Shown here piece by piece: positions 1 through 64,000 of a stretch of DNA of 64,000 nt. Location: NCBI GenBank assembly GCA_028282705.1, contig JANQHI010000006.1, forward strand, positions 1-64,000, given 5' to 3'. How positions within the stretch are numbered: the first letter of the stretch is position 1; the number at the start of each line of letters is the position of its first letter. Under the pieces are notes generated by a model, which did no database searches, had not been told where the DNA came from, and was given only the letters and a program-made list of their open reading frames with translations. Both the position numbers and the translations under genes were made by a program. Source of the DNA: Prolixibacteraceae bacterium (GTDB taxonomy: Bacteria > Bacteroidota > Bacteroidia > Bacteroidales > Prolixibacteraceae).

Positions 1-45
1 CCCTATGATCGAATTGAAATTTTTGCCAACCATGTTGCAATATAA
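1..45 (+). CDS. 3' end of an unidentified gene cut by the window edge
   Basis: Frame 1 reads PYDRIEIFANHVAI followed by TAA at 43-45. The composition looks like a normal protein C-terminus, and the next gene is convergent. The fragment is too short to assign to a family, and chance openness cannot be excluded. Confidence 0.3.
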   Translation, partial: PYDRIEIFANHVAI

Positions 46-111
46 GAAGATAATTACATAAATTCAAAAATATTTATGTAACTTTATATATAATTACCAA
101 AAGTTAAATGC

Positions 112-672
112 TTATTTTTTCACTTTGCCAGGATTTTTGTGTACAAAATCTTCCCAGTTTTTGTATTCTTTGGTTTGTGTAGGTTTGTTTTGCTGGATAA
201 AATGGCAAATAGCAACTGCAATAGCATCAGTGGCATCCAGTTCTTTGGGGATTTCATTTAAGTTGAAAAGCTGTTTCAGGAAGTAAGCCACTTGTTCTTT
301 AGATGCACGCCCCATGCCTGTGATAGACTTCTTCACAAGGAGGGGGGCATATTCATAAATGGGTAATGAGCAATAAAGGCCTGCTGCCATAATTACTCCT
401 TGTGCACGCCCCAGCTTTAACATTGATTGTACATTTTTCCCATAAAATGGGGCTTCAAGTGCCATTACATCTGGCTTTGATTGCTCAATAAGGTACAGTG
501 CCCTTTCATGCAGGTATTTAAGTTTTTGATAGTGGTCTTCAAATTTTCCTGGGCGTATAATCCCAGTCCTTAAAATAACAGGTTTCTTATCCTTTATTTC
601 AATAAGCCCATAACCCGTTACACTGGTGCCAGGGTCAATCCCTAAAATCTTTATATTCTTTGAATCTGGCAT
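112..672 (-). CDS. ruvC: Holliday junction resolvase RuvC
   Basis: Endonuclease that resolves Holliday junctions together with RuvAB during recombinational repair, in the cytoplasm. The 186-residue protein carries the RNase H-fold acidic residues: D13 in GIDPGT, E73 in ALEAPF, and D146 and D149 in LDATDA. A short basic tail, KNWEDFVHKNPGKVKK, follows the usual end. The ORF track starts 22 codons earlier, but the ATG at 672 begins the conserved N-terminus and avoids overlap with the upstream transporter gene, whose stop lies one base away. It is the last gene of a three-gene minus-strand operon (TPR protein, EamA transporter, ruvC). Confidence 0.96.
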   Translation of the reverse strand: MPDSKNIKILGIDPGTSVTGYGLIEIKDKKPVILRTGIIRPGKFEDHYQKLKYLHERALYLIEQSKPDVMALEAPFYGKNVQSMLKLGRAQGVIMAAGLYCSLPIYEYAPLLVKKSITGMGRASKEQVAYFLKQLFNLNEIPKELDATDAIAVAICHFIQQNKPTQTKEYKNWEDFVHKNPGKVKK

Positions 673-673
673 G

Positions 674-1561
674 TTAAGCTTTTCTGCCTTTTTTAATTTG
701 TTGGAACAATATCCCTCCAACAATAAAAATAATCCCAATAAATGTAGTAATGAATATCTCTTCTTTCAAAATAAAATAGATAAAAATTAGGGAGATAAAT
801 GGAGCCAGGAATACCAGGTTGCCAATCACAGCATTGTTCTTGCTCAGTTGCATGGCTTTAAGCCAAAGGATATAAGTAATGCCAATTTCAAAGAAGCCAA
901 TGTAAATACCAGCAAATAATGCTTCTCCAATTTGGAATGTAAAGCCTGAAAAAAAGGTAAGTGCAATGGATAGGAAGGCAAACCCAAAAACAAAGTTCAT
1001 AAATAGTTTGAGGGTTTCATCCCTGTTGTCTTTTACATTCAAAATCCAATAAAGTGACCAAATAACTGAAGACACTATGGCAAGCACTACCCCTAAAAGG
1101 CTTGTTTTATGAAAACCATTGATCCCTCCCTGAGAAGAAATAATAATGACTCCTATAAAACTAATGCCTAGTGCTACAAAACTTTGCCAGCCAATTTTTT
1201 GCCTAAGCATTGGAACAGAAAGCAAGGCAAGGATAATGGGCCAGATCATATTAATGGGTTGGGCTAACTGGGCAGGTAAAAGTGAATAAGCTTTGAACAG
1301 GATGATGTAATAAATGAATGGGTTAAATGCACCCAGCAACATGGATGAGACTAGTTGTTTGCTGTTTTGTTGCATCACCAGCTTCATTTTTCCCTGTATC
1401 AGAAGGAAGAAAAACAGGATGATAACTGAAGTCCCTGATGCAATAAAAATTAACTGGGCAGGGGTATATTCTTTTAACCCAAGCTTAAAAGCAGTTGGGG
1501 CAGTTGACCAGCATAAAACAGCTAAAAAGGCAAATAAGACAGGCCTGTTTTTTTGCTTCAT
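674..1561 (-). CDS. EamA/DMT-family transporter
   Basis: Inner-membrane permease of the drug/metabolite transporter superfamily. The 295 residues form about ten hydrophobic segments arranged as two EamA halves; the first half begins FAFLAVLCWSTAPTAFKLGL, and the motif PINMIWPIILALL is typical. The C-terminus ends in a basic tail. The substrate cannot be predicted from sequence. The gene lies between a periplasmic TPR protein (5 bp away) and ruvC (1 bp away), so the three are probably co-transcribed, though no functional link is obvious. Confidence 0.88.
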   Translation of the reverse strand: MKQKNRPVLFAFLAVLCWSTAPTAFKLGLKEYTPAQLIFIASGTSVIILFFFLLIQGKMKLVMQQNSKQLVSSMLLGAFNPFIYYIILFKAYSLLPAQLAQPINMIWPIILALLSVPMLRQKIGWQSFVALGISFIGVIIISSQGGINGFHKTSLLGVVLAIVSSVIWSLYWILNVKDNRDETLKLFMNFVFGFAFLSIALTFFSGFTFQIGEALFAGIYIGFFEIGITYILWLKAMQLSKNNAVIGNLVFLAPFISLIFIYFILKEEIFITTFIGIIFIVGGILFQQIKKGRKA

Positions 1562-1566
1562 AATGT

Positions 1567-3438
1567 TTAAATACCTTCAAAGAATTGATATTCAATATTC
1601 TCTTTCGGGGAATCTTCTTCAATACTGTCTCCTCTTAATACCCTGAAACGTTGACGTGACTCTACCACATAAATGCTTCCCGGGTGGTTGACCATCATTT
1701 GCTTATAAAGCCCCAATGCTTTTTCTGCATCCCCAAAGTTGTAATCATAAATGTTGGCCAGCATAAACAAGGCATCGTCAGCTAGTAGTTCATAAGAGAA
1801 GTCATCCAGGATCTGTTGTAACTGGTCAGCAGCCAATTGGTAATTCCTGTTCCTGATATTGATTTTGGCTTTCCTCATCAAAATGTCATCAACAAGGCTA
1901 TGGAATGGATATAGTTCTGCAATGGAATCAATGGTTGCATATGCCAATGAATCTTTTCTCTGGAAAAACAGCAGGTCGGCTTTTGAGAACATTTGCAATG
2001 GAATATCAGTAGTATCGAGGTCTGAATTTTCCCCAATAAACAAGGATAGCTCAAAAGCATCATTAGCAGTTAGTTTTGAAGTGCTGGCCTTTAAAACATC
2101 AAGTTGGGCTTTTGCCCAGGAAAAATTCCCCAAATAATATCCCAACCTGGCTTTTTTTAATTTTACTTCATCACCCAAAGTGTTCTTTTTATTGGCATCA
2201 ATCACTTGTGAATAAATAAGTGTTGCTTCCCAGGGGTCTTCAGCATATACATAAATATCAGCAAGTTTTGTTTTTAATTTGTCCCTTTCCAGTGGCCTTA
2301 ACCTTGGTATTTTAAGGGCTTTATTAATAGACATGATAGCATCTTGTGCACTATCCAAATAAAATGCTAACAGGTCAGCATAATCAATAGCCAGGTCATA
2401 GGCAAGTGGTGAATTGCCAAGGTACTCAAGCCCTGATTTTAATTGTTGTGACAGTTCTTCCCCTTCATCCAGATTTTCATGTTTTCCCTGAATAAAATAT
2501 AAATAAGAGGCTTTTAAATTCAGCAAATAACTTTGTTCATAAAAAGGGGTGCCTTCTCCCTTGCCTAATAAATAGGAATATGCATCTTGGGCATCTTTAT
2601 AGGAGAGGTTATTTAAAGCCATATTGGCAAGGCTTAAAATCTTGACAGCTTCATTTCCTGTTCTTTTGTCAAGTGCTATTGATTGCCTAAGGGCATTTGC
2701 AAACTTCCCTTCCTGCAAAAAAAACCAGATCAACAAACGATTAAATGCAATTACATTGGGTTCAGCCTGCACCCTTTTTAGTGCCATCAATTTAAACTTA
2801 TCCCTCAACTCATTATTAAAATCAAGGCGCAAGGCAGCAGCCAGGTTGCTTTGTACCCTGTCAAGCTTTTTTTCATCAGCTTTGATGTAATTGAGGTATT
2901 CAGCCATCATTTGCTCATAATCTCGCAAATAGTAATTGGTTCTTGCTAATTCATAATAGAACATTTCTCCCTTCAAATTAGCCCTGCCTTTTAAATATGT
3001 TTGCTGGGCCAAGTCATAATACCCCCATTGGGTAAATGCATTGGCAGTTAATATAAAAGATGATTTATTGTTTGAGATGACTTTTAGTGAATGTTTAAAT
3101 TTCTGGGCTGCCTCCTCCTGCCTGTCCTGTAATTCTAAAATATGGCCCAGGTACACATAATATTCTGGGCGTTTTTTATTTTTCCTGATTTCAGTATTTA
3201 TTTCCTTTTCTGCTTTTTCATAATCTTTCAATTGAACAAGGCAGGTAAAATAGAGTTTAAAGTAATAATTGTTTTTTGAAGTAGCATGCAAAGACTTGTA
3301 AAGGGGGGCAGCTTTATCATATTTTTTCTGGCTATAAAATTTGCTTGCCAGTTGTGCTGTTGTTTCCTTCTTTTTTGTTTGTGAAAAACCATTCAAAAAA
3401 CAAAGTGAAAAGGTGATTATGTATAATATATGTTTCAT
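1567..3438 (-). CDS. exported TPR-repeat protein
   Basis: The 623-residue protein has an N-terminal signal peptide (MKHILYIITFSLCFLNGFSQ) and degenerate tetratricopeptide repeats through most of its length, for example KKYDKAAPLYKSL near residue 40, RQEEAAQKFKHSL near 105 and AEKALGLYKQMMVNHPGS near 575. TPR arrays form helical scaffolds for protein contacts; here it is probably periplasmic or outer-membrane associated. No catalytic domain is visible. It is the first gene of the operon leading to ruvC. The specific partner is unknown. Confidence 0.88.
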   Translation of the reverse strand: MKHILYIITFSLCFLNGFSQTKKKETTAQLASKFYSQKKYDKAAPLYKSLHATSKNNYYFKLYFTCLVQLKDYEKAEKEINTEIRKNKKRPEYYVYLGHILELQDRQEEAAQKFKHSLKVISNNKSSFILTANAFTQWGYYDLAQQTYLKGRANLKGEMFYYELARTNYYLRDYEQMMAEYLNYIKADEKKLDRVQSNLAAALRLDFNNELRDKFKLMALKRVQAEPNVIAFNRLLIWFFLQEGKFANALRQSIALDKRTGNEAVKILSLANMALNNLSYKDAQDAYSYLLGKGEGTPFYEQSYLLNLKASYLYFIQGKHENLDEGEELSQQLKSGLEYLGNSPLAYDLAIDYADLLAFYLDSAQDAIMSINKALKIPRLRPLERDKLKTKLADIYVYAEDPWEATLIYSQVIDANKKNTLGDEVKLKKARLGYYLGNFSWAKAQLDVLKASTSKLTANDAFELSLFIGENSDLDTTDIPLQMFSKADLLFFQRKDSLAYATIDSIAELYPFHSLVDDILMRKAKINIRNRNYQLAADQLQQILDDFSYELLADDALFMLANIYDYNFGDAEKALGLYKQMMVNHPGSIYVVESRQRFRVLRGDSIEEDSPKENIEYQFFEGI

Positions 3439-3460
3439 TAATTCCTGCTGTGTATTGATA

Positions 3461-3572
3461 CAAAAATAATACTCTTAACTAAAGAAAGGATTTGAAGCAG
3501 CAATATGTTTTAGGAGAAAGCAGCAATTTATGTTGTTTTACATGATTTCTAAATCTTATATAGCTATTTTTG
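3461..3572. promoter_or_regulatory. divergent promoter region, TPR operon and lipA
   Basis: Two copies of the same Bacteroidota -7 octamer TATTTTTG (consensus TAnnTTTG) face apart: one on the minus strand at 3461-3468 for the TPR/EamA/ruvC operon, one on the plus strand at 3565-3572, 20 bases before the lipA ATG. Neither has a clear TTTG -33 element at ideal spacing, so the call rests on the -7 match and position. Confidence 0.4.
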
Positions 3573-3591
3573 TAGGATTAAAATTGGAGAT

Positions 3592-4455
3592 ATGGCTCAC
3601 GAGTTGAATGGGAGGAAGAGGCTACCTCGTTGGATGAAGATGAAGTTGCCCAAAGGTGAAAGTTATTCAAAAGTAAAGAACCTGGTTGCAAAACATGGGT
3701 TGCACACCATATGTACAAGTGGCAATTGCCCCAATATTGGGGAATGTTGGAACAGGGGGACAGCTACCTTTATGATCCTTGGGGATATTTGTACAAGGAG
3801 GTGTAAGTTTTGTGCTGTAAAATCAGGTAAGCCTTTACCACCAGACTTGAAAGAGCCTGAAAAACTGGCTGAATCAGTTAGGATTATGGGGGTGAAACAC
3901 TGTGTGATCACTTCTGTTGACAGGGATGACCTTGATGACCAGGGGGCAGGGATATGGGCGCAAACCATCACTGAAGTAAAAAGGGTTAACCCAGAAACCA
4001 AGATTGAAGTATTGATTCCTGATTTCAGGGGGAAAACAGAGTTGATACAGCAAGTAATTGATGCTAAGCCTGAAGTAATATCACATAACCTAGAAACTGT
4101 TGAAAGGCTGACCCCATTTGTAAGGTTTGCTTCAAAATACAGGAGAAGCCTTAAGGTTGTTAAGTATATTGCTGAATCAGGTTATGTGGCAAAATCAGGT
4201 ATTATGTTGGGGTTGGGGGAAACACATGAGGAAATATTGCAAACAATGGATGACCTCATTGAAGTAGGTTGTAAAGTAATGACTATTGGCCAATACCTGG
4301 CACCTACTACCCATCATATGCCTGTAGTAAAATATGTTACACCTGAGAGGTTTAAAGAATATAAAGAGATTGGGCTTAAAAAAGGCTTTTCATTTGTTGA
4401 AAGCTCTCCATTGGTAAGGTCTTCATACAGGGCTGAAGAGCATGTGAAAGCTTAA
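3592..4455 (+). CDS. lipA: lipoyl synthase LipA
   Basis: Radical SAM enzyme that inserts two sulfurs into protein-bound octanoyl groups to form the lipoyl cofactor of 2-oxoacid dehydrogenases and glycine cleavage. Both iron-sulfur cluster motifs are present: the auxiliary set C41, C46, C52 (CTSGNCPNIGEC) and the radical SAM CxxxCxxC at C67, C71, C74 (CTRRCKFC). The C-terminal RSSYRAEEH contains the conserved serine that ligates the auxiliary cluster. Length of 287 residues is normal. lipB follows 49 bp downstream, so octanoyl transfer and sulfur insertion are encoded together. Confidence 0.97.
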   Translation: MAHELNGRKRLPRWMKMKLPKGESYSKVKNLVAKHGLHTICTSGNCPNIGECWNRGTATFMILGDICTRRCKFCAVKSGKPLPPDLKEPEKLAESVRIMGVKHCVITSVDRDDLDDQGAGIWAQTITEVKRVNPETKIEVLIPDFRGKTELIQQVIDAKPEVISHNLETVERLTPFVRFASKYRRSLKVVKYIAESGYVAKSGIMLGLGETHEEILQTMDDLIEVGCKVMTIGQYLAPTTHHMPVVKYVTPERFKEYKEIGLKKGFSFVESSPLVRSSYRAEEHVKA

Positions 4456-4504
4456 TTGATCATTAGTTTCGAGTTATTAATATTGAGTAGTAGTTACGAG
4501 TTTT

Positions 4505-5173
4505 ATGACATCATTCAATTACATTGATTTAGGGAAAAAGGATTATAAAGAATGCTGGGATTACCAGGAAGAACTTTTGAATGAGGTAGTTACTGACAAA
4601 AGAGCATCAAAAGTCCCTTCTTCTAAAAATTACTTTTTATTGGTTGAACACCCTCATGTTTATACACTTGGCAAAAGTGGGGATGAAAAGAACATGCTTA
4701 TCCATGCAGATTTCCTGAAAAAAATTAATGCAACTTATTATAAGATAAACAGGGGTGGAGATGTTACTTACCATGGACCAGGACAAATTGTTGGCTACCC
4801 TATTATTGATCTTGAGAACTATAACATTGGGGTGCGTGAATACATTGAAAAAATGGAAGATGCCATAATTGCTACCCTTGCTGAATATGGGCTTGAAGGA
4901 GGAAGGAAAGAAGGAGCAACTGGAGTGTGGCTTGATGCAGGGCACAAAGTGAGGGCACGGAAAATTTGTGCCATTGGGGTGCGTGTGAGCAGGTATATAA
5001 CTATGCATGGTTTTGCATTGAATGTGAATACTGACTTGAGGTACTTCAATTATATAAACCCTTGTGGCTTTGCTGCTTATGGAGTTACAAGCATACAGCA
5101 AGAGTTGAAAAAAGAAGTGGATATGGAGGAAGTAAAAACCTACCTGAAGAACCATTTCAACAGGCTTTACTAA
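4505..5173 (+). CDS. lipB: octanoyltransferase LipB
   Basis: Transfers octanoate from octanoyl-ACP to lipoyl domains, the step before LipA. The 222-residue protein has the family signature RGGDVTYHGPGQ at 83-94, the catalytic lysine K153 in ARKICAIGVR and the acyl-accepting cysteine C187 in NYINPCGF. It shares direction and probably transcript with lipA. The intergenic spacer contains a short near-repeat (GTTTCGAG and GTTACGAG) of unknown meaning. It converges on the CHAD gene with one base between the stops. Confidence 0.97.
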   Translation: MTSFNYIDLGKKDYKECWDYQEELLNEVVTDKRASKVPSSKNYFLLVEHPHVYTLGKSGDEKNMLIHADFLKKINATYYKINRGGDVTYHGPGQIVGYPIIDLENYNIGVREYIEKMEDAIIATLAEYGLEGGRKEGATGVWLDAGHKVRARKICAIGVRVSRYITMHGFALNVNTDLRYFNYINPCGFAAYGVTSIQQELKKEVDMEEVKTYLKNHFNRLY

Positions 5174-5174
5174 A

Positions 5175-6047
5175 TCAGTGATCTTCTAGGTAACTTGTAG
5201 TCAACTGTATTAATTTGTTTTCAAAATCTTTTGGGTGGAGTGAAAATGATTTTGTGAGCTCTGGGAAAATATGGTTTTTTAGCCTTTCCTGTTCATATTG
5301 TATTTTTTCTGAAATAACAGGTGAAACTTTATGGCAGTGCTGGTGGATAAAATTATTAAGTACATCCAGGTCATGTTCGTCTCCAAACAATTCAGTAACA
5401 GCATTTAAAGCTTTGGCAATTTCCCCAAAAAAATAGGGGTTGGTAAATTTTATTGCTTCAAGCTGGTACAAAAGGTTTTTGAGCTTGATCCTGAGTTCAT
5501 GCAAAACAGATGAGCTTTTTTCTTCTGTAATTCCCCGGCAGGCATCATAACATTTCCCATAAGATAGTTGGATGCTTTTCAGTAAGGATAAGTTTCCAAC
5601 AGGCTTCTTAAAATAAGCAGGAAGGCGTTTTTCAAAAGATATTATTTCAGTATGGATTTCAGATAAAATGCTTTGCTCAATAATAATAGATTGAACCATA
5701 GCCTCATTGTTTTCCTTCAGTCGCCTTTGGCATTTTTTAAACCACTGGTTGGATTTTTGTGCTTCAGCTTGAAACAATTTATTGAAACATTCAAGGTTTA
5801 CAAAACTTTCCCTGACAGGAGAGATTGTCCTTCCCAAATCACGGATAAGTACAACCTCCTTTTTCAATTTTTCCTTTAAAAATGATTCCTTAAATAAATT
5901 CAGCCTGGCCCTAATCCTTTTAAAAGACCTCCTGATCTCATGGACTGAAAGGTTAATATCTAATTCTGTTGAATTGCAAAATTGCCTAACCTTTGCTGAC
6001 CTTTTAAGGATGCTATTGTAAACTTTATCTTCTAATAAATTATCCAT
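5175..6047 (-). CDS. CHAD-domain protein
   Basis: The 290-residue helical, strongly charged protein has the conserved histidine/arginine signatures of CHAD domains: LSVHEIRRSFKRIRARL near residue 34, LHELRIKLKNLLYQLE in the second half and LFGDEHDLDVLNNF. CHAD domains bind inorganic polyphosphate and often occur with polyphosphate enzymes, but none is adjacent here. There is no CYTH domain, so it is a stand-alone CHAD protein. A cytoplasmic polyphosphate-associated role is an inference from the family. Confidence 0.85.
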   Translation of the reverse strand: MDNLLEDKVYNSILKRSAKVRQFCNSTELDINLSVHEIRRSFKRIRARLNLFKESFLKEKLKKEVVLIRDLGRTISPVRESFVNLECFNKLFQAEAQKSNQWFKKCQRRLKENNEAMVQSIIIEQSILSEIHTEIISFEKRLPAYFKKPVGNLSLLKSIQLSYGKCYDACRGITEEKSSSVLHELRIKLKNLLYQLEAIKFTNPYFFGEIAKALNAVTELFGDEHDLDVLNNFIHQHCHKVSPVISEKIQYEQERLKNHIFPELTKSFSLHPKDFENKLIQLTTSYLEDH

Positions 6048-6116
6048 CCATATTCCTTCAGGCAGATAAATTTAGGGATTATGGGCAAAACCTGAAACAA
6101 ATATTTTGAAAAGGTA

Positions 6117-7391
6117 CTAATTGATTAGATCAAACCCACAGTAAGGAACCAGCACTTCAGGTATTTTAATCCCCTCAGGAGCCTGGTTGTTTTCTAACAA
6201 AGCTGCTACAATCCTGGGTAAGGCCAAAGCACTCCCATTAAGGGTATGTGCCAGTTGTGGTTTTTTAACCCCTTCTTCGCGGAAACGCAATTTCAACCTG
6301 TTTGCCTGAAATGCTTCAAAATTAGAAACAGAACTTACTTCCAACCATTTTTCTTGTGCAGCTGAATACACTTCAAAATCAAATGTTAATGCTGATGTGA
6401 AACTCAGGTCCCCTCCACAGAGTTGTAGTACACGATAAGGCAGCCCCAGTTTTTGCACAAGGGTTTCAACATAACTAACCATTTCATTCAGTACTTGGTA
6501 TGATTTTACAGGGTGTGCAATTTGCACAATTTCTACTTTGTCAAATTGGTGTAGCCTGTTCAGCCCTCTAACATCTTTCCCATATGAGCCTGCCTCACGC
6601 CTAAAGCAAGCACTATAAGCAGTGTTTTTATACGGGAGGCTATTGGCATCCAGGATTATATCCCTGTAAATATTAGTAACAGGGACTTCAGCAGTTGGGA
6701 TCAGGTATAGGTTGTCTTCAGTTATATGGTACATTTGCCCCTCTTTATCAGGCAATTGCCCAGTACCATATCCTGAGTCTTCATTGACAACCAAAGGTGG
6801 TTGGATTTCTTCATATCCTGCTTCTCTGGCCTGGTCAAGGAAAAAGTTGATCAAAGCCCTTTGCAGCTGAGAACCTTTGCCCCTGTATACAGGGAAACCT
6901 GCACCAGTAAGTTTTACCCCAAGTTCAAAATCAATAAGGTTGTATTTTTGAGCCAATTCCCAATGGGGTAATGCATTCTCAGGAAGGCCGGTTTTGTCAC
7001 CACCTGTTTTTATTGTTATGTTGTCTTCTTCAGAATTTCCTTTAGGGACAGATTCATGTGGCAGGTTTGGCAACTGAATTAGAAGTTCATTTACTTCTTC
7101 ATCGTTGGAAGCAAATTCCTGGTCAAGCTGTTTAATAGTTTCTTTTAATTCAGAAGTCCTATCCTTGGCTTTATTGGCCTCTTCTTTTTTCCCTTCCCTA
7201 AACAAAATGCCAATCTCTTTTGAGATTTTATTCATTTCAGCTTTTGCCTGGTCGGCACTTTGTTGTGCTTTGTTCTTCTTTTCGTAAAGGGCAATAATGT
7301 TTTCTACAATTTCCTTTGCATCAAAATTCTTCACCAAAAGCTTTTTGATCACTAATTCAGGATTATCTTGAATAAATTTTAACGTCAGCAT
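6117..7391 (-). CDS. serS: serine--tRNA ligase
   Basis: Charges tRNA-Ser with serine. The protein has the N-terminal coiled-coil arm (about residues 30-105, lysine/glutamate rich), then the class II core with motif 2 (CFRREAGSYGKDVRGLNRLHQF) and motif 3 (LNGSALALPRIVAALLENNQ). The ATG at 7391 gives MLTLKFIQDNPE, the usual SerRS N-terminus, and 424 residues; the track's 17-codon extension is rejected. A -7 octamer TAAATTTG lies 25 bases upstream on the minus strand (7416-7423), overlapping the T-run of the rpmA terminator, so serS probably has its own promoter. Confidence 0.97.
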   Translation of the reverse strand: MLTLKFIQDNPELVIKKLLVKNFDAKEIVENIIALYEKKNKAQQSADQAKAEMNKISKEIGILFREGKKEEANKAKDRTSELKETIKQLDQEFASNDEEVNELLIQLPNLPHESVPKGNSEEDNITIKTGGDKTGLPENALPHWELAQKYNLIDFELGVKLTGAGFPVYRGKGSQLQRALINFFLDQAREAGYEEIQPPLVVNEDSGYGTGQLPDKEGQMYHITEDNLYLIPTAEVPVTNIYRDIILDANSLPYKNTAYSACFRREAGSYGKDVRGLNRLHQFDKVEIVQIAHPVKSYQVLNEMVSYVETLVQKLGLPYRVLQLCGGDLSFTSALTFDFEVYSAAQEKWLEVSSVSNFEAFQANRLKLRFREEGVKKPQLAHTLNGSALALPRIVAALLENNQAPEGIKIPEVLVPYCGFDLIN

Positions 7392-7419
7392 TTTGTTGGA
7401 TTTTATGAATTGTGGCAAA

Positions 7420-7462
7420 TTTAAAAAATAAAAAATCTCCAACTCAAAAGAGAAGGAGATTT
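7420..7462 (-). terminator. rho-independent terminator after rpmA
   Basis: On the minus strand, perfect arms AAATCTCC and GGAGATTT (7462-7455 and 7440-7433) enclose a 14-base loop and are followed by a T-rich run TTTTATTTTTT. It sits 25 bases past the rpmA stop and immediately before the serS start region. Confidence 0.8.
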
Positions 7463-7487
7463 AATATAAAGAGTTGTTAAATTCTTT

Positions 7488-8147
7488 TTATTTTTCTTCT
7501 TTGTCAGAGCTATCCTCTTTTTTTGCCTTAGGAGCAGCTTTTTTATTAGCTGTAGTGGCTTTAGGTTTAGCTTCTGCTTTAGGAGCAGCCTTTTTTGCAG
7601 CTGGTTTTTTAGTTGTTGCAGCTTTTGCCTTTGGAGCTTCTTTTTCAGCCTTCTCAGCTTTAGGAGCAGCTTTTTTAGCTGTTGTTTTCTTTACTGCAGT
7701 TGCTTTTGGAGCCTCCTCTGTTTTAGCTTTTGAAGTGGTTTTTTTTACAGCAGCTTTAGGTTTAGCTTCTGTTTTTACTTCTTTTTCAGCTTTTGGAGTT
7801 TCGGGCTTTGCAACTGGTTTTTCTTTTACCTCTGCAACTACTGGTTCTGCTTTTGCAGCTTTAGGTTTTTCTAAAACAGCAGTTTCAACAGCAGCTATTG
7901 GTTCAACAGAAACAAAAGACCTGTTTTTTTTCTTTTTCCTGAAAGCAACAGTTCCATCAATAAGAGCAAATAGGGTATGGTCTTTTCCCATACCTACATT
8001 TTCACCTGGATAATGCTGTGTACCTCTTTGGCGGACTAAAATATTGCCCGCTTTTGCAAACTGGCCACCATATATTTTTACACCTAGCCGTTTACTTTCT
8101 GATTCGCGTCCGTTTTTCGAACTACCTACACCTTTCTTATGAGCCAT
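7488..8147 (-). CDS. rpmA: ribosomal protein bL27 with long basic C-terminal tail
   Basis: The first 85 or so residues are a standard bL27 ([54 protein letters not shown]), whose N-terminus reaches the peptidyl transferase centre. They are followed by about 130 residues made almost entirely of Ala, Lys, Glu, Pro and Thr with repeats such as KKAAPKAE and [13 protein letters not shown], like a histone H1 tail. bL27 is normally 82-95 residues. The frame is intact to a TAA at 7488 and a terminator follows, so the tail looks genuine. Co-transcribed with rplU (15-bp gap), as in most bacteria. Confidence 0.95.
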
Positions 8148-8162
8148 GGTTTAATTTTTTAA

Positions 8163-8474
8163 TTATCCAACAATAGCATCAATTTGCACCTGGGTGAATT
8201 GCTGCCTGTGTCCATTAAGTTTTTTGTAACCTTTACGTCTTTTCTTTTTGAACACCAATACCTTGTCACCTTTTACATGCTCAAGTATTTTTACAGATAC
8301 TTTAGCACCTTTTACAGTAGGAGTGCCAACAGACACTTTTCCATCATTGTCGACCAACAATACTTTTTCAAAATCAACAACATCGCCTTCTTTTGCATCC
8401 AAACGATGAACATAGATTTTGTTGTCTTTTTCTACTTTAAATTGTTGCCCGGCAATTTCTACAATCGCGTACAT
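8163..8474 (-). CDS. rplU: ribosomal protein bL21
   Basis: A 103-residue 50S subunit protein. It starts [25 protein letters not shown] and contains the typical [15 protein letters not shown] and [21 protein letters not shown] segments. First gene of the rplU-rpmA operon, with a strong promoter about 90 bases upstream and a leader that can form a hairpin. Confidence 0.97.
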
Positions 8475-8502
8475 GCTAATTTAATTTTAAGTTACTTTGC
8501 CA

Positions 8503-8521
8503 GGCGGGAAACATTTTGTTC
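8503..8521 (-). promoter_or_regulatory. hairpin in the rplU leader
   Basis: In the transcribed leader, GGGAACA and TGTTTCCC can pair around a short AAA loop (minus strand). A ribosomal protein autoregulatory leader is possible at this place, but there is no direct evidence beyond position and the inverted repeat. Confidence 0.35.
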
Positions 8522-8559
8522 CCTCTTATTAAAGCCTAAACAAATCAATTTTGGGACTG

Positions 8560-8590
8560 CAAAAGTAGTTATTTTTAAAAGATTAGCAAA
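8560..8590 (-). promoter_or_regulatory. promoter of rplU-rpmA
   Basis: On the minus strand TTTG (8590-8587), 19 bases, then TACTTTTG (8567-8560) is a perfect match to the Bacteroidota housekeeping promoter TTTG-N19-TAnnTTTG. It predicts an rplU leader of about 75-80 bases. Confidence 0.7.
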
Positions 8591-8861
8591 TATTTGCTAT
8601 TAAATTTTCACCCAATTAAAATGAGGGTTAAAATATAATGATTTAGGGTGTTAATATAATAGTTTTAAAAGTGAGGGAATCAATGTGGATTCAATAGAAA
8701 ATGTTCTGTCACCATATAAATAGGGTCAACTTTCGGGGTTATTTGCATTGGTAAAAATCCAGGGAGTTTATAAATTTAGCAATTCAGGGAATAATACTGT
8801 AATAAACAAAAATCATTGTTATATTTGTTTTCACAGAAACTGGGCTTGAAAGAATTTAGGA
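8591..8861. other. non-coding spacer between rplU promoter and bifunctional nuclease gene
   Basis: AT-rich, with no open frame of note. It holds a -7 octamer TATATTTG at 8820-8827, 34 bases before the downstream ATG and without a clear -33 element, which probably drives the next gene. The rest shows no recognisable RNA gene or repeat. Confidence 0.4.
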
Positions 8862-9455
8862 ATGCGAAAAATTAGGTTGAATATATTGGGTCTTTCAGTG
8901 AGTCAAACGCAGTCAGGGGCTTATGCCTTGGTTTTAACAGAAGATAAAGGAGACAGAAGGATACCCATTATCATTGGACCTGTTGAGGCTCAGGCAATTG
9001 CTATTCAGCTAGAAGGGTTAAAACCTCCCAGGCCCCTTACCCATGATTTGTTTAAAAATGTTGCAAATGCTTTTGATATTGCTTTAGTTGAAGTAACAAT
9101 ATATAAGCTTGAGGAAGGTATTTTTTATTCTGAGCTTCTGTGTGAAATGAATGGCAAAGAAGTTCGCATTGATTCGCGCACTTCTGATGCTGTTGCATTA
9201 GCACTGCGTTTTAGGTGCCCTATTTATACAACAGAAGATATATTGACCAAAGCAGGGATTGTTTTGGAAGTGGATGATGAAGACACTCCAGTTGGCAGCA
9301 TGGTTGATGATGGACCAGCTGGAACTTCAAGGGATTCAGTATATGAAAAACATACTGCTGCAGAATTGGAAGAGATGCTTGGTGAAGCCATTCAAAATGA
9401 GGATTACGAAAAAGCATCTATAATCAGGGATGAACTGACAAAAAGGGGCAAATAA
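8862..9455 (+). CDS. bifunctional nuclease family protein with C-terminal UVR domain
   Basis: Residues 1-135 form the BFN/DUF151 domain (LSVSQTQSGAYALVLTEDKGDRRIPIIIGP, ILCEMNG-like strand, RIDSRTSDAVALALRFRCPIY). BFN proteins have been described as RNase/DNase enzymes. An acidic linker (VDDEDTPVG) leads to a UvrB/UvrC-type UVR helical hairpin at 165-197 (LEEMLGEAIQNEDYEKASIIRDEL), a fusion common in Bacteroidota. The cellular substrate is not known. It is followed by a nucleoside transporter, which may be coincidental. Confidence 0.88.
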   Translation: MRKIRLNILGLSVSQTQSGAYALVLTEDKGDRRIPIIIGPVEAQAIAIQLEGLKPPRPLTHDLFKNVANAFDIALVEVTIYKLEEGIFYSELLCEMNGKEVRIDSRTSDAVALALRFRCPIYTTEDILTKAGIVLEVDDEDTPVGSMVDDGPAGTSRDSVYEKHTAAELEEMLGEAIQNEDYEKASIIRDELTKRGK

Positions 9456-9550
9456 CATGTAACTTTTTACTATTTTGTTGATGCTTATTTTATATAGGCA
9501 TGTAATGTTTTTTGCCAATTATAAGAATAAATAGAAAATAAACGCCAACT

Positions 9551-11011
9551 ATGAAATTTTTCATTACCCTGATTGCAGCAGCAATTGTTTTGTTTAATGT
9601 TAGCTGCATTTTTGCTCAAGAGGCTGATACAATTACAACTATTGAAACAACCCAAACCACTGTAACATCAAAAAGTGACACTTCAGTAATTCTAATATCA
9701 AAAGAGAGGGAACAACCTTATTCCATAATAACCTTGCTAAGAGGCTTGTTAGGGATGGCTGTCCTTATATTTTTAGGTTTTTTATTAAGTAAGAACAGGA
9801 AAAATATTCCCTGGAAGACAGTTGTTGGAGGGTTGGCCATACAGGTCTCATTGGCTGCAGGCATTTTATATGTTCCCATAGTACGCAAAATATTTGAATT
9901 TTTCGGGAAACTATTTGTCCTTGTCCTTGATTTCACTAAAGAGGGTAGCACATTTTTGTTGGGCGACCTGATGAATGCTGAAACATATGGATATATATTC
10001 CTTTTTCAGGTGTTGCCCACCATTATCTTTTTCTCAGCATTAACAAGCCTGTTGTTTTATTATGGGATCATACAGGTTATTGTAAGGGCATTAGCCTGGG
10101 TTTTTACTAAGGCTTTAAGGATATCTGGTGCTGAATCACTTTCAGTTGCAGGGAATATATTCCTTGGGCAAACAGAATCCCCATTACTGATTAAAGCATA
10201 CTTGGCTAAGATGAGTAAATCTGAAATTTTGCTGGTAATGACAGGAGGCATGGCTACACTGGCAGGAGGGGTATTAGCTGCATACATTGCTGTGCTGGGT
10301 GGGGATGACCCACAGCTCAGGCTTGAATTTGCCAAACACCTGTTGGCAGCTTCTATTATGGCAGCTCCAGCAGCCATAATTTTCTCAAAAATGTTGGTGC
10401 CACCTACTGAAGAAATTGATAAAGAAATAGAAGTTAGCAAAGATAAAATTGGGAGTAATGCCCTTGATGCAATTACAAATGGAACAAGTGAAGGAGTTAA
10501 ACTGGCTGTAAATGTTGGGGCTATGTTATTGGCATTTATTGCCTTTATTGCCATGTTCAACTACATTGTTGGGAAAGTTGGGGACTGGACACAGTTAAAT
10601 GATTTAATAGCATCAGCAACCAATGGGCAATATGATGGTTTGTCTTTACAATTTATTTTAGGCTATACTTTTGCACCACTTATGTGGCTTATTGGTGTTT
10701 GCCCTGAGGATATAACCCTTGTTGGCAGGTTGCTTGGTGAAAAACTGATACTTACAGAATTTATTGGTTATGTTAGCCTGGCTGATTTAAAAACTGCTGG
10801 TGCTTTTACACAAACAAAATCAATTATCATGGCTACCTATATATTATGTGGTTTTGCCAACTTTTCATCCATTGGTATCCAGATTGGGGGTATAGGGTCA
10901 TTGGCTCCAAGCAGGAGGGTATTGTTATCAAAATATGGTGTACCTGCACTTATTGCAGGGACATTAGCTTCATTAATGTCTGCCACAATTATTGGTATGC
11001 TGATGGGGTAA
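9551..11011 (+). CDS. NupC/CNT-family nucleoside transporter with exported N-terminal extension
   Basis: Concentrative nucleoside permease of the inner membrane. The CNT core is clear: IPWKTVVGGLAIQ near residue 90, the substrate-site motif GNIFLGQTESPLLIKAYL near 205 and a C-terminal gate region GFANFSSIGIQIGGIGSLAP. The first 60 residues are an addition: a signal-like segment ending IFAQ and a Thr/Ser-rich linker before the first core helix. Bacterial members are usually near 400-420 residues, so 486 is long because of this extension. Probably a single-gene transcript. Confidence 0.9.
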   Translation: MKFFITLIAAAIVLFNVSCIFAQEADTITTIETTQTTVTSKSDTSVILISKEREQPYSIITLLRGLLGMAVLIFLGFLLSKNRKNIPWKTVVGGLAIQVSLAAGILYVPIVRKIFEFFGKLFVLVLDFTKEGSTFLLGDLMNAETYGYIFLFQVLPTIIFFSALTSLLFYYGIIQVIVRALAWVFTKALRISGAESLSVAGNIFLGQTESPLLIKAYLAKMSKSEILLVMTGGMATLAGGVLAAYIAVLGGDDPQLRLEFAKHLLAASIMAAPAAIIFSKMLVPPTEEIDKEIEVSKDKIGSNALDAITNGTSEGVKLAVNVGAMLLAFIAFIAMFNYIVGKVGDWTQLNDLIASATNGQYDGLSLQFILGYTFAPLMWLIGVCPEDITLVGRLLGEKLILTEFIGYVSLADLKTAGAFTQTKSIIMATYILCGFANFSSIGIQIGGIGSLAPSRRVLLSKYGVPALIAGTLASLMSATIIGMLMG

Positions 11012-11148
11012 AGTAGGTTAAACAGCTTCTCTTTTTTAACCCCTTGGTAATTTTTGCCTGGAATTAACAAACCTGAACTTTATTTTGTTTTCAGATTATT
11101 AATACCTTTATACAAGCAGGGTAGGGTGAAATACAGATTAGAGAAAGT

Positions 11149-12708
11149 ATGAGGAGTACCATTTTGAAAATAAGCATTGTCCTTTTGGTGGTGATATCCC
11201 TTCCAATTGGGTTTTTCCTGGTAAATGAGCTAACCAAACTCAGTGAGGATGAACAAATGGTTGAAAGGGTATTTACCAAACAACTTGAATCCATACTATT
11301 TTCAGTAAACCAGTATTCAGAAAATGTCATATCCTATTGGGTGAATAACCTTGACTTACCTATTGAATGCAACAGTGATGCCATGCAAGAGGTGGCAAGC
11401 AATGTCTTGGAAAATAATCCATCAATCAGGCAAATAGGTTTTATTGAAACTGGGAAAAATGAATCCCTTGCCATTTATGGGCAAAACCCGGGAACTTTGT
11501 ACACGCGCATAATTGAGGATAAGGAAAAAGTTGATGCCCTGCTTGAATTCCTGGAAAGTGATTACCAAAAAATTGAAATACTTTCTTTAGGAAAAGAAAC
11601 AGGATTATATTTTATCATGAAAAACCAGGGCAGCCAGGTATTATGTTTTATTGTGGTGAACACAGAAGACTTCATCCAGCAAGGGCTTGGTGCTGAAATC
11701 CAGCAGGTATCACAGGAATTGTTTCAGATAGTTGTTTTTGGTCCCATAGATAATAGTATTGTTTATAACACAGGAGTTGATTCTCCTGATATTTCAGAAG
11801 TCCAGCATACACCTTTATGGTATTTCCCAGGCTATGAGCTGGGCATCAAGTTGCTGTCAGGTACAATTGATGGCTTAGTTTCTGAAAGGAGTAAAAAAGG
11901 TAGGAGCATGCTTTGGGGGCTTGTAGCTGTTGTTTTTATTGGGGCTGTTTTTGTGATCTGGAACATCAGGAAAGAAATCAGGTTGGCAGAATTAAAATCA
12001 GATTTTGTATCCAATGTGTCTCATGAGATCAGGACACCTTTGGCACTCATTAGCATGTATGCTGAAACATTAAAATTGAAAAGGCTTTCCAAGCCTGAAA
12101 AATATGAGAGGTACATTGGTACCATCCATGCAGAGTCTGTGAAACTATCAGCTATTGTAAACAACATCCTAAATTTTTCAAAATTAGAAAAGGGGAAGAA
12201 GTTTTTTGGCCTGGTTCCAGAGCCAGTAAATGAGCTTATTGAAACTATATTGCATTCATATAAACCACATTTTGAAGAAAACCAGGTTGAGGTTTCTTAT
12301 ACTCCTTTAGAGAGGAATATTCTGATAAAAGCTGACAGGGAAGGGGTTTCAGAGGCAATAAATAATTTGTTGGATAATGCAATAAAATATGGGAAAGAAT
12401 CTGGCAAAAAAGTAAGTGTAAAATGTATAACTCAAAAAAAGAATGTTTTTATTGAAGTTGAAGACAATGGGATTGGTATTTCAGCAAAAGATAAGAACCA
12501 TATTTTTGATAAATTCTACAGGGTAACAAAAGGAGACCTGGCTAATAAAGTGAAGGGATCAGGGCTAGGGTTGAATATTGTAAAGCAGATAATGAAAAGC
12601 CATGGAGGGGCTGTTTCTGTCAAAAGTAAACCTGGAGAAGGGAGTTGTTTCCGTTTGAAATTTGTAATAGCTAAAAACAAAGGCAATGGTAAAAATTCTG
12701 ATAGTTGA
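11149..12708 (+). CDS. membrane sensor histidine kinase
   Basis: A transmembrane segment at 7-25, a periplasmic sensor region to about 250 with no recognised domain, a second transmembrane helix (LWGLVAVVFIGAVFVIW), then HisKA with the phospho-accepting H292 in NVSHEIRTPLALIS and a HATPase_c domain (NLLDNAIKYGKES, VEDNGIGIS, GSGLGLNIVKQIMKSHGG). The 23-bp overlap with the response regulator downstream indicates translational coupling and a dedicated pair. The signal is unknown. Confidence 0.94.
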   Translation: MRSTILKISIVLLVVISLPIGFFLVNELTKLSEDEQMVERVFTKQLESILFSVNQYSENVISYWVNNLDLPIECNSDAMQEVASNVLENNPSIRQIGFIETGKNESLAIYGQNPGTLYTRIIEDKEKVDALLEFLESDYQKIEILSLGKETGLYFIMKNQGSQVLCFIVVNTEDFIQQGLGAEIQQVSQELFQIVVFGPIDNSIVYNTGVDSPDISEVQHTPLWYFPGYELGIKLLSGTIDGLVSERSKKGRSMLWGLVAVVFIGAVFVIWNIRKEIRLAELKSDFVSNVSHEIRTPLALISMYAETLKLKRLSKPEKYERYIGTIHAESVKLSAIVNNILNFSKLEKGKKFFGLVPEPVNELIETILHSYKPHFEENQVEVSYTPLERNILIKADREGVSEAINNLLDNAIKYGKESGKKVSVKCITQKKNVFIEVEDNGIGISAKDKNHIFDKFYRVTKGDLANKVKGSGLGLNIVKQIMKSHGGAVSVKSKPGEGSCFRLKFVIAKNKGNGKNSDS

Positions 12709-13369
12709 AGATGAGCCTGAAATGTTGGTTGGGCTGCAAGACAACCTTGAATTTGAGGGGTATGAAGTAGATACTGCAAGTAATGGGGAAACAGGGTACA
12801 AAAAATTAATTACAAATAAGTATAGCCTGGCTTTGCTTGATGTAATGCTACCAGACAGGTCTGGTTTTGACATTTGCAAGTCTGCCAGGAAGAAGGGTAT
12901 TGATACGCCTATAATTATGCTTACTGCCAGGGGGGATGAAATGGATAAAGTGAGGGGGCTGGAACTGGGAGCTGATGATTACATAACAAAACCATTCAGT
13001 TTAAGAGAACTTGTGGCAAGGATAAAAACAATCCTCAGAAGGACTTCTGCACAATCAGATAAACCTTCATCAGATGCCTATATAAAAATTGGCAAATTAA
13101 ATGTCTCCTTTGAAAAATTTGATGCCTATTCAAATGAAGGGCCTGTTAAGCTATCCCACAAAGAATTTGATATACTCCAATATTTATATAAAAACCATGG
13201 AGGGGTAGTAACAAGATATAATTTGCTTGACCATGTTTGGGGACTTGATTACCAGCCCACCCAGCGCACAGTTGACAATTTTATCCTCAGGTTGCGACAA
13301 AAAGTTGATACTCCTGAAGAGCAGCATATTATTACTGTTCATGGTATTGGCTATAAGCTTGTTCTCTAG
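12686..13369 (+). CDS. OmpR-family response regulator
   Basis: The receiver domain (1-120) has the acidic pocket EDE near residue 8, phospho-acceptor D52 (LALLDVMLPDRSG), and the conserved T and K in LTARGDE and YITKPF. The C-terminal winged helix (about 128-227) contains LSHKEFDILQYLYKNHGGVVTRYNLLDHVWG and RTVDNFILRLRQK. It overlaps the end of the kinase gene. The short secreted protein with its own promoter directly downstream may be a target, although no direct-repeat operator was recognised. Confidence 0.95.
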   Translation: MVKILIVEDEPEMLVGLQDNLEFEGYEVDTASNGETGYKKLITNKYSLALLDVMLPDRSGFDICKSARKKGIDTPIIMLTARGDEMDKVRGLELGADDYITKPFSLRELVARIKTILRRTSAQSDKPSSDAYIKIGKLNVSFEKFDAYSNEGPVKLSHKEFDILQYLYKNHGGVVTRYNLLDHVWGLDYQPTQRTVDNFILRLRQKVDTPEEQHIITVHGIGYKLVL

Positions 13370-13461
13370 GTTATTACATATAATATTCATCATGCATATT
13401 GGTATTTCACCCCTGTTTTTGTGACAATCTTATGACATTTTATGGCCACATGTAAAATTAG

Positions 13462-13496
13462 TTTGACATTGTAGTTAAATGGCAGGCCTACTTTTG
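13462..13496 (+). promoter_or_regulatory. candidate promoter of the small secreted protein gene
   Basis: TTTG at 13462-13465 and TACTTTTG at 13489-13496 match the -33 and -7 consensus with a 23-base spacer, longer than the ideal 19. The ATG lies 41 bases further on. Confidence 0.45.
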
Positions 13497-13537
13497 GACT
13501 GTAAAACAAAAACATTTAACATTAAAAATTTTAAACC

Positions 13538-13921
13538 ATGAAAACAATTAAACTATTTATGATGACAGGCCTGGTTGTAACATTTTTATTTACAGCTAAT
13601 TTTTCAAATGCAACCTCAGGAGAAGCAGCTTTAGCAAAGCAGGAATTGTACCAAACAATAACTGAAGTATTTGAAAAAGACCTTCCTAAAAAGGGAAATT
13701 ACTTATATGAAAACTACATTTATAAACTAAATGATAAAGTGGCGGTTACTTTCAAGGTAAAAGAAGATGGTGAAGTGAAAGTTTTGGAAGTAAAAAGTAA
13801 GAATTATGATGCATCTCAATACACCAAGCATGTTTTTTCTTCAACCCAGGTGAAAGCCAAACAGCTTCTTGCCGGGAAAACATTTCAGATGGATATACAT
13901 GTAAAATTCAAAGCAAAATAA
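13538..13921 (+). CDS. small secreted protein, TonB-C-terminal-like fold suspected
   Basis: 127 residues with a signal peptide (MKTIKLFMMTGLVVTFLFTANFSNA). The mature part has an amphipathic helix then strands VAVTFKVKEDGEVKVLEVKS and FQMDIHVKFKAK, the strand pattern seen at the C-terminus of TonB-like proteins, but without the membrane anchor. Function unknown. It follows the two-component system after a promoter-like sequence and may respond to it. Confidence 0.7.
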   Translation: MKTIKLFMMTGLVVTFLFTANFSNATSGEAALAKQELYQTITEVFEKDLPKKGNYLYENYIYKLNDKVAVTFKVKEDGEVKVLEVKSKNYDASQYTKHVFSSTQVKAKQLLAGKTFQMDIHVKFKAK

Positions 13922-13979
13922 TATGCCATAATCTGTGAATTAAGGTATCAAATTTATACTTTTAGGTAAAATCAAGGAG

Positions 13980-15044
13980 ATGGAGAATAAGTTATTTGGG
14001 ATATGGATTTGTATTATTTTAGCCTTCAGCTTAGGGGAGCTGAGGGCTTCTGATTGGAAAAAAGTTGTGGAGCTGAAAGGAACCTGGCTTTTTTCAATTG
14101 GTGATGATCCAGCATGGGTACAGCCTTCAGCAAATACTGATGGTTGGCACAAAATTTCTGTACCTGCTGAATGGGAAAGGTTTTACCCGGGATACAATGG
14201 GTTTGCATGGTATCGCAGATCATTTGACCTGAAAACTGTACCTGACAGTGAAGAACTGGTTTTGTTCCTTGGTTACATTGATGATGTTGACGAGGTTTTT
14301 ATTAATGGTATTAAGATAGGCCAGTCTGGTGGTTTTTTTCCAAATTACCAAACAGCTTATAATGTTGAAAGGCAATATTTTATCCCAAAGGATTTATTAA
14401 AAACCACAGGCAATGTAATAGCTGTCAGGGTATATGATGAAGGAAAACCTGGAGGTATAATTAATGGTGATAAAATAGGTATATACAGTAATACTGAAGA
14501 TGCTTTATTGATTTATAACCTAAGGGGGAATTGGAAATTTACTACACGTAAATATAACAATATCCATTCACCACAATTTGATGACAGCAGCTTTAAGGAA
14601 CTTTATGTTCCTGCCACGTGGGAATCACAAGGATACCAAAGATATGATGGGCGTGCCTGGTATAGGAAAGAATTTACTTTACCCGAAAACTTCCCTTCAA
14701 GAAATTTATACTTGGTATTGGGAATGATCGATGAGCTGGATAAAGTATACATCAATGGTGAATATATAGGTTCAACAAAGGACCTTGATGTATATAATGA
14801 GAGGAACATAAATGATGCTTATCGTTGGTACAGGTCATATGAAATTCCTGAAGGTACCTTAAAAAAGAATAATGTTATATCTGTTGAAGTGTTGGATAAA
14901 TATGGTGAAGGAGGTATCTATTCAGGGCCTGTAGGCATTATGAAAGAAGAGGATAGGAATGAATTTATAAGATATAACAAGGTAGGTGAGAAAAAAAGCC
15001 TTTTTAGAAGTATCCTTGAATATTTTATGCAATGGGATCAGTAA
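13980..15044 (+). CDS. secreted protein of two GH2-type jelly-roll sugar-binding domains, paralogue 1
   Basis: After a signal peptide, two homologous units of about 150 residues can be seen. Each begins LKGTWLFSIG / LRGNWKFTTR, continues ISVPAEWE / LYVPATWESQG and AWYRRSFDL / AWYRKEFTL, then has a DDVDEVFINGIKIGQSG / DELDKVYINGEYIGSTK strand pair. This is the galactose-binding-like N-terminal domain of family 2 glycoside hydrolases, but no TIM-barrel catalytic domain follows. It is probably a carbohydrate- or ligand-binding envelope protein. A paralogue starts 10 bp downstream. Confidence 0.82.
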   Translation: MENKLFGIWICIILAFSLGELRASDWKKVVELKGTWLFSIGDDPAWVQPSANTDGWHKISVPAEWERFYPGYNGFAWYRRSFDLKTVPDSEELVLFLGYIDDVDEVFINGIKIGQSGGFFPNYQTAYNVERQYFIPKDLLKTTGNVIAVRVYDEGKPGGIINGDKIGIYSNTEDALLIYNLRGNWKFTTRKYNNIHSPQFDDSSFKELYVPATWESQGYQRYDGRAWYRKEFTLPENFPSRNLYLVLGMIDELDKVYINGEYIGSTKDLDVYNERNINDAYRWYRSYEIPEGTLKKNNVISVEVLDKYGEGGIYSGPVGIMKEEDRNEFIRYNKVGEKKSLFRSILEYFMQWDQ

Positions 15045-15054
15045 ATTCATAGGG

Positions 15055-16047
15055 ATGAAACTTTTTAATAAACATATAATTTTATTAGCCTTATTTACAC
15101 TTTTTGCAAATTTGGCAACAGGTGTGATTGATACCCACTCTGAGGTAATTTTAGATGGGAAATGGAAATTTAAAGTTGGGGATAACCCTTCCTGGTCATC
15201 GCCTGATTTTGATGATTCAAGTTGGGATGAAATTAAAGCACCTGGTAATTGGGAAAGCCAAGGGTATAGGAAGTATGATGGAATAGCCTGGTATAGGAAA
15301 AAAGTTACACCAAGTAAAAACTTTGAAGGAAGGACATCTGTACTGGAACTGGGTTTTATTGATGACGTGGATGAGGTTTTTATAAATGGTGTTAAAATAG
15401 GGCAAACTGGTAAATTCCCACCTGGGTATAAGACTGGTTATAAAACTTATAGGAAATATCATATTCCAAGCCAGTTAATAAAATTTGGGGAAGAAAATTC
15501 AATTGCAGTCAGGGTATATGATGCAACATTGTTTGGTGGGATTGTTAATGGAAAACTAAAGATACTTTTTAAAGAAGGTAGCCTGCCATTGGATATTGAC
15601 CTTGCAGGAGAATGGTTCTTTAATACTGGGAAAAATGTTGATATAAATAAAAGGACACCAATATATGTGCCTGGATTATGGGAAAACCAGGGTTTTTATA
15701 ACTATGATGGATATGCTGTATATTCAAATACTTTTAAAATTCCTGAAGGCTTAAAATCAAAAAGGCTAGTCTTTATGGTTGGTAGAATTGATGATGTGGA
15801 TAGGGTATATATAAATGGGAAATTGGTTGGGGCAACTGGCAAATATGACCAGAGGGTTGGAGAAGATTACCACCTTGAATTCAGAAATTATTTCATACCG
15901 GAAGGTATAGTAAAACAAGGGCAAATAAACACCATAGAAATAAAAGTTTGGGATGAGAGGTGGGATGGAGGAATTGTTGAAGGGCCAATTGGGATTGTTG
16001 CCCAGGACAAATTCAGGGAGTACTGGATGGGCAAAAGAAGGTACTAA
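15055..16047 (+). CDS. secreted protein of two GH2-type jelly-roll sugar-binding domains, paralogue 2
   Basis: 330 residues from the ATG at 15055, which opens a signal peptide (MKLFNKHIILLALFTLFANLATG); the track's upstream start lies inside the preceding gene. It again has two jelly-roll units: LDGKWKFKVGDNPSW...IKAPGNWESQG...AWYRKKV...DDVDEVFINGVKIGQTG, then LAGEWFFNTG...IYVPGLWENQG...DDVDRVYINGKLVGATG. With its neighbour it makes four copies of one domain in 2 kb, evidence of tandem duplication. No catalytic domain is present; the ligand is unknown. Confidence 0.82.
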   Translation: MKLFNKHIILLALFTLFANLATGVIDTHSEVILDGKWKFKVGDNPSWSSPDFDDSSWDEIKAPGNWESQGYRKYDGIAWYRKKVTPSKNFEGRTSVLELGFIDDVDEVFINGVKIGQTGKFPPGYKTGYKTYRKYHIPSQLIKFGEENSIAVRVYDATLFGGIVNGKLKILFKEGSLPLDIDLAGEWFFNTGKNVDINKRTPIYVPGLWENQGFYNYDGYAVYSNTFKIPEGLKSKRLVFMVGRIDDVDRVYINGKLVGATGKYDQRVGEDYHLEFRNYFIPEGIVKQGQINTIEIKVWDERWDGGIVEGPIGIVAQDKFREYWMGKRRY

Positions 16048-16081
16048 CCTGAGCTTAACATTTTAAATTGAGCTCAGGTTA
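16045..16081. terminator. bidirectional terminator-like hairpin between convergent genes
   Basis: Arms TAACCTGAGCT and AGCTCAGGTTA pair perfectly over 11 bases with a 15-base AT-rich loop. The hairpin overlaps the stop codon of the jelly-roll gene and faces the end of hflX. There is no long T-run, so its strength is uncertain. Confidence 0.55.
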
Positions 16082-16089
16082 CTCTAGTT

Positions 16090-17301
16090 TTACTGGATAC
16101 CTTTGGACCAATCAGAATTATAAAGGTAATCATTATAAGGAAACCTGGCTGAATGGACTTTGATCACTTTACCATAAATGGCACGTTTAAAATCATCAAT
16201 ATTTTCTTTCTGAATAGCTGAAATAAATAAAGATGGGGTATTGTTTTTAGCCATCCATGAATTTTGCCACTCTTCCAGTGAAATGTTTTCTTTTGTTTTT
16301 GGGGTAAGGTCATCCTCGTCCTTTTCCACGTAAGTGAAAGCATCAATTTTATTAAAAACGTAAACAACAGGCTTATCTCCTGCATCAATTTCCTTTAAAG
16401 TATTATTCACGATTTCAATTTGCTCTTCAAACCCCGGGTGAGAAATATCTACTACATGTATCAATATGTCTGATTCCCTGACCTCATCAAGGGTTGATTT
16501 AAATGACTCAACCAACCCATGGGGTAATTTTCGTATAAAACCAACAGTGTCAGCCAATAAAAAAGGAAGGTTCTCAATTACCACTTTCCTTACAGTAGTG
16601 TCAAGGGTAGCAAACAGTTTATTCTCAGCAAATACATCTGACTTGCTCAGCAGGTTCATAATGGTTGATTTTCCCACATTGGTATACCCTACCAATGCTA
16701 CCCTGGTAAGTTTGCCCCTGTTTTTTCGTTGGGTTGCTTTTTGTTTGTCAATTTTTTTAAGCTGGTCTTTTAACCTTGATATTTTATCAAGTATGATCCT
16801 TCGGTCAGTTTCAATTTGTGTTTCACCAGGTCCACGCATGCCAATGCCCCCACGTTGTCTTTCAAGGTGGGTCCACATGCGTGTAAGCCTGGGCAATAGG
16901 TATTGATATTGTGCCAGCTCAACCTGTGTTTTGGCATGGGCTGTTTTTGCCCTTTTTGCAAATATATCCAGGATTAAATTTGTGCGGTCAAGTACTTTAC
17001 AATTCAGTTCCTTTTCAATATTCCTAAGCTGGGTAGGGCTAAGTTCATCATCAAAAATAACAGTATCTATCTCTTCTACCTTTATAAAATTATTGATTTC
17101 ATCTAGCTTCCCTGATCCTACAAAGGTGGCAGGATTGGGAATGTCAAGGCGTTGCACAAAATGCTTAAGCACTTCAGCCCCAGCAGTATCTGCCAGGAAT
17201 TCAAGTTCATCTAAATATTCTTTAGCCTGCTTTTCATCCTGGTTGTGGTTGATCAACCCAACAATAATTGCTTTTTCAATATCTGGTGATGTTTCAATCA
17301 T
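16090..17301 (-). CDS. hflX: GTPase HflX
   Basis: Ribosome-associated GTPase that can split stalled 70S ribosomes under stress. The N-terminal HflX domain includes RQRGGIGMRGPGETQIETDRR near residue 145; the G domain has P-loop GYTNVGKST near 207, DTVGF switch region and NKID. 403 residues is typical. A terminator immediately upstream separates it from tonB, so it probably has its own promoter within a short spacer. Confidence 0.96.
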   Translation of the reverse strand: MIETSPDIEKAIIVGLINHNQDEKQAKEYLDELEFLADTAGAEVLKHFVQRLDIPNPATFVGSGKLDEINNFIKVEEIDTVIFDDELSPTQLRNIEKELNCKVLDRTNLILDIFAKRAKTAHAKTQVELAQYQYLLPRLTRMWTHLERQRGGIGMRGPGETQIETDRRIILDKISRLKDQLKKIDKQKATQRKNRGKLTRVALVGYTNVGKSTIMNLLSKSDVFAENKLFATLDTTVRKVVIENLPFLLADTVGFIRKLPHGLVESFKSTLDEVRESDILIHVVDISHPGFEEQIEIVNNTLKEIDAGDKPVVYVFNKIDAFTYVEKDEDDLTPKTKENISLEEWQNSWMAKNNTPSLFISAIQKENIDDFKRAIYGKVIKVHSARFPYNDYLYNSDWSKGIQ

Positions 17302-17310
17302 ATAATAACA

Positions 17311-17343
17311 AAAAAAACTCCTGGCTCATTAATGAACCAGGAG
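17311..17343 (-). terminator. rho-independent terminator after tonB
   Basis: CTCCTGGTTCATT and AATGAGCCAGGAG on the minus strand form a 13-bp stem with one mismatch, followed by seven T residues. It lies 24 bases beyond the tonB stop. Confidence 0.85.
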
Positions 17344-17366
17344 CACAAAAATATGGTTTTATATTT

Positions 17367-18059
17367 TTACTGCAACACAAAGTTAATAGGGACAGTGTAA
17401 GAAACCCTTACAGGTTTTCCTCTTTGCTTCCCAGGTTTCCATTTAGGTAAGTTGTTTACCACACGCAGAGCTTCTTTGTCAAGTGATGGGTCAACACCTC
17501 TGGCAATAGTTGCATTAGAGATGCTTCCATCTTTATCAACAACAAAAGTTACATAAACTTTTCCTTGGATACCATTTTCCTGTGCAATTACAGGATAACT
17601 TATTGAGTTCCCAATAAATTTCCTTAGAGCTAACTCTCCTCCAGGGAATTCGGGCATTTCTTCCACAATGTAGAATACCTGTGCTTCTTCCTCTTCTTCT
17701 TCTTCAGCAGTCTCAATAATTGGAGCTACATCAATGATGGTTTCATCATCAGCCTCAGTATCTTCAATTTCCAACTCATCTTCAATCTCCACATCATCAT
17801 CAACAATGTTAAGTACCTCAACAACTTTTGGTGGTGGAGGCGGTGGAGGTGGTTTTACTTCTTCCTGCCTTGTAATTGGGATAATTTCTTCTTCAACCTC
17901 TTGAGCCTGAATAGTACCTAAAGAGCTACTTTGTTTAGGTTTGGTAGTCCATTCAAATGCAACAAGCGTGATTAAAAGAGCTATAACCAATCCAGACATC
18001 AGGAAAATATTCCTTTTGCTTTCAAGGTCTGCTTTCTTTGATTTTTTGACTTCCATCAC
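17367..18059 (-). CDS. energy transducer TonB
   Basis: Links the proton-motive force to outer-membrane TonB-dependent receptors such as the two in this window. The cytoplasmic N-terminus and transmembrane helix (NIFLMSGLVIALLITLVAFEW) are followed by a periplasmic spacer that is first proline-rich (PPPPPPPPKVVEV) then very acidic (DDDVEIEDELEIEDTEADDE). The TonB C-terminal domain covers about 140-230 (FPGGELALRKFIGNSISYP, GKVYVTFVVDKDGSI, KWKPGKQRGKPVRVSYTVPINF). No exbB/exbD neighbours. It ends in its own terminator. Confidence 0.93.
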   Translation of the reverse strand: MMEVKKSKKADLESKRNIFLMSGLVIALLITLVAFEWTTKPKQSSSLGTIQAQEVEEEIIPITRQEEVKPPPPPPPPKVVEVLNIVDDDVEIEDELEIEDTEADDETIIDVAPIIETAEEEEEEEAQVFYIVEEMPEFPGGELALRKFIGNSISYPVIAQENGIQGKVYVTFVVDKDGSISNATIARGVDPSLDKEALRVVNNLPKWKPGKQRGKPVRVSYTVPINFVLQ

Positions 18060-18256
18060 TTGTTATTTTTAGTTTATTTAATTCAATTTAGCGTTGCAAA
18101 ATTTGGGCTTTAAAGATAAAAAATAATCTGCAAAAGCAACAGGTTTTTAATTTTTAATACATAAAATCCTTATTTCAGGATATAATCAATTTAACCCAAC
18201 CTGGGTTACAACAAAAACTTTACCAAAAACACACAGTAAGGAACAAAAAATATTTT

Positions 18257-18264
18257 TATATTTG
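18257..18264 (+). promoter_or_regulatory. -7 element of the tRNA-Ala promoter
   Basis: TATATTTG matches TAnnTTTG and ends 10 bases before the mature tRNA 5' end, as expected for a tRNA with a very short leader. No TTTG at the right spacing upstream. Confidence 0.5.
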
Positions 18265-18274
18265 CCACCCAATG

Positions 18275-18348
18275 GGGGCTATAGCTCAGTTGGCTAGAGT
18301 GCTTGACTGGCAGTCAAGAGGTCACGGGTTCGACTCCCGTTAGCTCCA
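18275..18348 (+). tRNA. tRNA-Ala (anticodon GGC)
   Basis: A full cloverleaf is visible: acceptor GGGGCTA with TAGCTCC (one G-T pair), D arm GCTC, anticodon stem CTTGA/TCAAG with loop CTGGCAG giving anticodon GGC, and T arm with GGTTCGA. The CCA end is not encoded. The last 14 bases are duplicated 9 kb away as the att repeat of an integrated element, so the tRNA stays intact but has lost its original downstream terminator, which now lies at 27315. Confidence 0.97.
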
Positions 18349-18350
18349 CA
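18335..18350 (+). repeat. att site, left copy, within tRNA-Ala
   Basis: TCCCGTTAGCTCCACA, identical to 27299-27314. It covers the 3' half of the T arm and acceptor stem plus two bases, the usual crossover location for tRNA-targeting tyrosine integrases. Confidence 0.92.
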
Positions 18351-18705
18351 GTTTTCTTTGATTAACAGTATTTTACAGTGATATTAGCCAACATTTAGCC
18401 AACCATTTATCAAAAAGCTTCTTTAATCATTTGAATTTTTAGCGGCCTGGGGATCATATAGGACTGGTGTATGAGGTATCAAAAAAATCGGATAAGTTAG
18501 TGACCGCTCCTTTCTTCTTGCGAAGGTGGTATAACTTACCCGAAATCTTAAATGTAAAGTTATAGTATTCAAATGTGATTAACAACATTTGGTTATCAAT
18601 CACTTACTAAATATCCCGGAATATAAATGAGAAAAGCTTTAAATGTAGTAACCTAAATTATATTAAGATGCTGACAAGTTTTATGGATTGTTTATAGAGA
18701 AGATT
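18351..18705. other. non-coding left end of the element with inverted repeats
   Basis: No gene is visible. Besides the arm repeat it contains a layered hairpin at 18493-18538 (TAAGTTA/TAACTTA, then ACC/GGT, then CCTT/AAGG around a 10-base loop) and a 7-bp inverted repeat CAAATGT/ACATTTG at 18570-18591, partly nested in GTGATT/AATCAC. These may be recombination-protein sites or a structured RNA; the sequence alone does not decide. Confidence 0.5.
18383..18405 (+). repeat. left arm-type repeat pair of the element
   Basis: Two tandem TTAGCCAAC units 11 bp apart, 33 bp inside the left att copy. The same 23-bp arrangement, with T for the first C of each unit, lies inside the right end (27139-27161) in the same orientation. 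Repeated motifs at both ends of a tRNA-integrated element are expected for the arm-type sites bound by the integrase N-terminal domain. Confidence 0.65.
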
Positions 18706-18999
18706 TTATTTAAGTTGTTTTAGAAGGTGTTCCAAGTCCTGACGAGATTGTATCTTATATATATTCCCATTATATTCTATAAAGCCATTTAACTCGAATG
18801 TAGATTCATTTGATTTAGCAAATAATTCCCAAACTTCTACGCCTAATGCTTCTGAAATGTTTTTAAGCGTAGATAAGGTTGGATTACCTTTTGGAGCCAG
18901 AACCCTCGTGAGGGATTCTCTGGCTATTCCCATTTTTTCAGCAAGGTCCTTTAATTTTATATTCTGTTTTTTACATATTTCTTTAACAATTAGAGTCAT
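18706..18999 (-). CDS. XRE-family repressor-like regulator
   Basis: 97 residues. The helix-turn-helix spans about 5-65 (KQNIKLKDLAEKMGIARESLTRVL, NPTLSTLKNISEALGVEVWELF). The C-terminal FIEYNGNIYKIQSRQDLEHLLKQL is a tail often attached to this type of regulator in Bacteroidota. It is transcribed away from the plus-strand small-gene operon that begins 150 bp further on, the arrangement of a repressor controlling a divergent promoter, and is the best candidate for the element's master regulator. Confidence 0.8.
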   Translation of the reverse strand: MTLIVKEICKKQNIKLKDLAEKMGIARESLTRVLAPKGNPTLSTLKNISEALGVEVWELFAKSNESTFELNGFIEYNGNIYKIQSRQDLEHLLKQLK

Positions 19000-19091
19000 G
19001 ACGTAATATTGTAAGTTATCCTATAAAGATAATAAATTAACAATAAAATCAATTAAATGTAACTCTTAGTATCACTTTCCGGTTAAAAATT

Positions 19092-19122
19092 TTTGAATTT
19101 ATTGATTTATAATATATCTTTG
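19092..19122 (+). promoter_or_regulatory. promoter of the element's plus-strand operon
   Basis: TTTG at 19092-19095, 19 bases, then TATCTTTG at 19115-19122, a full consensus match; the first ATG is 28 bases downstream. It lies in the 151-bp region shared with the divergent XRE gene and is therefore a likely target of that regulator. Confidence 0.65.
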
Positions 19123-19150
19123 AGTAACATATAATATCACATCGAATAAA

Positions 19151-19315
19151 ATGGATTATAGACAAATTGAAATAGCAAAACAAAATTACATCAGAATAAA
19201 TGGCATTAAATGGTATTTAGAGAAATATCTTGAATACCTAAAAGCAAGTACGTTTTTAACACAAAAAGAGATTTTTGAGAAATACTATTCTGTTAGAAAC
19301 GAATTATATAAATAA
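19151..19315 (+). CDS. small protein, 54 residues, function unknown
   Basis: Too short for the supplied track. Starts MDYRQIEIAKQNYIRINGIK and ends VRNELYK; rich in Tyr, Lys, Glu and Ile and predicted helical. It is the first gene after a consensus promoter and is followed 8 bp later by another small gene, which supports it being real. No family recognised. Confidence 0.6.
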   Translation: MDYRQIEIAKQNYIRINGIKWYLEKYLEYLKASTFLTQKEIFEKYYSVRNELYK

Positions 19316-19323
19316 TATTCACA

Positions 19324-19542
19324 ATGGATTTTGAACTATTTAAATTCAGAACTACAACATTGGCAAATGAGTCAAAGCAAATAAAAAGAAATTTTGACTT
19401 AGGCTTAATACCAGGTGAGGAAGCACTGGAGAAATTAGATGTAATTGAAGGTAAACTCTTAGTCCTCATTAATGATATTGATAACTGTAATGGTAAGTCA
19501 AAACAAGTGTTTGGCAGAACCTTATCTTTTAGCTCCAATTAG
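19324..19542 (+). CDS. small protein, 72 residues, function unknown
   Basis: Starts MDFELFKFRTTTLANESKQI, helical and charged, with LGLIPGEEALEKLDVIEGKLL in the middle. It is in the plus-strand operon under the 19092 promoter, with short spacers on both sides. No motif recognised; small early regulatory or anti-repressor proteins are common at such positions but that is only an inference. Confidence 0.6.
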   Translation: MDFELFKFRTTTLANESKQIKRNFDLGLIPGEEALEKLDVIEGKLLVLINDIDNCNGKSKQVFGRTLSFSSN

Positions 19543-19558
19543 ATTTAACTAGAATATT

Positions 19559-20029
19559 ATGGAAACACAAGAAATTACTTACACAAATCTCCAAGGAGGA
19601 GAGACTAAATTATCAATTTGTGGGAATTCGATAAAAATTGGAATTTCAACGTTGGACTTAGCTTACCTGGATGATCTATTTGACATAGATACCCCTGAAG
19701 CTTTTGCTAATGCAATCGAGGGATTAGTTTTTGGGTGTTCTCAAATAATATCAGAGGCAACACTGGAAGGTATCAATATTTCTGGTATGGTACCAGCGTC
19801 CATGGATTTTCATATTGCAAAACACATGGTCAAAGCGTTAAGAAAAATTGAGTTCAAAGAGCCAAAGTATGGACCTGAAAGCTGCACAATGGATGAACAA
19901 ATTAAAAGCCTAACCAACCAGGTAGAATATTTAAAAGATGTAAACAAAACATATGGAGAATTCATTGACCGTCATTTACCCGGAGCCCCAAATCAAACAC
20001 ACTTAAAAGTTGTCCACCAAGCAAAGTAA
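19559..20029 (+). CDS. unknown protein, 156 residues
   Basis: Begins METQEITYTNLQGGETKLSI. The first half looks alpha/beta, the second has a helical segment with heptad spacing (MDEQIKSLTNQVEYLKDVNKTYGEFI, about 115-140) that could form a coiled coil. Third gene of the plus-strand operon in the element, 16 bp after its neighbour. No family recognised. Confidence 0.65.
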   Translation: METQEITYTNLQGGETKLSICGNSIKIGISTLDLAYLDDLFDIDTPEAFANAIEGLVFGCSQIISEATLEGINISGMVPASMDFHIAKHMVKALRKIEFKEPKYGPESCTMDEQIKSLTNQVEYLKDVNKTYGEFIDRHLPGAPNQTHLKVVHQAK

Positions 20030-20075
20030 TTTTTGGTTCAAAATATTTTTATTACAAATCATAAAAGCATGAGCT

Positions 20076-20369
20076 ATGGAAAACCCATTTGAAGTTATTT
20101 TAAAAGAAATTAAGCACTTGAATAATAAAGTGGATCAATTAACTAAAAAGATTGAAACACTTCAGAATAAGGGATATTCTGACCCCTATAAGCTTTTAAG
20201 TGCTGAAGATGTCATGAATGAAATGGATTGGAGCCGAATGACTTTACATCGTAGATTATATGAAAGTGATACTAGCCTCCCAATGGTTAAAGATGGGGGT
20301 AAGTTAAAAATCACCAGGGCAAAATTTGATAGATATAAAAGAGAAATCTATGGAGATAATAAGCCTTAG
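20076..20369 (+). CDS. coiled-coil plus helix-turn-helix DNA-binding protein
   Basis: 97 residues. An N-terminal coiled-coil (LKEIKHLNNKVDQLTKKIETLQNK) precedes a MerR/excisionase-like helix-turn-helix (LLSAEDVMNEMDWSRMTLHRRLYESDTSLPMVKDGGKLKI, about 42-82, ending KFDRYKREIY). Such proteins act as excisionases or small transcription factors in Bacteroidota mobile elements, so the element may have two of them (see 23865-24164). Its end overlaps the next small ORF by 20 bases. Confidence 0.7.
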   Translation: MENPFEVILKEIKHLNNKVDQLTKKIETLQNKGYSDPYKLLSAEDVMNEMDWSRMTLHRRLYESDTSLPMVKDGGKLKITRAKFDRYKREIYGDNKP

Positions 20370-20508
20370 AATCGACCCTAAGAGGCTTTCTGGAGGTGAG
20401 CTTCAAGAAATAAGGAGGATAAAAGGGAAAATTATGAACAAGATAAAGCTATCTGCCAAGGAGGCTAGTTTTTTATCAGCTATGCAACAAAGAAGTAATA
20501 ATTTTTGA
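20350..20508 (+). CDS. small protein, 52 residues, function unknown
   Basis: From ATG at 20350, inside the end of the helix-turn-helix gene; the track starts earlier at a TTG. Lysine-rich and helical (SGGELQEIRRIKGKIMNKIKLSAKEASFL). Overlap suggests coupled translation, but at this length chance cannot be excluded. A weak hairpin (CCTGAA/TTCAGG at 20544-20558) follows and may end the plus-strand transcript. Confidence 0.4.
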   Translation: MEIISLRIDPKRLSGGELQEIRRIKGKIMNKIKLSAKEASFLSAMQQRSNNF

Positions 20509-20579
20509 TGTCAATCCAATTCTGCAACCTGTATAAATTTTTTCCTGAAGTGTTCAGGATCCCATTTTTTAGAGCTCAT

Positions 20580-21170
20580 TTATCCTATTTTTTGTTCGCA
20601 ATCCTTTGGATACATAAGCACACCATTTTGTCTTAAATATTCCTTGGTTTTTTCCTTAGTGTCCTCACTTATTTCTCCCCGACCATTATCAGGCATCATA
20701 ATAATGCCAGGACTATTTTCTTTGTCGTTGCCGCCGGCAATATCATTTAATCTTACCATAATATTTGCCCCTGTCCTAATGGCTACCAAGGCATCACGGT
20801 TGGTGATGTTTTTGTGGGGATTATTTTTAAAGCTATTTTGAATTACAGAGGTACCTATTTGGGTTAGCTGAACCCCATATTTATATACTTCAGCTAGATC
20901 ATTAGCTCTTGCTTCAATTATTTGCTCCTCCGCAGTAAAATCCTCATTGTGGGCATTTTTTGCAATAGCAAACTGGACTATCTGCTGTAACAGCATATCC
21001 CAATCACCGTCTTTGGACCAACGAGAAATTGTAGTATGTGTAATCTTTTTGGAATATTCCCTTTCGATTTCATTAGTGATATCCCTCAAGGAATACTGTC
21101 TTTTACCTTCGCTATCCCTAGATAAGTAAAGGGATTTCGCAAAATCTTTGATTGTTTGACTAGCTGCCAT
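20580..21170 (-). CDS. terminase small subunit-like DNA-binding protein
   Basis: 196 residues from the ATG at 21170 (MAASQTIKDF); the track start lies inside the upstream gene. The N-terminus has AKSLYLSRDSEGKRQYSLRDITNEI then THTTISRWSKDGDWD, that is, a helix-turn-helix ending in the tryptophan-containing turn typical of phage small terminase subunits that recognise packaging sites. A helical middle and an acidic C-terminus follow. No large terminase is present. In phage satellites a lone TerS redirects helper-phage packaging; a simple transcription regulator is the alternative. It is the last gene of the long minus-strand series. Confidence 0.6.
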   Translation of the reverse strand: MAASQTIKDFAKSLYLSRDSEGKRQYSLRDITNEIEREYSKKITHTTISRWSKDGDWDMLLQQIVQFAIAKNAHNEDFTAEEQIIEARANDLAEVYKYGVQLTQIGTSVIQNSFKNNPHKNITNRDALVAIRTGANIMVRLNDIAGGNDKENSPGIIMMPDNGRGEISEDTKEKTKEYLRQNGVLMYPKDCEQKIG

Positions 21171-21189
21171 GTTGTTGTAACATTTTAAA

Positions 21190-21450
21190 TTAAGAAGTTT
21201 CAATCTTTGGAACATTCCCTGAAATGATGTCATCAAAAGAGCAAAATTGATAATATCCCTGCTGTAATTCGTTTAGGGTGATCAAGGCTTCTTCTGAGCC
21301 ATGATATAATACTTTAAAAGTAGGCCTCTTTTTTACTGTACCACTTTGATTTGAAAACAAGTTAAATCCAAGTATCTCTCCAGGAACACCTGGCTTAAAG
21401 GAATGATCAGGGTTCACTCCAACTATATAAGCTTTCTTTAAATTTTTCAT
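21190..21450 (-). CDS. unknown protein, 86 residues
   Basis: Starts MKNLKKAYIVGVNPDHSFKPG and contains GVPGEILGFNLFSN and ITLNELQQGYYQFCSFDDIISG. The beta-rich pattern resembles small conserved proteins that sit beside phage packaging or structural genes, but no family is recognised. Seven bases separate it from the upstream gene and 19 from the terS-like gene downstream. Confidence 0.6.
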   Translation of the reverse strand: MKNLKKAYIVGVNPDHSFKPGVPGEILGFNLFSNQSGTVKKRPTFKVLYHGSEEALITLNELQQGYYQFCSFDDIISGNVPKIETS

Positions 21451-21457
21451 TATCCAT

Positions 21458-22156
21458 TTAATTTAATAGTTTAAAAACCTCAGGATTTGGGTGATATCCT
21501 TGTTCATCACAAATAAATAACTCGTCAAATAGAACATTATCTTCTATCTCCCAAAACTGCTGCATTACTTCATTTACGATGCCACAGGCTTTCAAAGCTT
21601 GCTCATAAGCTTTAACTTGCTTTTCATTTTCAAGATTAACAGTGAAATATGATTCTTTGATGATTTTCCAAGATTCGGCCGATACAAAGACTTTTCCCTT
21701 TTCAATAGAAAGATATCTGGCATCTAATGCTTCACCAGGCAAGTTGAGTAAAAAAGGGCTACTATACAAACGCTTTAGCTCATCAGTGGCTTTATTTAAT
21801 AGAGTAAAATCATCATGGTACTTGGGATTATTTATATTCTTCTGCTCTAAGTGGTGAGACTCAGTCAGGTCCATCCTTACAATTTGTCCTGAAGAAACTT
21901 TATTATCTTCCCTCAACTGACCTTTGAGTATATTCTTAACTTTTACTTCAAGTGGCGCTTTGTCAAGGGTTGCCTCATATGCTTTAATGACTTTTGATCC
22001 CCCATTTACCTGGTCAAGTACCAGTTCTTTGGATGGAACTATGCCCAAACTGGTTAGCTCATCAGCAATTTGCTGATATTTTGGAATTAAGAGTTTCCAC
22101 TCACTCTGGCATTTTTCAAATGCCTGTTGGTTGAACGATATTTGTTTTTTCATCAT
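21458..22156 (-). CDS. unknown protein, 232 residues
   Basis: Mostly helical, starting MMKKQISFNQQAFEKCQSEWKLLIPKYQQIADEL, with a possible domain LNLPGEALDARYLSIEKGKVFVSAESWKI in the middle. No motif or family recognised. Its start codon overlaps the stop of a 26-codon ORF (ATGATG/TGA), consistent with translational coupling along the element's minus-strand operon. Its place between the replication module and the terS-like gene suggests a role late in the element's cycle, as an inference only. Confidence 0.65.
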   Translation of the reverse strand: MMKKQISFNQQAFEKCQSEWKLLIPKYQQIADELTSLGIVPSKELVLDQVNGGSKVIKAYEATLDKAPLEVKVKNILKGQLREDNKVSSGQIVRMDLTESHHLEQKNINNPKYHDDFTLLNKATDELKRLYSSPFLLNLPGEALDARYLSIEKGKVFVSAESWKIIKESYFTVNLENEKQVKAYEQALKACGIVNEVMQQFWEIEDNVLFDELFICDEQGYHPNPEVFKLLN

Positions 22157-22233
22157 GATACAGTTTTAGATTCAGCCCATTTTTCAAGGTCAGATTGGAA
22201 TTCTTCCTGTAACTTTTCATCCTCTGAAGCCAT
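22153..22233 (-). CDS. possible 26-residue peptide
   Basis: MASEDEKLQEEFQSDLEKWA and six more residues. It starts 17 bases before the end of the preceding small ORF and stops within the start codon of the following gene. The acidic, amphipathic composition and double overlap make translation plausible; its length makes it uncertain. Confidence 0.35.
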   Translation of the reverse strand: MASEDEKLQEEFQSDLEKWAESKTVS

Positions 22234-22384
22234 CCTTTATTTTTAAATAATCTTCTTCTAAATCATTTACTACTGTATTGATATCGGTATCACTATCTAC
22301 TGTTATACCTTTTAGAAGAATCAAGGGAATGTTTTTTTTCCTTAGTTCATCTGAGATTTGTGTCAATTTTAAATTCGTGCTCAT
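22217..22384 (-). CDS. small protein, 55 residues, function unknown
   Basis: Not in the track. Starts MSTNLKLTQISDELRKKNIP and ends YLKIKDGFRG; acidic and helical after an initial short beta-like part (LILLKGITVD). It lies between two other small genes of the same strand with short spacing. No family recognised. Confidence 0.5.
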   Translation of the reverse strand: MSTNLKLTQISDELRKKNIPLILLKGITVDSDTDINTVVNDLEEDYLKIKDGFRG

Positions 22385-22412
22385 ATCTGTCTAAATTTTT
22401 AGTGGTAATTAT

Positions 22413-22583
22413 TTAATTACAATTCGTTTCCAATAGGTTAATTGTGTCTATCTTTTCATCAATCAAATCACAGATTTTCCGTAATCTAGTTGTATCAAAA
22501 CTTCCTGTTACAATTGTTTTTGATTCTTCAATCAAAGTTTCAATTTCAATGTTCAATTCATATATTTTATCTTGCGTTTCCAT
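22413..22583 (-). CDS. small helical protein, 56 residues
   Basis: From ATG at 22583 (METQDKIYELNIEIETLIEE); the longer track start is replaced because the coding pattern begins here and the upstream gene ends at 22597. Heptad-like Ile/Leu spacing suggests a short coiled coil. Thirteen bases after the helicase loader gene. Unknown function; small proteins after a loader may modulate replication. Confidence 0.5.
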   Translation of the reverse strand: METQDKIYELNIEIETLIEESKTIVTGSFDTTRLRKICDLIDEKIDTINLLETNCN

Positions 22584-22596
22584 TGTACCAAGTGCA

Positions 22597-23208
22597 TTAT
22601 TTCCGCATGCTTTCACCCGAAAACTTTATTACTTTACACAGTCGCCTTATTCTGTCCAATGTTCGGACCCCATACCGTTCAAGTACCTGAGAACTATCAA
22701 GGTTTGTTGATACAAAGAGTATTTTTGATTGCGTTTCGGCTAAGTTGAATAGCCTATTAATAGGCTCAAATTTAGATCCGTAGTCGTTGTGGACCGGCTC
22801 ACATCCCATTTCATCAACTGCAATAAACTTCTTGGTTTTTAAGTGTGGAAGTTTAGCTCCTAGTTCTTCAGCAAGCACTGTTTTTACTACCTTTTTTTTG
22901 AAATGGTAGAAGATCAAGGGTATGACATGAAATATGATATCCGTTTTTCCTCTACCTACATCACCAGTTAGAAAAAGCCCCTTGCCTTTTGTGTTTATCA
23001 TCCATTCTACAACTTGTTCATACTCAGGTATCCAAATAAATTCCTCAATAGTTTGATCAACGGAAAGAATTGCATTTTCAAGTATTCTTTTGCATAATCC
23101 AGCATTTCCAAAGCTAAAGGATGGAAATTGCCTTGTATTAAACTCAAAATTGTCTTTTAGTACATTTACAGACTGGCGAAGTGCTATATTTCCTTCAAAA
23201 TCCTGCAT
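22597..23208 (-). CDS. DnaC/IstB-like ATPase, probable helicase loader
   Basis: 203 residues of AAA+ type, with Walker A GDVGRGKT near residue 79, Walker B KKFIAVDEMGCEP near 127, sensor-like LFVSTNLDSSQ near 165 and an arginine-rich end (RTLDRIRRLCKVIKFSGES). It overlaps the initiator gene upstream by 14 bases. Initiator plus loader is the layout of lambda O-P and of many phage replication modules: the loader brings the host DnaB helicase to the origin. IstB of IS21 is related but no IS21 transposase is present. Start taken at ATG 23208 rather than TTG 23214. Confidence 0.82.
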   Translation of the reverse strand: MQDFEGNIALRQSVNVLKDNFEFNTRQFPSFSFGNAGLCKRILENAILSVDQTIEEFIWIPEYEQVVEWMINTKGKGLFLTGDVGRGKTDIIFHVIPLIFYHFKKKVVKTVLAEELGAKLPHLKTKKFIAVDEMGCEPVHNDYGSKFEPINRLFNLAETQSKILFVSTNLDSSQVLERYGVRTLDRIRRLCKVIKFSGESMRK

Positions 23209-23848
23209 TCTCAACTATTTTTTGCTTTTCAGCTTCATCCTTTGGTTTCATAATTTGACCAGTATCATGTGGCTTTTTCTGATTTGAAAATTTAAGTTCA
23301 TTGTCCTTCCATCGCCGTAACCTTTTTTTAGTGTCCCAGGTTCTTTCAAGCTGCCACCTGATTTTAGTATTAGATTTGTTTGGCTCAGACCAGTAATCAT
23401 AAAACTTCTGAACCATTTCATTTCCGTATTCTTCAATGAAAGGGGTTAGTGTTTCATAAAATGCTTTTTGAATTTCTTCAATATCTACTTTAGTATAGTT
23501 CTTTTTTATACCCTTTTTTATTACTTCCTTTTTTTCAGGGATACCTATCCCTATTGGTATACATACCCTACTCAATATTTCTGAGGATACCCTATCCCTT
23601 TTTATATGGATACCTATCCTCTTTTTTCGGGATAGGTTGTTTAGGATTACTGAAGCTCTTTTTTTTGTTATGCCGAAAAATTTCGCAAACCAAGAATTTG
23701 AAGCAATACACTCTTGACCATTCGCTGAAAATGAGATAATTATGCTTAAAAAAGTCTTTTCTGTAAGATTTAAATCTTTCATTTCCCAAACCTCTCTTGG
23801 TATCCAGATACCTTTAAATTCGGCAATATCATCCTTCTCTATTGCCAT
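23195..23848 (-). CDS. winged-helix replication initiator-like protein
   Basis: 217 residues from ATG 23848. The N-terminal winged helix covers about 12-70 (GIWIPREVWEMKDLNLTEKTFLSIIISF, ASNSWFAKFFGITKKRASVILNNLSRKKRI). A middle linker (about 71-126) is encoded by the iteron and AT-rich tract. The C-terminus (130-200) contains FYETLTPFIEEYGNEMVQKFYDYW and RWQLERTWDTKKRLRRW, as in phage and plasmid replication proteins. It precedes and overlaps the loader gene. Initiation of the element's own replication is inferred from domain order, the internal repeats and the neighbour. Confidence 0.75.
   Translation of the reverse strand: MAIEKDDIAEFKGIWIPREVWEMKDLNLTEKTFLSIIISFSANGQECIASNSWFAKFFGITKKRASVILNNLSRKKRIGIHIKRDRVSSEILSRVCIPIGIGIPEKKEVIKKGIKKNYTKVDIEEIQKAFYETLTPFIEEYGNEMVQKFYDYWSEPNKSNTKIRWQLERTWDTKKRLRRWKDNELKFSNQKKPHDTGQIMKPKDEAEKQKIVENAGF
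23460..23637. other. candidate replication origin inside the initiator gene
   Basis: Three inverted repeats GGATA-CC(C)-TATCC lie at 23539-23550, 23585-23597 and 23608-23619, with a related GGTA-TACA-TACC at 23556-23567 and a half-site GGGATAGG at 23629-23636; centres are roughly 17-30 bp apart. On the downstream side (coding sense) they adjoin about 75 bp of purine-strand-biased AT-rich DNA (23460-23537). Iterons plus AT-rich tract in the middle of the initiator gene is the architecture of the lambda origin in gene O. Confidence 0.65.
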
Positions 23849-23864
23849 ATTGAAGATTCCATTA

Positions 23865-24164
23865 TTAAACACTCAAAGGTTGGATTGCAGCCTCAACCTC
23901 ACTACGTTTATAATAAACCCTATTGCCCAAACCGTATGCTTTGAGTTTGCCTCTCTTGGTCCAGTTGTGGACAGTTGAAAGGTCAACATTGAGCAGGTTT
24001 TTTACTTCATTCCTGGTCATAAAGGTTTCAGGCTCTTTGGGCTGAAATTCCTGTTTAAGCTGCTTTATTTCTGCCTTCACGCCTGAAAGAATAGCATCTT
24101 GCAATTGTTCAGGGGTAATCTGGATGAATTGCACAGCCCTTTGAGGTAATTTATCATTTTGCAT
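23865..24164 (-). CDS. excisionase-like helix-turn-helix protein
   Basis: 99 residues. The C-terminal half is a MerR-type HTH_17/excisionase domain: FMTRNEVKNLLNVDLSTVHNWTKRGKLKAYGLGNRVYYKRSEVEAAI (about 50-96). The N-terminal half is a helical region (LPQRAVQFIQITPEQLQDAILSGVKAEIKQLKQEF). It sits just upstream of the initiator gene, and a palindrome covers its start region, suggesting autoregulation. In satellites the equivalent protein (Xis/AlpA) directs excision and activates the replication operon. Confidence 0.78.
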   Translation of the reverse strand: MQNDKLPQRAVQFIQITPEQLQDAILSGVKAEIKQLKQEFQPKEPETFMTRNEVKNLLNVDLSTVHNWTKRGKLKAYGLGNRVYYKRSEVEAAIQPLSV

Positions 24165-24190
24165 TTTAAATACATTTAATATTTAAATGC
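24161..24190. promoter_or_regulatory. palindrome overlapping the start of the excisionase-like gene
   Basis: GCATTTTAAAT and ATTTAAATGC are near-perfect inverted copies, with a second palindrome CATTTAA-TAT-TTAAATG nested within. The location over the start codon and ribosome site suggests an operator, with the excisionase-like protein or the XRE regulator as possible ligand. Confidence 0.4.
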
Positions 24191-24251
24191 AAGATCGGGA
24201 GGTATGCGTCTTAAAATTCAGACAGAATAGGAGTTTTGTTACGACAAACTA

Positions 24252-25061
24252 TTAATTGGTGGAATTAGGGTTAAGTACATCTTTTTTTATTCTTTGGTAC
24301 CTATTAAGCCTTTCATTTGTTTTACACACATCATATGTTTTTATTTCAGTGGGGGATTCAAGATCAGAAAAATTATTTTCAAACCAGGTTTTATAATTTC
24401 CTGGTTTAATATGGTCATATATAAAACCATCTTGTTCAAAAGACATTACACGATATATGAAACTATATTCTCGAATATATTTTTTATCATCTGACTCTTT
24501 AATAAAATTTATGAAAATCCTAAAATAATCTTCCTTCTTGAAAATTTCAGGGTGCCAGTTTTTATCTGTTTCTCTTTCTTTATTGTTTGACAATGCAAAC
24601 TCAACTTGAACACTACTTATTACTTCATTATTTTTATGAAAATGAAAATCAAGGGTTGAATCAGTGTAAGAATTGATATTTCGCATTACAATATTAGTAA
24701 AATCAAGATTTTTATAAATGGAACAATTTTCTGAGACTTCCATTATTAAACCATTAAGGGTAAGTTTGCAATTATTGACATAATTGAAATCAGTTTCGTT
24801 ATCAAATGCAGATATACCTTTAGAGACAAGGCCTAAATTATAATCTTTTCCATCATTGAATAATCGATTAAATACTGTATTCAGAAAACCACTTCTGCTG
24901 GTATTATTATGCAGTTGATACAATTCATCAATAACACTATTTGTAGCTTCAGATTCCAGTCTGCACCAATCAATTGAGTCTCCATTCCGAACTTTTTTAT
25001 CATCATACATTCCATTTAAAATATTGATGAGATCAAGATATGTATAATTAGATTTTCCCAT
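24252..25061 (-). CDS. unknown cargo protein, 269 residues
   Basis: No family recognised. It is Asn- and Asp-rich and mixed alpha/beta, with segments TLDFHFHKNNEVISSVQVEF near the middle and FRIFINFIKESDDKKYIREYSFIYRVMSFEQDGFIYDHI towards the end. There is no signal peptide or membrane helix, so it is cytoplasmic. It sits between the toxin-antitoxin pair and the excision/replication genes. In satellites accessory genes near int often give the host protection against phages, so a defence role deserves a test; nothing in the sequence proves it. Confidence 0.65.
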   Translation of the reverse strand: MGKSNYTYLDLINILNGMYDDKKVRNGDSIDWCRLESEATNSVIDELYQLHNNTSRSGFLNTVFNRLFNDGKDYNLGLVSKGISAFDNETDFNYVNNCKLTLNGLIMEVSENCSIYKNLDFTNIVMRNINSYTDSTLDFHFHKNNEVISSVQVEFALSNNKERETDKNWHPEIFKKEDYFRIFINFIKESDDKKYIREYSFIYRVMSFEQDGFIYDHIKPGNYKTWFENNFSDLESPTEIKTYDVCKTNERLNRYQRIKKDVLNPNSTN

Positions 25062-25110
25062 TAAATATCTTCAGTACTAGAATTCATATTGGGTTGTTAG
25101 TGAATTGATT

Positions 25111-25413
25111 TTAAATTGGTTGTAGGTCAAAATTAACTTTTGCTCCCAATGCTGCCGCAATTTTATTAATAGTTGCAAGGGTTAGGTTGAATTTACCGTT
25201 TTCAATCTTTGATATCTGACCCTTTTCCATGCCCAATTTTTCAGCCAGTTGGCTTTGAGTTAAATGCTTCTTTTTCCGTAATTCCTTAAACTTGAAAGCA
25301 AGTATATCAGCCTTTAATTCATTTTCAAATTTGATTCTTGCTTCTGTCCCTTTCTCCCCAATAAATCGGTCAAGTACCTCATTATGCGATATTGTTTTCA
25401 TTCCCTTTTTCAT
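25111..25413 (-). CDS. XRE antitoxin of a HigBA-type system
   Basis: 100 residues: a helical N-terminus (NEVLDRFIGEKGTEARIKFENELKADILAFKFKEL) and an XRE helix-turn-helix (RKKKHLTQSQLAEKLGMEKGQISKIENGKFNLTLATINKIAAALG). It overlaps the toxin gene by four bases (ATGA) and comes second, the order characteristic of HigBA. It should neutralise the toxin and repress the pair. Presence in the element would favour its retention. Confidence 0.85.
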   Translation of the reverse strand: MKKGMKTISHNEVLDRFIGEKGTEARIKFENELKADILAFKFKELRKKKHLTQSQLAEKLGMEKGQISKIENGKFNLTLATINKIAAALGAKVNFDLQPI

Positions 25414-25736
25414 AGCCCTAAATATTTTTTTCTTAACTGCTCTGCTTTATCAATCTCTCTTTTAGGTGTCTTCTGTGTTTTCTTTGTAATTCCATGGGTG
25501 CAAATTACCAAAGTGTTTTGCTGCTTATCCCAAAAGGCAAATAAACGATACTCATTGCTATTATATTCTGCCCGAAACTCCCAAATGTTACTGCTCTTTA
25601 ATTTCTTGAATATCCGTGGGTCATTTATTTCTTGTGATTTGGAAATATTGAAGAATAATTTTTCAGCTGCTTTTAGTTCAATACTTTCCAAGAACTCAAT
25701 TGCGCTAGGCAAATATTTTACATTAAATCGTTTCAC
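25410..25736 (-). CDS. RelE/HigB-like toxin
   Basis: 108 residues with the RelE/ParE fold pattern: YLPSAIEFLESIELKAAEKLFFNI, then IWEFRAEYNSNEYRLFAFWDKQQNTLVICTHGITKKTQKTP and a lysine-rich last helix. Members cleave mRNA at the ribosome. The core strand EFRAEYNSNEYRLFAFW retains basic and aromatic residues used in catalysis by relatives. It is followed with overlap by its antitoxin. Confidence 0.85.
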   Translation of the reverse strand: MKRFNVKYLPSAIEFLESIELKAAEKLFFNISKSQEINDPRIFKKLKSSNIWEFRAEYNSNEYRLFAFWDKQQNTLVICTHGITKKTQKTPKREIDKAEQLRKKYLGL

Positions 25737-25795
25737 TATACAAAGATATTAAAAGTTGAATTATATTGCAACATGGAAGTTAAATAATTATCCTG

Positions 25796-27094
25796 CTAGT
25801 TTGCCTTTTTAATAACTGCCATGGGGGTTTTATCATTGGCTCTTAGTTGATGCTTACTCCAGTATTCAGCTATTTGCAATGCAAAATCATTTGTGGTTTT
25901 ACCAATGTATTCTAAAAATTGTTGTTCTGTACTGTGAGCTGTAATACTCATCAAAAGTGCTGTTGGTATCTCTCCATAAAAATTACTGGCAAAGGATCTG
26001 CGGCACACATGGGAGGTAATTAATTCATACTTTGGATATATCCCTTGTATTTTCCGCCCAATTTCCTTATCCATTTTGGCTCCATCTGTCGGTTCATTTA
26101 TTTCAGCAATTTTACAAAGGTCCTTCAGGTGTTTATTGAATTTTTGTGCTGATAGTTGGGTTGGGAATTGCCCGTTATGTTTATCCAATATTCCCTTTAT
26201 TTTGGGGTGTATGGGAATGGCAACCCTTTTCCCTGTCTTTTTTTGGGTGAACTCAATCAATTCTATCCCGTTTCTTACTTTAATGATGTTGCATGTGAAA
26301 GCTAGCAAGTCGGAAACCCTTTGTCCAGTATAACATCCTATAATCAACCAATCTTTTGCATTCTCAAGAGCTGTCCTTTTATAAATTGTTGTCTCTATTT
26401 TGGATAGTTCATCAAAGGTCAAAAATACTTTAGAAGCTTTTTCAGTAAAACCTTTGATTTGCTTTAGCTGCTTGCTTACTTCATACCCATTTAATTGCGC
26501 ATCAAGACATATTGTTTTTAAAAATCGGATATACCTGCCTGCAGAGTTAGGGTTCAACTTATCTCTTTCAATGAGGTATTTTAAAAAATCATTCCTGAAT
26601 TTTAAATCTACATTTTTAACATAGAAGTGTTTTTTCTTATGTTTCTGATAAGCTCCAATTTTGTTTTTAAGTGTGGTATATTTTTGAATAGTTCCAATTG
26701 CAACACCTCTTTTACCGTTTGGGAATTCTTTATATGGTAAATTGTCAATATAAAGCTGAACGTAGTTGGTAAGTAAGTCTTTATCCGTTTTGTCCTGCTT
26801 GCCAGTGATAGAATTTATTTGTTCATGCAACCAATTACCAGATATTTCAATTCCATTTGTAGTAGCTGAATTACAGCGTTTTTCTATTTCCGTTTTTAGA
26901 TTGCTTAAATCTGTTTTTAAGTTTTTCAGGTTTGTATCTTTGGGTATGGGGAGGTTTGTTTTTCTACTCCAGTTTTTAGGATCAATAATATACCCTGTTT
27001 TTCTTTTAAATACATTTTTACGGCTTATTGATAAGCGGACATAGATATTGGCCGGGTTATTTTGACTCTGTAGCAGGTAACTTATGGTGGCCAT
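25796..27094 (-). CDS. tyrosine recombinase (integrase) of the element
   Basis: 432 residues. An N-terminal arm-binding domain (1-80, NIYVRLSISRKNVFKRKTGYIIDPKNW), a SAM-like core-binding domain (about 105-215) and a catalytic domain. The catalytic residues are Arg in CYTGQRVSDLLAF, the H-x-x-R set in SHVCRRSFASNF, the later His in TAHSTEQQF and the nucleophile Tyr in FLEYIGKTT. It lies at the right end of the element facing inward, 205 bp from the att copy. The arm-type repeats overlap its promoter region, which would allow self-repression. Confidence 0.95.
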   Translation of the reverse strand: MATISYLLQSQNNPANIYVRLSISRKNVFKRKTGYIIDPKNWSRKTNLPIPKDTNLKNLKTDLSNLKTEIEKRCNSATTNGIEISGNWLHEQINSITGKQDKTDKDLLTNYVQLYIDNLPYKEFPNGKRGVAIGTIQKYTTLKNKIGAYQKHKKKHFYVKNVDLKFRNDFLKYLIERDKLNPNSAGRYIRFLKTICLDAQLNGYEVSKQLKQIKGFTEKASKVFLTFDELSKIETTIYKRTALENAKDWLIIGCYTGQRVSDLLAFTCNIIKVRNGIELIEFTQKKTGKRVAIPIHPKIKGILDKHNGQFPTQLSAQKFNKHLKDLCKIAEINEPTDGAKMDKEIGRKIQGIYPKYELITSHVCRRSFASNFYGEIPTALLMSITAHSTEQQFLEYIGKTTNDFALQIAEYWSKHQLRANDKTPMAVIKKAN

Positions 27095-27127
27095 TATTGC
27101 TATAAACTTTAGTGATTTGAACAGGTG

Positions 27128-27158
27128 TAAATATACAAATTAGTCAACATTTAGTCAA
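27128..27158 (-). promoter_or_regulatory. candidate integrase promoter overlapping arm repeats
   Basis: On the minus strand TTG inside one arm repeat, 20 bases, then TATATTTA, a seven-of-eight match to the -7 consensus. Integrase bound to the arm sites would cover it. Moderate match only. Confidence 0.35.
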
Positions 27159-27161
27159 CCA
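27139..27161 (+). repeat. right arm-type repeat pair of the element
   Basis: Two tandem TTAGTCAAC units 11 bp apart, a 21-of-23 match and same orientation as 18383-18405; both differences are C-to-T at the equivalent position of each unit. It lies 138 bp inside the right att copy and upstream of the integrase gene. Confidence 0.65.
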
Positions 27162-27298
27162 AATTACAATTTATTTCAATTTGATTAAATCCTATTCAAT
27201 TATAACCTTTCCTGTATATCTTTATATATAAGAGATTATAAGGGCTATGCTTAGTTTTTTGCAATGTTTTAGGAGCCTGTGAAATTTATAGTTTCTGT

Positions 27299-27314
27299 TC
27301 CCGTTAGCTCCACA
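27299..27314 (+). repeat. att site, right copy
   Basis: Perfect copy of the tRNA-Ala 3' end (TCCCGTTAGCTCCACA). The upstream bases do not continue the tRNA, so this is the element-side junction, and chromosomal DNA resumes after it. Confidence 0.92.
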
Positions 27315-27345
27315 AAAGCTACAACTGGAAAGTTGTAGCTTTTTT
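27315..27345 (+). terminator. original tRNA-Ala terminator, now displaced
   Basis: AAAGCTACAACT, loop GGAA, AGTTGTAGCTTT and a T-run form a perfect 12-bp rho-independent terminator that directly abuts the right att copy. Excision of the element would place it right after tRNA-Ala, so it is almost certainly that gene's native terminator. Confidence 0.9.
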
Positions 27346-27411
27346 AATGCATTTGATTTACGGAAAATGCAATCAAAATCCAAAAGAGGATTTTACCTTT
27401 TTAACTGGTAG

Positions 27412-28986
27412 CTACTTTTTCATTTCTCCATCTATTAAGCGCCATATTTTATGGTAATCATTTTGAAGTTGTTTTGGAAGTGCTTGCTGTGGAAAGTTTT
27501 GGTAACTAACAGGGCGTAAAAACCTTTTAATGGCATTGGTCCCTACTGAAGTATATTGCCCATTGGTTGAGGCAGGGAATGGACCTCCATGCATCATAGA
27601 ATTTGTTACCTCAACACCTGTGGGGTATCCATTAAAAATGATCCTGCCTACTTTTTTCTCGAGGATGGTTACCAATTCTGAGTAATCTTCTAAATCTTTT
27701 TCTGTGGCATGGATGGTAGCAGTAAGGTGCCCTGATAGGGATTCAGCCACTCTGAAGATATCCTCTTTATTGGTACTTTCTGTAATTAGTGATGAAGGGC
27801 CAAAAACCTCTTCAGATAAAGAAGGGTCGTCCAGAAAGCTTTGAATGTCTGTTTTAAAAAGGGTTGGAACAGCTAGGCTGGAATTTTCAGGTTGCCCTGT
27901 TTTAGTTAGTTTTGACACATGTGCTTTTTCTTCAAAAGAATTCACACCTTTCAAATATGCATTTTTTATGGTTGGTGTTAGCATTGGGGCTGCTGCTAGT
28001 GTGCCTAGTGTGTTTTTTAGTTCATTTATGTAGAACTCAGAATCAGTATTTTTAAGTGATACAATTAAACCAGGGTTTGTGCAAAATTGCCCTACACCAA
28101 GGCTTATTGACCCAGCCAACCCAGCAGCAATGTTTTTTGTATTGTTTTTAAGTGCATCAGGCAATATAAAAACAGGGTTAATACTTCCCATCTCGGCATA
28201 AACAGGTATAGGTTCAGGGCGTACATTAGCCAAATCAAATAAAGCTTTACCACCAGTGTATGAGCCTGTAAAGGCAATTGCTTTTATTGCTGGGTGTTTC
28301 ACCAATAAAACCCCAACCTCATAGCTTTTGCCATGAAGCATAGAAAATACACCTTCAGGCATACCTGTCATTTCAGCAGCTTTTTTAATAGCATCACCTA
28401 CCAGCTCAGAAGTTCCAGGGTGGGCCGGATGTGCTTTTACAATAACTGGGCAGCCTGCTGCTAAGGCTGAAGCTGTGTCACCTCCAGCAACTGAAAAAGC
28501 TAATGGGAAATTACTTGCACCAAAAACTACCACAGGCCCCATAGCTACTTGCATCATCCTCAAATCAGGCCTAGGCAAGGGTTTCCTGCTGGGATCAGAT
28601 GTATCAATCCTTGCTTCAACATAAGACCCTTCAGAAATGTAATTGGCAAAAAGCCTTAGCTGCCCAACTGTCCTTTCTCGTTCTCCTTCAAGCCTTGCTT
28701 GTGGCAACCCAGTTTCCTGCATTGCACGATAAATCAGCACACCTCCAAGTGCTTCAATCTGGCTGGCAATAGCTTCAAGAAATTCAGCACGCCTATGGTT
28801 ACCCAATTTTCGGTAAGAATCAAAACCCTGGGCAGCAAGATTAGCAGCTTGGTTAACCTCTTCATTTGTAGCATCAAAGAAAGTTGGTTCATTGATGTTT
28901 GCATTTAAAGAAGGATCATATGCACTAAACTTTTCTTTCCCTTTTTGGCCGTAAGATTGGCCAATAATGTTTTTTCCTGTTAACAT
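27412..28986 (-). CDS. NADP-type aldehyde dehydrogenase, probable 2,5-dioxovalerate dehydrogenase
   Basis: 524-residue member of the aldehyde dehydrogenase superfamily, cytoplasmic. It has the cofactor region VVFGASNFPLAFSVAGGDTASALAAGCPVIVKAHPAHPGT, the general-base glutamate in YAEMGSINPVFI and the catalytic cysteine in GVGQFCTNPG. These segments resemble the ketoglutarate-semialdehyde (2,5-dioxovalerate) dehydrogenases of sugar acid and hydroxyproline degradation. No pathway partners adjoin it, so the substrate is inferred from family likeness only. It is the first chromosomal gene beyond the element. Confidence 0.88.
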   Translation of the reverse strand: MLTGKNIIGQSYGQKGKEKFSAYDPSLNANINEPTFFDATNEEVNQAANLAAQGFDSYRKLGNHRRAEFLEAIASQIEALGGVLIYRAMQETGLPQARLEGERERTVGQLRLFANYISEGSYVEARIDTSDPSRKPLPRPDLRMMQVAMGPVVVFGASNFPLAFSVAGGDTASALAAGCPVIVKAHPAHPGTSELVGDAIKKAAEMTGMPEGVFSMLHGKSYEVGVLLVKHPAIKAIAFTGSYTGGKALFDLANVRPEPIPVYAEMGSINPVFILPDALKNNTKNIAAGLAGSISLGVGQFCTNPGLIVSLKNTDSEFYINELKNTLGTLAAAPMLTPTIKNAYLKGVNSFEEKAHVSKLTKTGQPENSSLAVPTLFKTDIQSFLDDPSLSEEVFGPSSLITESTNKEDIFRVAESLSGHLTATIHATEKDLEDYSELVTILEKKVGRIIFNGYPTGVEVTNSMMHGGPFPASTNGQYTSVGTNAIKRFLRPVSYQNFPQQALPKQLQNDYHKIWRLIDGEMKK

Positions 28987-29257
28987 GGTGAAAAAGGTTT
29001 ATGTATGGTAACAAATAGATTACAGCTTTGTTGGGAATAAAAAAGAAGTTGTTTCAAAAAAGATGAAAATTATTTCATTAATAAACTGAAAGCAATGGAA
29101 CACAGAAAATACAGGTTGAACAAATTTACACTGATTTTATCTGTGATTATCTGTATTATTAGCGTGCTATCTATTTTTTTATGTTTACAACTTGTAAGTT
29201 CATAAAACAGGATTTTTACTTTCGAGGCAAACTCAAGGTATCCCAATAGGCTATTTC

Positions 29258-29962
29258 CTATTTCATTTTCTTTAAATACAATTCCCTGATTTCTTGTAAG
29301 TATTCAGTTGTAAGTTTATTTGAATAAATCCTGATTAGTTCATGCAGTTCACCTTCCAAATAAAATGAACCAACAGCAGCATCAAATTCATGCCCTTCCC
29401 AATTGTACTCCACAGCTTTTGCTACTTCAGCAAAAGTATCCCTGTCCATGTATTTGGGCAGTTTAAAGTAGCCATGGTTTTCTTCCTTTAAATCAAGATA
29501 AATATTGTCAGCTAGTTTTTCAAGTGAGAGGAATTTAACAATTTTTACCCTAACTGTTTGCTGTTCAGTTTTCCTGCTTTTTTTGCGGAAAATAATCCTC
29601 TGTTTTTCATAAGCTTCAATGATATCTTGTACCAAACCAAAATTAGGGACATGCCTTAACCTAATAACATGTAATTCCTGGATTCCTAGTTCCATATAGC
29701 CTTTCCCTGCATCAAAATGCCATCCGTTTTCTTTCTCAATATTTTGGGTTGCCCTGAGTATCCTTTCCAATGGGCATGGGTCATTTAATACCAGGTATAA
29801 ATAAAAGGGGCAAATATTGTCAGGCTTTTCATGGTAATAACCTGGGAAAGGATTTAATGATTCAAAGGCTTGTATCCCTGAAACTATGTTGTCTTTAACT
29901 GGAATTACTTTTTCAATTTTTGTGAGGTTCCCAAATACTTCTATTTTTTGGTTGTTTGCCAT
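29258..29962 (-). CDS. unknown conserved-looking protein, 234 residues
   Basis: From ATG 29962 (MANNQKIEVFGNLTKIEKVIP); the longer track start would run into the divergent gene. Cytoplasmic, mixed alpha/beta, with WHFDAGKGYMELGIQELHVIRLRHV near the middle and VEYNWEGHEFDAAVGSFYLEGELHELIRIYS towards the end. These two stretches resemble each other (charged strand, then ELHxIR), suggesting an internal duplication. Family not recognised. Confidence 0.7.
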   Translation of the reverse strand: MANNQKIEVFGNLTKIEKVIPVKDNIVSGIQAFESLNPFPGYYHEKPDNICPFYLYLVLNDPCPLERILRATQNIEKENGWHFDAGKGYMELGIQELHVIRLRHVPNFGLVQDIIEAYEKQRIIFRKKSRKTEQQTVRVKIVKFLSLEKLADNIYLDLKEENHGYFKLPKYMDRDTFAEVAKAVEYNWEGHEFDAAVGSFYLEGELHELIRIYSNKLTTEYLQEIRELYLKKMK

Positions 29963-29976
29963 AATTGATATCTTTG
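29947..29976 (+). promoter_or_regulatory. promoter of the YgjP-like/dgt operon
   Basis: TTTG at 29947-29950, 18 bases, TATCTTTG at 29969-29976, with the ATG only 13 bases later. It overlaps the start of the divergent gene, so the leader would be very short. Confidence 0.5.
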
Positions 29977-29989
29977 ATTTTATTTTTAT

Positions 29990-30703
29990 ATGGTTGAAAA
30001 AACTTTTCATATACCCAAGGTAGGAAAAATCACACTGGTAAAAAATAAGAGGTCTAAACATTTTAAACTTCGTGTAAAACCTGACAAACAAGTTTTTGTG
30101 TCATTACCCTATTATTCAAGTTATGAAAATGCTTTGAAATTTGCCAGAGAACATACCAATTGGATATTAAAACAACAAAATAAGTTTGGCCATGGTTTAA
30201 CAAAATTCAAAATAAATTCAACATATGATACAAAGAAGCATACCATAAAAATTGTGGGTTCTGTCCATGAAAAGCCATATTATTCAAAAAGCAATAATTT
30301 TTTTACAGTGTTTTCACCATCTGAAAATGGGGCAGTGACCAGTGATGGGCAGGATTATATTTCAACTTTAATAACAGAGATTTACAGGAAAGAAGCAAAA
30401 GAGTATTTACCCCAGAAGCTGGCTCAATTGGCTGGGAAACATGGGTTTAGTTATCAAAAGGTAACCATAAGGAATAATAAAACCAATTGGGGGAGCTGCT
30501 CTTCAAAAAATACAATTAGCTTGAATTTACATTTGATGAAATTGCCTTTCCACTTAATTGATTATATTTTATTGCATGAATTAGTACATACCAAAATAAA
30601 AAACCATAGCCCTGCTTTTCATAAAATGCTGGACACAATTACAGGTGGGCAATCAAAAAAACTGGCTAAAGAATTAAAACACTTCTCAACATATACCTAT
30701 TAA
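29990..30703 (+). CDS. YgjP-like (DUF45) metallopeptidase
   Basis: 237 residues. The zinc-binding HExxH is in ILLHELVHTKIKNHSPAFHKML near residue 195, preceded by the family signature NNKTNWGSCSSKNTISLNLHLMKLP. The N-terminus IPKVGKITLVKNKRSKHFKLRVKPDKQVFVSLP is also typical. DUF45 proteins are often found near restriction or nucleotide-related genes; here dgt starts two bases after the stop, implying one transcript. The substrate is unknown. Confidence 0.88.
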   Translation: MVEKTFHIPKVGKITLVKNKRSKHFKLRVKPDKQVFVSLPYYSSYENALKFAREHTNWILKQQNKFGHGLTKFKINSTYDTKKHTIKIVGSVHEKPYYSKSNNFFTVFSPSENGAVTSDGQDYISTLITEIYRKEAKEYLPQKLAQLAGKHGFSYQKVTIRNNKTNWGSCSSKNTISLNLHLMKLPFHLIDYILLHELVHTKIKNHSPAFHKMLDTITGGQSKKLAKELKHFSTYTY

Positions 30704-30704
30704 G

Positions 30705-32054
30705 ATGGAATGGAATGAACTATTATCAACAAAAAGGATTGGGCTTGAAGAAAGGACAGAGAAGCATAACCTGAAAGACAGGTCACAGTTTCAGCGTGAT
30801 TATGACCGCATAATTTTTTCATCACCATTCAGGAGGATGCAAAATAAAACCCAGGTATTTCCATTGCCAGGGCAGGTTTTTGTGCATAACAGGCTAACAC
30901 ATAGCTTGGAGGTAGCTAGCGTGGGTAGGTCATTGGGTAGCAGGCTTTCTGAAAAAATATTAGATAACAAGTTGGTTGAGAACAATAAGCTGGTACACGA
31001 AATTGGCTCAGTGGTTTCAGCAGCATGCCTTGCCCATGACCTGGGAAACCCTCCATTTGGGCATTCTGGAGAAGCAGCCATATCCAACTTTTTCACAAAA
31101 GGGGCAGGAAAGGAATTTGAATCAAGGTTAATTAAAGAAGGAGAAGGTAAATGGAAGGATTTTACCCATTTTGATGGGAATGCCAATGCTTTGCGCATGC
31201 TAACACACCAGTTTGAAGGAAAAAGAAAAGGAGGTTTTGCATTAACCTATACCACAGTAGCTTCAATTATTAAATACCCCTTTGAATCAACATTGGCAAC
31301 AAAGCAAAAATTTGGTTTTTTCCAATCTGAAAAAGAAATATTTAAACAAGTTGCTGGTGAGTTTTCCATCCCTGTTTTATCTGAAACACCATTAAAAGCA
31401 TGCAGGCATCCACTGGTTTACCTTGTTGAGGCTGCTGATGATATATGCTACCAAATTATGGATGTGGAAGATGCATTTAAGCTGGGCATTTTATCTTTTG
31501 AAGAAGCAAAAGAGTTGTTTTTTGGCTTTTATGATTTTTCAGTTGAAAAGAGGATATTAAGCAGGATTGAAAAAACATTTAAGGAAGTTACTGACCCCAA
31601 TGAGCAAATAAGCTACCTGAGGGCAAATGTAATAGGGAAATTGGTGGCACAATGCATGGGAGTTTTCTGGGAAAATAAAGATGAAATTTTAAAAGGAAAT
31701 TTTGAAAGCAGCCTTATAAAAAACCTTGGCAAAACAGAAGCTAAGGCCATGGAGAGGGTAAAAGAAATATCCTATTCAACCATTTATGCACACAGGTCAG
31801 TAGTTGAGATTGAAATAGCAGGATATAAAATTATTGGCACCTTATTAGAAGAATTTATAGGTGCCCTGACTAACCCCAAAGATCTATATAGCAAAAAACT
31901 GTTATCATTATTACCTGCACAATTTAGGGTACAGGAAGATTCTTTATATAGCCAAATCCAGCCTGTTATTGATTTTGTTTCAGGAATGACAGATGTATTT
32001 GCCCTTGACCTTTACAGGAAAATTAAAGGTATAAGCCTACCAGAAATAGGATAA
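30705..32054 (+). CDS. dgt: deoxyguanosinetriphosphate triphosphohydrolase
   Basis: HD-domain dNTPase that splits dGTP (and other dNTPs in some members) into deoxynucleoside and triphosphate. Key motifs: RRMQNKTQVFPLPGQVFVHNRLTHSLEVASVGRSLG (first His), AHDLGNPPFGHSGEAAI (HD and GHSGE) and EAADDICYQIMDVEDAF (third metal-binding Asp). 449 residues is normal. dNTPases of this family can limit phage DNA synthesis by depleting dNTPs, but the gene is also widespread housekeeping. Confidence 0.95.
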   Translation: MEWNELLSTKRIGLEERTEKHNLKDRSQFQRDYDRIIFSSPFRRMQNKTQVFPLPGQVFVHNRLTHSLEVASVGRSLGSRLSEKILDNKLVENNKLVHEIGSVVSAACLAHDLGNPPFGHSGEAAISNFFTKGAGKEFESRLIKEGEGKWKDFTHFDGNANALRMLTHQFEGKRKGGFALTYTTVASIIKYPFESTLATKQKFGFFQSEKEIFKQVAGEFSIPVLSETPLKACRHPLVYLVEAADDICYQIMDVEDAFKLGILSFEEAKELFFGFYDFSVEKRILSRIEKTFKEVTDPNEQISYLRANVIGKLVAQCMGVFWENKDEILKGNFESSLIKNLGKTEAKAMERVKEISYSTIYAHRSVVEIEIAGYKIIGTLLEEFIGALTNPKDLYSKKLLSLLPAQFRVQEDSLYSQIQPVIDFVSGMTDVFALDLYRKIKGISLPEIG

Positions 32055-32064
32055 CATTAACAAT

Positions 32065-32095
32065 GTGAGAGTATGACTCCAAGTCATGCCCTCAC
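32065..32095. repeat. intergenic hairpin repeat, ACTCCAAGT family, copy A
   Basis: Arms GTGAGAGTATGACT and AGTCATGCCCTCAC pair with one mismatch and one G-U around CCA. Similar hairpins with the same ACT-CCA-AGT centre occur at 50057 and 58010. It follows dgt directly and is trailed by CTAAAAAG, so it might also work as a terminator. Confidence 0.65.
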
Positions 32096-32147
32096 TAAAA
32101 AGCACTTCCAGCAATACCTTCAGGATTAGTATTAAAGTTTTCATGTT

Positions 32148-32179
32148 CCCCTCCTTTGGAGGGGTTAGGGGAGGCTTTT
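32148..32179 (+). repeat. CCCCTCC palindromic repeat, intergenic copy
   Basis: CCCCTCC-TTT-GGAGGGG followed by TTAGGGGAGGCTTTT. Nearly the same unit is present inside valS on the minus strand (59348-59379), with four differences over about 30 bases. It lies in the convergent space between dgt and the AIM24-like gene. Confidence 0.75.
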
Positions 32180-32947
32180 TTATCCTTCTAAAAAGCTATT
32201 TAATAAACCTCCTGATTCTTTCCTGGTATTGCCACCTCTTGGAGAAAGTTCAGCAATCAACTTCCTGATAGGCATACTTTGTAACCAGACTTTTCCAGTT
32301 CCTCGCAAAGTTGCCAGAAAGATACCTTCACCACCAAATATCATTGAGCGCAAGCCACCTGCTTGTTCAATGCTATATTCAACAGTGGGTTCAAAGCCAA
32401 CAATACAACCTGTATCAACCCTCAGTGTTTCATTATTCAGCTGCCTTTCAATTACAGTCCCTCCTGCATGGATAAATGCCCTTCCATCTCCTTGCAGTTT
32501 TTGAAGGATAAACCCTTCTCCCCCAAAAAACCCAGCACCCAATTTGCGGCTAAAAGTGATGGATATTTTGATGCCCATTGCTGCACACAGGAAAGCATCT
32601 TTTTGCACAATTACTGATCCTCCAAGGGCTGGAAGGTCAAGAGGGATGATAGTGCCTGGGTAAGGGGCAGAAAAGGCTACATGCTTTTTACCCCATCCCT
32701 GGTTGGTGAAATGGGTGAGGAACAATGATTCACCAGTAATTAGCCTGGATCCCGCAGAAAGCAACTTGTCAAAGAAGCCTGCCCTGGGGTTTGAACCATC
32801 TCCCATCCGTGCAGTATATTCAATGCCATCTTCCATATATAACATGGCACCAGCTTCAGCGATAACTGTTTCAGCAGGGTCTAACTCTATTTCAACCAGC
32901 TGCACATCATGCCCCATAATTTTATAGTCAATTTCATGTGATTGCAT
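32180..32947 (-). CDS. AIM24/TIGR00266-family protein
   Basis: 255 residues of repeated beta strands characteristic of this family: [27 protein letters not shown] at the N-terminus, [62 protein letters not shown] in the middle and [15 protein letters not shown] towards the end. Relatives are found from bacteria to mitochondria (AIM24); the biochemical role is undefined. A glycine-rich tail closes the protein. An 11-C tract lies about 120 bp upstream of its start. Confidence 0.9.
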
Positions 32948-33397
32948 ATTTCCTGTTTTTTAAGTTTAACTTGGTTTATTTGTGTTTGGTATTTCTAAAA
33001 CATTACTAAAAATAGGAAAAAGCAGTTTATGAGCTTACTGTAAAAAGATGGAATTTTGTTTAAAATTACCCCCCCCCCCTAATTTTTTATTTTACAATAA
33101 AATAATCTACCTTTGGTTTAGGTAAAAGAAAGATGTTTATCTCCTGGCATAAACTCTCCAACGTTTTCCAGGTTTTTTTAAAGGGTAGAAGAAGGATTTG
33201 TTCAAATGAAGTTATGATTATGTAAACTATAAGTTTATGTATTTGGGCTTGTGTGAATGTCAAATTTCTGAATGAGGGGACAATATATTTCAAGGGTAAA
33301 AAGCAACCCAGCCCTTTAAAAGAACCAGGTTGCAACAGATGTTTATTAACAGGGCAGGGGAGTTACAGCTCCCTTTGCCCACAAACAATGTAAAAGT
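32948..33397. other. 450-bp intergenic region with a poly-C tract
   Basis: Separates the AIM24-like gene from the divergent lipoprotein gene. Eleven consecutive C residues at 33069-33079 are very unusual in DNA of this composition. The 82-codon minus-strand frame at 33087-33335 has no protein-like pattern and is not called. No RNA gene or clear promoter recognised. Confidence 0.6.
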
Positions 33398-34417
33398 ATG
33401 AAAAAAATTAAATTATTAATGGTATTAACAATGGTATTAGCAATTTTTAATGCCTGCCAAAAGGATGAAATTGTAATTGAGGATATTGCAATAGAAAAAT
33501 TTACTGACCCAATGTTTCAAGAACTGAACAATATTGTTTTTTCCGTTGAAAACAACAGGCTTGTATTTGAAAGTGAGGAAGATTTCCAAAAATGCATTGA
33601 CTTCCTCGCCAATCTTGGTGATGAGAATTTTCCTGCATTTGAGGAATTTATAGGATTTGAAAGTTTTAGAAAAAAGTTCGAAAACAATGTTGAGAAGTCT
33701 TCTCTTTTTGTTGATGAATTGTACACAACCATGTTAAATCCTGAGATGGAAATTGTTATTGGAAAGCACTTATTTAGAGAAAATCCACTTACAAAACAAA
33801 CCTTAGCTTTTGAGGTAGAATTTAGTGAAAACTGCGAATTAAAGAATCATATTTCGGAGTCATCTGACTTAATATTTTCATGGGAAGAGGAGGCATTTGC
33901 CATTATAAGAGGTGAAGAGGTAGAGCCATGGCTTAAGGGTGCATGCAAAAGAAATGACGATAATAAACATGATTTCAATATTCAATCCTATACTTATCCT
34001 CCTCCTGTGCAAAATGCACCTTATGGATATAAAGTAGAGGTAAAATCTAAACTTAATTTTCAAGTTACAGCAATCTTTAAATCAATTATTGCAAAAATAA
34101 AAACCGAGAGTTTTGAACATGCTGGCATGATTATTCATGGTCAACTATTTACAATTAAAATTTCAATGAATGGGAACTATGAATATGATAGACATAGGGA
34201 AAGCAAAAGAAGTGGAACGATAAGCGATTACAAAATAACAAATAGTAGCCAAGATGGCATTAGTTGGAGACCATTTTATGGGACAAGAAGGGTAAACTGT
34301 TATGATATAAACGTAAACTTCAAATGGGAGGTTTGGAGTAATTGGTCTGCCCCCCAGTATTATGGATTAAGTGAAAATAAAACACTTGTTTTACAATGTA
34401 ACGCTAATAGGTGCTAA
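33398..34417 (+). CDS. predicted lipoprotein of unknown function
   Basis: 339 residues with a lipoprotein signal peptide (MKKIKLLMVLTMVLAIFNAC, Cys20 followed by QKDE). A helical acidic first half (QKCIDFLANLGDENFPAFEEFIGFESF) is followed by a beta-rich second half (YKVEVKSKLNFQVTAIFKSIIAKI, CYDINVNFKWEVWSNWSAPQYYG). No family recognised. It precedes the outer-membrane locus on the same strand and may be a surface-exposed component. Confidence 0.72.
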   Translation: MKKIKLLMVLTMVLAIFNACQKDEIVIEDIAIEKFTDPMFQELNNIVFSVENNRLVFESEEDFQKCIDFLANLGDENFPAFEEFIGFESFRKKFENNVEKSSLFVDELYTTMLNPEMEIVIGKHLFRENPLTKQTLAFEVEFSENCELKNHISESSDLIFSWEEEAFAIIRGEEVEPWLKGACKRNDDNKHDFNIQSYTYPPPVQNAPYGYKVEVKSKLNFQVTAIFKSIIAKIKTESFEHAGMIIHGQLFTIKISMNGNYEYDRHRESKRSGTISDYKITNSSQDGISWRPFYGTRRVNCYDINVNFKWEVWSNWSAPQYYGLSENKTLVLQCNANRC

Positions 34418-34572
34418 ATCAAATGAGTTACCTCTAATATATGTATTAAATATCTTTCTGATAAATTTATGACTTGAAAGCATACTCTTTATAAAAAGAG
34501 AAAAATCAATATTAGGGGTAACACAATTTTATATAACATGGTAAGTAATTAGTTAAACAATCTTAATAAATT

Positions 34573-35127
34573 ATGAATAAAAGAACAACTATTTTTTTTG
34601 TCATCATTCTTTTAACGAAAATTTCAATAAATGGATTATGCCAAAATAAGCCATCACTTAACCAAAGAAAATTTCAAATTGAAAATATGGTAATGGCTAC
34701 CACAACACAGGGCGGATTTTTCCCAATTTTCAATAATGAGTTCAGCCTTAGTTATCGTTTTATTGATTTCTTTTCTGCAGGCCTATTTTATGACTATTAC
34801 CATGACTCGCATGAGCTTGATAAAGGAAAACTTGTAAGTAATGAACATTTACCTGGAATTCGTGTAGGAATATCTCTAATATCATTAAAAAATTATTTTA
34901 CAAAGCACAATGTATGGCCAAGGTTTGGTATTCACATTGTGTCTTATTTAAGTTACAATACAGGAGGTATACATCTATCTTATACAGACAAAAAAGATCT
35001 GCAAAAATGGGTTAATTATTATAAATTAAATTTAACATATAACATAATCCAAACATTTTATTTATCAACCAGTGTTGGCCTGTTAAACACAAACAGGATT
35101 ATGCTTGGTGGAGGCATTAAATTCTAG
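34573..35127 (+). CDS. small outer-membrane beta-barrel-like protein
   Basis: 184 residues: signal peptide (MNKRTTIFFVIILLTKISINGLCQ), then alternating aromatic strands such as NNEFSLSYRFIDFFSAGLFYDYYHDSH and NLTYNIIQTFYLSTSVGLLNTNRIMLGGGIKF ending in a terminal strand with phenylalanine. No named family recognised. The next gene starts four bases after its stop, so it is probably in the operon of the first DUF4249/TonB receptor pair. Confidence 0.65.
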   Translation: MNKRTTIFFVIILLTKISINGLCQNKPSLNQRKFQIENMVMATTTQGGFFPIFNNEFSLSYRFIDFFSAGLFYDYYHDSHELDKGKLVSNEHLPGIRVGISLISLKNYFTKHNVWPRFGIHIVSYLSYNTGGIHLSYTDKKDLQKWVNYYKLNLTYNIIQTFYLSTSVGLLNTNRIMLGGGIKF

Positions 35128-35130
35128 GAT

Positions 35131-36036
35131 ATGAAATATAAAGCTTTAACCTCTCTATTTTTATACTTTTTAGGTTTAACCTCTTGCCTTAAAATTATAG
35201 AAGTTGATTTGCCTGAGCTGAAAAATAAACCTGTGGTTAATTGCCTCTTTACCAATAACATCCCTTTTAAAGTACATTTAAGTTTGCCAAAACCTCCTAC
35301 TGATACAGCATATACCAACATTGCAAATGCCATGGTGCAAATAAAAGATGAAAATGGCAAAGTAACCCAATTGCCTTACAATGAAGATGGCTTTTATAGT
35401 ACTACCTCCCTGTTGCCTGAACCAGGTGTTTTGTATACAATTTCTGTTAATATACCGGGATATCCTGCACTAATTGCCAGTGATAGTATTCCTAAAGGGA
35501 ATCCCAATATAGATTCCTATTTTACCAAGTCGCAATTTGGGTATCAGGAAGAAATGGAAGTTCCTTACTCTAGGTGCTGTATCAATTTTTCAGTTACAAA
35601 AAAAAACTACTACCTGGGCATTGATGATATTTATGGCGAAAATACCCAACCTTTAATTGATCTAGATGGGAGTCATCTATGGATATATGGTATATTTAGT
35701 GACCACCCTGCCCTTACTACTGAAGCTCCTGAATACTATTTTGAAGATTTTTTAATGTTCAAAAATAATTTGTACAATACCCAGGGATTTCAATTTTATT
35801 TTAACTTTTACTCCTATCCCGATTTTTTTAGGTTATTTAACTTATCCCCTACTTGCTTTAAGTATTTAAAAACCTGGCTTATCCATGATTATACCAAAGA
35901 GTATGATTTTTGGGAGGTTTATGAACCATTACCTATGTTTTCAAATATTGAAAATGGGCTAGGCATTTTTGCAGGCTATTCTTTTAAGCTTTATGAAATG
36001 TACCCTGACACAACAATCTTTATGAAAAATGACTAA
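35131..36036 (+). CDS. DUF4249 lipoprotein, first pair
   Basis: 301 residues with lipobox LTSC at 16-19. The N-terminal part VDLPELKNKPVVNCLFTNNIPFKVHLSLPKPPTDT and VQIKDENGKVTQLPYNEDGFYSTTSLLPEPGVLYTISVNIPGYP matches DUF4249, a Bacteroidota family nearly always next to a TonB-dependent receptor, and likely its outer-membrane lipoprotein partner. Its last eight bases overlap the receptor gene, which shows tight coupling. Ligand unknown. Confidence 0.87.
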   Translation: MKYKALTSLFLYFLGLTSCLKIIEVDLPELKNKPVVNCLFTNNIPFKVHLSLPKPPTDTAYTNIANAMVQIKDENGKVTQLPYNEDGFYSTTSLLPEPGVLYTISVNIPGYPALIASDSIPKGNPNIDSYFTKSQFGYQEEMEVPYSRCCINFSVTKKNYYLGIDDIYGENTQPLIDLDGSHLWIYGIFSDHPALTTEAPEYYFEDFLMFKNNLYNTQGFQFYFNFYSYPDFFRLFNLSPTCFKYLKTWLIHDYTKEYDFWEVYEPLPMFSNIENGLGIFAGYSFKLYEMYPDTTIFMKND

Positions 36037-38389
36037 GTACCTGCTAATTACATTATTAATCTTTCAGGTATATTTTCCAGCTGCCCAGGAAAAATTTACC
36101 TTATGGGGTTTTGTAAAAGATAAAGAAACAGGAGAACCGCTCATTGGAGCTAATGTATGGTTGGCCAACACCAATATTGGTGTCTTTACAGATGTTCATG
36201 GGTTTTATAGCCTTGAAGTTTATAATACACAAAACATTGAGGTTAATGCAAGTTTTGTTGGTTATAAACTGCACCAAGAAAAAATTTCAGCACAAAAAAA
36301 TACCCAACATACTATTTTTCTAATTCCAGGCATGGGTATAGGTGAAGTTGAAGTAAAAGCCAATAACCCAATGAATAAAATTACTAAAGTTGGAGTAATG
36401 GAAATACCTGTTAAAATGGTTAAAAACCTGCCTATGTTTGGAGAGTATGATGTATTAAAGGCCATGCAACTATTGCCTGGGATACAAGGTGGTAGTGATG
36501 GCAGAAGTGGGCTTTATGTAAGAGGAGGAAGCCCTGACCAGAACCTTTTTATGCTTGATGGCACACCACTCTATTATGTAAACCACCTTGGAGGATTTGT
36601 GTCTGTTTTCCATCCTGATATTTTAAAGAATATCAAACTCTACAAAGGAGGCTTTCCTTCACGTTTTGGAGGAAGGCTTTCATCTATTATTGATTTGCGT
36701 TTAAAAGAAGGGAATAAAAAAAAACTGCATGGAAGTTATGGCGTAGGCATTGTTTCAGGAGATTTCACATTGGAAGGTCCCATTGTAAAAGACAGGACTT
36801 CCTTTATTGTTTCACTAAGAAGGGTTTGGGTAGATTTTTTGTTAAGGCCTTCTACTAAAATTGGGCTAAAATATGCCTCAATGGGATATAACTTTTATGA
36901 TATATATGGAAAAATAAGCCATGATATAAACAGTAAAAACAAGTTATACCTCAGTTTTTATGGAGGTGATGACAGACTGGGTTTTTTCTACAATAATAAA
37001 GGTGAAAAGATAAAAAATAACACCAAATATATTTGGGGAAATATACTTGCAACAAGTCGTTGGCACCATGTTTATTCGTCAAAAATATATAGTGATATAA
37101 CCCTCTTCTATACAAGGTACAGATATAAAAATAATACAAGATACAGGTCAAATAATTCTGAGGGGTATAACTTATATTCTACAGGGGTAAATGATTTGGG
37201 TTTTAAAACTGATTTTAGTTGGCATATTAAAAATAATCTTATCAGGTTTGGAGGAGGGATATCTTATAACTGGTTTAATCCCGGATTAATTAGATATAAG
37301 TCTATTGAAAACATTGAAACAAACAAAACAGTGATTGGTGTATCCAATAAAGACAATGCAACAAATACATTTGTTTATGCAGAATCTGATTATAACCCAA
37401 ACCCATGGCTGAAATTGAATATTGGGTTCAGGGCAACAAATTACCAGACCCAGGGCACCAACTTTTTCTCAGCAGAACCACGCATTTCGTTTAGCTTAAA
37501 TACCAATAAAATAGGGGTTTTAAAATTTGGGTATTCAGAAATGGTACAACCAGTACATATGTTAACCTATTCAGGAAGTGTTTTCCCTACAGACATATGG
37601 CTTCCTTCATCACCTGAAATTGCTCCTGCAAAATCTAAGCAACTTTCTGTTGGTTTTAGCAAAAAAATTAAAGAACAAGGCATTATAATTAGTCTTGAAG
37701 GCTATAATAAAAAGCTTAAAAACCTTATTGAGGTAAAAGGAGGTGTGCCCCTTGTTAATACCCAATCATGGGATGAAAATGTTGAGAAAGAAGGAATAGG
37801 CACATCCAAAGGTATAGAATTGTTTATAAAAAAAGAAACTGGGAAAAGTAAGGGATGGCTTAGTTATACCCTTTCAAAATCAGACAGGCAGTTTATGAAT
37901 ATCAACAATGGTATCCCATATGTTTTTAAATATGACAGGAAGCATGATATTTCTATTGTATTAAGCCATAGCATCTCTGAAAAAATTGATGTTTCAGCAA
38001 CTTGGCTTTATGGAAGTGGATACCCAACAACATTGCATCATGGTGTATACCAAACAATCATACCTCATGGATGGAGTTCAAGCACAATCAGCAATGAGCC
38101 TTTTGAGATGAGAGGAGAAGCTTATATATACCCAGGCAAAAATTGGTTAAAAATGCGTGATTACCATAAATTAGACATAGGTGTTAATTTGAGGAAAAAG
38201 AAGAAAAACAAAAAGGGAAATAATATACTCAGAACATGGACACTTGGGATTTATAATATCTATAACAGGCAAAACCCTGTATACTATTATTATGATTATA
38301 AAAACCAGCACAACAAAAGCCCCATTGTTATTTTCCAACAAAGTGGTTTTCCCTTCTTTCCTACCCTGAAATACTCAATTACATTTTAA
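36029..38389 (+). CDS. TonB-dependent receptor, first pair
   Basis: 786 residues. Signal peptide, a carboxypeptidase-regulatory-like domain at about 25-105 (GFVKDKETGEPLIGANVWLANTNIGVFTDVHGFY), the plug (about 115-240, QLLPGIQGGSDGRSGLYVRGGSPDQNLFMLDGTPLYYVNH and GGFPSRFGGRLSSIIDLRLKEG) and a beta-barrel ending TLKYSITF with the terminal phenylalanine. It imports a ligand across the outer membrane using TonB energy. It is a paralogue of 41550-43907. Confidence 0.93.
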   Translation: MTKYLLITLLIFQVYFPAAQEKFTLWGFVKDKETGEPLIGANVWLANTNIGVFTDVHGFYSLEVYNTQNIEVNASFVGYKLHQEKISAQKNTQHTIFLIPGMGIGEVEVKANNPMNKITKVGVMEIPVKMVKNLPMFGEYDVLKAMQLLPGIQGGSDGRSGLYVRGGSPDQNLFMLDGTPLYYVNHLGGFVSVFHPDILKNIKLYKGGFPSRFGGRLSSIIDLRLKEGNKKKLHGSYGVGIVSGDFTLEGPIVKDRTSFIVSLRRVWVDFLLRPSTKIGLKYASMGYNFYDIYGKISHDINSKNKLYLSFYGGDDRLGFFYNNKGEKIKNNTKYIWGNILATSRWHHVYSSKIYSDITLFYTRYRYKNNTRYRSNNSEGYNLYSTGVNDLGFKTDFSWHIKNNLIRFGGGISYNWFNPGLIRYKSIENIETNKTVIGVSNKDNATNTFVYAESDYNPNPWLKLNIGFRATNYQTQGTNFFSAEPRISFSLNTNKIGVLKFGYSEMVQPVHMLTYSGSVFPTDIWLPSSPEIAPAKSKQLSVGFSKKIKEQGIIISLEGYNKKLKNLIEVKGGVPLVNTQSWDENVEKEGIGTSKGIELFIKKETGKSKGWLSYTLSKSDRQFMNINNGIPYVFKYDRKHDISIVLSHSISEKIDVSATWLYGSGYPTTLHHGVYQTIIPHGWSSSTISNEPFEMRGEAYIYPGKNWLKMRDYHKLDIGVNLRKKKKNKKGNNILRTWTLGIYNIYNRQNPVYYYYDYKNQHNKSPIVIFQQSGFPFFPTLKYSITF

Positions 38390-38486
38390 TTTTAATTCAC
38401 ATTAATTAAATTTTTCTAAGTATTTATCCCAGCCATATTTTTTAATTTTAAGCCTTTAAATAAACAGTAATCCCAATTTAACCATA

Positions 38487-39206
38487 TTGTTATTTACCAT
38501 GAAAACAAAAACTCAAACATTCTTCATTTTCTTTTTCTTATGCGTTAGTTTACACCAAAGCAATGCACAAAAAAAACTAGATATAGGTTTTACTGGCGGC
38601 ATTAACAGGTATTACCCTGAAGCTGATTTTGTTGTCAAAAATCATAACAACTCTTTAAGCAATGGGCTTGGTTGGTCTGCAGGCATGTTCATTGAAAAAC
38701 ATTGGATGCTAAAATTGCACCCTGTACTAGAGTTTAGCTTTACCAGTCTGGGAAGTGATTTATACCTCCAACATAATATAATAGGACAACCTGGAAATCC
38801 TCAGGATAGGGAATACATCATTAAAGATTTAAAGAATGAAAAATTTAATTACTTCTCCTTATCAGCAGGCTTTAAATATTATGTAGGGGATAGGTGGTTC
38901 ATTTATCCGGGTTTTGAAGTTGCCAGGTCATGTAAAAAACAGGATAAATTTGAAGATATTGAGAAATATTTTGATGATTGGCGAGTTACCAACCCATTTA
39001 TTTTAACTGATGAACATACAAACCAATATGTATCTTATGCCAAAATTGGTATTGGGATCGACCTAAATAAAATAAAACTCCTCCTGGAATATGCTCATGG
39101 GCTTAATGATCAACTGGAGTTTTATGATTATGAAGCCCCCTTAGGATTTGCCCGAAAAAACAGTTACATGCAATTCAAAATCCAGGTTCCTGTTTGGAGT
39201 AAATAA
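38487..39206 (+). CDS. outer-membrane beta-barrel protein, paralogue 1 of 3
   Basis: 239 residues with a signal peptide ending SNAQ. The family pattern is KKLDIGFTGGINRYYPEADF, NNSLSNGLGWSAGMFIEKHW, YFSLSAGFKYYVGDRWFIYPGFEVARS and KIGIGIDLNKIKLLLEYAHGL, all barrel-like strands. Two close copies follow in tandem. No named family recognised; probably a small porin-like or receptor-associated barrel serving the neighbouring TonB systems. Confidence 0.75.
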   Translation: MLFTMKTKTQTFFIFFFLCVSLHQSNAQKKLDIGFTGGINRYYPEADFVVKNHNNSLSNGLGWSAGMFIEKHWMLKLHPVLEFSFTSLGSDLYLQHNIIGQPGNPQDREYIIKDLKNEKFNYFSLSAGFKYYVGDRWFIYPGFEVARSCKKQDKFEDIEKYFDDWRVTNPFILTDEHTNQYVSYAKIGIGIDLNKIKLLLEYAHGLNDQLEFYDYEAPLGFARKNSYMQFKIQVPVWSK

Positions 39207-39245
39207 TCATGCCGAAAACAAATCTATGTCTCGACTATACAAAAC

Positions 39246-39878
39246 ATGAAAACTAAGATTAAAATAATCATCCTTTTATTTTTAATTGTAACCTGTACAA
39301 TAAATATTAGTGCTCAAAGAAAATATGAGTTTGGACTAACTACTGGAGCAGTCAGATTTTACCCAGAAGTACAACATTTAGGGTCAAGTCCTAACAACTC
39401 CATGGAAAATGGGCTTGGATGGTCAGCAGGAGTATATATACAGGACAACTGGAAACCAAGGCTCTCTCAAATAGTTGAACTTAATTATTATTCCATGCAC
39501 AGTGACATTTATCTTGAGAAGTTTCCAACAGGTCCCCATGGTGGACAAACCAAGCCTATCGTAGGTGATTTTAAGAATACTTCTTTTAGCACACTATCAC
39601 TTTCTGCAGGTGTTAAATATTTTCTCAGAAAAAGTTTATTTGTTTATCCATCATTTGAAATTGCAAGGTCACTAAATAAAAAAATTGATATAAATAAGAC
39701 TTCCTATAATGCTACACTGGGAGTTGGTATTGACCTGAAGAAAATAAGTGTCTTATTGGAATATGCTTATGGTTTAAAGTACCAAAGGTTGGTTTATGAT
39801 CCTGCAGTTCCGTTTGCTTCTACACATAGGAATAAGTACCTACAATTAAAAGTACAAGTCCCAATCATAAATATGTAG
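39246..39878 (+). CDS. outer-membrane beta-barrel protein, paralogue 2 of 3
   Basis: 210 residues, signal peptide ending ISAQ. Shares YEFGLTTGAVRFYPEVQ, NNSMENGLGWSAGVYIQDNW, TLSLSAGVKYFLRKSLFVYPSFEIARS and LGVGIDLKKISVLLEYAYGL with its neighbours. It is shorter than the other two because a loop of about 30 residues before the LGVGIDL strand is missing. Confidence 0.75.
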   Translation: MKTKIKIIILLFLIVTCTINISAQRKYEFGLTTGAVRFYPEVQHLGSSPNNSMENGLGWSAGVYIQDNWKPRLSQIVELNYYSMHSDIYLEKFPTGPHGGQTKPIVGDFKNTSFSTLSLSAGVKYFLRKSLFVYPSFEIARSLNKKIDINKTSYNATLGVGIDLKKISVLLEYAYGLKYQRLVYDPAVPFASTHRNKYLQLKVQVPIINM

Positions 39879-39903
39879 TTCATTTAAGATTAAAACCAAA
39901 ACA

Positions 39904-40632
39904 ATGACCTTTAAAAGCATGATAACATTTAAACAAACAATCATTTTAGTATTCTTCCTGTTTATTGCTATCCCATCAGTTTATGCACAAAAAAAATTAA
40001 ATATTGGTATCACTACTGGTGCAATCAGATTTTATCCAGAAGCTTCCTTTTTCCATGGTACATACAACAATTCATTGGAAAATGGTTTTGGCTGGTCAGC
40101 AGGTATTTTCTTTGAGTATCATTGGAAAACAAAAATCCATCCAATAGTTGAATTGAATTATTATAACCTGACCAGTGACCTATACCTTCATGAAACTGTT
40201 TTTTCTTTCACTGAGGATCCTCCAACCAGAAAGGATGTAATAAAAGACTTAGAAGGTGAAGCCTTTAATTATTTGTCTTTGTCATTTGGTTTTAAGTACT
40301 ATTTCGGGGAAAAATTGTATGTATATCCAGGTTTTGAGGTTGCAAGGTCATTTGACAAACCTGTTTCTTTTGACAAACTTAAAGGTTATTTTGGTGACTG
40401 GATGATTACCCAAAAGGCCATAGATATCTTAAAAGAAGAATACACCAAAAGGATTATTTCAAATGCTAAACTTGGGATTGGGCTAAATTTAAATAAACTT
40501 GACCTAATTTTGGAGTATTCCTATGGATTAAATAAACAATTAGATTTTTATGATTTTGAAATCCCCATGGGCTTTGCAAAAAGAAATAACTACCTGCAAT
40601 TAAAAGCCCAAATCCCAATACTGAAAAAATAA
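39904..40632 (+). CDS. outer-membrane beta-barrel protein, paralogue 3 of 3
   Basis: 242 residues, signal peptide ending VYAQ. Very similar to paralogue 1 (KKLNIGITTGAIRFYPEASF, NNSLENGFGWSAGIFFEYHW, YLSLSFGFKYYFGEKLYVYPGFEVARS, KLGIGLNLNKLDLILEYSYGL, FYDFEIPMGFAKRNNYLQLK). The ATG five codons in is an equally possible start. The second DUF4249 gene begins 23 bp downstream. Confidence 0.75.
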   Translation: MTFKSMITFKQTIILVFFLFIAIPSVYAQKKLNIGITTGAIRFYPEASFFHGTYNNSLENGFGWSAGIFFEYHWKTKIHPIVELNYYNLTSDLYLHETVFSFTEDPPTRKDVIKDLEGEAFNYLSLSFGFKYYFGEKLYVYPGFEVARSFDKPVSFDKLKGYFGDWMITQKAIDILKEEYTKRIISNAKLGIGLNLNKLDLILEYSYGLNKQLDFYDFEIPMGFAKRNNYLQLKAQIPILKK

Positions 40633-40655
40633 CAAAGCCATATAAAGCCAAAACA

Positions 40656-41543
40656 ATGTCCTTGAGAATAGCCATAAAAACCATGAGCATTTTAACTTTC
40701 ATCCTAATAAATGGATGTATTGAAGATGTACAGTTAAACCTTAAAGATGAAGAGCCAGAAATTGTATTAAACTGTATTTTAAACACTGGTCAGGATACAG
40801 TAACAGCATGGTTAAGTAAATCACAACTAATCTCTGAGAACAAACCCTTTGTTGCTATCAAAGATGCTGAAATATCCCTCCGAGAAGATGGTGTAACCAT
40901 TGGAGAATTTATTTGGCAGGATAGTAGTGCTTATATCCTCCCCATAAAACCAGAGCCAGGGAAAAAGTATAAAATTGAAGCAAAAGTGGGAGGAAAAACT
41001 GTGTGGGCTGAAACCAATATTCCTGATCCAGTTTTTGCCACTATTCAAATTGCAAAATACAATTTTGTTGGAAAAAATTATATGGTCAGCTTAACAGATG
41101 ACCCAAATACAACTAATTACTATTGGATTTCAGCCTATGGGAGAGAAGGCAGGGAAGAAGACCAACAATACAACATTGCTTTTGCTATCTTTTCAAATTT
41201 TTTATATGCTGATGATTTTAACCAAAGGGTATCTGAATATGGAGGATATAATTTTGAATATGAATATTACTTAAGGTTTACTGATAAAGAAATCCAAAAT
41301 AAACCTGTTGATGTGGTTTTTGTACCTGCAGGAATTAACCTTCCTCATCAGGTTTTCTTATTAAGTACTGATGTACATCTTGATAAATATATGAAGTCAA
41401 GTATCCTATTGGAGCAAATGGATATATTTGTAACAGAATCACCAAATACATATTCACCCTTTCCTGTTTATTCAAATATTTATGGAGGCACTGGTATTTT
41501 TGGCTCAATGAATAGTATATCCAAAACATTCTCAAAAAAGTAG
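40656..41543 (+). CDS. DUF4249 lipoprotein, second pair
   Basis: 295 residues with lipobox LINGC at about 17-21. DUF4249 features: VQLNLKDEEPEIVLNCILNTGQDTVTAWLSKSQLIS, AEISLREDGVTIGEFIWQDSSAYILPIKPEPGKKYKIEAKVGGKTVWAETNIPDP. It is diverged from the first copy but has the same position before a TonB receptor, with six bases between the genes. An alternative start nine codons later would also give a lipoprotein signal. Confidence 0.86.
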   Translation: MSLRIAIKTMSILTFILINGCIEDVQLNLKDEEPEIVLNCILNTGQDTVTAWLSKSQLISENKPFVAIKDAEISLREDGVTIGEFIWQDSSAYILPIKPEPGKKYKIEAKVGGKTVWAETNIPDPVFATIQIAKYNFVGKNYMVSLTDDPNTTNYYWISAYGREGREEDQQYNIAFAIFSNFLYADDFNQRVSEYGGYNFEYEYYLRFTDKEIQNKPVDVVFVPAGINLPHQVFLLSTDVHLDKYMKSSILLEQMDIFVTESPNTYSPFPVYSNIYGGTGIFGSMNSISKTFSKK

Positions 41544-41549
41544 GAAGCA

Positions 41550-43907
41550 ATGAAAAAGTTAAAACAAATACTGCTTCTTACTTTAATCACTTTAATTATC
41601 TCTGGAACCTGTTTAGCCCAAAACAAGGTAATAGTAAGTGGTTATATAAATGATGGTGAAACAGGAGAAAGGTTGGCAGGTGCTACCATATATTCTGCTA
41701 TAGAACAAAAAGGTGCCAGTTGTAATAATTATGGTTTTTTTAGTTTAATACTTCCTGCCAAATCAACAGAGCTTATTGCCAGATTTGTAGGTTATGAAGC
41801 AAAATCCATAACTATCAATATTGAAAAGGATACTATTATAAATATCTACTTATTTGCAAACAATGTTATAGGTGAAGTGGAAGTTAAAGCTTCTGCTAAA
41901 GAAGATTTTTTATTATCACCTACCATGAGTATGCATCAAATAAGTGCTAAAGATATAGGGAAAATACCTGCTGCACTTGGCGAACCAGATGTTTTAAAAG
42001 CCATCCAACTGTTACCAGGGGTATTTTTTGCACAAGAAGGAAACACCGGGTTCAGTGTAAGGGGAGGTAATCCTGACCAAACCTTGATATTGCTGGATGG
42101 TGTGCCAGTATACAATGTAAACCACTTGTGGGGCTTTATGTCTTTGTTTAATAATGATGCAATAAAAGGGGCTAAATTGTATAAAGGAGGGCTGCCTGCA
42201 CGTTTTGGTGGAAGGTTAAGTTCTGTCCTGGATATCAGTATGAAAGAAGGCAACATAAAAAAGAAGTCAGGTACTTTTTCTATTAGCCCAATAGCAGCCA
42301 GGTACACTTTTGAGAGCCCTATTGTAAAAGACAAAGCTTCATTTATGCTTTCTGCCAGAAGGACATGGTTAGATGCTTTGTTACAAGGCTACCAAAGGCT
42401 GGAAGGACAAAATGACTCTGAAGGGGCTCAACTAACCACCTATGGATTCTGGGATATTAATGCAAAAGCCAATTGGATTATAAACCAAAACAACAGGCTG
42501 TACTTAAGCTTCTATACCGGAAAGGATGCTTTTATCCATGAAGACAAGGAGGGAAACTTTAATGACTACTTAAAGTTTAGCTATAATTGGCAAAATTTAA
42601 CCAGTGTGTTAAGATGGAACCATGCCTTTAACCCATCTTTATTTGCAAACTTTTCATTCTATAACAGCCAGTTTAAGCAAGAATACAGCACTAAATTTGA
42701 AAATAATGGTAAAAACTCTTTCATAGGATATAATAAACTGAATGACATTTCTGCAAAAGGGGACTTTGATTGGTATCCTTCTTTTGCAAAAAACATGAAG
42801 TTTGGTTATAAATTGTCCCTGCAGAAGTTTAGCCCTGAAATTATTTCTATAAAAGATGATAGCACTTCCATTGAGCTAAATAAAGATATATTTACTGAGA
42901 ATTTAATTGCTAATGTTTATGCTGAAGGGGAATTTGATTTTTCAGAAAAGTTGACAGCTAATATTGGGGCAAGGATAGGTTTCTTTTCTGCAAACAAAAG
43001 AAAATATTTTAGTTTTCAGCCCAGGGTATCCATGAGGTATTTAATTTCAAATGATTTATCAGGGAAAATATCTTACTCCAGGATGAAACAATATTTGCAT
43101 CAATTGCAAAACACGACATTAGGCATCCCCACAGAACTATGGGTTTCATCCACGAAAAATATTAAGCCAGGCACTTCTAATTTATACTCAGCAGGGTTAT
43201 TTTATCAGCCCTCAGGAAAAATCCAATTTTCAACAGAAATCTATTATTCCTCTTTACAAAACCTTATAAAATACAAACAGGGCATTGAAGCATTAAAAGA
43301 AAGAGGTGAAAGTTGGGAGGATTATATAACTTCTGGTAATGGGAAAACCTGTGGGATAGAATTTATGGCTGAAAAAAAATCAGGGATATTTACTGGGTGG
43401 ATTTCCTATACTTTATCAAGAAGTACTCGCCAATTTGATGAAATTAATTTTGGGAATACTTTTCCTTATGCTTATGACAGAAGGCATCAGCTTTCAGTAT
43501 ATACAAATCTATTTTTGGGGACAAAAAGTAAAAAAGGAAGAAAAATAAATACTACACTATCAACAACTTTTAATTTTGCATCAGGGAATAATATTACCCT
43601 TGCAACACAAGAGTATCAGGCAATTCCACTACCCTTTATGGAAGGGTCAAGATATAGTGCAAAATGGTTTAGCAAAAGAAGTTTAATTAACCAGGAAAAT
43701 AATTTTCGGATGCCAAACTTTCACAACCTAAGCATATCTTATAATATTGAAAGAAAATTAAATGGGAAATCCTCTATCTGGAATTTTTCTATCTACAATG
43801 TTTATAATAGGAGAAACCCTTGGTACTATTACAAAAAAAGCAACCAAATCAAACAGGTTAGCATATTTCCCATTATGCCCTCTATTTCATTTACTTACAA
43901 ATGGTAA
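41550..43907 (+). CDS. TonB-dependent receptor, second pair
   Basis: 785 residues, same architecture as 36029-38389: signal peptide, regulatory-like domain (GYINDGETGERLAGATIYSAIEQKGASCNNYGFF), plug (QLLPGVFFAQEGNTGFSVRGGNPDQTLILLDGVPVYNVNHLWGF, GGLPARFGGRLSSVLDISMKEG) and barrel ending PSISFTYKW. The two receptors share plug and gene neighbours, so the locus probably arose by duplication followed by divergence of ligand specificity. Confidence 0.93.
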   Translation: MKKLKQILLLTLITLIISGTCLAQNKVIVSGYINDGETGERLAGATIYSAIEQKGASCNNYGFFSLILPAKSTELIARFVGYEAKSITINIEKDTIINIYLFANNVIGEVEVKASAKEDFLLSPTMSMHQISAKDIGKIPAALGEPDVLKAIQLLPGVFFAQEGNTGFSVRGGNPDQTLILLDGVPVYNVNHLWGFMSLFNNDAIKGAKLYKGGLPARFGGRLSSVLDISMKEGNIKKKSGTFSISPIAARYTFESPIVKDKASFMLSARRTWLDALLQGYQRLEGQNDSEGAQLTTYGFWDINAKANWIINQNNRLYLSFYTGKDAFIHEDKEGNFNDYLKFSYNWQNLTSVLRWNHAFNPSLFANFSFYNSQFKQEYSTKFENNGKNSFIGYNKLNDISAKGDFDWYPSFAKNMKFGYKLSLQKFSPEIISIKDDSTSIELNKDIFTENLIANVYAEGEFDFSEKLTANIGARIGFFSANKRKYFSFQPRVSMRYLISNDLSGKISYSRMKQYLHQLQNTTLGIPTELWVSSTKNIKPGTSNLYSAGLFYQPSGKIQFSTEIYYSSLQNLIKYKQGIEALKERGESWEDYITSGNGKTCGIEFMAEKKSGIFTGWISYTLSRSTRQFDEINFGNTFPYAYDRRHQLSVYTNLFLGTKSKKGRKINTTLSTTFNFASGNNITLATQEYQAIPLPFMEGSRYSAKWFSKRSLINQENNFRMPNFHNLSISYNIERKLNGKSSIWNFSIYNVYNRRNPWYYYKKSNQIKQVSIFPIMPSISFTYKW

Positions 43908-44042
43908 AAAAATAGCCCTGGATATAATATTTGGAAAGAAAGTATATTACTTAACCAAGAAATAACCTTTTGATTCTGAATAATTACAGGCACTAAAAAT
44001 ATATGAGAATTTTTGCGACCTTTGCCCAATAAATTGAAGCAA

Positions 44043-44945
44043 ATGAGAAATAATAAGGGAAAAACAGGTGAAAATAAAAGTAGGAACAGGGCTAATGAAA
44101 AAGGCATTAGGGGGAAACGCTCAAAACCAGGAGAAAACAATCCTAAGTTTAAGGAAACAGGAAGGAAAAGTAAATTTAAAACCAAGGATAAAAGGAAAAC
44201 TACAAGGCCAACCAAAACAAACCAGGGTAACAGTGAAGGCATTCGCCTAAATCGTTACATATCTAATTCAGGAGTTTGTTCAAGAAGGGAGGCTGATGAA
44301 TTTATAAAGGCTGGTGTAGTAACCATTAATGGGAAAGCAGTAACTGAATTGGGTACAAAAGTTGTTGATGGTGATATTGTGAAATTTGATGGAAGGACAT
44401 TGTATCCTGAAAAAAAAGTTTATGTCTTGCTGAATAAACCTAAAAACTATGTAACAACTACTGATGATCCACATGCTGATAAAATTGTTATGGATTTGGT
44501 TAAAAATGCATGTTCTGAAAGGATATACCCAGTGGGGAGGTTAGATAGAAATACTACTGGGGTGTTGCTTTTTACAAATGATGGGGAATTGTCAAAAAGG
44601 TTAACACATCCCAGCTATAGCCATAAAAAAATATACCATGTAACCCTTGATAAATCTGTAACAAAACAACATATTGTTGACATTGCCAATGGAATTGAAC
44701 TGGAAGATGGCCCAATTGCTGCTGATGCTATTAGTTACATATCTCCTGATAACAAACTGGAAGTGGGCATTGAAATCCATTCAGGGAAGAACAGGATAGT
44801 GAGAAGGATTTTTGAGCATTTCGGCTACCATGTCAGAAAGTTGGACAGGGTCTATTTTGCAGGCTTGACCAAGAAAAATTTACCCAGGGGGAAATGGAGG
44901 ATATTAAGCCAGAAGGAAGTTGGTTTTTTGAAAATGGCAAAGTAG
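44043..44945 (+). CDS. rRNA pseudouridine synthase (RluB/RsuA family) with basic N-terminal extension
   Basis: 300 residues from ATG 44043; the track's TTG start ten codons earlier is unnecessary. The first 65 residues are a disordered, highly basic tail (Lys/Arg/Asn/Gly). They are followed by an S4 RNA-binding domain (IRLNRYISNSGVCSRREADEFIKAGVVTINGKAV) and the synthase domain with the catalytic Asp in YPVGRLDRNTTGVLLFTNDGEL. It isomerises uridine in ribosomal RNA, probably 23S. The basic tail may aid rRNA binding. Confidence 0.92.
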   Translation: MRNNKGKTGENKSRNRANEKGIRGKRSKPGENNPKFKETGRKSKFKTKDKRKTTRPTKTNQGNSEGIRLNRYISNSGVCSRREADEFIKAGVVTINGKAVTELGTKVVDGDIVKFDGRTLYPEKKVYVLLNKPKNYVTTTDDPHADKIVMDLVKNACSERIYPVGRLDRNTTGVLLFTNDGELSKRLTHPSYSHKKIYHVTLDKSVTKQHIVDIANGIELEDGPIAADAISYISPDNKLEVGIEIHSGKNRIVRRIFEHFGYHVRKLDRVYFAGLTKKNLPRGKWRILSQKEVGFLKMAK

Positions 44946-45002
44946 GTACTTGCTGAAAATTAATGTAATTTTAGGTCATTTCGCGTACTAATAATTTACG
45001 CT

Positions 45003-45491
45003 TTGGAGAAAGAGTTTTTAAAAATAATAAAACAGAATCAAGGTATCATCCATAAGGTTTGCAGTATTTACTGTGATTCTGAGGAAGATAGGCAAGATTT
45101 ATTCCAGGAGATTGTTGCACAACTCTGGAAGTCTTTCCCATCATTTCGCCAGGAATCAAAATTCTCAACCTGGATGTACAGGGTAGCTTTGAATACTGCA
45201 ATAACCTCTTTCAAAAAAGCGAAAAGAAGGCCAGACCAGGATAAATTAACGTATGATAATTTCCAGGTTGAAGATGATACATTGCATTCAGGATTGGAAG
45301 ATAACATCAAGCTGTTACATAAGGCAATAGCCAGGTTGACAGGTGTTGAAAAATCAATTATCCTGTTGTTCCTTGAAAACAAAAAATATGAAGAAATTGC
45401 TGAAATAACTGGCATTACCCAAAATTATGTGAGGGTAAAGATGAACAGGATAAAGAAGAAGCTTAAAACTTATATGAATATAGTGGAGTAA
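45003..45491 (+). CDS. ECF-type RNA polymerase sigma factor
   Basis: 162 residues from a TTG start; no in-frame ATG lies nearby and the next residues EKEFLKIIKQNQGIIHKVCSIYC belong to region 2. Region 2 contains DLFQEIVAQLWKSFPSFRQESKFSTWMYRVALNTAI and region 4 GVEKSIILLFLENKKYEEIAEITGITQNYVRVKMNRIKKKLK. The next gene starts immediately after the stop and encodes a membrane protein that may control it. No FecR-type anti-sigma is present. Confidence 0.9.
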   Translation: MEKEFLKIIKQNQGIIHKVCSIYCDSEEDRQDLFQEIVAQLWKSFPSFRQESKFSTWMYRVALNTAITSFKKAKRRPDQDKLTYDNFQVEDDTLHSGLEDNIKLLHKAIARLTGVEKSIILLFLENKKYEEIAEITGITQNYVRVKMNRIKKKLKTYMNIVE

Positions 45492-46175
45492 ATGAAAATT
45501 GAAGACTTACAAAAAGCATGGGATAAATACTCGTCAAAGGATACCATCCAACTTGATGAGGATGCCATTAAGGAAATGCTTGGCAAAAGGACAAAAAGCC
45601 TGATTGAAAGAATTGACAGAAATGTTAAAATTGGGTTTGGCGTGCTGCTGGCTTTGATTCTCTATATCATTATTGATTATTTTGTGATTTATCCAAATTT
45701 TAAAAATGTGAATGGTGTAGAGCTAGATATCCCTACCTGGATTATTGTTATGGATTTGCTTAGCAACTTGTTCATAATCACTACCTTCATCTATTTTGCT
45801 ATTACTTATTTTCGCGTAAAAAACAGGTGCTCAGTAATTTGTAACCTAAAGGATACCCTCATAAGGATCATTAGCATCCTTAAATTATATGAAAGGCTTT
45901 TCTTTTTTGCATTGATCATAATCCTTCTTTCAGTTAGTGTCAGTTACATCTTTGGGCTTCAGTTTGGGTTGATTACCCAGGCAAAAGAGCAAGGGATGGA
46001 GCTATCTGAATTAGGCACTACCCAAATTGCAATTACCCTGGTCATTGGGGTAATGTTCCTGGTTTTAATGGCAGGAGGGCTATTTTTACTTTTTCGTTGG
46101 GGTTTCAGGAGGCTCTATGGAAACTATTTATTCAGGTTAAAAATGACCTTGAAGGAGCTTAATGAAATTGATTGA
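45492..46175 (+). CDS. membrane protein, possible partner of the ECF sigma factor
   Basis: 227 residues: a cytoplasmic N-terminus (KIEDLQKAWDKYSSKDTIQLDEDAIKEMLGKRT) and four hydrophobic helices (near 48-68, 85-105, 130-155, 178-200). The ATG directly abuts the sigma stop codon, so the two are co-translated. The first 40 residues resemble the cytosolic tail that binds sigma in other systems. An anti-sigma role is inferred from context, not proven. Confidence 0.7.
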   Translation: MKIEDLQKAWDKYSSKDTIQLDEDAIKEMLGKRTKSLIERIDRNVKIGFGVLLALILYIIIDYFVIYPNFKNVNGVELDIPTWIIVMDLLSNLFIITTFIYFAITYFRVKNRCSVICNLKDTLIRIISILKLYERLFFFALIIILLSVSVSYIFGLQFGLITQAKEQGMELSELGTTQIAITLVIGVMFLVLMAGGLFLLFRWGFRRLYGNYLFRLKMTLKELNEID

Positions 46176-46374
46176 AAACCATCAAAGCCCATAGGACGTA
46201 TTTAAAATTTGCCATCTGATAATTATACCATGAATGTTCACATAGTGTAACTATTATCCTATAACCAAAATTTTTCAAAGTCCTGGCAGCTTCTTAATAG
46301 AAGTAGGTATTTTTCAAATCCTGTTTTTTATTCAAAGAACCTTGATTACTTTTGGGGAAGAAAAATGCAGCTGT

Positions 46375-47850
46375 ATGTCAGAAGTCCTATTTAACCAGAA
46401 TTTGCTTGTCAAATACCTTCAAAAACCTGCTTCTGAATTTACCAAAGAAGACATTATCCTTTATATAGAAGATCATGAGGTCAGGATGGTCAACCTGCGT
46501 TTTGTTGCTGAAGATGGTAAATTAAAAACCCTGAACTGTATGGTTACAGGCCATTCAGTTCTTGAGAACCTGTTAACCTATGGTGAACGTGTAAATGGGA
46601 GTAGCATTTTTTCATTTCTGGAAAGGAATTCTAGTGATATTTTTATAGTACCACGTTTTAACACAGCCTTTTTGAATCCTTTTTCTGAAGTTCCCTCACT
46701 GGATATTTTGTGTTCATTCCATAATGCTGATGGCAGCCCTCTTGAAAGTGCTCCTGGAAGCATACTTGAACGGGCTATAGAAAGGTTTACTGAACAAACA
46801 GGGATGGAATTTAAATGTATGTTGGAACTGGAATATTATGTGTTTTCTGAATCCAGTGAAGATGCACATGATTATTTTGATAACCATTACATGAGTTCTG
46901 AGCCTTTCACAACTTTTGAAAATTTGAGGATTGAGGCGTTAAAACTTATTGCCCAGTGTGGAGGTAAAATAAAGTTTGGGCATAGTGAGAGAGGCAGGTT
47001 TATAAAAAATGGGAAGGCATTTGAACAGCATGAACTGGAGTTCCAGGTTACTTCTGCAATTGAAGCAGTTGACCAGCTTATTATCTCAAAATGGATATTA
47101 AGGATGCTGGGGGTTAAACATGGAGCCACTGTAACATTTATTCCAAAAATCACTTTGCTACAAGATGGTAATGGCCTCCATTTTCATTTTGAGGTTGAAA
47201 AAGAAGGGGTAAACCAACTTGTTGAAAAAGGGCAGTTAACTGATGTTGCCAAAAAAATGATATCAGGGATCATACACCTGGCACCTGCAATATCAGCATT
47301 TGGGAATACAATACCAGTATCCTATTTGCGAATTATGCCAGGGCAAAATGCCCCACGTTTTTTATGCTGGGGAAAAGGAAACAGGTCAACCATTGTGAGG
47401 ATACCTTCTGTACAGGAAGGAGATAACCAAACTGGAGATAAGGAGCAGTTGGCAGAAAACAACCAAACAATTGAATACAGAGGAGGAGACTCATCAGCTG
47501 ATATAGCATTGTTTACTGCATCATTAATTATTGCTGCACTATATGGTTTTAAGGATGATAAAGGAGCTGATGCATCTGAAGGGTTTTATTGCCCTGAGAA
47601 CCTTTATAAAATAAAAGATGAAGATATTTCGTATAATCAACTTCCTGGCTCTTGTAATGATGCTGCTGGGCATCTGGAAAAATCCAGGCAGGTGTTTGAA
47701 GAAGGGGGTGTTTTCACAAAAACAATAATTAACCATACAATACTTAGGCAAAGGGCTTTTAATGACAAAGACCTTACAAAAAACTATGTATTGTATGGCG
47801 AAAATTCAGAGTTTGAGGATATGATCCAGAAGTATTTGCATTTCATGTAA
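46375..47850 (+). CDS. divergent glutamine synthetase-like enzyme
   Basis: 491 residues from ATG 46375. Glutamine synthetase landmarks in order: IILYIEDHEVRMVNLRFV (beta-grasp region), NAFLNPFSEVP-like segment after IFIVPRFNTAF, CMLELEYYVF (metal glutamates), DGNGLHFHFEV in place of GSGMHxH, PGQNAPRFLCWGKGNRSTIVRIP for the NRSAxIRIP motif and IEYRGGDSSADIALFTASLIIAALYGF for the ExRxPD motif. The last replaces the usual proline by glycine (RGGD), hinting at altered substrate choice. It may ligate ammonia or an amine to glutamate or another acid. glmM follows 10 bp later. Confidence 0.82.
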   Translation: MSEVLFNQNLLVKYLQKPASEFTKEDIILYIEDHEVRMVNLRFVAEDGKLKTLNCMVTGHSVLENLLTYGERVNGSSIFSFLERNSSDIFIVPRFNTAFLNPFSEVPSLDILCSFHNADGSPLESAPGSILERAIERFTEQTGMEFKCMLELEYYVFSESSEDAHDYFDNHYMSSEPFTTFENLRIEALKLIAQCGGKIKFGHSERGRFIKNGKAFEQHELEFQVTSAIEAVDQLIISKWILRMLGVKHGATVTFIPKITLLQDGNGLHFHFEVEKEGVNQLVEKGQLTDVAKKMISGIIHLAPAISAFGNTIPVSYLRIMPGQNAPRFLCWGKGNRSTIVRIPSVQEGDNQTGDKEQLAENNQTIEYRGGDSSADIALFTASLIIAALYGFKDDKGADASEGFYCPENLYKIKDEDISYNQLPGSCNDAAGHLEKSRQVFEEGGVFTKTIINHTILRQRAFNDKDLTKNYVLYGENSEFEDMIQKYLHFM

Positions 47851-47860
47851 AAGAATAGTT

Positions 47861-49243
47861 ATGACATTAATAAGATCTATTTCAGGAATAAGGGGGACTA
47901 TTGGTGGTAAGCCAGGAGAAGGGTTGTCACCTGTTGATGTAGTAAAATATGCAGCTGCATATGCTGAATGGGCAAAGAATGTAAAACCAGGGAACAGGCT
48001 TAAAGTTGTAGTAGGCAGGGATGCGCGTATTTCAGGGGGAATGGTAAGCTCACTTGTGATAAATGCACTTGTGGGGATGGGAATTGATGTTGTTGACATA
48101 GGCTTGGCAACAACCCCAACCACTGAAATAGCAGTGGTAGAAGAACAAGCTAATGGTGGGATAATACTGACAGCTAGCCACAACCCTAAACAATGGAATG
48201 CACTGAAGCTGTTGAATGATGATGGGGAATTTTTAAATGCTCAAGAAGGGGCTAAAATCCTTGAACTTGCTGAAGCCGAAAATTTCAATTTTGCAGAAGT
48301 AGATGAGCTGGGGAGTGTATTAAAAAAAGGCTATACAAATATCCATATTGAGCAGGTTTTAAACCTGGATTTAGTGGATGTGGAGGCAATAAAAAATGCA
48401 GGTTTTAAAGTAGCCATTGATGCAGTTAACTCTGTTGGAGGTATTGCCATTCCCCCTCTTTTAAAAGCTTTGGGAGTTGCTGAAGTAGTTGAAATTAACT
48501 GTGAGCCAACTGGTTATTTTGCCCATACACCAGAACCATTGCCTGAGAATTTGGTTGAAATATCTGAAATTATTAGGAGCAATAAAGTGGATGTTGGCTT
48601 TGTAGTTGACCCAGATGTTGACAGGCTGGCCATAATTAATGAAGATGGCAGCATGTTTAATGAAGAATACACATTAGTAGCTGTAGCTGATTATATATTA
48701 ACCCACACACCTGGCAATACTGTTTCCAACCTTTCATCAAGCAGGGCATTGAGGGACATCACTGAAAAACATGGGCAAAACTATTCTGCAGCTGCAGTGG
48801 GAGAGGTAAATGTGGTAGCCAAAATGAAGGAAACACAAGCTGTAATTGGAGGTGAAGGAAATGGTGGGGTGATATACCCTGCAGCCCACAATGGACGTGA
48901 TGCTTTGGTGGGTGTAGCTCTTTTCCTGACCTTATTGGCAAAAAGTGGATTAAAATCTTCAGAGCTAAGAAAAACCTATCCAGATTATTTTATTTCAAAA
49001 AATAAAATTGAACTGACCCCTGAGATTGATGTGGATCATATCCTGGTACAGGTAAAAGAAAAGTATAAAAATGAGCGAATTACTAATATTGATGGGGTGA
49101 AAATTGATTTTGCAGAATCGTGGGTGCACCTAAGGAAATCCAATACAGAACCCATTATCAGGATTTATTCTGAAGCTAAATCAATGAAAGAGGCAGAAAA
49201 GTTGGCTAATAAAATTATTGCTGATATAAAGTCATTGATTTAA
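47861..49243 (+). CDS. glmM: phosphoglucosamine mutase
   Basis: Converts glucosamine-6-phosphate to the 1-phosphate for UDP-GlcNAc and peptidoglycan. 460 residues of the alpha-phosphohexomutase family: SGIRGTIGGKPGEGLSP, phosphoserine S106 in TASHNPKQWNA, metal loop DPDVDRLAI, sugar loop GGEGNGGVIYP and phosphate-binding RKSNTEPIIRIYSEA. Bacteroidota enzymes with this pattern can also act on mannose or glucose phosphates, so strict substrate choice is uncertain. It follows the glutamine synthetase-like gene with 10 bp between, perhaps linking nitrogen supply to amino sugars. Confidence 0.87.
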   Translation: MTLIRSISGIRGTIGGKPGEGLSPVDVVKYAAAYAEWAKNVKPGNRLKVVVGRDARISGGMVSSLVINALVGMGIDVVDIGLATTPTTEIAVVEEQANGGIILTASHNPKQWNALKLLNDDGEFLNAQEGAKILELAEAENFNFAEVDELGSVLKKGYTNIHIEQVLNLDLVDVEAIKNAGFKVAIDAVNSVGGIAIPPLLKALGVAEVVEINCEPTGYFAHTPEPLPENLVEISEIIRSNKVDVGFVVDPDVDRLAIINEDGSMFNEEYTLVAVADYILTHTPGNTVSNLSSSRALRDITEKHGQNYSAAAVGEVNVVAKMKETQAVIGGEGNGGVIYPAAHNGRDALVGVALFLTLLAKSGLKSSELRKTYPDYFISKNKIELTPEIDVDHILVQVKEKYKNERITNIDGVKIDFAESWVHLRKSNTEPIIRIYSEAKSMKEAEKLANKIIADIKSLI

Positions 49244-49348
49244 ACAGTCTTATAAAAGAGGCTTTAAAATAATTGCTTACATTTGCCCCCTGATTTTAAG
49301 AAGTAAAACTTGGCAGGTTCCATCACCCTGCTGCAAAAAATTAAAAAA

Positions 49349-50053
49349 ATGCAAAACGAACTTTTATGGCTGGCTATGCTGCTGGCAAATTTTTCCCTGA
49401 TCATTTTAGCATACAAATTTTTTGGCAAATGGGGTTTAATTATGTGGATACCCATATCAGTAATTGTAGCCAACATTCAAGTAATCCAAACCATTACACT
49501 GTTTGGTGTAGTTGCTACCCTTGGCAATATTGTGTATGCATCTTCATTTCTGGTAACAGATATCCTTTCTGAAAATTATGGCAAGAAGGAGGCTCAAAAA
49601 GCTGTATGGATTGGTTTTTTCAGCCTGCTATCAATGGCTTTGCTGATGAACCTTGCCTTATTTTTCAAACCATTTGATGGAGACCCTTTTGCTGCAACAA
49701 CACATGAGGCTTTAAGTACCATATTTAAACTGATGCCAAGGATTGCAGTAGCCAGTTTGGCTGCCTACCTGTTATCTCAAAGGCATGATGTGTGGGCATA
49801 CCATCTCTGGAAAAAAAGGTTTACAAAAGAAAACCAAATATGGATCAGGAACAACCTGAGCACCATGATATCCCAGTTGATTGACAGTTCAGTTTTTGTG
49901 GCCATAGCCTTCTATGGTGTATTTGAGGCACCTGTTTTAATTGAGATTTTCCTAACAACCTATATCCTGAAATGGGTAGTGGCTGCTGCTGATACCCCAT
50001 TTATTTATTGGGCAAAAAAAATATTTAAAAATAGAAAATTCTTAGTGCAATAA
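49349..50053 (+). CDS. YhhQ/VUT-family queuosine precursor transporter
   Basis: 234 residues with about six membrane helices from ATG 49349; the track uses a TTG 13 codons earlier. Family signatures are GNIVYASSFLVTDILSENYGKKEAQKAVWIGF, YLLSQRHDVWAYHLWKKRF and STMISQLIDSSVFVAIAFYGVF. It imports a queuosine precursor (preQ0/preQ1) for tRNA modification according to the E. coli homologue. No queuosine biosynthesis genes adjoin it. Confidence 0.88.
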   Translation: MQNELLWLAMLLANFSLIILAYKFFGKWGLIMWIPISVIVANIQVIQTITLFGVVATLGNIVYASSFLVTDILSENYGKKEAQKAVWIGFFSLLSMALLMNLALFFKPFDGDPFAATTHEALSTIFKLMPRIAVASLAAYLLSQRHDVWAYHLWKKRFTKENQIWIRNNLSTMISQLIDSSVFVAIAFYGVFEAPVLIEIFLTTYILKWVVAAADTPFIYWAKKIFKNRKFLVQ

Positions 50054-50056
50054 TTA

Positions 50057-50088
50057 ATGGCAGTATGACTCCAAGTCAAACCATCACT
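50057..50088. repeat. intergenic hairpin repeat, ACTCCAAGT family, copy B
   Basis: AGTATGACT-CCA-AGTCA with outer GG/CC pairing, followed by ATCACTAAAAA. The sequence from AGTATGACTCCAAGTCA to CTAAAAA closely matches copy A after dgt. Here it separates two convergent genes. Confidence 0.6.
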
Positions 50089-50093
50089 AAAAA

Positions 50094-51266
50094 CTAAAAT
50101 GACCTGTACAATTGGACATAAAGGTTTCTTATATTGACTAACTGGTACTTTTTATAATCTCCTTCAATTGGACCATCATAACACAATAAAGTGTTTTTTG
50201 CTTTCTCAGGAAGTATCTTTTTAATCAGGTCAAGCCCCTTAAAGGTTGTTGTGTTGAATGTTTCAGAAGATTTTATTTCAATGGCATCAAACTGAAATAC
50301 ATTATGGGTTAATATATCTACTTCATTATGGTGGCTATCACGATAAAAACAGAGGTTATCCTGTTTCCCTGTATTGGCTAGGAATTTTTTAATTTCCATG
50401 ACAGCTAAATTCTCAAACAGGCTGCCCAGGTATGGTGATATTGAAAGCTGTTTAGGGTCATTTATTCCCATAAGAAAGGCAGCTAACCCAACATCATAAA
50501 AATAGATTTTAGGTGATTTTATAAAACGCTTGTTTATATTGGCATGAAATGGTTTGAGCATATAAATAATATAGGAAGCTTCAAGGATTGAAACCCATGA
50601 TTGGATGGTTTTAACACTTACCCCAACTTCATTTGAAAGGGCTGATGCATTAAATAACTGCCCAATCCTACCTGCACATAAACCCAGGAATTTCTGAAAT
50701 AAGTTTATATCTCTAATAGATATAAATTCATTCAAATCACGCCTAATGTATGTTTCTAAATAGTTGGAGTAGAATTTTGTGGGATTTTGGTTAAATGCAA
50801 AAATCCTTGGAAAAAATCCACGATAAATTATTTCATGGGTAGGTACTTCTCCTTTTAAATTGTAGGCTTCATCAATTGAAAAGGGCAACAGCCTTTGAAT
50901 AGCAGTCCTTCCAGCCAGTGATTGGGAAATTGTGCGTGTAAGTTCAAGCTGTTGGCTTCCTGAAATAATGTACATTCCTGGCTTGTTGGCCTTATCAACA
51001 ATGCCTTGCATATAAGAAACCAATTCAGGAATATGCTGTATCTCATCAATTATGATCCCATCCACGCCATCTTGAAGGAATTTTATTGGGTTGTTTTTAA
51101 CATAGTCCCTAGTATTAGGGTCTTCCAGGGTTACATATTTCTTTTCAGGGAAAAGGTTTTTTAATAGTGTAGTTTTTCCAGATTGGCGTGGACCTGTTAA
51201 AGTAATAACAGGATATTCATTGAATATTGCTTTAAGCTCTTTTTCCTGTTTTCTTTTAATATACAT
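50094..51266 (-). CDS. AAA ATPase with DUF4143 domain
   Basis: 390 residues from ATG 51266 (MYIKRKQEKELKAIFNEYPV). N-terminal P-loop GPRQSGKTTLLKNLF, Walker B GIIIDEIQHIPEL and sensor YIISGSQQLELTRTISQSLAGRT, then a helical middle and the DUF4143 C-terminal part (YRDSHHNEVDILTHNVFQFDAIEIKSSETFNTTTFKGL) resembling a PD-(D/E)xK nuclease fold with E-V-D...E-I-K. Such proteins are widespread accessory genes of unknown role. Monocistronic and convergent with the transporter. Confidence 0.88.
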   Translation of the reverse strand: MYIKRKQEKELKAIFNEYPVITLTGPRQSGKTTLLKNLFPEKKYVTLEDPNTRDYVKNNPIKFLQDGVDGIIIDEIQHIPELVSYMQGIVDKANKPGMYIISGSQQLELTRTISQSLAGRTAIQRLLPFSIDEAYNLKGEVPTHEIIYRGFFPRIFAFNQNPTKFYSNYLETYIRRDLNEFISIRDINLFQKFLGLCAGRIGQLFNASALSNEVGVSVKTIQSWVSILEASYIIYMLKPFHANINKRFIKSPKIYFYDVGLAAFLMGINDPKQLSISPYLGSLFENLAVMEIKKFLANTGKQDNLCFYRDSHHNEVDILTHNVFQFDAIEIKSSETFNTTTFKGLDLIKKILPEKAKNTLLCYDGPIEGDYKKYQLVNIRNLYVQLYRSF

Positions 51267-51490
51267 TATTGTGTAAAATTGGAGTACAAGTACAAATATA
51301 CGCAATATAATTGTATTTGTGTTTAGTGTTTTGTGTATATTTGTATTTTAGGGTATGGAATATAATTAGGTTTCATTTATGTTGCCATTAAAGATAAGCT
51401 TATTATCCTAAGCCTATAAACACTGCAAAAAAGATTACTTTCAATTCCATAATATAGATTATAAACTATAGGCTTAACTGATCTTTTTTA

Positions 51491-51498
51491 TAGTTTTG
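51491..51498 (+). promoter_or_regulatory. -7 element before aspartate kinase
   Basis: TAGTTTTG matches TAnnTTTG, 24 bases before the ATG at 51523. No good -33 element was seen. The rest of the 256-bp spacer shows no other feature. Confidence 0.35.
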
Positions 51499-51522
51499 TC
51501 ATATTAAATCTAAAGGTCAAAA

Positions 51523-52773
51523 ATGAAAATATTCAAATTTGGAGGTGCCTCAGTAAAAAGTGCCAGTGCTGTCAAAAATGTTGCTGAAATAATAGGTCAA
51601 TATAATGATAATATTGTAATCGTTGTTTCAGCAATGGGTAAAGTAACCAACCTGTTAGAAGAGCTAGTAAGGAATTATTTTTTCAACCAAAAAAAGAAGA
51701 AACAAAATATATTTAATGAATTCAAAAACTACCACCTGGCAATTATTGAAGAATTATTTGGTGAAGGTTGTGTCCCAGAGAGGGTAGCCAAACTTTTTTC
51801 CCAGTTGGAGGAGAAAACAAATTCATCACCTGGTGAAAATTATGATTTTGAATATGACCAGATAATCTATTTTGGGGAATTGTTTTCCACTACAATCATC
51901 AGTGAATATTTTCTGAGTATCAAGAAAAACATCCATTGGGTTGATGTAAAAGAATGTATAAAAACAGATAATTTGCATAGGGCAGCCAATGTAAACTGGG
52001 AGTTGAGCAAGAAATCAATTAAAGAAGTATTCTCGTTTTCAGGTACCAACCTTTACATTACACAAGGCTTTATTGGGTCTACAGAAGAAGGGGTTCCCAC
52101 ATCATTAGGTAGGGAAGGGTCAGATTTTACAGCAGCTATTTTAGGAAATGCCCTTGATGCAAAAGATGTTACCATTTGGAAAGATGTACCTGGGGTATTA
52201 AATGCTGACCCCAAGTTAATACAACCTACCCAAAAACTGAATGAATTGTCATACAGGGAAGCCATTGAAATGGCTCATTCTGGAGCCAAAGTAATCCATC
52301 CCAAAACCATCAAACCTCTTCAAAACAAGGATATTCCATTATGGGTTAAATCATTTGTTGATCCTGAAGCTGAAGGTACTTTGATCCATCCAGTTGGTTA
52401 TAAACTTGAACTCACGCCTGTGTATATTATCAAGCAGGAACAGGTGCTTATAACCCTCTCTCCCAGTGATTTCTCTTTTGTGGGGATTGATGATATCCAG
52501 GACGTGTTTACCCATTTTCCAGGGGTGAGGTTCAGGGTCAACATGTTCCAGCAATCAGCCATTGACTTAAACCTGGTTATCGACCATCCTGAATTTGGAT
52601 TGGATGATATTATTGCAGACCTGTCAAAAAACTATGAGGTTAAATACAATACTGGGCTTGAATTGGTTACCATAAGGTATTATACTGATGAGGTTGTTGA
52701 TAAACAAATTAAAGGGCGTAAAGTATATATTGAACAGAAAAGCAGGAAAACTGCCAGGTTGGTGCTGAAATAA
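51523..52773 (+). CDS. aspartate kinase
   Basis: First enzyme of the lysine, threonine and methionine pathway. 416 residues: kinase domain with KFGGASVKSASAVKNVAEII at the start, SLGREGSDFTAAILGNAL and IWKDVPGVLNADPKLI, then two ACT-like regulatory segments (VLITLSPSDFSFVGIDDIQDVF; VIDHPEFGLDDIIADLSKNYEVKYNTG). It is monofunctional, without a homoserine dehydrogenase fusion. asd, the next pathway step, lies 10 kb away at the right edge. End-product feedback through the ACT part is expected for the family. Confidence 0.93.
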   Translation: MKIFKFGGASVKSASAVKNVAEIIGQYNDNIVIVVSAMGKVTNLLEELVRNYFFNQKKKKQNIFNEFKNYHLAIIEELFGEGCVPERVAKLFSQLEEKTNSSPGENYDFEYDQIIYFGELFSTTIISEYFLSIKKNIHWVDVKECIKTDNLHRAANVNWELSKKSIKEVFSFSGTNLYITQGFIGSTEEGVPTSLGREGSDFTAAILGNALDAKDVTIWKDVPGVLNADPKLIQPTQKLNELSYREAIEMAHSGAKVIHPKTIKPLQNKDIPLWVKSFVDPEAEGTLIHPVGYKLELTPVYIIKQEQVLITLSPSDFSFVGIDDIQDVFTHFPGVRFRVNMFQQSAIDLNLVIDHPEFGLDDIIADLSKNYEVKYNTGLELVTIRYYTDEVVDKQIKGRKVYIEQKSRKTARLVLK

Positions 52774-52979
52774 TCACGTGTTAGGAAAAACCAGGGAAAG
52801 TATTTTTAGCTTTATTTCTAAATAAATAATTATTTAACAGATTCAATCTCAAAAATATTGTAATTTTATTGGGGTATGTTTTACATATAAATCAAAAATG
52901 TGCTAACATGTGAATGAAGGGCGATCAAGCTTTTCTAAAATTTTTAAATAATTTTTGGGTACTTGAAAATTTCAAAAGG

Positions 52980-54278
52980 ATGAAACAAAAGAAAATACTT
53001 CCTTATGCCATAGTACTATTAGTTGTAGCAATCATATTACTGGTAGTTGGTAAAAATGCTGGATGGTTTGGTAGTTCAGTTACTGTTAAAGTTGCAACAA
53101 AAGTTGTTGAAAGTAAGACTATTACTGAGTTAATTACTGCCAATGGCAAAATACAACCTGAGACTGAAGTAAAAATAAGCCCTGATGTTTCAGGAGAAAT
53201 TATTGAATTATATGTAGAAGAAGGGAATGAAGTTACCAAAGGAGACCTTTTGGTGATTATCAAACCTGATGTATATATTTCAGCTTTGAACAGGATGGAG
53301 GCCACATTAAATTCAGCTAAAGCAAGGCTTGCCCAGGCTGAAGCACAAGAAATTGAAAGGGGGCTATCTTTTAAAAGGGCTAAGCAATTATTTGAAAAGG
53401 GTACCATACCTGCATCTGAATTTGAAACAGCTGAGTCCTCATACAAAGTGGCTAAATCAGAAGTAAAAGCAGCCCAGTTTTCTGTGAAAAGTGCAGAGGC
53501 TTCAGTAGCTGAAGCACAAGAACAATTGACGAAAACAAAAATTTATGCCCCAATTTCAGGAACTATATCACGCCTAAATGTTGAAAAAGGAGAACGTGTA
53601 GTAGGTACCAATATGTATGCCGGTACTGAGATGATGGTGATTGCCAACCTTGACCTGATGGAGGTAAAAGTGGAGGTGAATGAGAATGATATTGTAAAAG
53701 TAGCTAAAGGAGATACTGCTTTGGTTGAAGTGGATGCTTACCTTAAAAGGAAATTTAAAGGGATAGTTACTGAGATAGCTAATTCAGCAAATACAACAGG
53801 GGCAACAACTGACCAGGTCACAAATTTTGATGTAAAAGTTTTGCTTCTTAAAAATTCTTATGCTGATTTGTTCAATGAGAATGAAAACAGTTTTTACCCA
53901 TTTCGCCCAGGAATGTCAGCAACTGTTGATATTCAAACAGAAACCCGGGAAAATGTAATTTCAGTTCCAATCCAGGCTGTTACAACAAGGCTTGTGAATG
54001 AAGAGAAAGATAAGGAAGAAGGGCCTGAAAATAGGGATAGAGACAAAAAAGAACCTGAAGAAAAAGAAGAAGTTGTATTTGTTCTGGGAGATGATGCCAG
54101 GGTAAAAAAAGTTAAAGTTGAAACAGGTATCCAGGATAATAATTTTATTGAAATAATAAAAGGGCTGGAATCTGGAAATGAAATAGTGGTGGCACCTTAT
54201 AATGCAATTACCAGGAATTTAAAAGATAGCATTGTGGTGGAAGTGGTAAAAGAGGAAGATTTATATAAAAAGAAATAA
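52980..54278 (+). CDS. HlyD/RND-type periplasmic adaptor subunit
   Basis: 432 residues from ATG 52980. Membrane anchor (KKILPYAIVLLVVAIILLVVG), lipoyl/barrel halves (GKIQPETEVKISPDVSGEIIELYVEEGNEVTKGDLLVII; IYAPISGTISRLNVEKGERVVG), a long helical hairpin between them (about 105-185) and a C-terminal membrane-proximal domain with an unusual charged insert (EEKDKEEGPENRDRDKKEPEEKEE). Such adaptors join an inner-membrane ABC or RND pump to TolC. No pump or TolC gene is adjacent; a strong terminator follows, so it is a lone adaptor here. Confidence 0.9.
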   Translation: MKQKKILPYAIVLLVVAIILLVVGKNAGWFGSSVTVKVATKVVESKTITELITANGKIQPETEVKISPDVSGEIIELYVEEGNEVTKGDLLVIIKPDVYISALNRMEATLNSAKARLAQAEAQEIERGLSFKRAKQLFEKGTIPASEFETAESSYKVAKSEVKAAQFSVKSAEASVAEAQEQLTKTKIYAPISGTISRLNVEKGERVVGTNMYAGTEMMVIANLDLMEVKVEVNENDIVKVAKGDTALVEVDAYLKRKFKGIVTEIANSANTTGATTDQVTNFDVKVLLLKNSYADLFNENENSFYPFRPGMSATVDIQTETRENVISVPIQAVTTRLVNEEKDKEEGPENRDRDKKEPEEKEEVVFVLGDDARVKKVKVETGIQDNNFIEIIKGLESGNEIVVAPYNAITRNLKDSIVVEVVKEEDLYKKK

Positions 54279-54298
54279 GTAAACCTAAAAATAATTCT

Positions 54299-54323
54299 AA
54301 GGCTGGTTTTTCCAGCCTTTTTT
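54299..54323 (+). terminator. rho-independent terminator after the adaptor gene
   Basis: AAGGCTGG, a TTTTT loop, CCAGCCTT then six T residues: a perfect 8-bp stem with T-run, 20 bases past the stop. Confidence 0.9.
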
Positions 54324-54349
54324 ATGCTTGCCGGCTCCAAAACAGCCTC

Positions 54350-55486
54350 TTATTTTCCCTCAAAATAATCACGTGAGGTAATGGTATTGTTTTCAGCAAT
54401 TGCAGATTTTACAATCAGTTTTGTTGATTCCTTTATTTCAACACCATCCTTTTTGTAGGTTTTATTGAGGGATAGGTCTTCTACACCTTTATTGTTATAG
54501 TTCACAGAAAAATCATAAGCAACATCAGTGATAAAATTGTTATTATCAGCACTAATTGCCAAGCCCCTTCCCAATTGGTTTTGTTTTGGGGCAGAAACCC
54601 AGCACTCGATCCTCATCACAGCATAATTATTTTTGTTGATGTATATTTTCCCTTCAAATTGATTGGCATAAAAATCACCTGTGCCTTCAAATGTAGGGGC
54701 TAATTGTTTAAAACCAACCAGCCAAGTTGAAACCCCTTTGTAAGTGGGTTCTTCTTCCATGCTTAATATGTAAGAATTTAGCAAGCTGGGGTTTAAAATG
54801 GAAGAGGCAGACCTGGCAAAATCAAGGTTCAATAGCTCGTCAAGGTTTGTATTACCATCATACAGGCTGTAACTTTCAAAGTTCTTTTTGACATTAGAAA
54901 AACGGTAATTCCTGTTTTGGTAAGCATCTAGTTTTGATGGAGCCTCATAGCCATTTTTGTCTGTAATTTCAACTGTTGCATCACGTTTTTTTGATTTCCC
55001 TTCTGCAATTTTTTTCCATGAATAATCACATACCATAGTAAAAAGGCCATCCTGGAAGTTTTTATGGATATTTTCAGATGCAGTTCTCAATATCCTCAAC
55101 AACACTTTTGATTGGGCATTAATATCAATATCATCAATACTGTAAGATTGGGCTTCAAGCCTTACCAGGGCAAACTCCTTTCCAAATAACTGGGATACTG
55201 GGAGGGTTTTATTTTTAAAACCAACAGCAGAAAAGAAAATTTGATACTCCTTGAACTCTTCAGGGATTTTCAGTTCAAACTCACCTTCAGCATTGCTGGC
55301 AGTGCCATAATATGTTCCTTCTAGCCCAATGTTTGTATAAGCAACAGGGTTGCCTGAATTATCTACAACTTTACCAACCAAGGTAGCTGCTACATTTCCT
55401 TCCTGGGCATTGGCTGCCAAACTGCCAATAACAAATACCAATAAAATTAAACTCCACTTTGATTGCTGTCCTATTATTTGTTTCAT
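54350..55486 (-). CDS. carboxypeptidase-regulatory-like domain outer-membrane protein
   Basis: 378 residues: signal peptide ending NAQ, then a carboxypeptidase-regulatory-like (CarbopepD_reg_2) domain at about 32-110 (LVGKVVDNSGNPVAYTNIGLEGTYYGTASNAEGEFEL), followed by a beta-rich region with no catalytic motif (YRFSNVKKNFESYSLYDGNTNLDELLNLDF, GKIYINKNNYAVMRIECWVSAP). Similar Bacteroidota proteins are envelope-associated and uncharacterised. There is no TonB plug or barrel. Confidence 0.8.
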   Translation of the reverse strand: MKQIIGQQSKWSLILLVFVIGSLAANAQEGNVAATLVGKVVDNSGNPVAYTNIGLEGTYYGTASNAEGEFELKIPEEFKEYQIFFSAVGFKNKTLPVSQLFGKEFALVRLEAQSYSIDDIDINAQSKVLLRILRTASENIHKNFQDGLFTMVCDYSWKKIAEGKSKKRDATVEITDKNGYEAPSKLDAYQNRNYRFSNVKKNFESYSLYDGNTNLDELLNLDFARSASSILNPSLLNSYILSMEEEPTYKGVSTWLVGFKQLAPTFEGTGDFYANQFEGKIYINKNNYAVMRIECWVSAPKQNQLGRGLAISADNNNFITDVAYDFSVNYNNKGVEDLSLNKTYKKDGVEIKESTKLIVKSAIAENNTITSRDYFEGK

Positions 55487-55684
55487 ACCTAAAAATCTTT
55501 ATTCCTTAGAATTTTCTAAAATTACAAATAAATACAATTCCACTATTCTTATAACGTTATTATAGCAGTGTATTATTTTTATCTTTGTAAAACTTAATAG
55601 AAATTTTATGAAATTGGTTCAACTTCAATATGGCAAGGGATAACAAAATTCATAATTTTTCTGAAAACAAAATAGATTTAACAA

Positions 55685-56341
55685 ATGAATAGGAGCGTAA
55701 TTACCATATTATTGACTGGGTTTGTGATTTTCTTTTCCTCTTGTGTAGCCAAGAAAAAATATTTGGAAATGGAAAAGGGAAGGTTAAATGCTGAACAAAA
55801 AGTGCGCGAATTAACAACAGAGAATAATGCAAAAGCAGAACGCATAAAAACAATCCTGGCTGATTATGAAAAACTAAAAGCAGAACTCTTAGGAAGCAAT
55901 GCTGTGAAAGACCAATACATTGATTCATTAAATAAAGAAGTGTTTATTTTAAGGTCAAATATCAGCCAGAAAAGTGAAACCATGGAAGAAAAGAATTATG
56001 CTTTTGAATTTGAAAAACGAAGGCTAAACAATACCCTGGTTGAGCGTGACAGGCGGATAAAGTCAATGCAGGCAGAGATCACACGCCTTGAAAATAATAT
56101 AAAGGAAAAAACCATTACCATTGAGCAAGGAGAATTTGACCTTAATGAAGCAAAGAATGAGCTAAAAGTGATGGAAGGCTTAAAACAAAGGCAAGAAGAA
56201 TCAGCAAATGCTTTGGAAGGAAGATTAAAAAAATCCCAGGATGAAGTAGCTGCATTAAAAGCCCAAATGAAAGAAAAAGATGCTGAGATAACCAGGCTAA
56301 GCAATACAGTTAAATTATTGAAAAAAGAATTAGGGAGTTAG
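55685..56341 (+). CDS. coiled-coil lipoprotein
   Basis: 218 residues with a lipoprotein signal (ITILLTGFVIFFSSC, Cys20). Nearly the whole mature part is predicted coiled coil rich in Glu, Lys and Leu (EMEKGRLNAEQKVRELTTENNAKAERIK, IKSMQAEITRLENNIKEKTITIE, MKEKDAEITRLSNTVKLLKKEL). No C-terminal OmpA domain is present. Probably a structural protein in the periplasm anchored to the outer membrane. Confidence 0.78.
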   Translation: MNRSVITILLTGFVIFFSSCVAKKKYLEMEKGRLNAEQKVRELTTENNAKAERIKTILADYEKLKAELLGSNAVKDQYIDSLNKEVFILRSNISQKSETMEEKNYAFEFEKRRLNNTLVERDRRIKSMQAEITRLENNIKEKTITIEQGEFDLNEAKNELKVMEGLKQRQEESANALEGRLKKSQDEVAALKAQMKEKDAEITRLSNTVKLLKKELGS

Positions 56342-56389
56342 CCTTTGTCCAACATAAAAAGCTATTATTAACCTAAACCTATATTACTG

Positions 56390-56998
56390 ATGAATCATTT
56401 TAAAATATTTTTGACAATCTTTTTGTGTGCAACATTGTCTACATTCTCTGTTCAGGGGAAAGAGTATAAATCTATTTTTAATGGGAAAAACCTTAAAGGG
56501 TGGCAAATCCATGGTACTGAAAAATGGTATGTTGAAGATGGGCTATTGATATGTGAAAGTGGACCAGATAAAGAATATGGATATCTTTCAACTGAAAAGT
56601 TTTATGATGATTTTGAATTAACCCTTGAGTTTAAGCAACAATCTGATGGGAACAGTGGTGTATTTTTCAGGTCAACTTTTGAAGGCACAAAAGTAAGTGG
56701 TTGGCAGGTTGAAGTGGCTCCCCCAGGGCATGGCACAGGAGGTATTTATGAATCTTATGGAAGGGGTTGGCTTATTCAAATCCCTGAGGGAAAAGAAGAT
56801 ATCCTGAAAATGGGGGAATGGAATAAAATGAAAATAAAGGCTGTGGGTGGCCATGTAACAACCTGGTTGAATGGAGCTCAGATGGTTGACATTAAGGATG
56901 AGAAAATAGCCAAAGGCAAAGGTTCAGTAGCTTTGCAAATACATTCAGGTGGAGGCATCAAAGTACTCTGGAAGAATATCAAAATAAAGGAATTATAA
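56390..56998 (+). CDS. DUF1080 family secreted protein (3-keto-glycoside hydrolase-like)
   Basis: 202 residues with signal peptide (MNHFKIFLTIFLCATLSTFSVQG) and a full DUF1080 jelly-roll: YKSIFNGKNLKGWQIHGTEKWYVEDGLLICESG, FELTLEFKQQSDGNSGVFFRSTF, and WNKMKIKAVGGHVTTWLNGAQMVDI. Several DUF1080 proteins are 3-keto-disaccharide/glycoside hydrolases or lyases acting in the periplasm. It follows the coiled-coil lipoprotein on the same strand. Confidence 0.87.
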   Translation: MNHFKIFLTIFLCATLSTFSVQGKEYKSIFNGKNLKGWQIHGTEKWYVEDGLLICESGPDKEYGYLSTEKFYDDFELTLEFKQQSDGNSGVFFRSTFEGTKVSGWQVEVAPPGHGTGGIYESYGRGWLIQIPEGKEDILKMGEWNKMKIKAVGGHVTTWLNGAQMVDIKDEKIAKGKGSVALQIHSGGGIKVLWKNIKIKEL

Positions 56999-57062
56999 CA
57001 TAGGTTTTCTTCTATGAACTTTTATGATTTGGAAGGATATGCTTCATCTGTTTCCTATCCTT

Positions 57063-57117
57063 CTCCCCAAGTTTTAGGGGAGATGTCATCAGTTATCTTA
57101 CTGATGATAGAGGGGTA
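57063..57117 (+). repeat. double-palindrome intergenic repeat
   Basis: CTCCCC...GGGGAG (57063-57082) is followed by GATG and a second inverted repeat TCATCAGT...ACTGATGA (57086-57107), ending AGAGGGGTA. The layout of two consecutive hairpins with GGAGATGTCA and AGAGGGGTA is a repeat type I associate with Bacteroidota intergenic DNA. No second full copy was seen in this window. Confidence 0.6.
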
Positions 57118-57121
57118 ACAT

Positions 57122-57898
57122 TTACCTCAACCTACCTTCACGTTTATAAATTTCAAAATATTCCCTAATTGTTGCCCTGACTTCATAGTCACTTGATGTG
57201 TAAGCCAATACTTGCTTGCTATTGAACCATATCATAAACTCATCTGCCTGTGATTCATTCATGCCAGTAAGCATCATCACTTTTTCCTTGTTGTAGTTTT
57301 GGGAATGCAATTCCCAGTTTTTCTCAAGAGCCACGGCTTGCCTTACAGCCCTTTTCCTTTTCTCTTTTTTGCTGAGGTAATACTGCCAATAGGAAACAGG
57401 GTTAAATAGGGCTGCCAATACAGGAGGTTTCTTATTAAATGCATCACCACGCAATTCTGTGGGTACATCTGTGGGCTTTCCATATTGGTCACCTCCAAGG
57501 TTTACTTTTTGTTTTTCTCCTGTTACAGTAACTTCATTAATGGGAAAAACAACAGGTTGCAATAAAATGGTTAAAACACTGTCCTCCCTATGGGTTGGAG
57601 GGATACCCACAGTTTCATCAACAAACCCAACTGCCGAGATTTTCAGGCTGTCAATGTTAAGCATATCTATGGTGAAGTAACCTTCTATATTGGTAGTTGT
57701 ACCACCATGGGTCCTGGGGTTTACCACATGGGCATAAGGAACAGGCAACTTGTCAGCTAAATTTATGATCCTGGCTTTTAGGCGTAAAGGCATGGGGTCA
57801 ATTTCAAAGCCACTATCATAAGCGTCCTCAAATTGGGCATATAAAGAGGTAGTTAAACTCCCCAAAAAAACCAGGAATATGATTTTTATTGCCTTCAT
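57122..57898 (-). CDS. carboxypeptidase-regulatory-like domain protein
   Basis: 258 residues: signal peptide ending YAQ, an acidic stretch, a carboxypeptidase-regulatory-like domain at about 42-120 (ARIINLADKLPVPYAHVVNPRTHGGTTTNIEGYFTIDML), then a helical basic C-terminus (WQYYLSKKEKRKRAVRQAVALEKNWELHSQNYNKEKVMMLTGM). No catalytic site. It probably sits at the outer membrane; function unknown. Confidence 0.78.
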   Translation of the reverse strand: MKAIKIIFLVFLGSLTTSLYAQFEDAYDSGFEIDPMPLRLKARIINLADKLPVPYAHVVNPRTHGGTTTNIEGYFTIDMLNIDSLKISAVGFVDETVGIPPTHREDSVLTILLQPVVFPINEVTVTGEKQKVNLGGDQYGKPTDVPTELRGDAFNKKPPVLAALFNPVSYWQYYLSKKEKRKRAVRQAVALEKNWELHSQNYNKEKVMMLTGMNESQADEFMIWFNSKQVLAYTSSDYEVRATIREYFEIYKREGRLR

Positions 57899-58009
57899 GG
57901 TTAAAGTATCAGCTTTTCAAAAATAGTTTTTCAAAGTGTATGCCACAAATTGGTAACATTTTTTAACTGCATTTTAACCTTGGTTAAGGAAAGGGAAGGA
58001 TAGTTAGTC

Positions 58010-58034
58010 AGGGCTTTACTCCAAGTAAAACCCT
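58010..58034. repeat. intergenic hairpin repeat, ACTCCAAGT family, copy C
   Basis: AGGGCTTTACT-CCA-AGTAAAACCCT, an 11-bp stem with one G-U-type difference and the same three-base loop as copies A and B. It lies 25 bases beyond the valS stop and could help end that transcript. Confidence 0.6.
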
Positions 58035-58058
58035 TATTAACAGTGGATATGTGGGGTT

Positions 58059-60731
58059 TTACTTCAACCCTGCAATCCTCTCTTCTAGTACCTTTATTTT
58101 GGATTCAGTATCAGCTTTTTTAGCTTTTTCTTTATTGACAACAGCCTCTGGGGCATTGTTTACAAAATGCTCATTGCTTAATTTTTTATTAACTGAATTC
58201 AGGAACCCTTTGGCATATTTTAACTCTTCTTCCAGCTTTTTCAGTTCTTCTTCTGTGTCAATTAAATTGCTAAGTGGGATATAGAAATTGGTTGATTTTA
58301 CCCTAAAAGATGTAGTACCCTTAACTTCTTCTTTTACTTCTTCCATATTAGTGAGGTTTCCTAGTTTTGAAAGGATACTCTCAAATTCTTTATGATAGCC
58401 TTTATTCCCTATCTGAATGAAAAGTTCCAGTTCTTCTTTGTTGGGAATATTCTTTTCAAGCCTAATCTTTCTTATTCCTGAAATGGCTTCTTTAACATCT
58501 TCAAAAGCTGCAAGCAGTTTTTTATCGAATTTTTTTGCTTCAGGAATCCTTTCAACCATAATGCTCTCCCCTTCTTTCCTCTCTTTCATGTATTGCCAGA
58601 TTTCTTCAGTAATAAAGGGCATAAATGGGTGGAGCAGCCTTAACAACTGGTCAAACAACTCAATCAATTCTGCATAAGTATTGGCATCAATGGGTTGCTG
58701 GTATGCAGGCTTAACTATTTCAAGCAACCAACCTGAAAACTCATCCCTGACAGTGGTATAAATAGTCATCAAAGCATCAGATATCCTGAATTTTTCAAAA
58801 TGGTCATCCAGGGTAGCAGTTACCTCGTTTAGTTTATTCCTGAACCAATTAATAGCCAGTTTTGAATGAAGAGGTTGCTCAATGGTTTCATCAACTTCCC
58901 AGTTTTTAACCAGCCTGAAAGAGTTCCATATTTTTGTAGCAAACCCACTTCCTTGCTGTGGTAGGCTTTCATCAAATAAAAGGTCACCTCCAGCAGGGGA
59001 GCACAATAACATACCTACGCGAACACCATCAGCCCCATATTTTTTGATCAGGTCCAGTGGGTCAGGTGAATTACCCAATGATTTTGACATTTTTCTTCTT
59101 TGGGCATCCCTTACCATTCCCGTGAAATAGACATTTTTGAAGGGGAATGTATTTTTGTATTCATATCCTGCAATGATCATTCTGGCCACCCAGAAGAATA
59201 TAATATCTGGTGCAGTGATCAGGTCGCTGGTTGGGTAATAATAGTTTACCTCTTCATTATCAGGTTTTCTGATACCATCAAAAACAGAAATAGGCCATAA
59301 CCAGCTTGAGAACCAGGTGTCCAATACATCATCATCCCGTGTAAGGGAAAAGCCTCCCCCTTCCCCTCCTAAGGAGGGGTGTTTTTCAAGTGCCAGTTTT
59401 CTGGCATCCTCTTCACTTGCTGCAACTACATACCCATAATTTTTAGCTCCCTCTCCTTTTGTGAGGGTTGGAGAGGGGCTTATGTACCAAACAGGTATCT
59501 GGTGTCCCCACCATAATTGGCGGCTAATGCACCAATCCTTGATGTTGCCCATCCAATGTTTGTATATGTTTTTAAATTTTGGAGGATGGAATTGGATGGT
59601 ATCATTCATCACATTTTCAAGGGCAGGCTTTACCAGCTCTTCCATTTTCAGGAACCACTGGGCTGATAATTTAGGTTCAATTACTTCATCTGTCCTTTCA
59701 GAGAAACCTACCTTGTTGGTATAATCTTCAATTTTTGCCAGGGTTCCCTCTTTTTCAAGGTCAGCCACAATTTTTTCACGTACAGCAAACCTGTCTTCAC
59801 CAATATAAATTTGGGCTTTTTCACTGAGTGTACCATCATCATTGAAAATATCTACAGATTCCAAGTTATGCCTCATACCAATTTCATAGTCATTGATATC
59901 ATGGGCAGGCGTGATCTTAAGGCAGCCAGTCCCAAATTCCATATCCACATAGCTGTCTTCAATAATGGGAACAGAGCGTTTGATCAATGGGACTAGTACC
60001 CTTTTCCCCTTTAGGTTCTTAAACCTTTCATCTTCAGGGTTTATACACACTGCTGTATCTCCCAGGATGGTCTCAGGGCGAGTGGTTGCAATGGTTACAA
60101 ACTCATTTTCTTCCCCCTCAACCTGGTATTTCAGATAATATAATTTTGATTGTACTTCCCTATAAATTACCTCTTCATCAGAAAGGGCAGTTTTGGCTGA
60201 TGGATCCCAATTTACCATCCTGACTCCCCTGTATATCAACCCTTTTTTATATAGGTCAACAAATACTTTGATCACAGACTCACTCCTGGCTTCATCCATG
60301 GTGAAGGCTTTCCTGTCCCAGTCACAAGAGGCTCCCAGTTTTTTTAGTTGCTCCAGGATGATCCCTCCATGCAGGTGGGTCCATTCCCAGGCATGCTCCA
60401 AAAATTCTTCCCTTGAAAGGTCATATTTATCAACCCCTTTTTCTTTTAATTTATTTACCACTTTGGCTTCAGTGGCAATTGAGGCATGGTCAGTCCCGGG
60501 TACCCAGCAGGCATTTTTACCCTTCATGCGTGCCCTCCTGGCAAGTATATCCTGTATGGTATTATTGAGCATATGCCCCATGTGTAAAACCCCAGTTACA
60601 TTAGGTGGAGGTATCACAATGGTATAAGGTTCTTTTTCATTTGGAACTGAATGGAAAAACTTATTGTCCATCCAGTATTGATACCACTTTTCCTCAACTG
60701 ACCCAGAGGAATATTTGCTAGGAATTTCCAT
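58059..60731 (-). CDS. valS: valine--tRNA ligase carrying two in-frame palindromic repeats
   Basis: Class I synthetase charging tRNA-Val. 890 residues from ATG 60731. Contains HIGH-type [17 protein letters not shown]1 editing domain ([20 protein letters not shown]), KMSKS-type [27 protein letters not shown] and a C-terminal coiled coil ([21 protein letters not shown]). Between [10 protein letters not shown] and [10 protein letters not shown] two stretches, [14 protein letters not shown] and [13 protein letters not shown], are not normal ValRS sequence and are encoded by palindromic repeats. The frame stays open, so the enzyme is presumably functional with two surface insertions. Confidence 0.96.
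59348..59379 (-). repeat. CCCCTCC palindromic repeat inside valS
   Basis: On the coding strand CCCCTCCT-T-AGGAGGGG followed by AAGGGGGAGGCTTTT, matching the intergenic unit at 32148-32179. It is read in frame as [10 protein letters not shown]. Confidence 0.8.
59446..59480 (-). repeat. CCCTCTCC palindromic repeat inside valS
   Basis: On the coding strand AGCCCCTCTCC and GGAGAGGGAGCT form an inverted repeat around a short spacer (AACCCTCACAAAA); it is read in frame as [12 protein letters not shown]. It is a different palindrome from the one 66 bp away. No second copy in the window. Confidence 0.7.
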
Positions 60732-60758
60732 GTTTGAAACAATCAAAAATTAAAGCTG

Positions 60759-60789
60759 CAAATGTACAAGGAAAATAGGAAAAGACAAA
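60759..60789 (-). promoter_or_regulatory. valS promoter
   Basis: On the minus strand TTTG (60789-60786), exactly 19 bases, TACATTTG (60766-60759): a perfect match to TTTG-N19-TAnnTTTG, 27 bases before the ATG. The rest of the spacer up to 61014 shows no gene. Confidence 0.75.
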
Positions 60790-61014
60790 GGCTAAAGCTC
60801 TACTCAAAATACTTAAAGTAAACATGGCTTCATGTTTTGCAAAATAATTCCTTTGGTAGGTAGAATTTGTGCTTATGTTTGTTTTTTAACCTCTTTTATT
60901 CTTCTCTTTTTGTTAGGATTTATCTACTTAAAGTTTGAGAAATATTGAATCTCCATGCCCAGATAGAATTCCAATACAGATCAATAAACAATTGATTAAC
61001 AAAGAATCTAAAAA

Positions 61015-62562
61015 TTATTGCTTAACCCAGATGTATTCTAGTGCTACTCCAACCCCTCCTAAAAAAATTTGGAGCTTCAATTCATCTGAAGGATTTTTGG
61101 GCACTTTGAAATTATATGTTTGCTGATCACTTCCAGTATAATTCCCTCTTGAATTGTTTCCTATAAAAATGGTATGTTTCCCACCTGAATTAGGTGGTGG
61201 GTCAAGAGTTAAGTCAATACCTTTGACTACTACCCCCACAGTCATGCCTATACCATGAGCACGAACAGCTCCAGATGCTTTGCCAGATATGTAAATTGAA
61301 AAGGGATCTTTAGCATAAAGAACATCTGGTATATCTCCATCAATAGTTACATTAAAATTCCAGTCATAAAATACATCTGTTGAATTTCCCCAAAATTGTT
61401 TTGACGTAATTGAAGAAAAGGAAATGGTTGTGGTATTATAGTAGAAATCGTTCCATTTTTGTGAAAATGCAATATTTTGTGGATTCTTTTTTGGCCAGCC
61501 CTCTTTCATAATCCACTTGTATTTAGAATTTTTTTGTGTACTGGTTGGTTCTTTTACATTACTTCTCTCAGCCAAACAATTCAGTAATCCATTTATTTCT
61601 TTTTGCAATAGTTTAATTTCTGTATTTAAATTAACTTTTGTTTTTTCATAATTCTGAAGATTTAGTTTTTCTTCTTTTATAAATTGTGACTCAATAGAAT
61701 TTTCCCTATTTGTATTACTTAATTTTGAATTAGCTTGTTCCTGTGCCAGCTGGATTTTAAGATTGAAAAGTTGTGAACGGTTGGATTCTATAGTTTCTAT
61801 ATCAAGATCAAGTTGATCTGCTTCCTTTTTTTGTTTTCCTAGAAACTTCAGTAAATCCTCAGATCTCCAAGACCACTGATTATGATAGTTTGGGTTAAGT
61901 ATGTTTGTTGGAATTGTCCAACCAGATTCCTGACTGATATTTTGCATTAATCTGTCAACCTGGTTTTTGTAATTTGCAATTTGCTCTTCCTTTTCCTGTA
62001 TTAAACGTCTAACCCTTGCATTTAGGGTAACATACATATCTTCAAGTTCTTTTTTCTCATCTTCAATAGTTTTCATATTAAAATAAGCAGAACTCATCTG
62101 TTTGTATTTATTTTCGGCATTCTGGATCATATTTTGCCTTGCTAAAAGCTCTGCTTTCTTGTCTTGAAGAGTTAATAAGGATTTTTCAATGCTGTTTATC
62201 TTATCTTGCAGTTCCTTTAATTTTTTATTCTCAGGTTTGTTTCCATATACTTGGTTCTCTAATCCTTTCCAGTCATCAATGGCTTCCTTTGTGTCTTCAA
62301 TTTGCTGATTTAATGTTTCAAGTTGTTCATTTTTATTATTAAGAGAATTTGTTTTGGAATTAATCATGTTTTGTAATTGAACATTTGACAAATGAGAGTA
62401 TTGCTCACAATTAATGCTGGAATTTAAATCTAAAGGATTATTTGTTTTTGAATTGCCAAGCTGTTCCAGTTGGTTGATCTCTTTTTGTAGCTTAAATATT
62501 TTGTTTTGAAGTGCCTCTTGGTTTAATCTTGAACTTGTTTTATACAACTCAACCTGATTCAT
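61015..62562 (-). CDS. long coiled-coil protein with C-terminal beta domain, probably N-terminally frameshifted
   Basis: The open frame encodes 515 residues. Residues 1-340 are coiled coil (LQKEINQLEQLGNSKTNNPL, LNARVRRLIQEKEEQIANYKNQVDRL). Residues 345-515 look like a beta-sandwich with YNTTTISFSSITSKQFWG, VTIDGDIPDVLYAKDPFSIYISGKA and KLQIFLGGVGVALEYIWVKQ. No family recognised. The frame is open further upstream (EKILEQIFGKIALGELTTEQG) without a start codon, and a signal-peptide-encoding fragment precedes it in another frame, so the true gene is likely longer and exported. Confidence 0.65.
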   Translation of the reverse strand: MNQVELYKTSSRLNQEALQNKIFKLQKEINQLEQLGNSKTNNPLDLNSSINCEQYSHLSNVQLQNMINSKTNSLNNKNEQLETLNQQIEDTKEAIDDWKGLENQVYGNKPENKKLKELQDKINSIEKSLLTLQDKKAELLARQNMIQNAENKYKQMSSAYFNMKTIEDEKKELEDMYVTLNARVRRLIQEKEEQIANYKNQVDRLMQNISQESGWTIPTNILNPNYHNQWSWRSEDLLKFLGKQKKEADQLDLDIETIESNRSQLFNLKIQLAQEQANSKLSNTNRENSIESQFIKEEKLNLQNYEKTKVNLNTEIKLLQKEINGLLNCLAERSNVKEPTSTQKNSKYKWIMKEGWPKKNPQNIAFSQKWNDFYYNTTTISFSSITSKQFWGNSTDVFYDWNFNVTIDGDIPDVLYAKDPFSIYISGKASGAVRAHGIGMTVGVVVKGIDLTLDPPPNSGGKHTIFIGNNSRGNYTGSDQQTYNFKVPKNPSDELKLQIFLGGVGVALEYIWVKQ

Positions 62563-62612
62563 ACCCTGTTCAGTTGTTAACTCACCTAGCGCAATTTTCC
62601 CAAAAATCTGTT

Positions 62613-62830
62613 CTAATATTTTTTCTGGGATACAAGTTTAAATTTATTGTTTTCGCCTATTAAAAAATGTGTTTCAGAATTGTACTTCTGCAATAAATCT
62701 TTACACTCATTATATTCCTTTTTTAGGAGAATTAGTTTTTCTTCACCACTTGCAAATATATCTTGCCCTATAAACAGGATAATTGAAAAACAGAAGAATA
62801 CTTTAAAGAAATTACACCCTGGGAAATCAT
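62613..62830 (-). pseudogene. displaced N-terminal part of the coiled-coil gene
   Basis: In one frame it reads FFKVFFCFSIILFIGQDIFA then SGEEKLILLKKEYNECKDLL and ends QKKY-stop at 62613. This is a plausible signal peptide followed by a coil. Adding one A to the A-run just before the stop joins it to KILEQIFGKIALGELTTEQG and the gene below. A second missing base near 62815 separates the ATG at 62830 from the signal peptide frame. Two one-base deficits suggest either decay or sequencing error. Confidence 0.5.
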
Positions 62831-63035
62831 TTTATTTCGAGTTTTGGTTTTTATCAATATTACAGAAAAAAGGCAAGAAATAAAATTTTCGACCAAAGTA
62901 TTTGCCTGAGATAAAATCGCTTAGGTTTGTTTAATCAAAGGTATTATTTTACTGTAACAATAGATTTATTGAGCTAAGGGTGGTTATTAAATATAGTCAA
63001 ACAGAAGTAATTTACATTAACCAATTAACGCTAAA

Positions 63036-63068
63036 AAGTCAGGGTTTCATTTTAAATGAAACCCTGAC
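63036..63068 (-). terminator. terminator hairpin after asd
   Basis: AGTCAGGGTTTCATTT and AAATGAAACCCTGACT form a perfect 16-bp stem with a one-base centre, 28 bases beyond the asd stop. The following minus-strand bases contain a short T-run (TTTTTA). The arms share the (T)CAGGGTTT...AAACCCTGA pattern with repeat copy C. Confidence 0.7.
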
Positions 63069-63095
63069 TAAAGTTGGCCTTTATGCTATATTTTT

Positions 63096-64000
63096 CTAAA
63101 CTTCTCCTTCTTTGATCAGGTATTCAGCAATTTGAACTGCATTCAGTGCTGCACCTTTTTTAATTTGGTCACCCACACACCAGAAAGTAATGCCATTAGG
63201 TTTTGCCAGGTCTTTCCTGATCCTACCCACATATACATCATCTTTGCCTGCAACAAACAGTGGCATTGGGTATTCATTTTTAGCTGGGTTGTCAATTACT
63301 GTAAGCCCCTCAGCATTTTCAAAAGCTTTTACTACATCAGCCACTTCCAGGGGTTCTTCAGTTTCAACCCAAATAGCTTCTGAGTGTGCTCTCATAACAG
63401 GGACCCTTACACAAGTTGTACTGACCAATGCATCTGTATGCATAATTTTTTGGGTCTCCCAGAACATTTTCATCTCTTCTTTTGTGTAGTTATTTTCCTG
63501 AAACTTATCAATGTGTGGGATCAGGTTCATAACCAACTGGTGTTGGAAAGCTTCTACTTCAGGTTTTTCTCCTTTGGCAGCTTGCTGTAGTTGCTCTTCC
63601 AGTTCATACAAACCACTGGCTCCAGCTCCACTGGCAGCCTGGTAAGTAGCCACATGGATTGATTTGATATGTGATAATTCCTCTATGGGTTTCAAAGCTA
63701 CCACCATTTGGATGGTTGAACAATTGGGGTTGGCAATAATATTTCTGGGCCTGTTTTTAGTATCCTCAGCATTTACTTCAGGAACTACTAAAGGGATATC
63801 ATCATCATACCTGAATGCACTGGAGTTATCAACCATGATTGCCCCATGTTTGGTAATGGTTTCAGCATATTCTTTTGAAATACTGGCACCTGCTGAAGTC
63901 AGGGCAATGTCAATATCTTTAAAATCATCATTGTGCTGCAATTCCTTCACTGTAAGCTTTTTCCCCTTGAATGTGTATTCCTTACCAGCACTCCTTGCTG
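63096..64000 (-). CDS. asd: aspartate-semialdehyde dehydrogenase, 5' end outside the window
   Basis: Second enzyme of the aspartate pathway, reducing aspartyl phosphate to the semialdehyde. The catalytic cysteine is in [17 protein letters not shown] and the family motifs [32 protein letters not shown] and [17 protein letters not shown] are present. The track starts at a GTG inside the gene, but the frame stays open to the window edge ([20 protein letters not shown]), and the N-terminal NADP-binding GATG segment must lie beyond 64000. Aspartate kinase is 10 kb away. Confidence 0.95.

Follow-up and report, generated by a model that had tools for sequence, protein, structure and literature searches.

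Small terminase subunits (TerS) consist of an N-terminal HTH, a helical hairpin, and a tail (PMC9611059). The C terminus of TerS binds the large subunit (TerL) in lambda and P22 (PMC9611059, PMC9026076), and in RcGTA the TerS C terminus binds TerL via the ATPase domain of the latter (PMC6854486). Chimeras of the lambda and 21 subunits part the DNA specificity, which is N-terminal, from the TerL specificity, which is C-terminal (PMC9026076). SaPIs that encode a TerS bring the TerL of their helper to their own DNA (PMC6092414). A lone TerS in a satellite is of a known kind. The locus described here is laid out like the TerS-encoding PICIs (pac-type SaPIs; PMC6092414), which are small and carry an integrase, regulators, and replication genes followed by a lone TerS, with no TerL or capsid gene.

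A 9-kb Element at a tRNA-Ala Gene

The window analyzed comprises 64,000 nucleotides of a contig from a Prolixibacteraceae bacterium. At about 18335-27314 it contains an element of about 9 kb that is flanked by a 16-bp direct repeat, TCCCGTTAGCTCCACA. The features are given below, together with identities to counterparts in related elements of the genomes G043 (Draconibacterium sediminis), G061, and G036 and of the viral contig L046.

18335..18350, plus strand: left att core TCCCGTTAGCTCCACA, which includes the 3' end of tRNA-Ala (18275-18349)
18706..18999, minus strand: Xre/HTH_3 regulator (PF01381, 1.1e-10; 41% identity to the G043 counterpart)
19559..20029, plus strand: 156-aa satellite marker gene (33% identity to the G043 counterpart; in 4/140 family genomes)
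20580..21170, minus strand: terS-like gene, 196 aa, with HTH, helical hairpin, and flexible tail with PDNGR
20679..20693, minus strand: PDNGR motif in the tail, residues 160-164, predicted TerL-docking peptide
20736..20933, minus strand: long helical hairpin, residues 80-145 (helices 80-114 and 124-145), predicted oligomerization core
21009..21089, minus strand: HTH region, residues 28-54 (helices 28-39 and 45-54, high local pLDDT), predicted DNA recognition
21458..22156, minus strand: 232-aa gene conserved among satellites, upstream of terS (31% identical to its L046 counterpart)
22217..22384, minus strand: 55-aa conserved satellite gene (43% identity to a G036 satellite protein)
22597..23214, minus strand: DnaC-like helicase loader (phrog_3277, 4.5e-19)
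23195..23872, minus strand: HTH_36 replication-initiator-like gene (PF13730, 1.7e-6; phrog_270, 1.4e-8; 65% identity over 117 aa to the G061 counterpart)
23865..24164, minus strand: HTH_17 excisionase/regulator-like gene (PF12728, 1.2e-12; phrog_66, 1.3e-10)
25796..27094, minus strand: tyrosine integrase (PF00589, 2.9e-7; PF13102, 1.4e-8)
27299..27314, plus strand: right att core, the same 16 bp TCCCGTTAGCTCCACA

The integrase opens a leftward run of genes that closes with the terS-like gene, and small genes without known family are also present in the element. A preliminary description of the DNA had put the gene at the end of the element. This placement was wrong, as the element goes on for 2.2 kb past terS with convergent genes. 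Pfam and PHROGs profiles detected no TerL, portal, capsid, or tail genes within the element. The missing large subunit, noted in the same description, was confirmed for the element. The satellite setting proposed there is supported by the att site at a tRNA gene, the integrase, the replication genes, and the excisionase-like gene, and by the lack of virion genes.

Further observations were made along the element. A HigA-like (HTH_3) and Gp49/HigB-like pair at 25111-25736 adjoins the integrase and is likely a toxin-antitoxin module. Between this pair and the excisionase-like gene lies a 269-aa protein (24252-25061), possibly cargo, for which no Pfam, PHROG, or PADLOC match was obtained. A 23-bp repeat with internal TTAGYCAAC units occurs near both ends (18383-18405 and 27139-27161, 91% alike), and the two copies probably represent arm-type sites of the integrase. 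No pac or cos site was identified by a direct-repeat search around terS; the few short two-copy repeat pairs in its vicinity were considered as pac-like sites and taken for chance.

The Predicted Protein

The ORF is intact and comprises 196 codons on the minus strand, with the ATG at 21170 and the stop at 20580. It is not a chance ORF, because the related element of D. sediminis encodes a counterpart that is 54% identical and carries the C-terminal motif as well. The AlphaFold model has a mean pLDDT of 71.9, a low pTM of 0.40, and a low-confidence tail. Helices are predicted at residues 2-15, 28-39, 45-54, 57-75, 80-114, and 124-145, and the layout is the one expected for TerS: an HTH at the N terminus, then a long hairpin of helices and a flexible C-terminal part. 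The stretch ISRWSKDGDWD, part of the pattern on which the TerS assignment had originally been based, is present in the ORF and is preceded by the HTH and followed by helices in the model.

In a Foldseek search with the model, the two best matches were the small terminases of P74-26 and G20c (6v1i, 6ejq). These matches are weak and not significant (E 0.48 and 0.60, low TM-scores), and the fold search is for this reason consistent with a TerS without proving it. The result that the preliminary description had named as a refutation, with best hits confined to transposition or transcription factors, was not obtained. VIA-align of the protein with the G20c and P74-26 TerS gave a weak whole-chain similarity (Z 5.4-6.4, rmsd over 10). 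Matches of the hairpin to Mediator, channels, and designed proteins in VIA-align were set aside as generic long helices.

Relatives Next to Large Terminase Genes

Pfam and PHROGs profiles gave no match to the window protein. Likewise, no relatives were found by single-sequence scans of genomes and viral contigs or by tblastn against isolated phages. Relatives were retrieved by alignment searches with two and then four rows. Among 140 genomes of the family, the D. sediminis protein was the one relative. In wider searches, proteins with 44% and 41% identity turned up in the viral contigs L008 and L012, respectively, and one with 23% identity in a Mu-like phage of genome G190.

All three phage genes stand directly upstream of TerL. 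In L008 the TerL matches phrog_4758 (4.5e-39) and phrog_38 (2.1e-35), in G190 it matches Terminase_3 (1.2e-35), and in L012 it is followed by a 476-aa ORF in portal position. A more distant homologue in L014 is also located upstream of TerL. The L008 relative itself matches the TerS families phrog_6299 (1.1e-4) and phrog_2414 (5.2e-4).

An Exchangeable TerS Slot in a Family of Satellites

The window element has the integrase, the Xre regulator, and the 156-aa marker in common with the G043, G061, and G036 elements, and the replication protein and small genes in common with some of them. L046 shares the integrase and the 232-aa gene; a scan of viral contigs with the 156-aa marker found nothing. 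The G043 and G036 elements have short repeats at a tRNA-Met gene. Separate genomes carry this gene set (24-65% identity), and the slot is filled by TerS or a replacement. In G043 the slot is occupied by a window-type protein, in G061 and G036 by an unrelated protein that is beyond doubt a TerS, of the Terminase_2 type (PF03592, 5.8e-36 and 6.4e-33), in L046 by a Terminase_2 type protein with 85% identity to that of G061, and in contig L059 by a phrog_51-like TerS (2e-5). Judged by these occupants, the position is that of a TerS gene, and its occupant can be exchanged.

The assignment of the 196-aa ORF as a phage small terminase subunit is supported by two observations: its relatives precede TerL in three phage loci (L008, L012, and G190), and Terminase_2 TerS genes fill the equivalent slot in two related elements (G061 and G036). 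The lone TerS-like protein suspected from the first reading of the sequence is in agreement with these results.

The sister satellites (L004/L005 of G043, L022 of G061, L025 of G036, L046, and L059) carry an HK97-gp10-like gene after TerS. It is directly followed by a gene for a tape measure protein of 1030-1160 aa (PF10145), and no other tail genes are present. The same two tail genes stand 2-8 kb apart in phage contigs. The window element is smaller than the related elements and does not contain the gp10-like/tape-measure module. Satellites with a tape measure protein of their own may change the tail length or tail assembly of the helper.

A C-terminal Motif Associated with phrog_979 TerL

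The tail of the window protein contains the sequence MPDNGR, with PDNGR at residues 160-164. PDNGR was present in 6/6 satellites examined. It is located within the TerS tail itself in the window element, G043, and L059, and at the end of a separate small protein encoded directly after TerS in G036, L046, and G061. The separate protein was found where the satellite TerS is of the Terminase_2 type, possibly as a split or adaptor arrangement. It has a length of 84-101 aa (L022:9968-10222, L025:8225-8530, L046:7790-8053), and its gene overlaps the end of terS.

When viral contigs were scanned for the motif, phage TerS proteins with this ending were found, and in each case the TerS overlapped the start of TerL. 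The neighboring TerLs belong to phrog_979 (2.3e-98) and Terminase_6N. For the tail counts, phrog_979 loci were gathered by TerL similarity alone, loci similar to the phrog_38 TerL of L012 and L008 served as the control, and motif-seeded and query loci were left out. The pattern P[DNES][ND][GN]R was scored in the last 60 residues of the ORF ending at the TerL start. Three phages with the motif were the starting point for the phrog_979 TerL set, which therefore samples one TerL clade; within it, the pattern was present in 67/77 loci (61/70 distinct tails), compared with 0/28 phrog_38 loci. Several of the exceptions come close to the pattern, for example LPDNKR, IPKNGR, and LPENRR. The chance rate of the pattern is ∼2.5e-4 per 60-residue tail, and among the ORFs of the earlier loci it occurred in 12/1335, many of which are TerS proteins or copies of one. 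The median distance from motif to stop is 6 residues in the phages; in the window protein the motif is followed by 32 residues, a longer extension than in most.

When the tails were trimmed, the TerS cores fell into nine BLAST clusters with no detectable similarity between them, and each cluster has one or more members that carry the motif; three of the nine are single sequences. The Fisher p of 2.7e-17 overstates independence, because the sequences within a cluster are related, and the nine clusters are the fairer count. A DUF2280 protein in TerS position in Rhizobium phage RHph_TM3_3_3 ends with FQLPDNGRG. The motif was missing from the ORFs upstream of more distant TerLs in Methanoculleus virus L4768, Klebsiella phage KP13-16, and G005. 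The simplest reading of these sequence comparisons is that PDNGR acts as a docking peptide for phrog_979 TerL.

Several TerS beside phrog_38 TerL (L008, L012, L189-L193, and others) seem to have another ending in common, which is short, helix-like, and acidic at its close (e.g. EIEAAKKRIDEEY). This ending is perhaps a second docking code.

Search for a Helper Phage

TerL profile searches of the genome that contains the window found no TerL; the phrog_38 and phrog_979-type TerL profiles gave no match. Two weak phrog_2 matches were rejected, as they correspond to a RecD-like helicase (L015) and to PhoH (L016). The phrog_2, phrog_38, and phrog_979-type TerL profile searches likewise gave no helper prophage. 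Among phage contigs, L058 carries a phrog_979 TerL together with relatives of both tail genes of the sister satellites, and L052 carries a phrog_979 TerL with a relative of one of the two. The predicted helper type is a tailed phage with a phrog_979 TerL.

DISCUSSION

We consider it likely that the gene encodes the TerS of a phage satellite at tRNA-Ala, which would package its DNA via the phrog_979-type TerL of a helper. Sequence comparison provides the homology to TerS by synteny, the exchange in the slot, the att site, the lack of virion genes, and the link between the tail and one TerL family. From these we infer docking, DNA selection, dependence on a helper, and packaging with transfer. 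When a tailed helper with a phrog_979-type TerL replicates in the cell, the satellite would excise and replicate with its own genes. A ring of satellite TerS would mark the satellite DNA through the HTH core, and the C-terminal PDNGR tail would dock on the helper TerL, such that the helper motor would fill helper heads with satellite DNA. Within the satellite family the core can be exchanged, and the presumed docking tail is retained. The protein would thereby replace the helper TerS in choosing satellite DNA. Such a substitution had been suggested in the preliminary description; the C-terminal docking motif makes the proposal more specific. Points against this explanation are the lack of a profile family match, the pTM of 0.40, the Foldseek E of 0.48, the 32 residues that follow PDNGR, the lack of a TerL or helper prophage in the profile searches of this genome, the absence of the motif next to more distant TerLs, and the negative search for a pac or cos site.

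We lean slightly toward a modular view of these proteins, with [ILM]PDNGR as a portable docking code for phrog_979 TerL on about nine unrelated cores. The satellite family would join interchangeable cores to this tail, fused or as a separate protein, and the window TerS would be a natural chimera of a phrog_38/Terminase_3-type core and a phrog_979 tail.

With a docking tail, TerL could be sequestered as well, and the protein may be a TerS-derived interference factor that blocks helper packaging by binding helper TerL with its tail or by poisoning helper TerS rings, without selecting satellite DNA. PICI Rpp proteins, which bind the helper TerS, join blocking with redirection (PMC6739421). We regard pure interference as unlikely, since the HTH core has been retained in full and complete TerS genes of another family have taken over the slot, which fits DNA selection better than simple sequestration. 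Quite improbable is a leftover of a degraded prophage with no current role. Virion genes and a resident helper are missing, and the element is smaller than its relatives and does not contain the tail-protein module; however, its recognizable genes are uninterrupted ORFs, the att repeats on both sides are intact, and separate genomes keep the same gene set (24-65% identity), including TerS or a replacement in the slot.

Residues 5-56 show HTH similarity to the DNA-binding domain of the ISCth4 transposase and to repressors, as would be expected for a DNA-binding regulator or transposition-type HTH protein outside packaging. This possibility is already disfavored and appears very improbable to us in view of the relatives directly upstream of TerL in three loci, the Terminase_2 slot swap, and the TerS-type tail. 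The tail motif is five residues long and, on unrelated TerS cores, follows a single TerL family; it offers a direct, mutable hypothesis for the TerS-TerL contact. With the motif, sequence data would be enough to predict which type of helper an uncultured satellite uses, and TerS genes that are missed by profile libraries are easier to spot.

Comparison with Known Systems

PDNGR is not mentioned among the best matches of a search of the open-access literature, and no Bacteroidota satellite family of such make-up is described in the open-access literature searched. The Charybdis elements (PMC12324425) were considered and rejected, as their putative hosts are archaeal and no hallmark genes are present. 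The TerS-encoding PICIs are the counterpart in gene content; unlike them, the window element has a Bacteroidota host, its TerS gives no match to a known TerS profile, and related elements of its family also carry a tape measure protein.

The HTH and helical core is homologous to that of TerS from phages with a phrog_38 or Terminase_3 TerL (41-44% for L008 and L012, 23% for G190), but those proteins have other tails without PDNGR, and the window gene has no TerL downstream. Conversely, the C-terminal F-x-[IL]-P-D-N-G-R is shared with Terminase_2 (PF03592) and other TerS beside phrog_979 TerL (L058, L100, L052, and RHph_TM3_3_3), whereas the core sequences of the latter are unrelated to the window core. 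The E. coli PICI protein Rpp (PMC6739421, PMC9026076) is likewise a satellite protein that redirects the helper terminase to satellite DNA, a role that the window protein would share. Rpp appears to have no TerL-binding part and borrows the helper TerS, whereas a docking tail appears to be part of the window protein itself.

Follow-up and report, generated by a model that had tools for sequence, protein, structure and literature searches.

Where does a small integrated element that encodes its own replication initiator and helicase loader keep its replication origin? The question is raised by a gene found in a window of 64,000 nt from a Prolixibacteraceae bacterium (GCA_028282705.1, contig JANQHI010000006.1, positions 1 to 64,000, forward strand), the window being the whole stretch of DNA that was analysed. 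The element very probably carries the origin inside its own initiator gene (Rep), as phage lambda does. More precisely, the locus is read here as the theta-type intragenic origin of an element of about 9 kb in a tRNA-Ala gene, working in the manner of ori-lambda with an initiator of the HTH_36/phrog_270 type, and a probability of roughly 0.87 is attached to this reading.

Three perfect palindromes of the form GGATA-N2/3-TATCC occur within 81 bp inside the initiator gene, accompanied by a GGATA half-site (+ strand) at 23630 and by a related repeat, GGTATacATACC (the GGTATACATACC palindrome), at 23556-23567 of the + strand. A previous sequence-only reading had pointed to all of these sites, which are indeed present, and the cluster is unique in the 64 kb, no other group of at least three palindromes with the same arms occurring within 130 bp anywhere in the window. 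At the scale of the 4.29 Mb genome the palindrome motif occurs 19 times, three of these occurrences being located in the array. Upon shuffling of the synonymous codons, the protein being held constant, at least three copies of any such palindrome were obtained in 1 of 10,000 permutations.

The organization of the sites was delineated with a blind periodic-array finder, which scores by information content four or five 12-mers at gaps of 20-24 bp, a range set after a first look at relatives and before the periodic scoring of the window gene. Its picks in the initiator gene were AACAACCTATCC, GGATAGGTATCC, GATAGGGTATCC, AGTAGGGTATGT and GGATAGGTATCC, starting at 0, 22, 45, 69 and 91. The full array consists of five iterons distributed over 23539-23641, with start-to-start spacings of 22, 23, 24 and 22 bp (Table 1), the best four copies being separated by 23, 24 and 22 bp. 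Since the blind search places the fourth iteron on AGTAGGGTATGT, the GGTATACATACC site is off register: the related repeat exists but is not the array member that it had been taken for. The five-copy score was equalled in none of 10,000 protein-preserving codon permutations and the four-copy score in one of 10,000. With both strands searched, the array ranks as the top periodic array of the whole element, and no second array was seen in the element. Near-identical iteron DNA is read in two frames, giving RIGIH and GIGIP on the one hand and DRVSS and SRVCI on the other, so that the repeat exists at the level of the DNA and does not correspond to a peptide repeat. Generic repeats counted in the initiator gene alone, without any spacing rule, were not significant under codon permutation for 10-mers with one mismatch and weak for exact 8-mers (2-4% of the permutations), owing to the dominance of poly-A and composition in such counts. 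The iteron array, its regularity and its excess over coding constraint are observed features of the gene, which contains at least three directly repeated, regularly spaced sites beyond what coding imposes.

Table 1. Coordinates of the features discussed in the text (positions in the window).
Feature	Positions	Strand	Description
attL-like repeat, 16 bp	18335-18350	+	TCCCGTTAGCTCCACA; 3' end of tRNA-Ala(GGC) 18275-18349
DnaC-like helicase loader	22597-23208	-	ATG at 23208 (read from the sequence); phrog_3277 4.5e-19, phrog_50 2.2e-13
Initiator gene (Rep)	23195-23848	-	ATG at 23848 (read from the sequence); HTH_36 N-terminus and C-terminal domain
AT-richest 60 nt of the initiator gene	23467-23526		Candidate unwinding element; begins 12 nt 3' of the array (gene direction)
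Iteron 5	23539-23550	-	GGATAGGTATCC; + strand a perfect GGATA-CC-TATCC
Iteron 4	23561-23572	-	AGTAGGGTATGT; degenerate, in register; supersedes the previously proposed GGTATACATACC site
Iteron 3	23585-23597	-	GGATAGGGTATCC; + strand GGATA-CCC-TATCC
Iteron 2	23608-23619	-	GGATAGGTATCC; + strand a perfect GGATA-CC-TATCC
Iteron 1	23630-23641	-	AACAACCTATCC; degenerate, TATCC half alone kept; assigned from the five-copy periodic array
Excisionase-like HTH_17 gene	23865-24164	-	Upstream of Rep; PF12728 1.2e-12, phrog_66 1.3e-10
Tyrosine integrase	25796-27094	-	PF00589, PF13102; phrog_216 1.5e-17
attR-like repeat, second copy	27299-27314	+	Exact match to the attL-like copy

The AT-rich DNA announced beside the array was recovered as well, the segment 23460-23537 being 78% AT as compared with 67% for the initiator gene and 64% for the window, and the AT-rich tract adjoins the iterons. 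Directly downstream, and overlapping the 3' end of Rep by 14 nt, comes the gene that had been described as DnaC-like, an assignment borne out by its matches to phrog_3277 and phrog_50. With respect to the layout, the comparison with lambda holds. Used as a positive control, lambda O returned its annotated iterons exactly in the blind test (starts 0, 20, 44 and 67, record 39034; spacing 20, 24 and 23 bp), the AT-richest 60 nt beginning 8 nt past the iterons versus 12 nt in the window, and gene P returned nothing. The rep gene of Tuc2009, which is annotated as containing its own origin, gave a weaker signal (z 4.0) with its AT-richest tract elsewhere.

The initiator itself belongs to another family than that of lambda O. 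The N-terminus of Rep matches PF13730 (HTH_36; E 1.6e-6, 28.2 bits against a cut-off of 25), phrog_270, annotated as 'replication initiation protein', is matched by the protein at 1.8e-8, and the C-terminal part hits phrog_19415 (1.4e-22), a family also represented in Riemerella and Cellulophaga phages, where the genes of these proteins likewise stand before one for a helicase or loader. The winged helix with the G-W-I-P motif, of which Rep keeps WIP, and the loader gene located directly downstream are both found, and on its profile matches Rep is a member of the HTH_36/phrog_270 initiators. The idea that it would be lambda-O-like by sequence had to be abandoned: neither a match to Phage_rep_O (PF04492) nor a match between profiles was found (hhalign probability 0.2%), whereas lambda O itself matches PF04492 at 5.7e-36, and membership of the lambda O family is rejected. 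The lambda P family is similarly rejected for the loader, the downstream gene encoding a DnaC-like AAA+ protein. No close relative of Rep was found among viral contigs, GTDB genomes and contigs, and phages.

An AlphaFold2 model of Rep, built from a 27-member alignment, predicts with confidence a winged helix covering residues about 17-97, with helices at 27-39, 50-57 and 61-73, the last of which is the predicted recognition helix, and wing strands at 77-83 and 90-97, followed by a low-confidence linker (105-119) and a C-terminal helical part. A Foldseek search with Rep yielded generic winged-helix matches alone, none with an E-value below 0.001. The array codes for residues about 69-102; as modelled, iterons 1-4 thus correspond to the tail of the recognition helix together with the wing, and the linker is coded only by iteron 5 and the AT-rich tract. 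The proposal that the repeats code for the linker between the two domains accordingly stands for iteron 5 and the AT-rich tract and falls for iterons 1-4. The distance from the WIP motif to the start of the array is 187 nt, against a family median of 249 nt, and no other significant member of the family has its array so far 5'.

The layout was surveyed in a family set of 75 dereplicated genes, the window gene included, mostly originating from viral contigs and assembled from phage and genome initiators collected with tblastn together with 106 viral-contig loci; the sample is not random, because the viral loci were gathered with two query phages. Single phage proteins served as queries, because ten initiators, once aligned, proved too dissimilar to yield a usable search pattern. 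Homologues lacking the repeats would have spoken against an origin at this place, and most genes went the other way: 60 of the 75 contain iterons in the same place, as a periodic four-copy array at 20-24 bp with p<=0.01 under codon permutation (48 of them at 0/500), and 15 show no array at that threshold. Among the controls, the threshold was passed by 3 of the 52 downstream genes and by none of 20 further genes in the window, and an array persists in 42 of 55 family genes when the large TTCGG group is left aside. When all central spacings between 11 and 35 bp were tried, the family gave a sharp peak at 22-23 bp (mean z about 4) and values near 0 at 18-19 and 25-31 bp, with a smaller excess at 11-12 bp, i.e., half of the 22-23 bp period. 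The family arrays begin, at the median, just 3' of the winged helix, their copies lie in more than one reading frame in 59 of the 60 cases, and all 60 are followed by an AT excess in the next 50 nt, the AT-richest 60 nt being found there in 72% of the genes versus 11% expected. Iteron sequences differ among the groups of the family (CCCCTTCGGAAA, GGGGTATTCAGG, GGTAGTTCC, CGAAAACGTGA and others), and the more alike two recognition helices are, the more alike their iterons tend to be, once similarity in the remainder of the domain is allowed for (partial Mantel r 0.35, P 0.001), a correlation in which shared ancestry partly remains.

In the intragenic origin proposed here, the element would first be excised from tRNA-Ala, and the N-terminal winged helix of Rep would then bind the five GGATAGG(G)TATCC iterons spaced 22-24 bp apart. 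The resulting nucleoprotein complex would open the AT-rich tract located just downstream, where the C-terminal domain of Rep and the co-encoded DnaC-like protein would load the replicative helicase of the host. Binding, melting, helicase loading, excision and replication are all put forward here on the grounds of sequence.

The same array might be viewed as an intragenic operator, by which Rep or another regulator of the element would shut off the transcription of rep and of the loader gene without any role as an origin. Three perfect palindromes are typical of dimeric regulators, and several HTH regulators are encoded by the element. However, operators seldom consist of five copies 22-24 bp apart with an AT-rich tract behind them, and 60 of the 75 family genes show the layout with iterons of unrelated sequence, while autoregulation would be compatible with origin function, which leaves the purely regulatory explanation improbable.

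The element that carries the array spans about 9 kb (18335-27314), is integrated in tRNA-Ala and, on its gene content and its ends, is a satellite-like or plasmid-like element of Bacteroidota. Directly after the attR-like copy lies a hairpin (27314-27343, fold z -4.7), probably the displaced terminator of the tRNA. The genes for Rep, the loader, the integrase and the excisionase-like protein are all intact open frames, and no virion, large terminase or conjugation gene was recognisable in the element. Relatives of two other genes of the element were not found in 60 related genomes, nor was an empty integration site found, the flanking genes not being syntenic in the two same-genus contigs examined. 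The element may be defective, and one could conceive that the array is a former origin, real but no longer working in a decayed element, in keeping with the missing virion, large terminase and conjugation genes and with two degenerate iterons. The intact frames, the exact att repeats and the three perfect iterons argue against such a decay, which appears slightly less probable still than a mere operator.

An artefact of coding, in which a protein stretch rich in I, G, R and P would yield similar DNA words by chance, could be suspected from the generic repeat counts, weak or not significant under codon permutation, but it is very improbable in view of palindrome (1/10,000) and periodic-array (0/10,000) statistics that lie beyond permutation, of iterons read in two frames and of a layout that recurs across the family. 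Palindromic repeats beside replication genes are also found at centromeres, yet a partition (parS-like) site or a cluster bound by a host factor instead of the initiator is just as improbable, since no ParA or ParB gene was recognised among the element proteins scanned, the place inside the initiator gene with adjoining AT-rich DNA suits an origin, and differences among the iterons go along with differences in the recognition helix of the initiator.

Comparison with known systems situates the proposed intragenic origin. In lambda the origin occupies the central part of gene O, its iterons adjoining an AT-rich tract (PMC7466680), and it shares with the element iterons 20-24 bp apart in the initiator gene, at or just past the winged helix, AT-rich DNA on the 3' side and a loader gene next to it. 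It differs by a lambda P-like loader instead of a DnaC/AAA+-like one, by four iterons instead of five, and by the array of the element lying mostly within the part coding for the winged helix. The HTH_36/phrog_270 initiators of phages and phage-plasmids, namely Skulduggery, HU1, vB_LspM-01, GJ44 and the Aureibacter plasmid pAT5, possess a homologous N-terminal domain, an intragenic array at 20-24 bp and AT-rich DNA 3' of it, with other iteron sequences and C-terminal domains and with arrays usually located about 60 nt later. In RepA_N plasmids the Rep boxes, which constitute the origin, are central in rep, and in pPR9 a pfam13730 (HTH_36) initiator N-terminus has been swapped together with the origin region and supports autonomous replication (PMC5703833), so that pPR9 offers, by analogy, a functional precedent for an intragenic origin of the HTH_36 type. 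These plasmids differ by their copy control and by a C-terminus contacting the DnaG primase, and no DnaC-like loader partner is described there. In SPP1, gene 38 contains oriL, the site to which gp38 binds, and gp39 is the loader; direct repeats, an AT-rich DUE, the location of repeats (in SPP1 those of oriL) within the gene for the initiator and a co-encoded loader, in SPP1 that of the phage, are all shared (PMC6316719), whereas the initiator is another one and SPP1 has a second origin, oriR.

As the precedents of lambda, SPP1 and RepA_N/pPR9 make the intragenic origin a known kind of arrangement, and as the layout is common to most of the related phage initiators open to the test, the locus is best seen as a good instance of something known and not as a novel kind. 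A probable lambda-style intragenic origin is now placed in a small integrative element of Bacteroidota. No systematic account of the layout for HTH_36 initiators was found in the literature searched, most subscription journals lying outside its scope. It seems somewhat better than an even guess that the layout is found across several bacterial phyla, in phages and plasmids as well as in small integrative elements, in which case one gene could suffice to predict both the origin and the specificity of the initiator, and that the wing of the element's initiator is encoded by the very DNA that it would bind. Such a rule would make origins easy to predict in phages not yet characterised, and would offer natural initiator/iteron pairs for the study of changes in winged-helix specificity and possibly replicons for the genetics of Bacteroidota. 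The free Bacteroidota plasmid pAT5 of Aureibacter tunicatorum (L151:2471-3313), which served beside lambda O as a positive control, encodes an HTH_36 initiator whose gene contains a strong array (z 6.6) immediately followed by AT-rich DNA, and is a ready candidate replicon.

The element that carries the array resembles PICI-like satellites (PMC13376191) by its size of about 9 kb, well below 20 kb, by its integrase, its excisionase-like and replication genes and its att repeats in a tRNA gene, and by the lack of virion genes. It differs from them in having no recognisable small terminase, capsid-remodelling gene, primase or known satellite marker, and no helper is known. The gene at 20580-21161 (-) encodes an HTH followed by a coiled coil, small-terminase-like by eye alone; no family or phage match was found and the model is of low confidence (pLDDT 41), so that a small terminase is not supported at this place, where it would have made the element a packaging satellite. 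A toxin-antitoxin-like pair occupies 25111-25736 (-), in which a RelE/HigB-like gene (25410-25736; phrog_2523 5.8e-18, PADLOC NsnC match 1.7e-10) overlaps an HTH antitoxin gene (25111-25413). A 269-aa protein encoded at 24252-25061 (-) has no match in Pfam, PHROGs and PADLOC.

Some relatives of the replication genes display other arrangements of repeats. The initiators of Riemerella phage CRP5 (L007:812-1492) and Cellulophaga phage phi19:3 (L008:2590-3255), which share the C-terminal domain of Rep, contain tandem repeats of 12/24 bp coding for linkers of the DTVTDTV type; these are possibly in-frame iterons, which codon permutation cannot separate from peptide repeats. Among the relatives of the loader, the closest (36% identity, locus L128:657-2085) comes after an initiator whose N-terminal domain is different and whose gene has its own intragenic array of the CCGAGGTT type, a combination that suggests an exchange of domains around a conserved layout.
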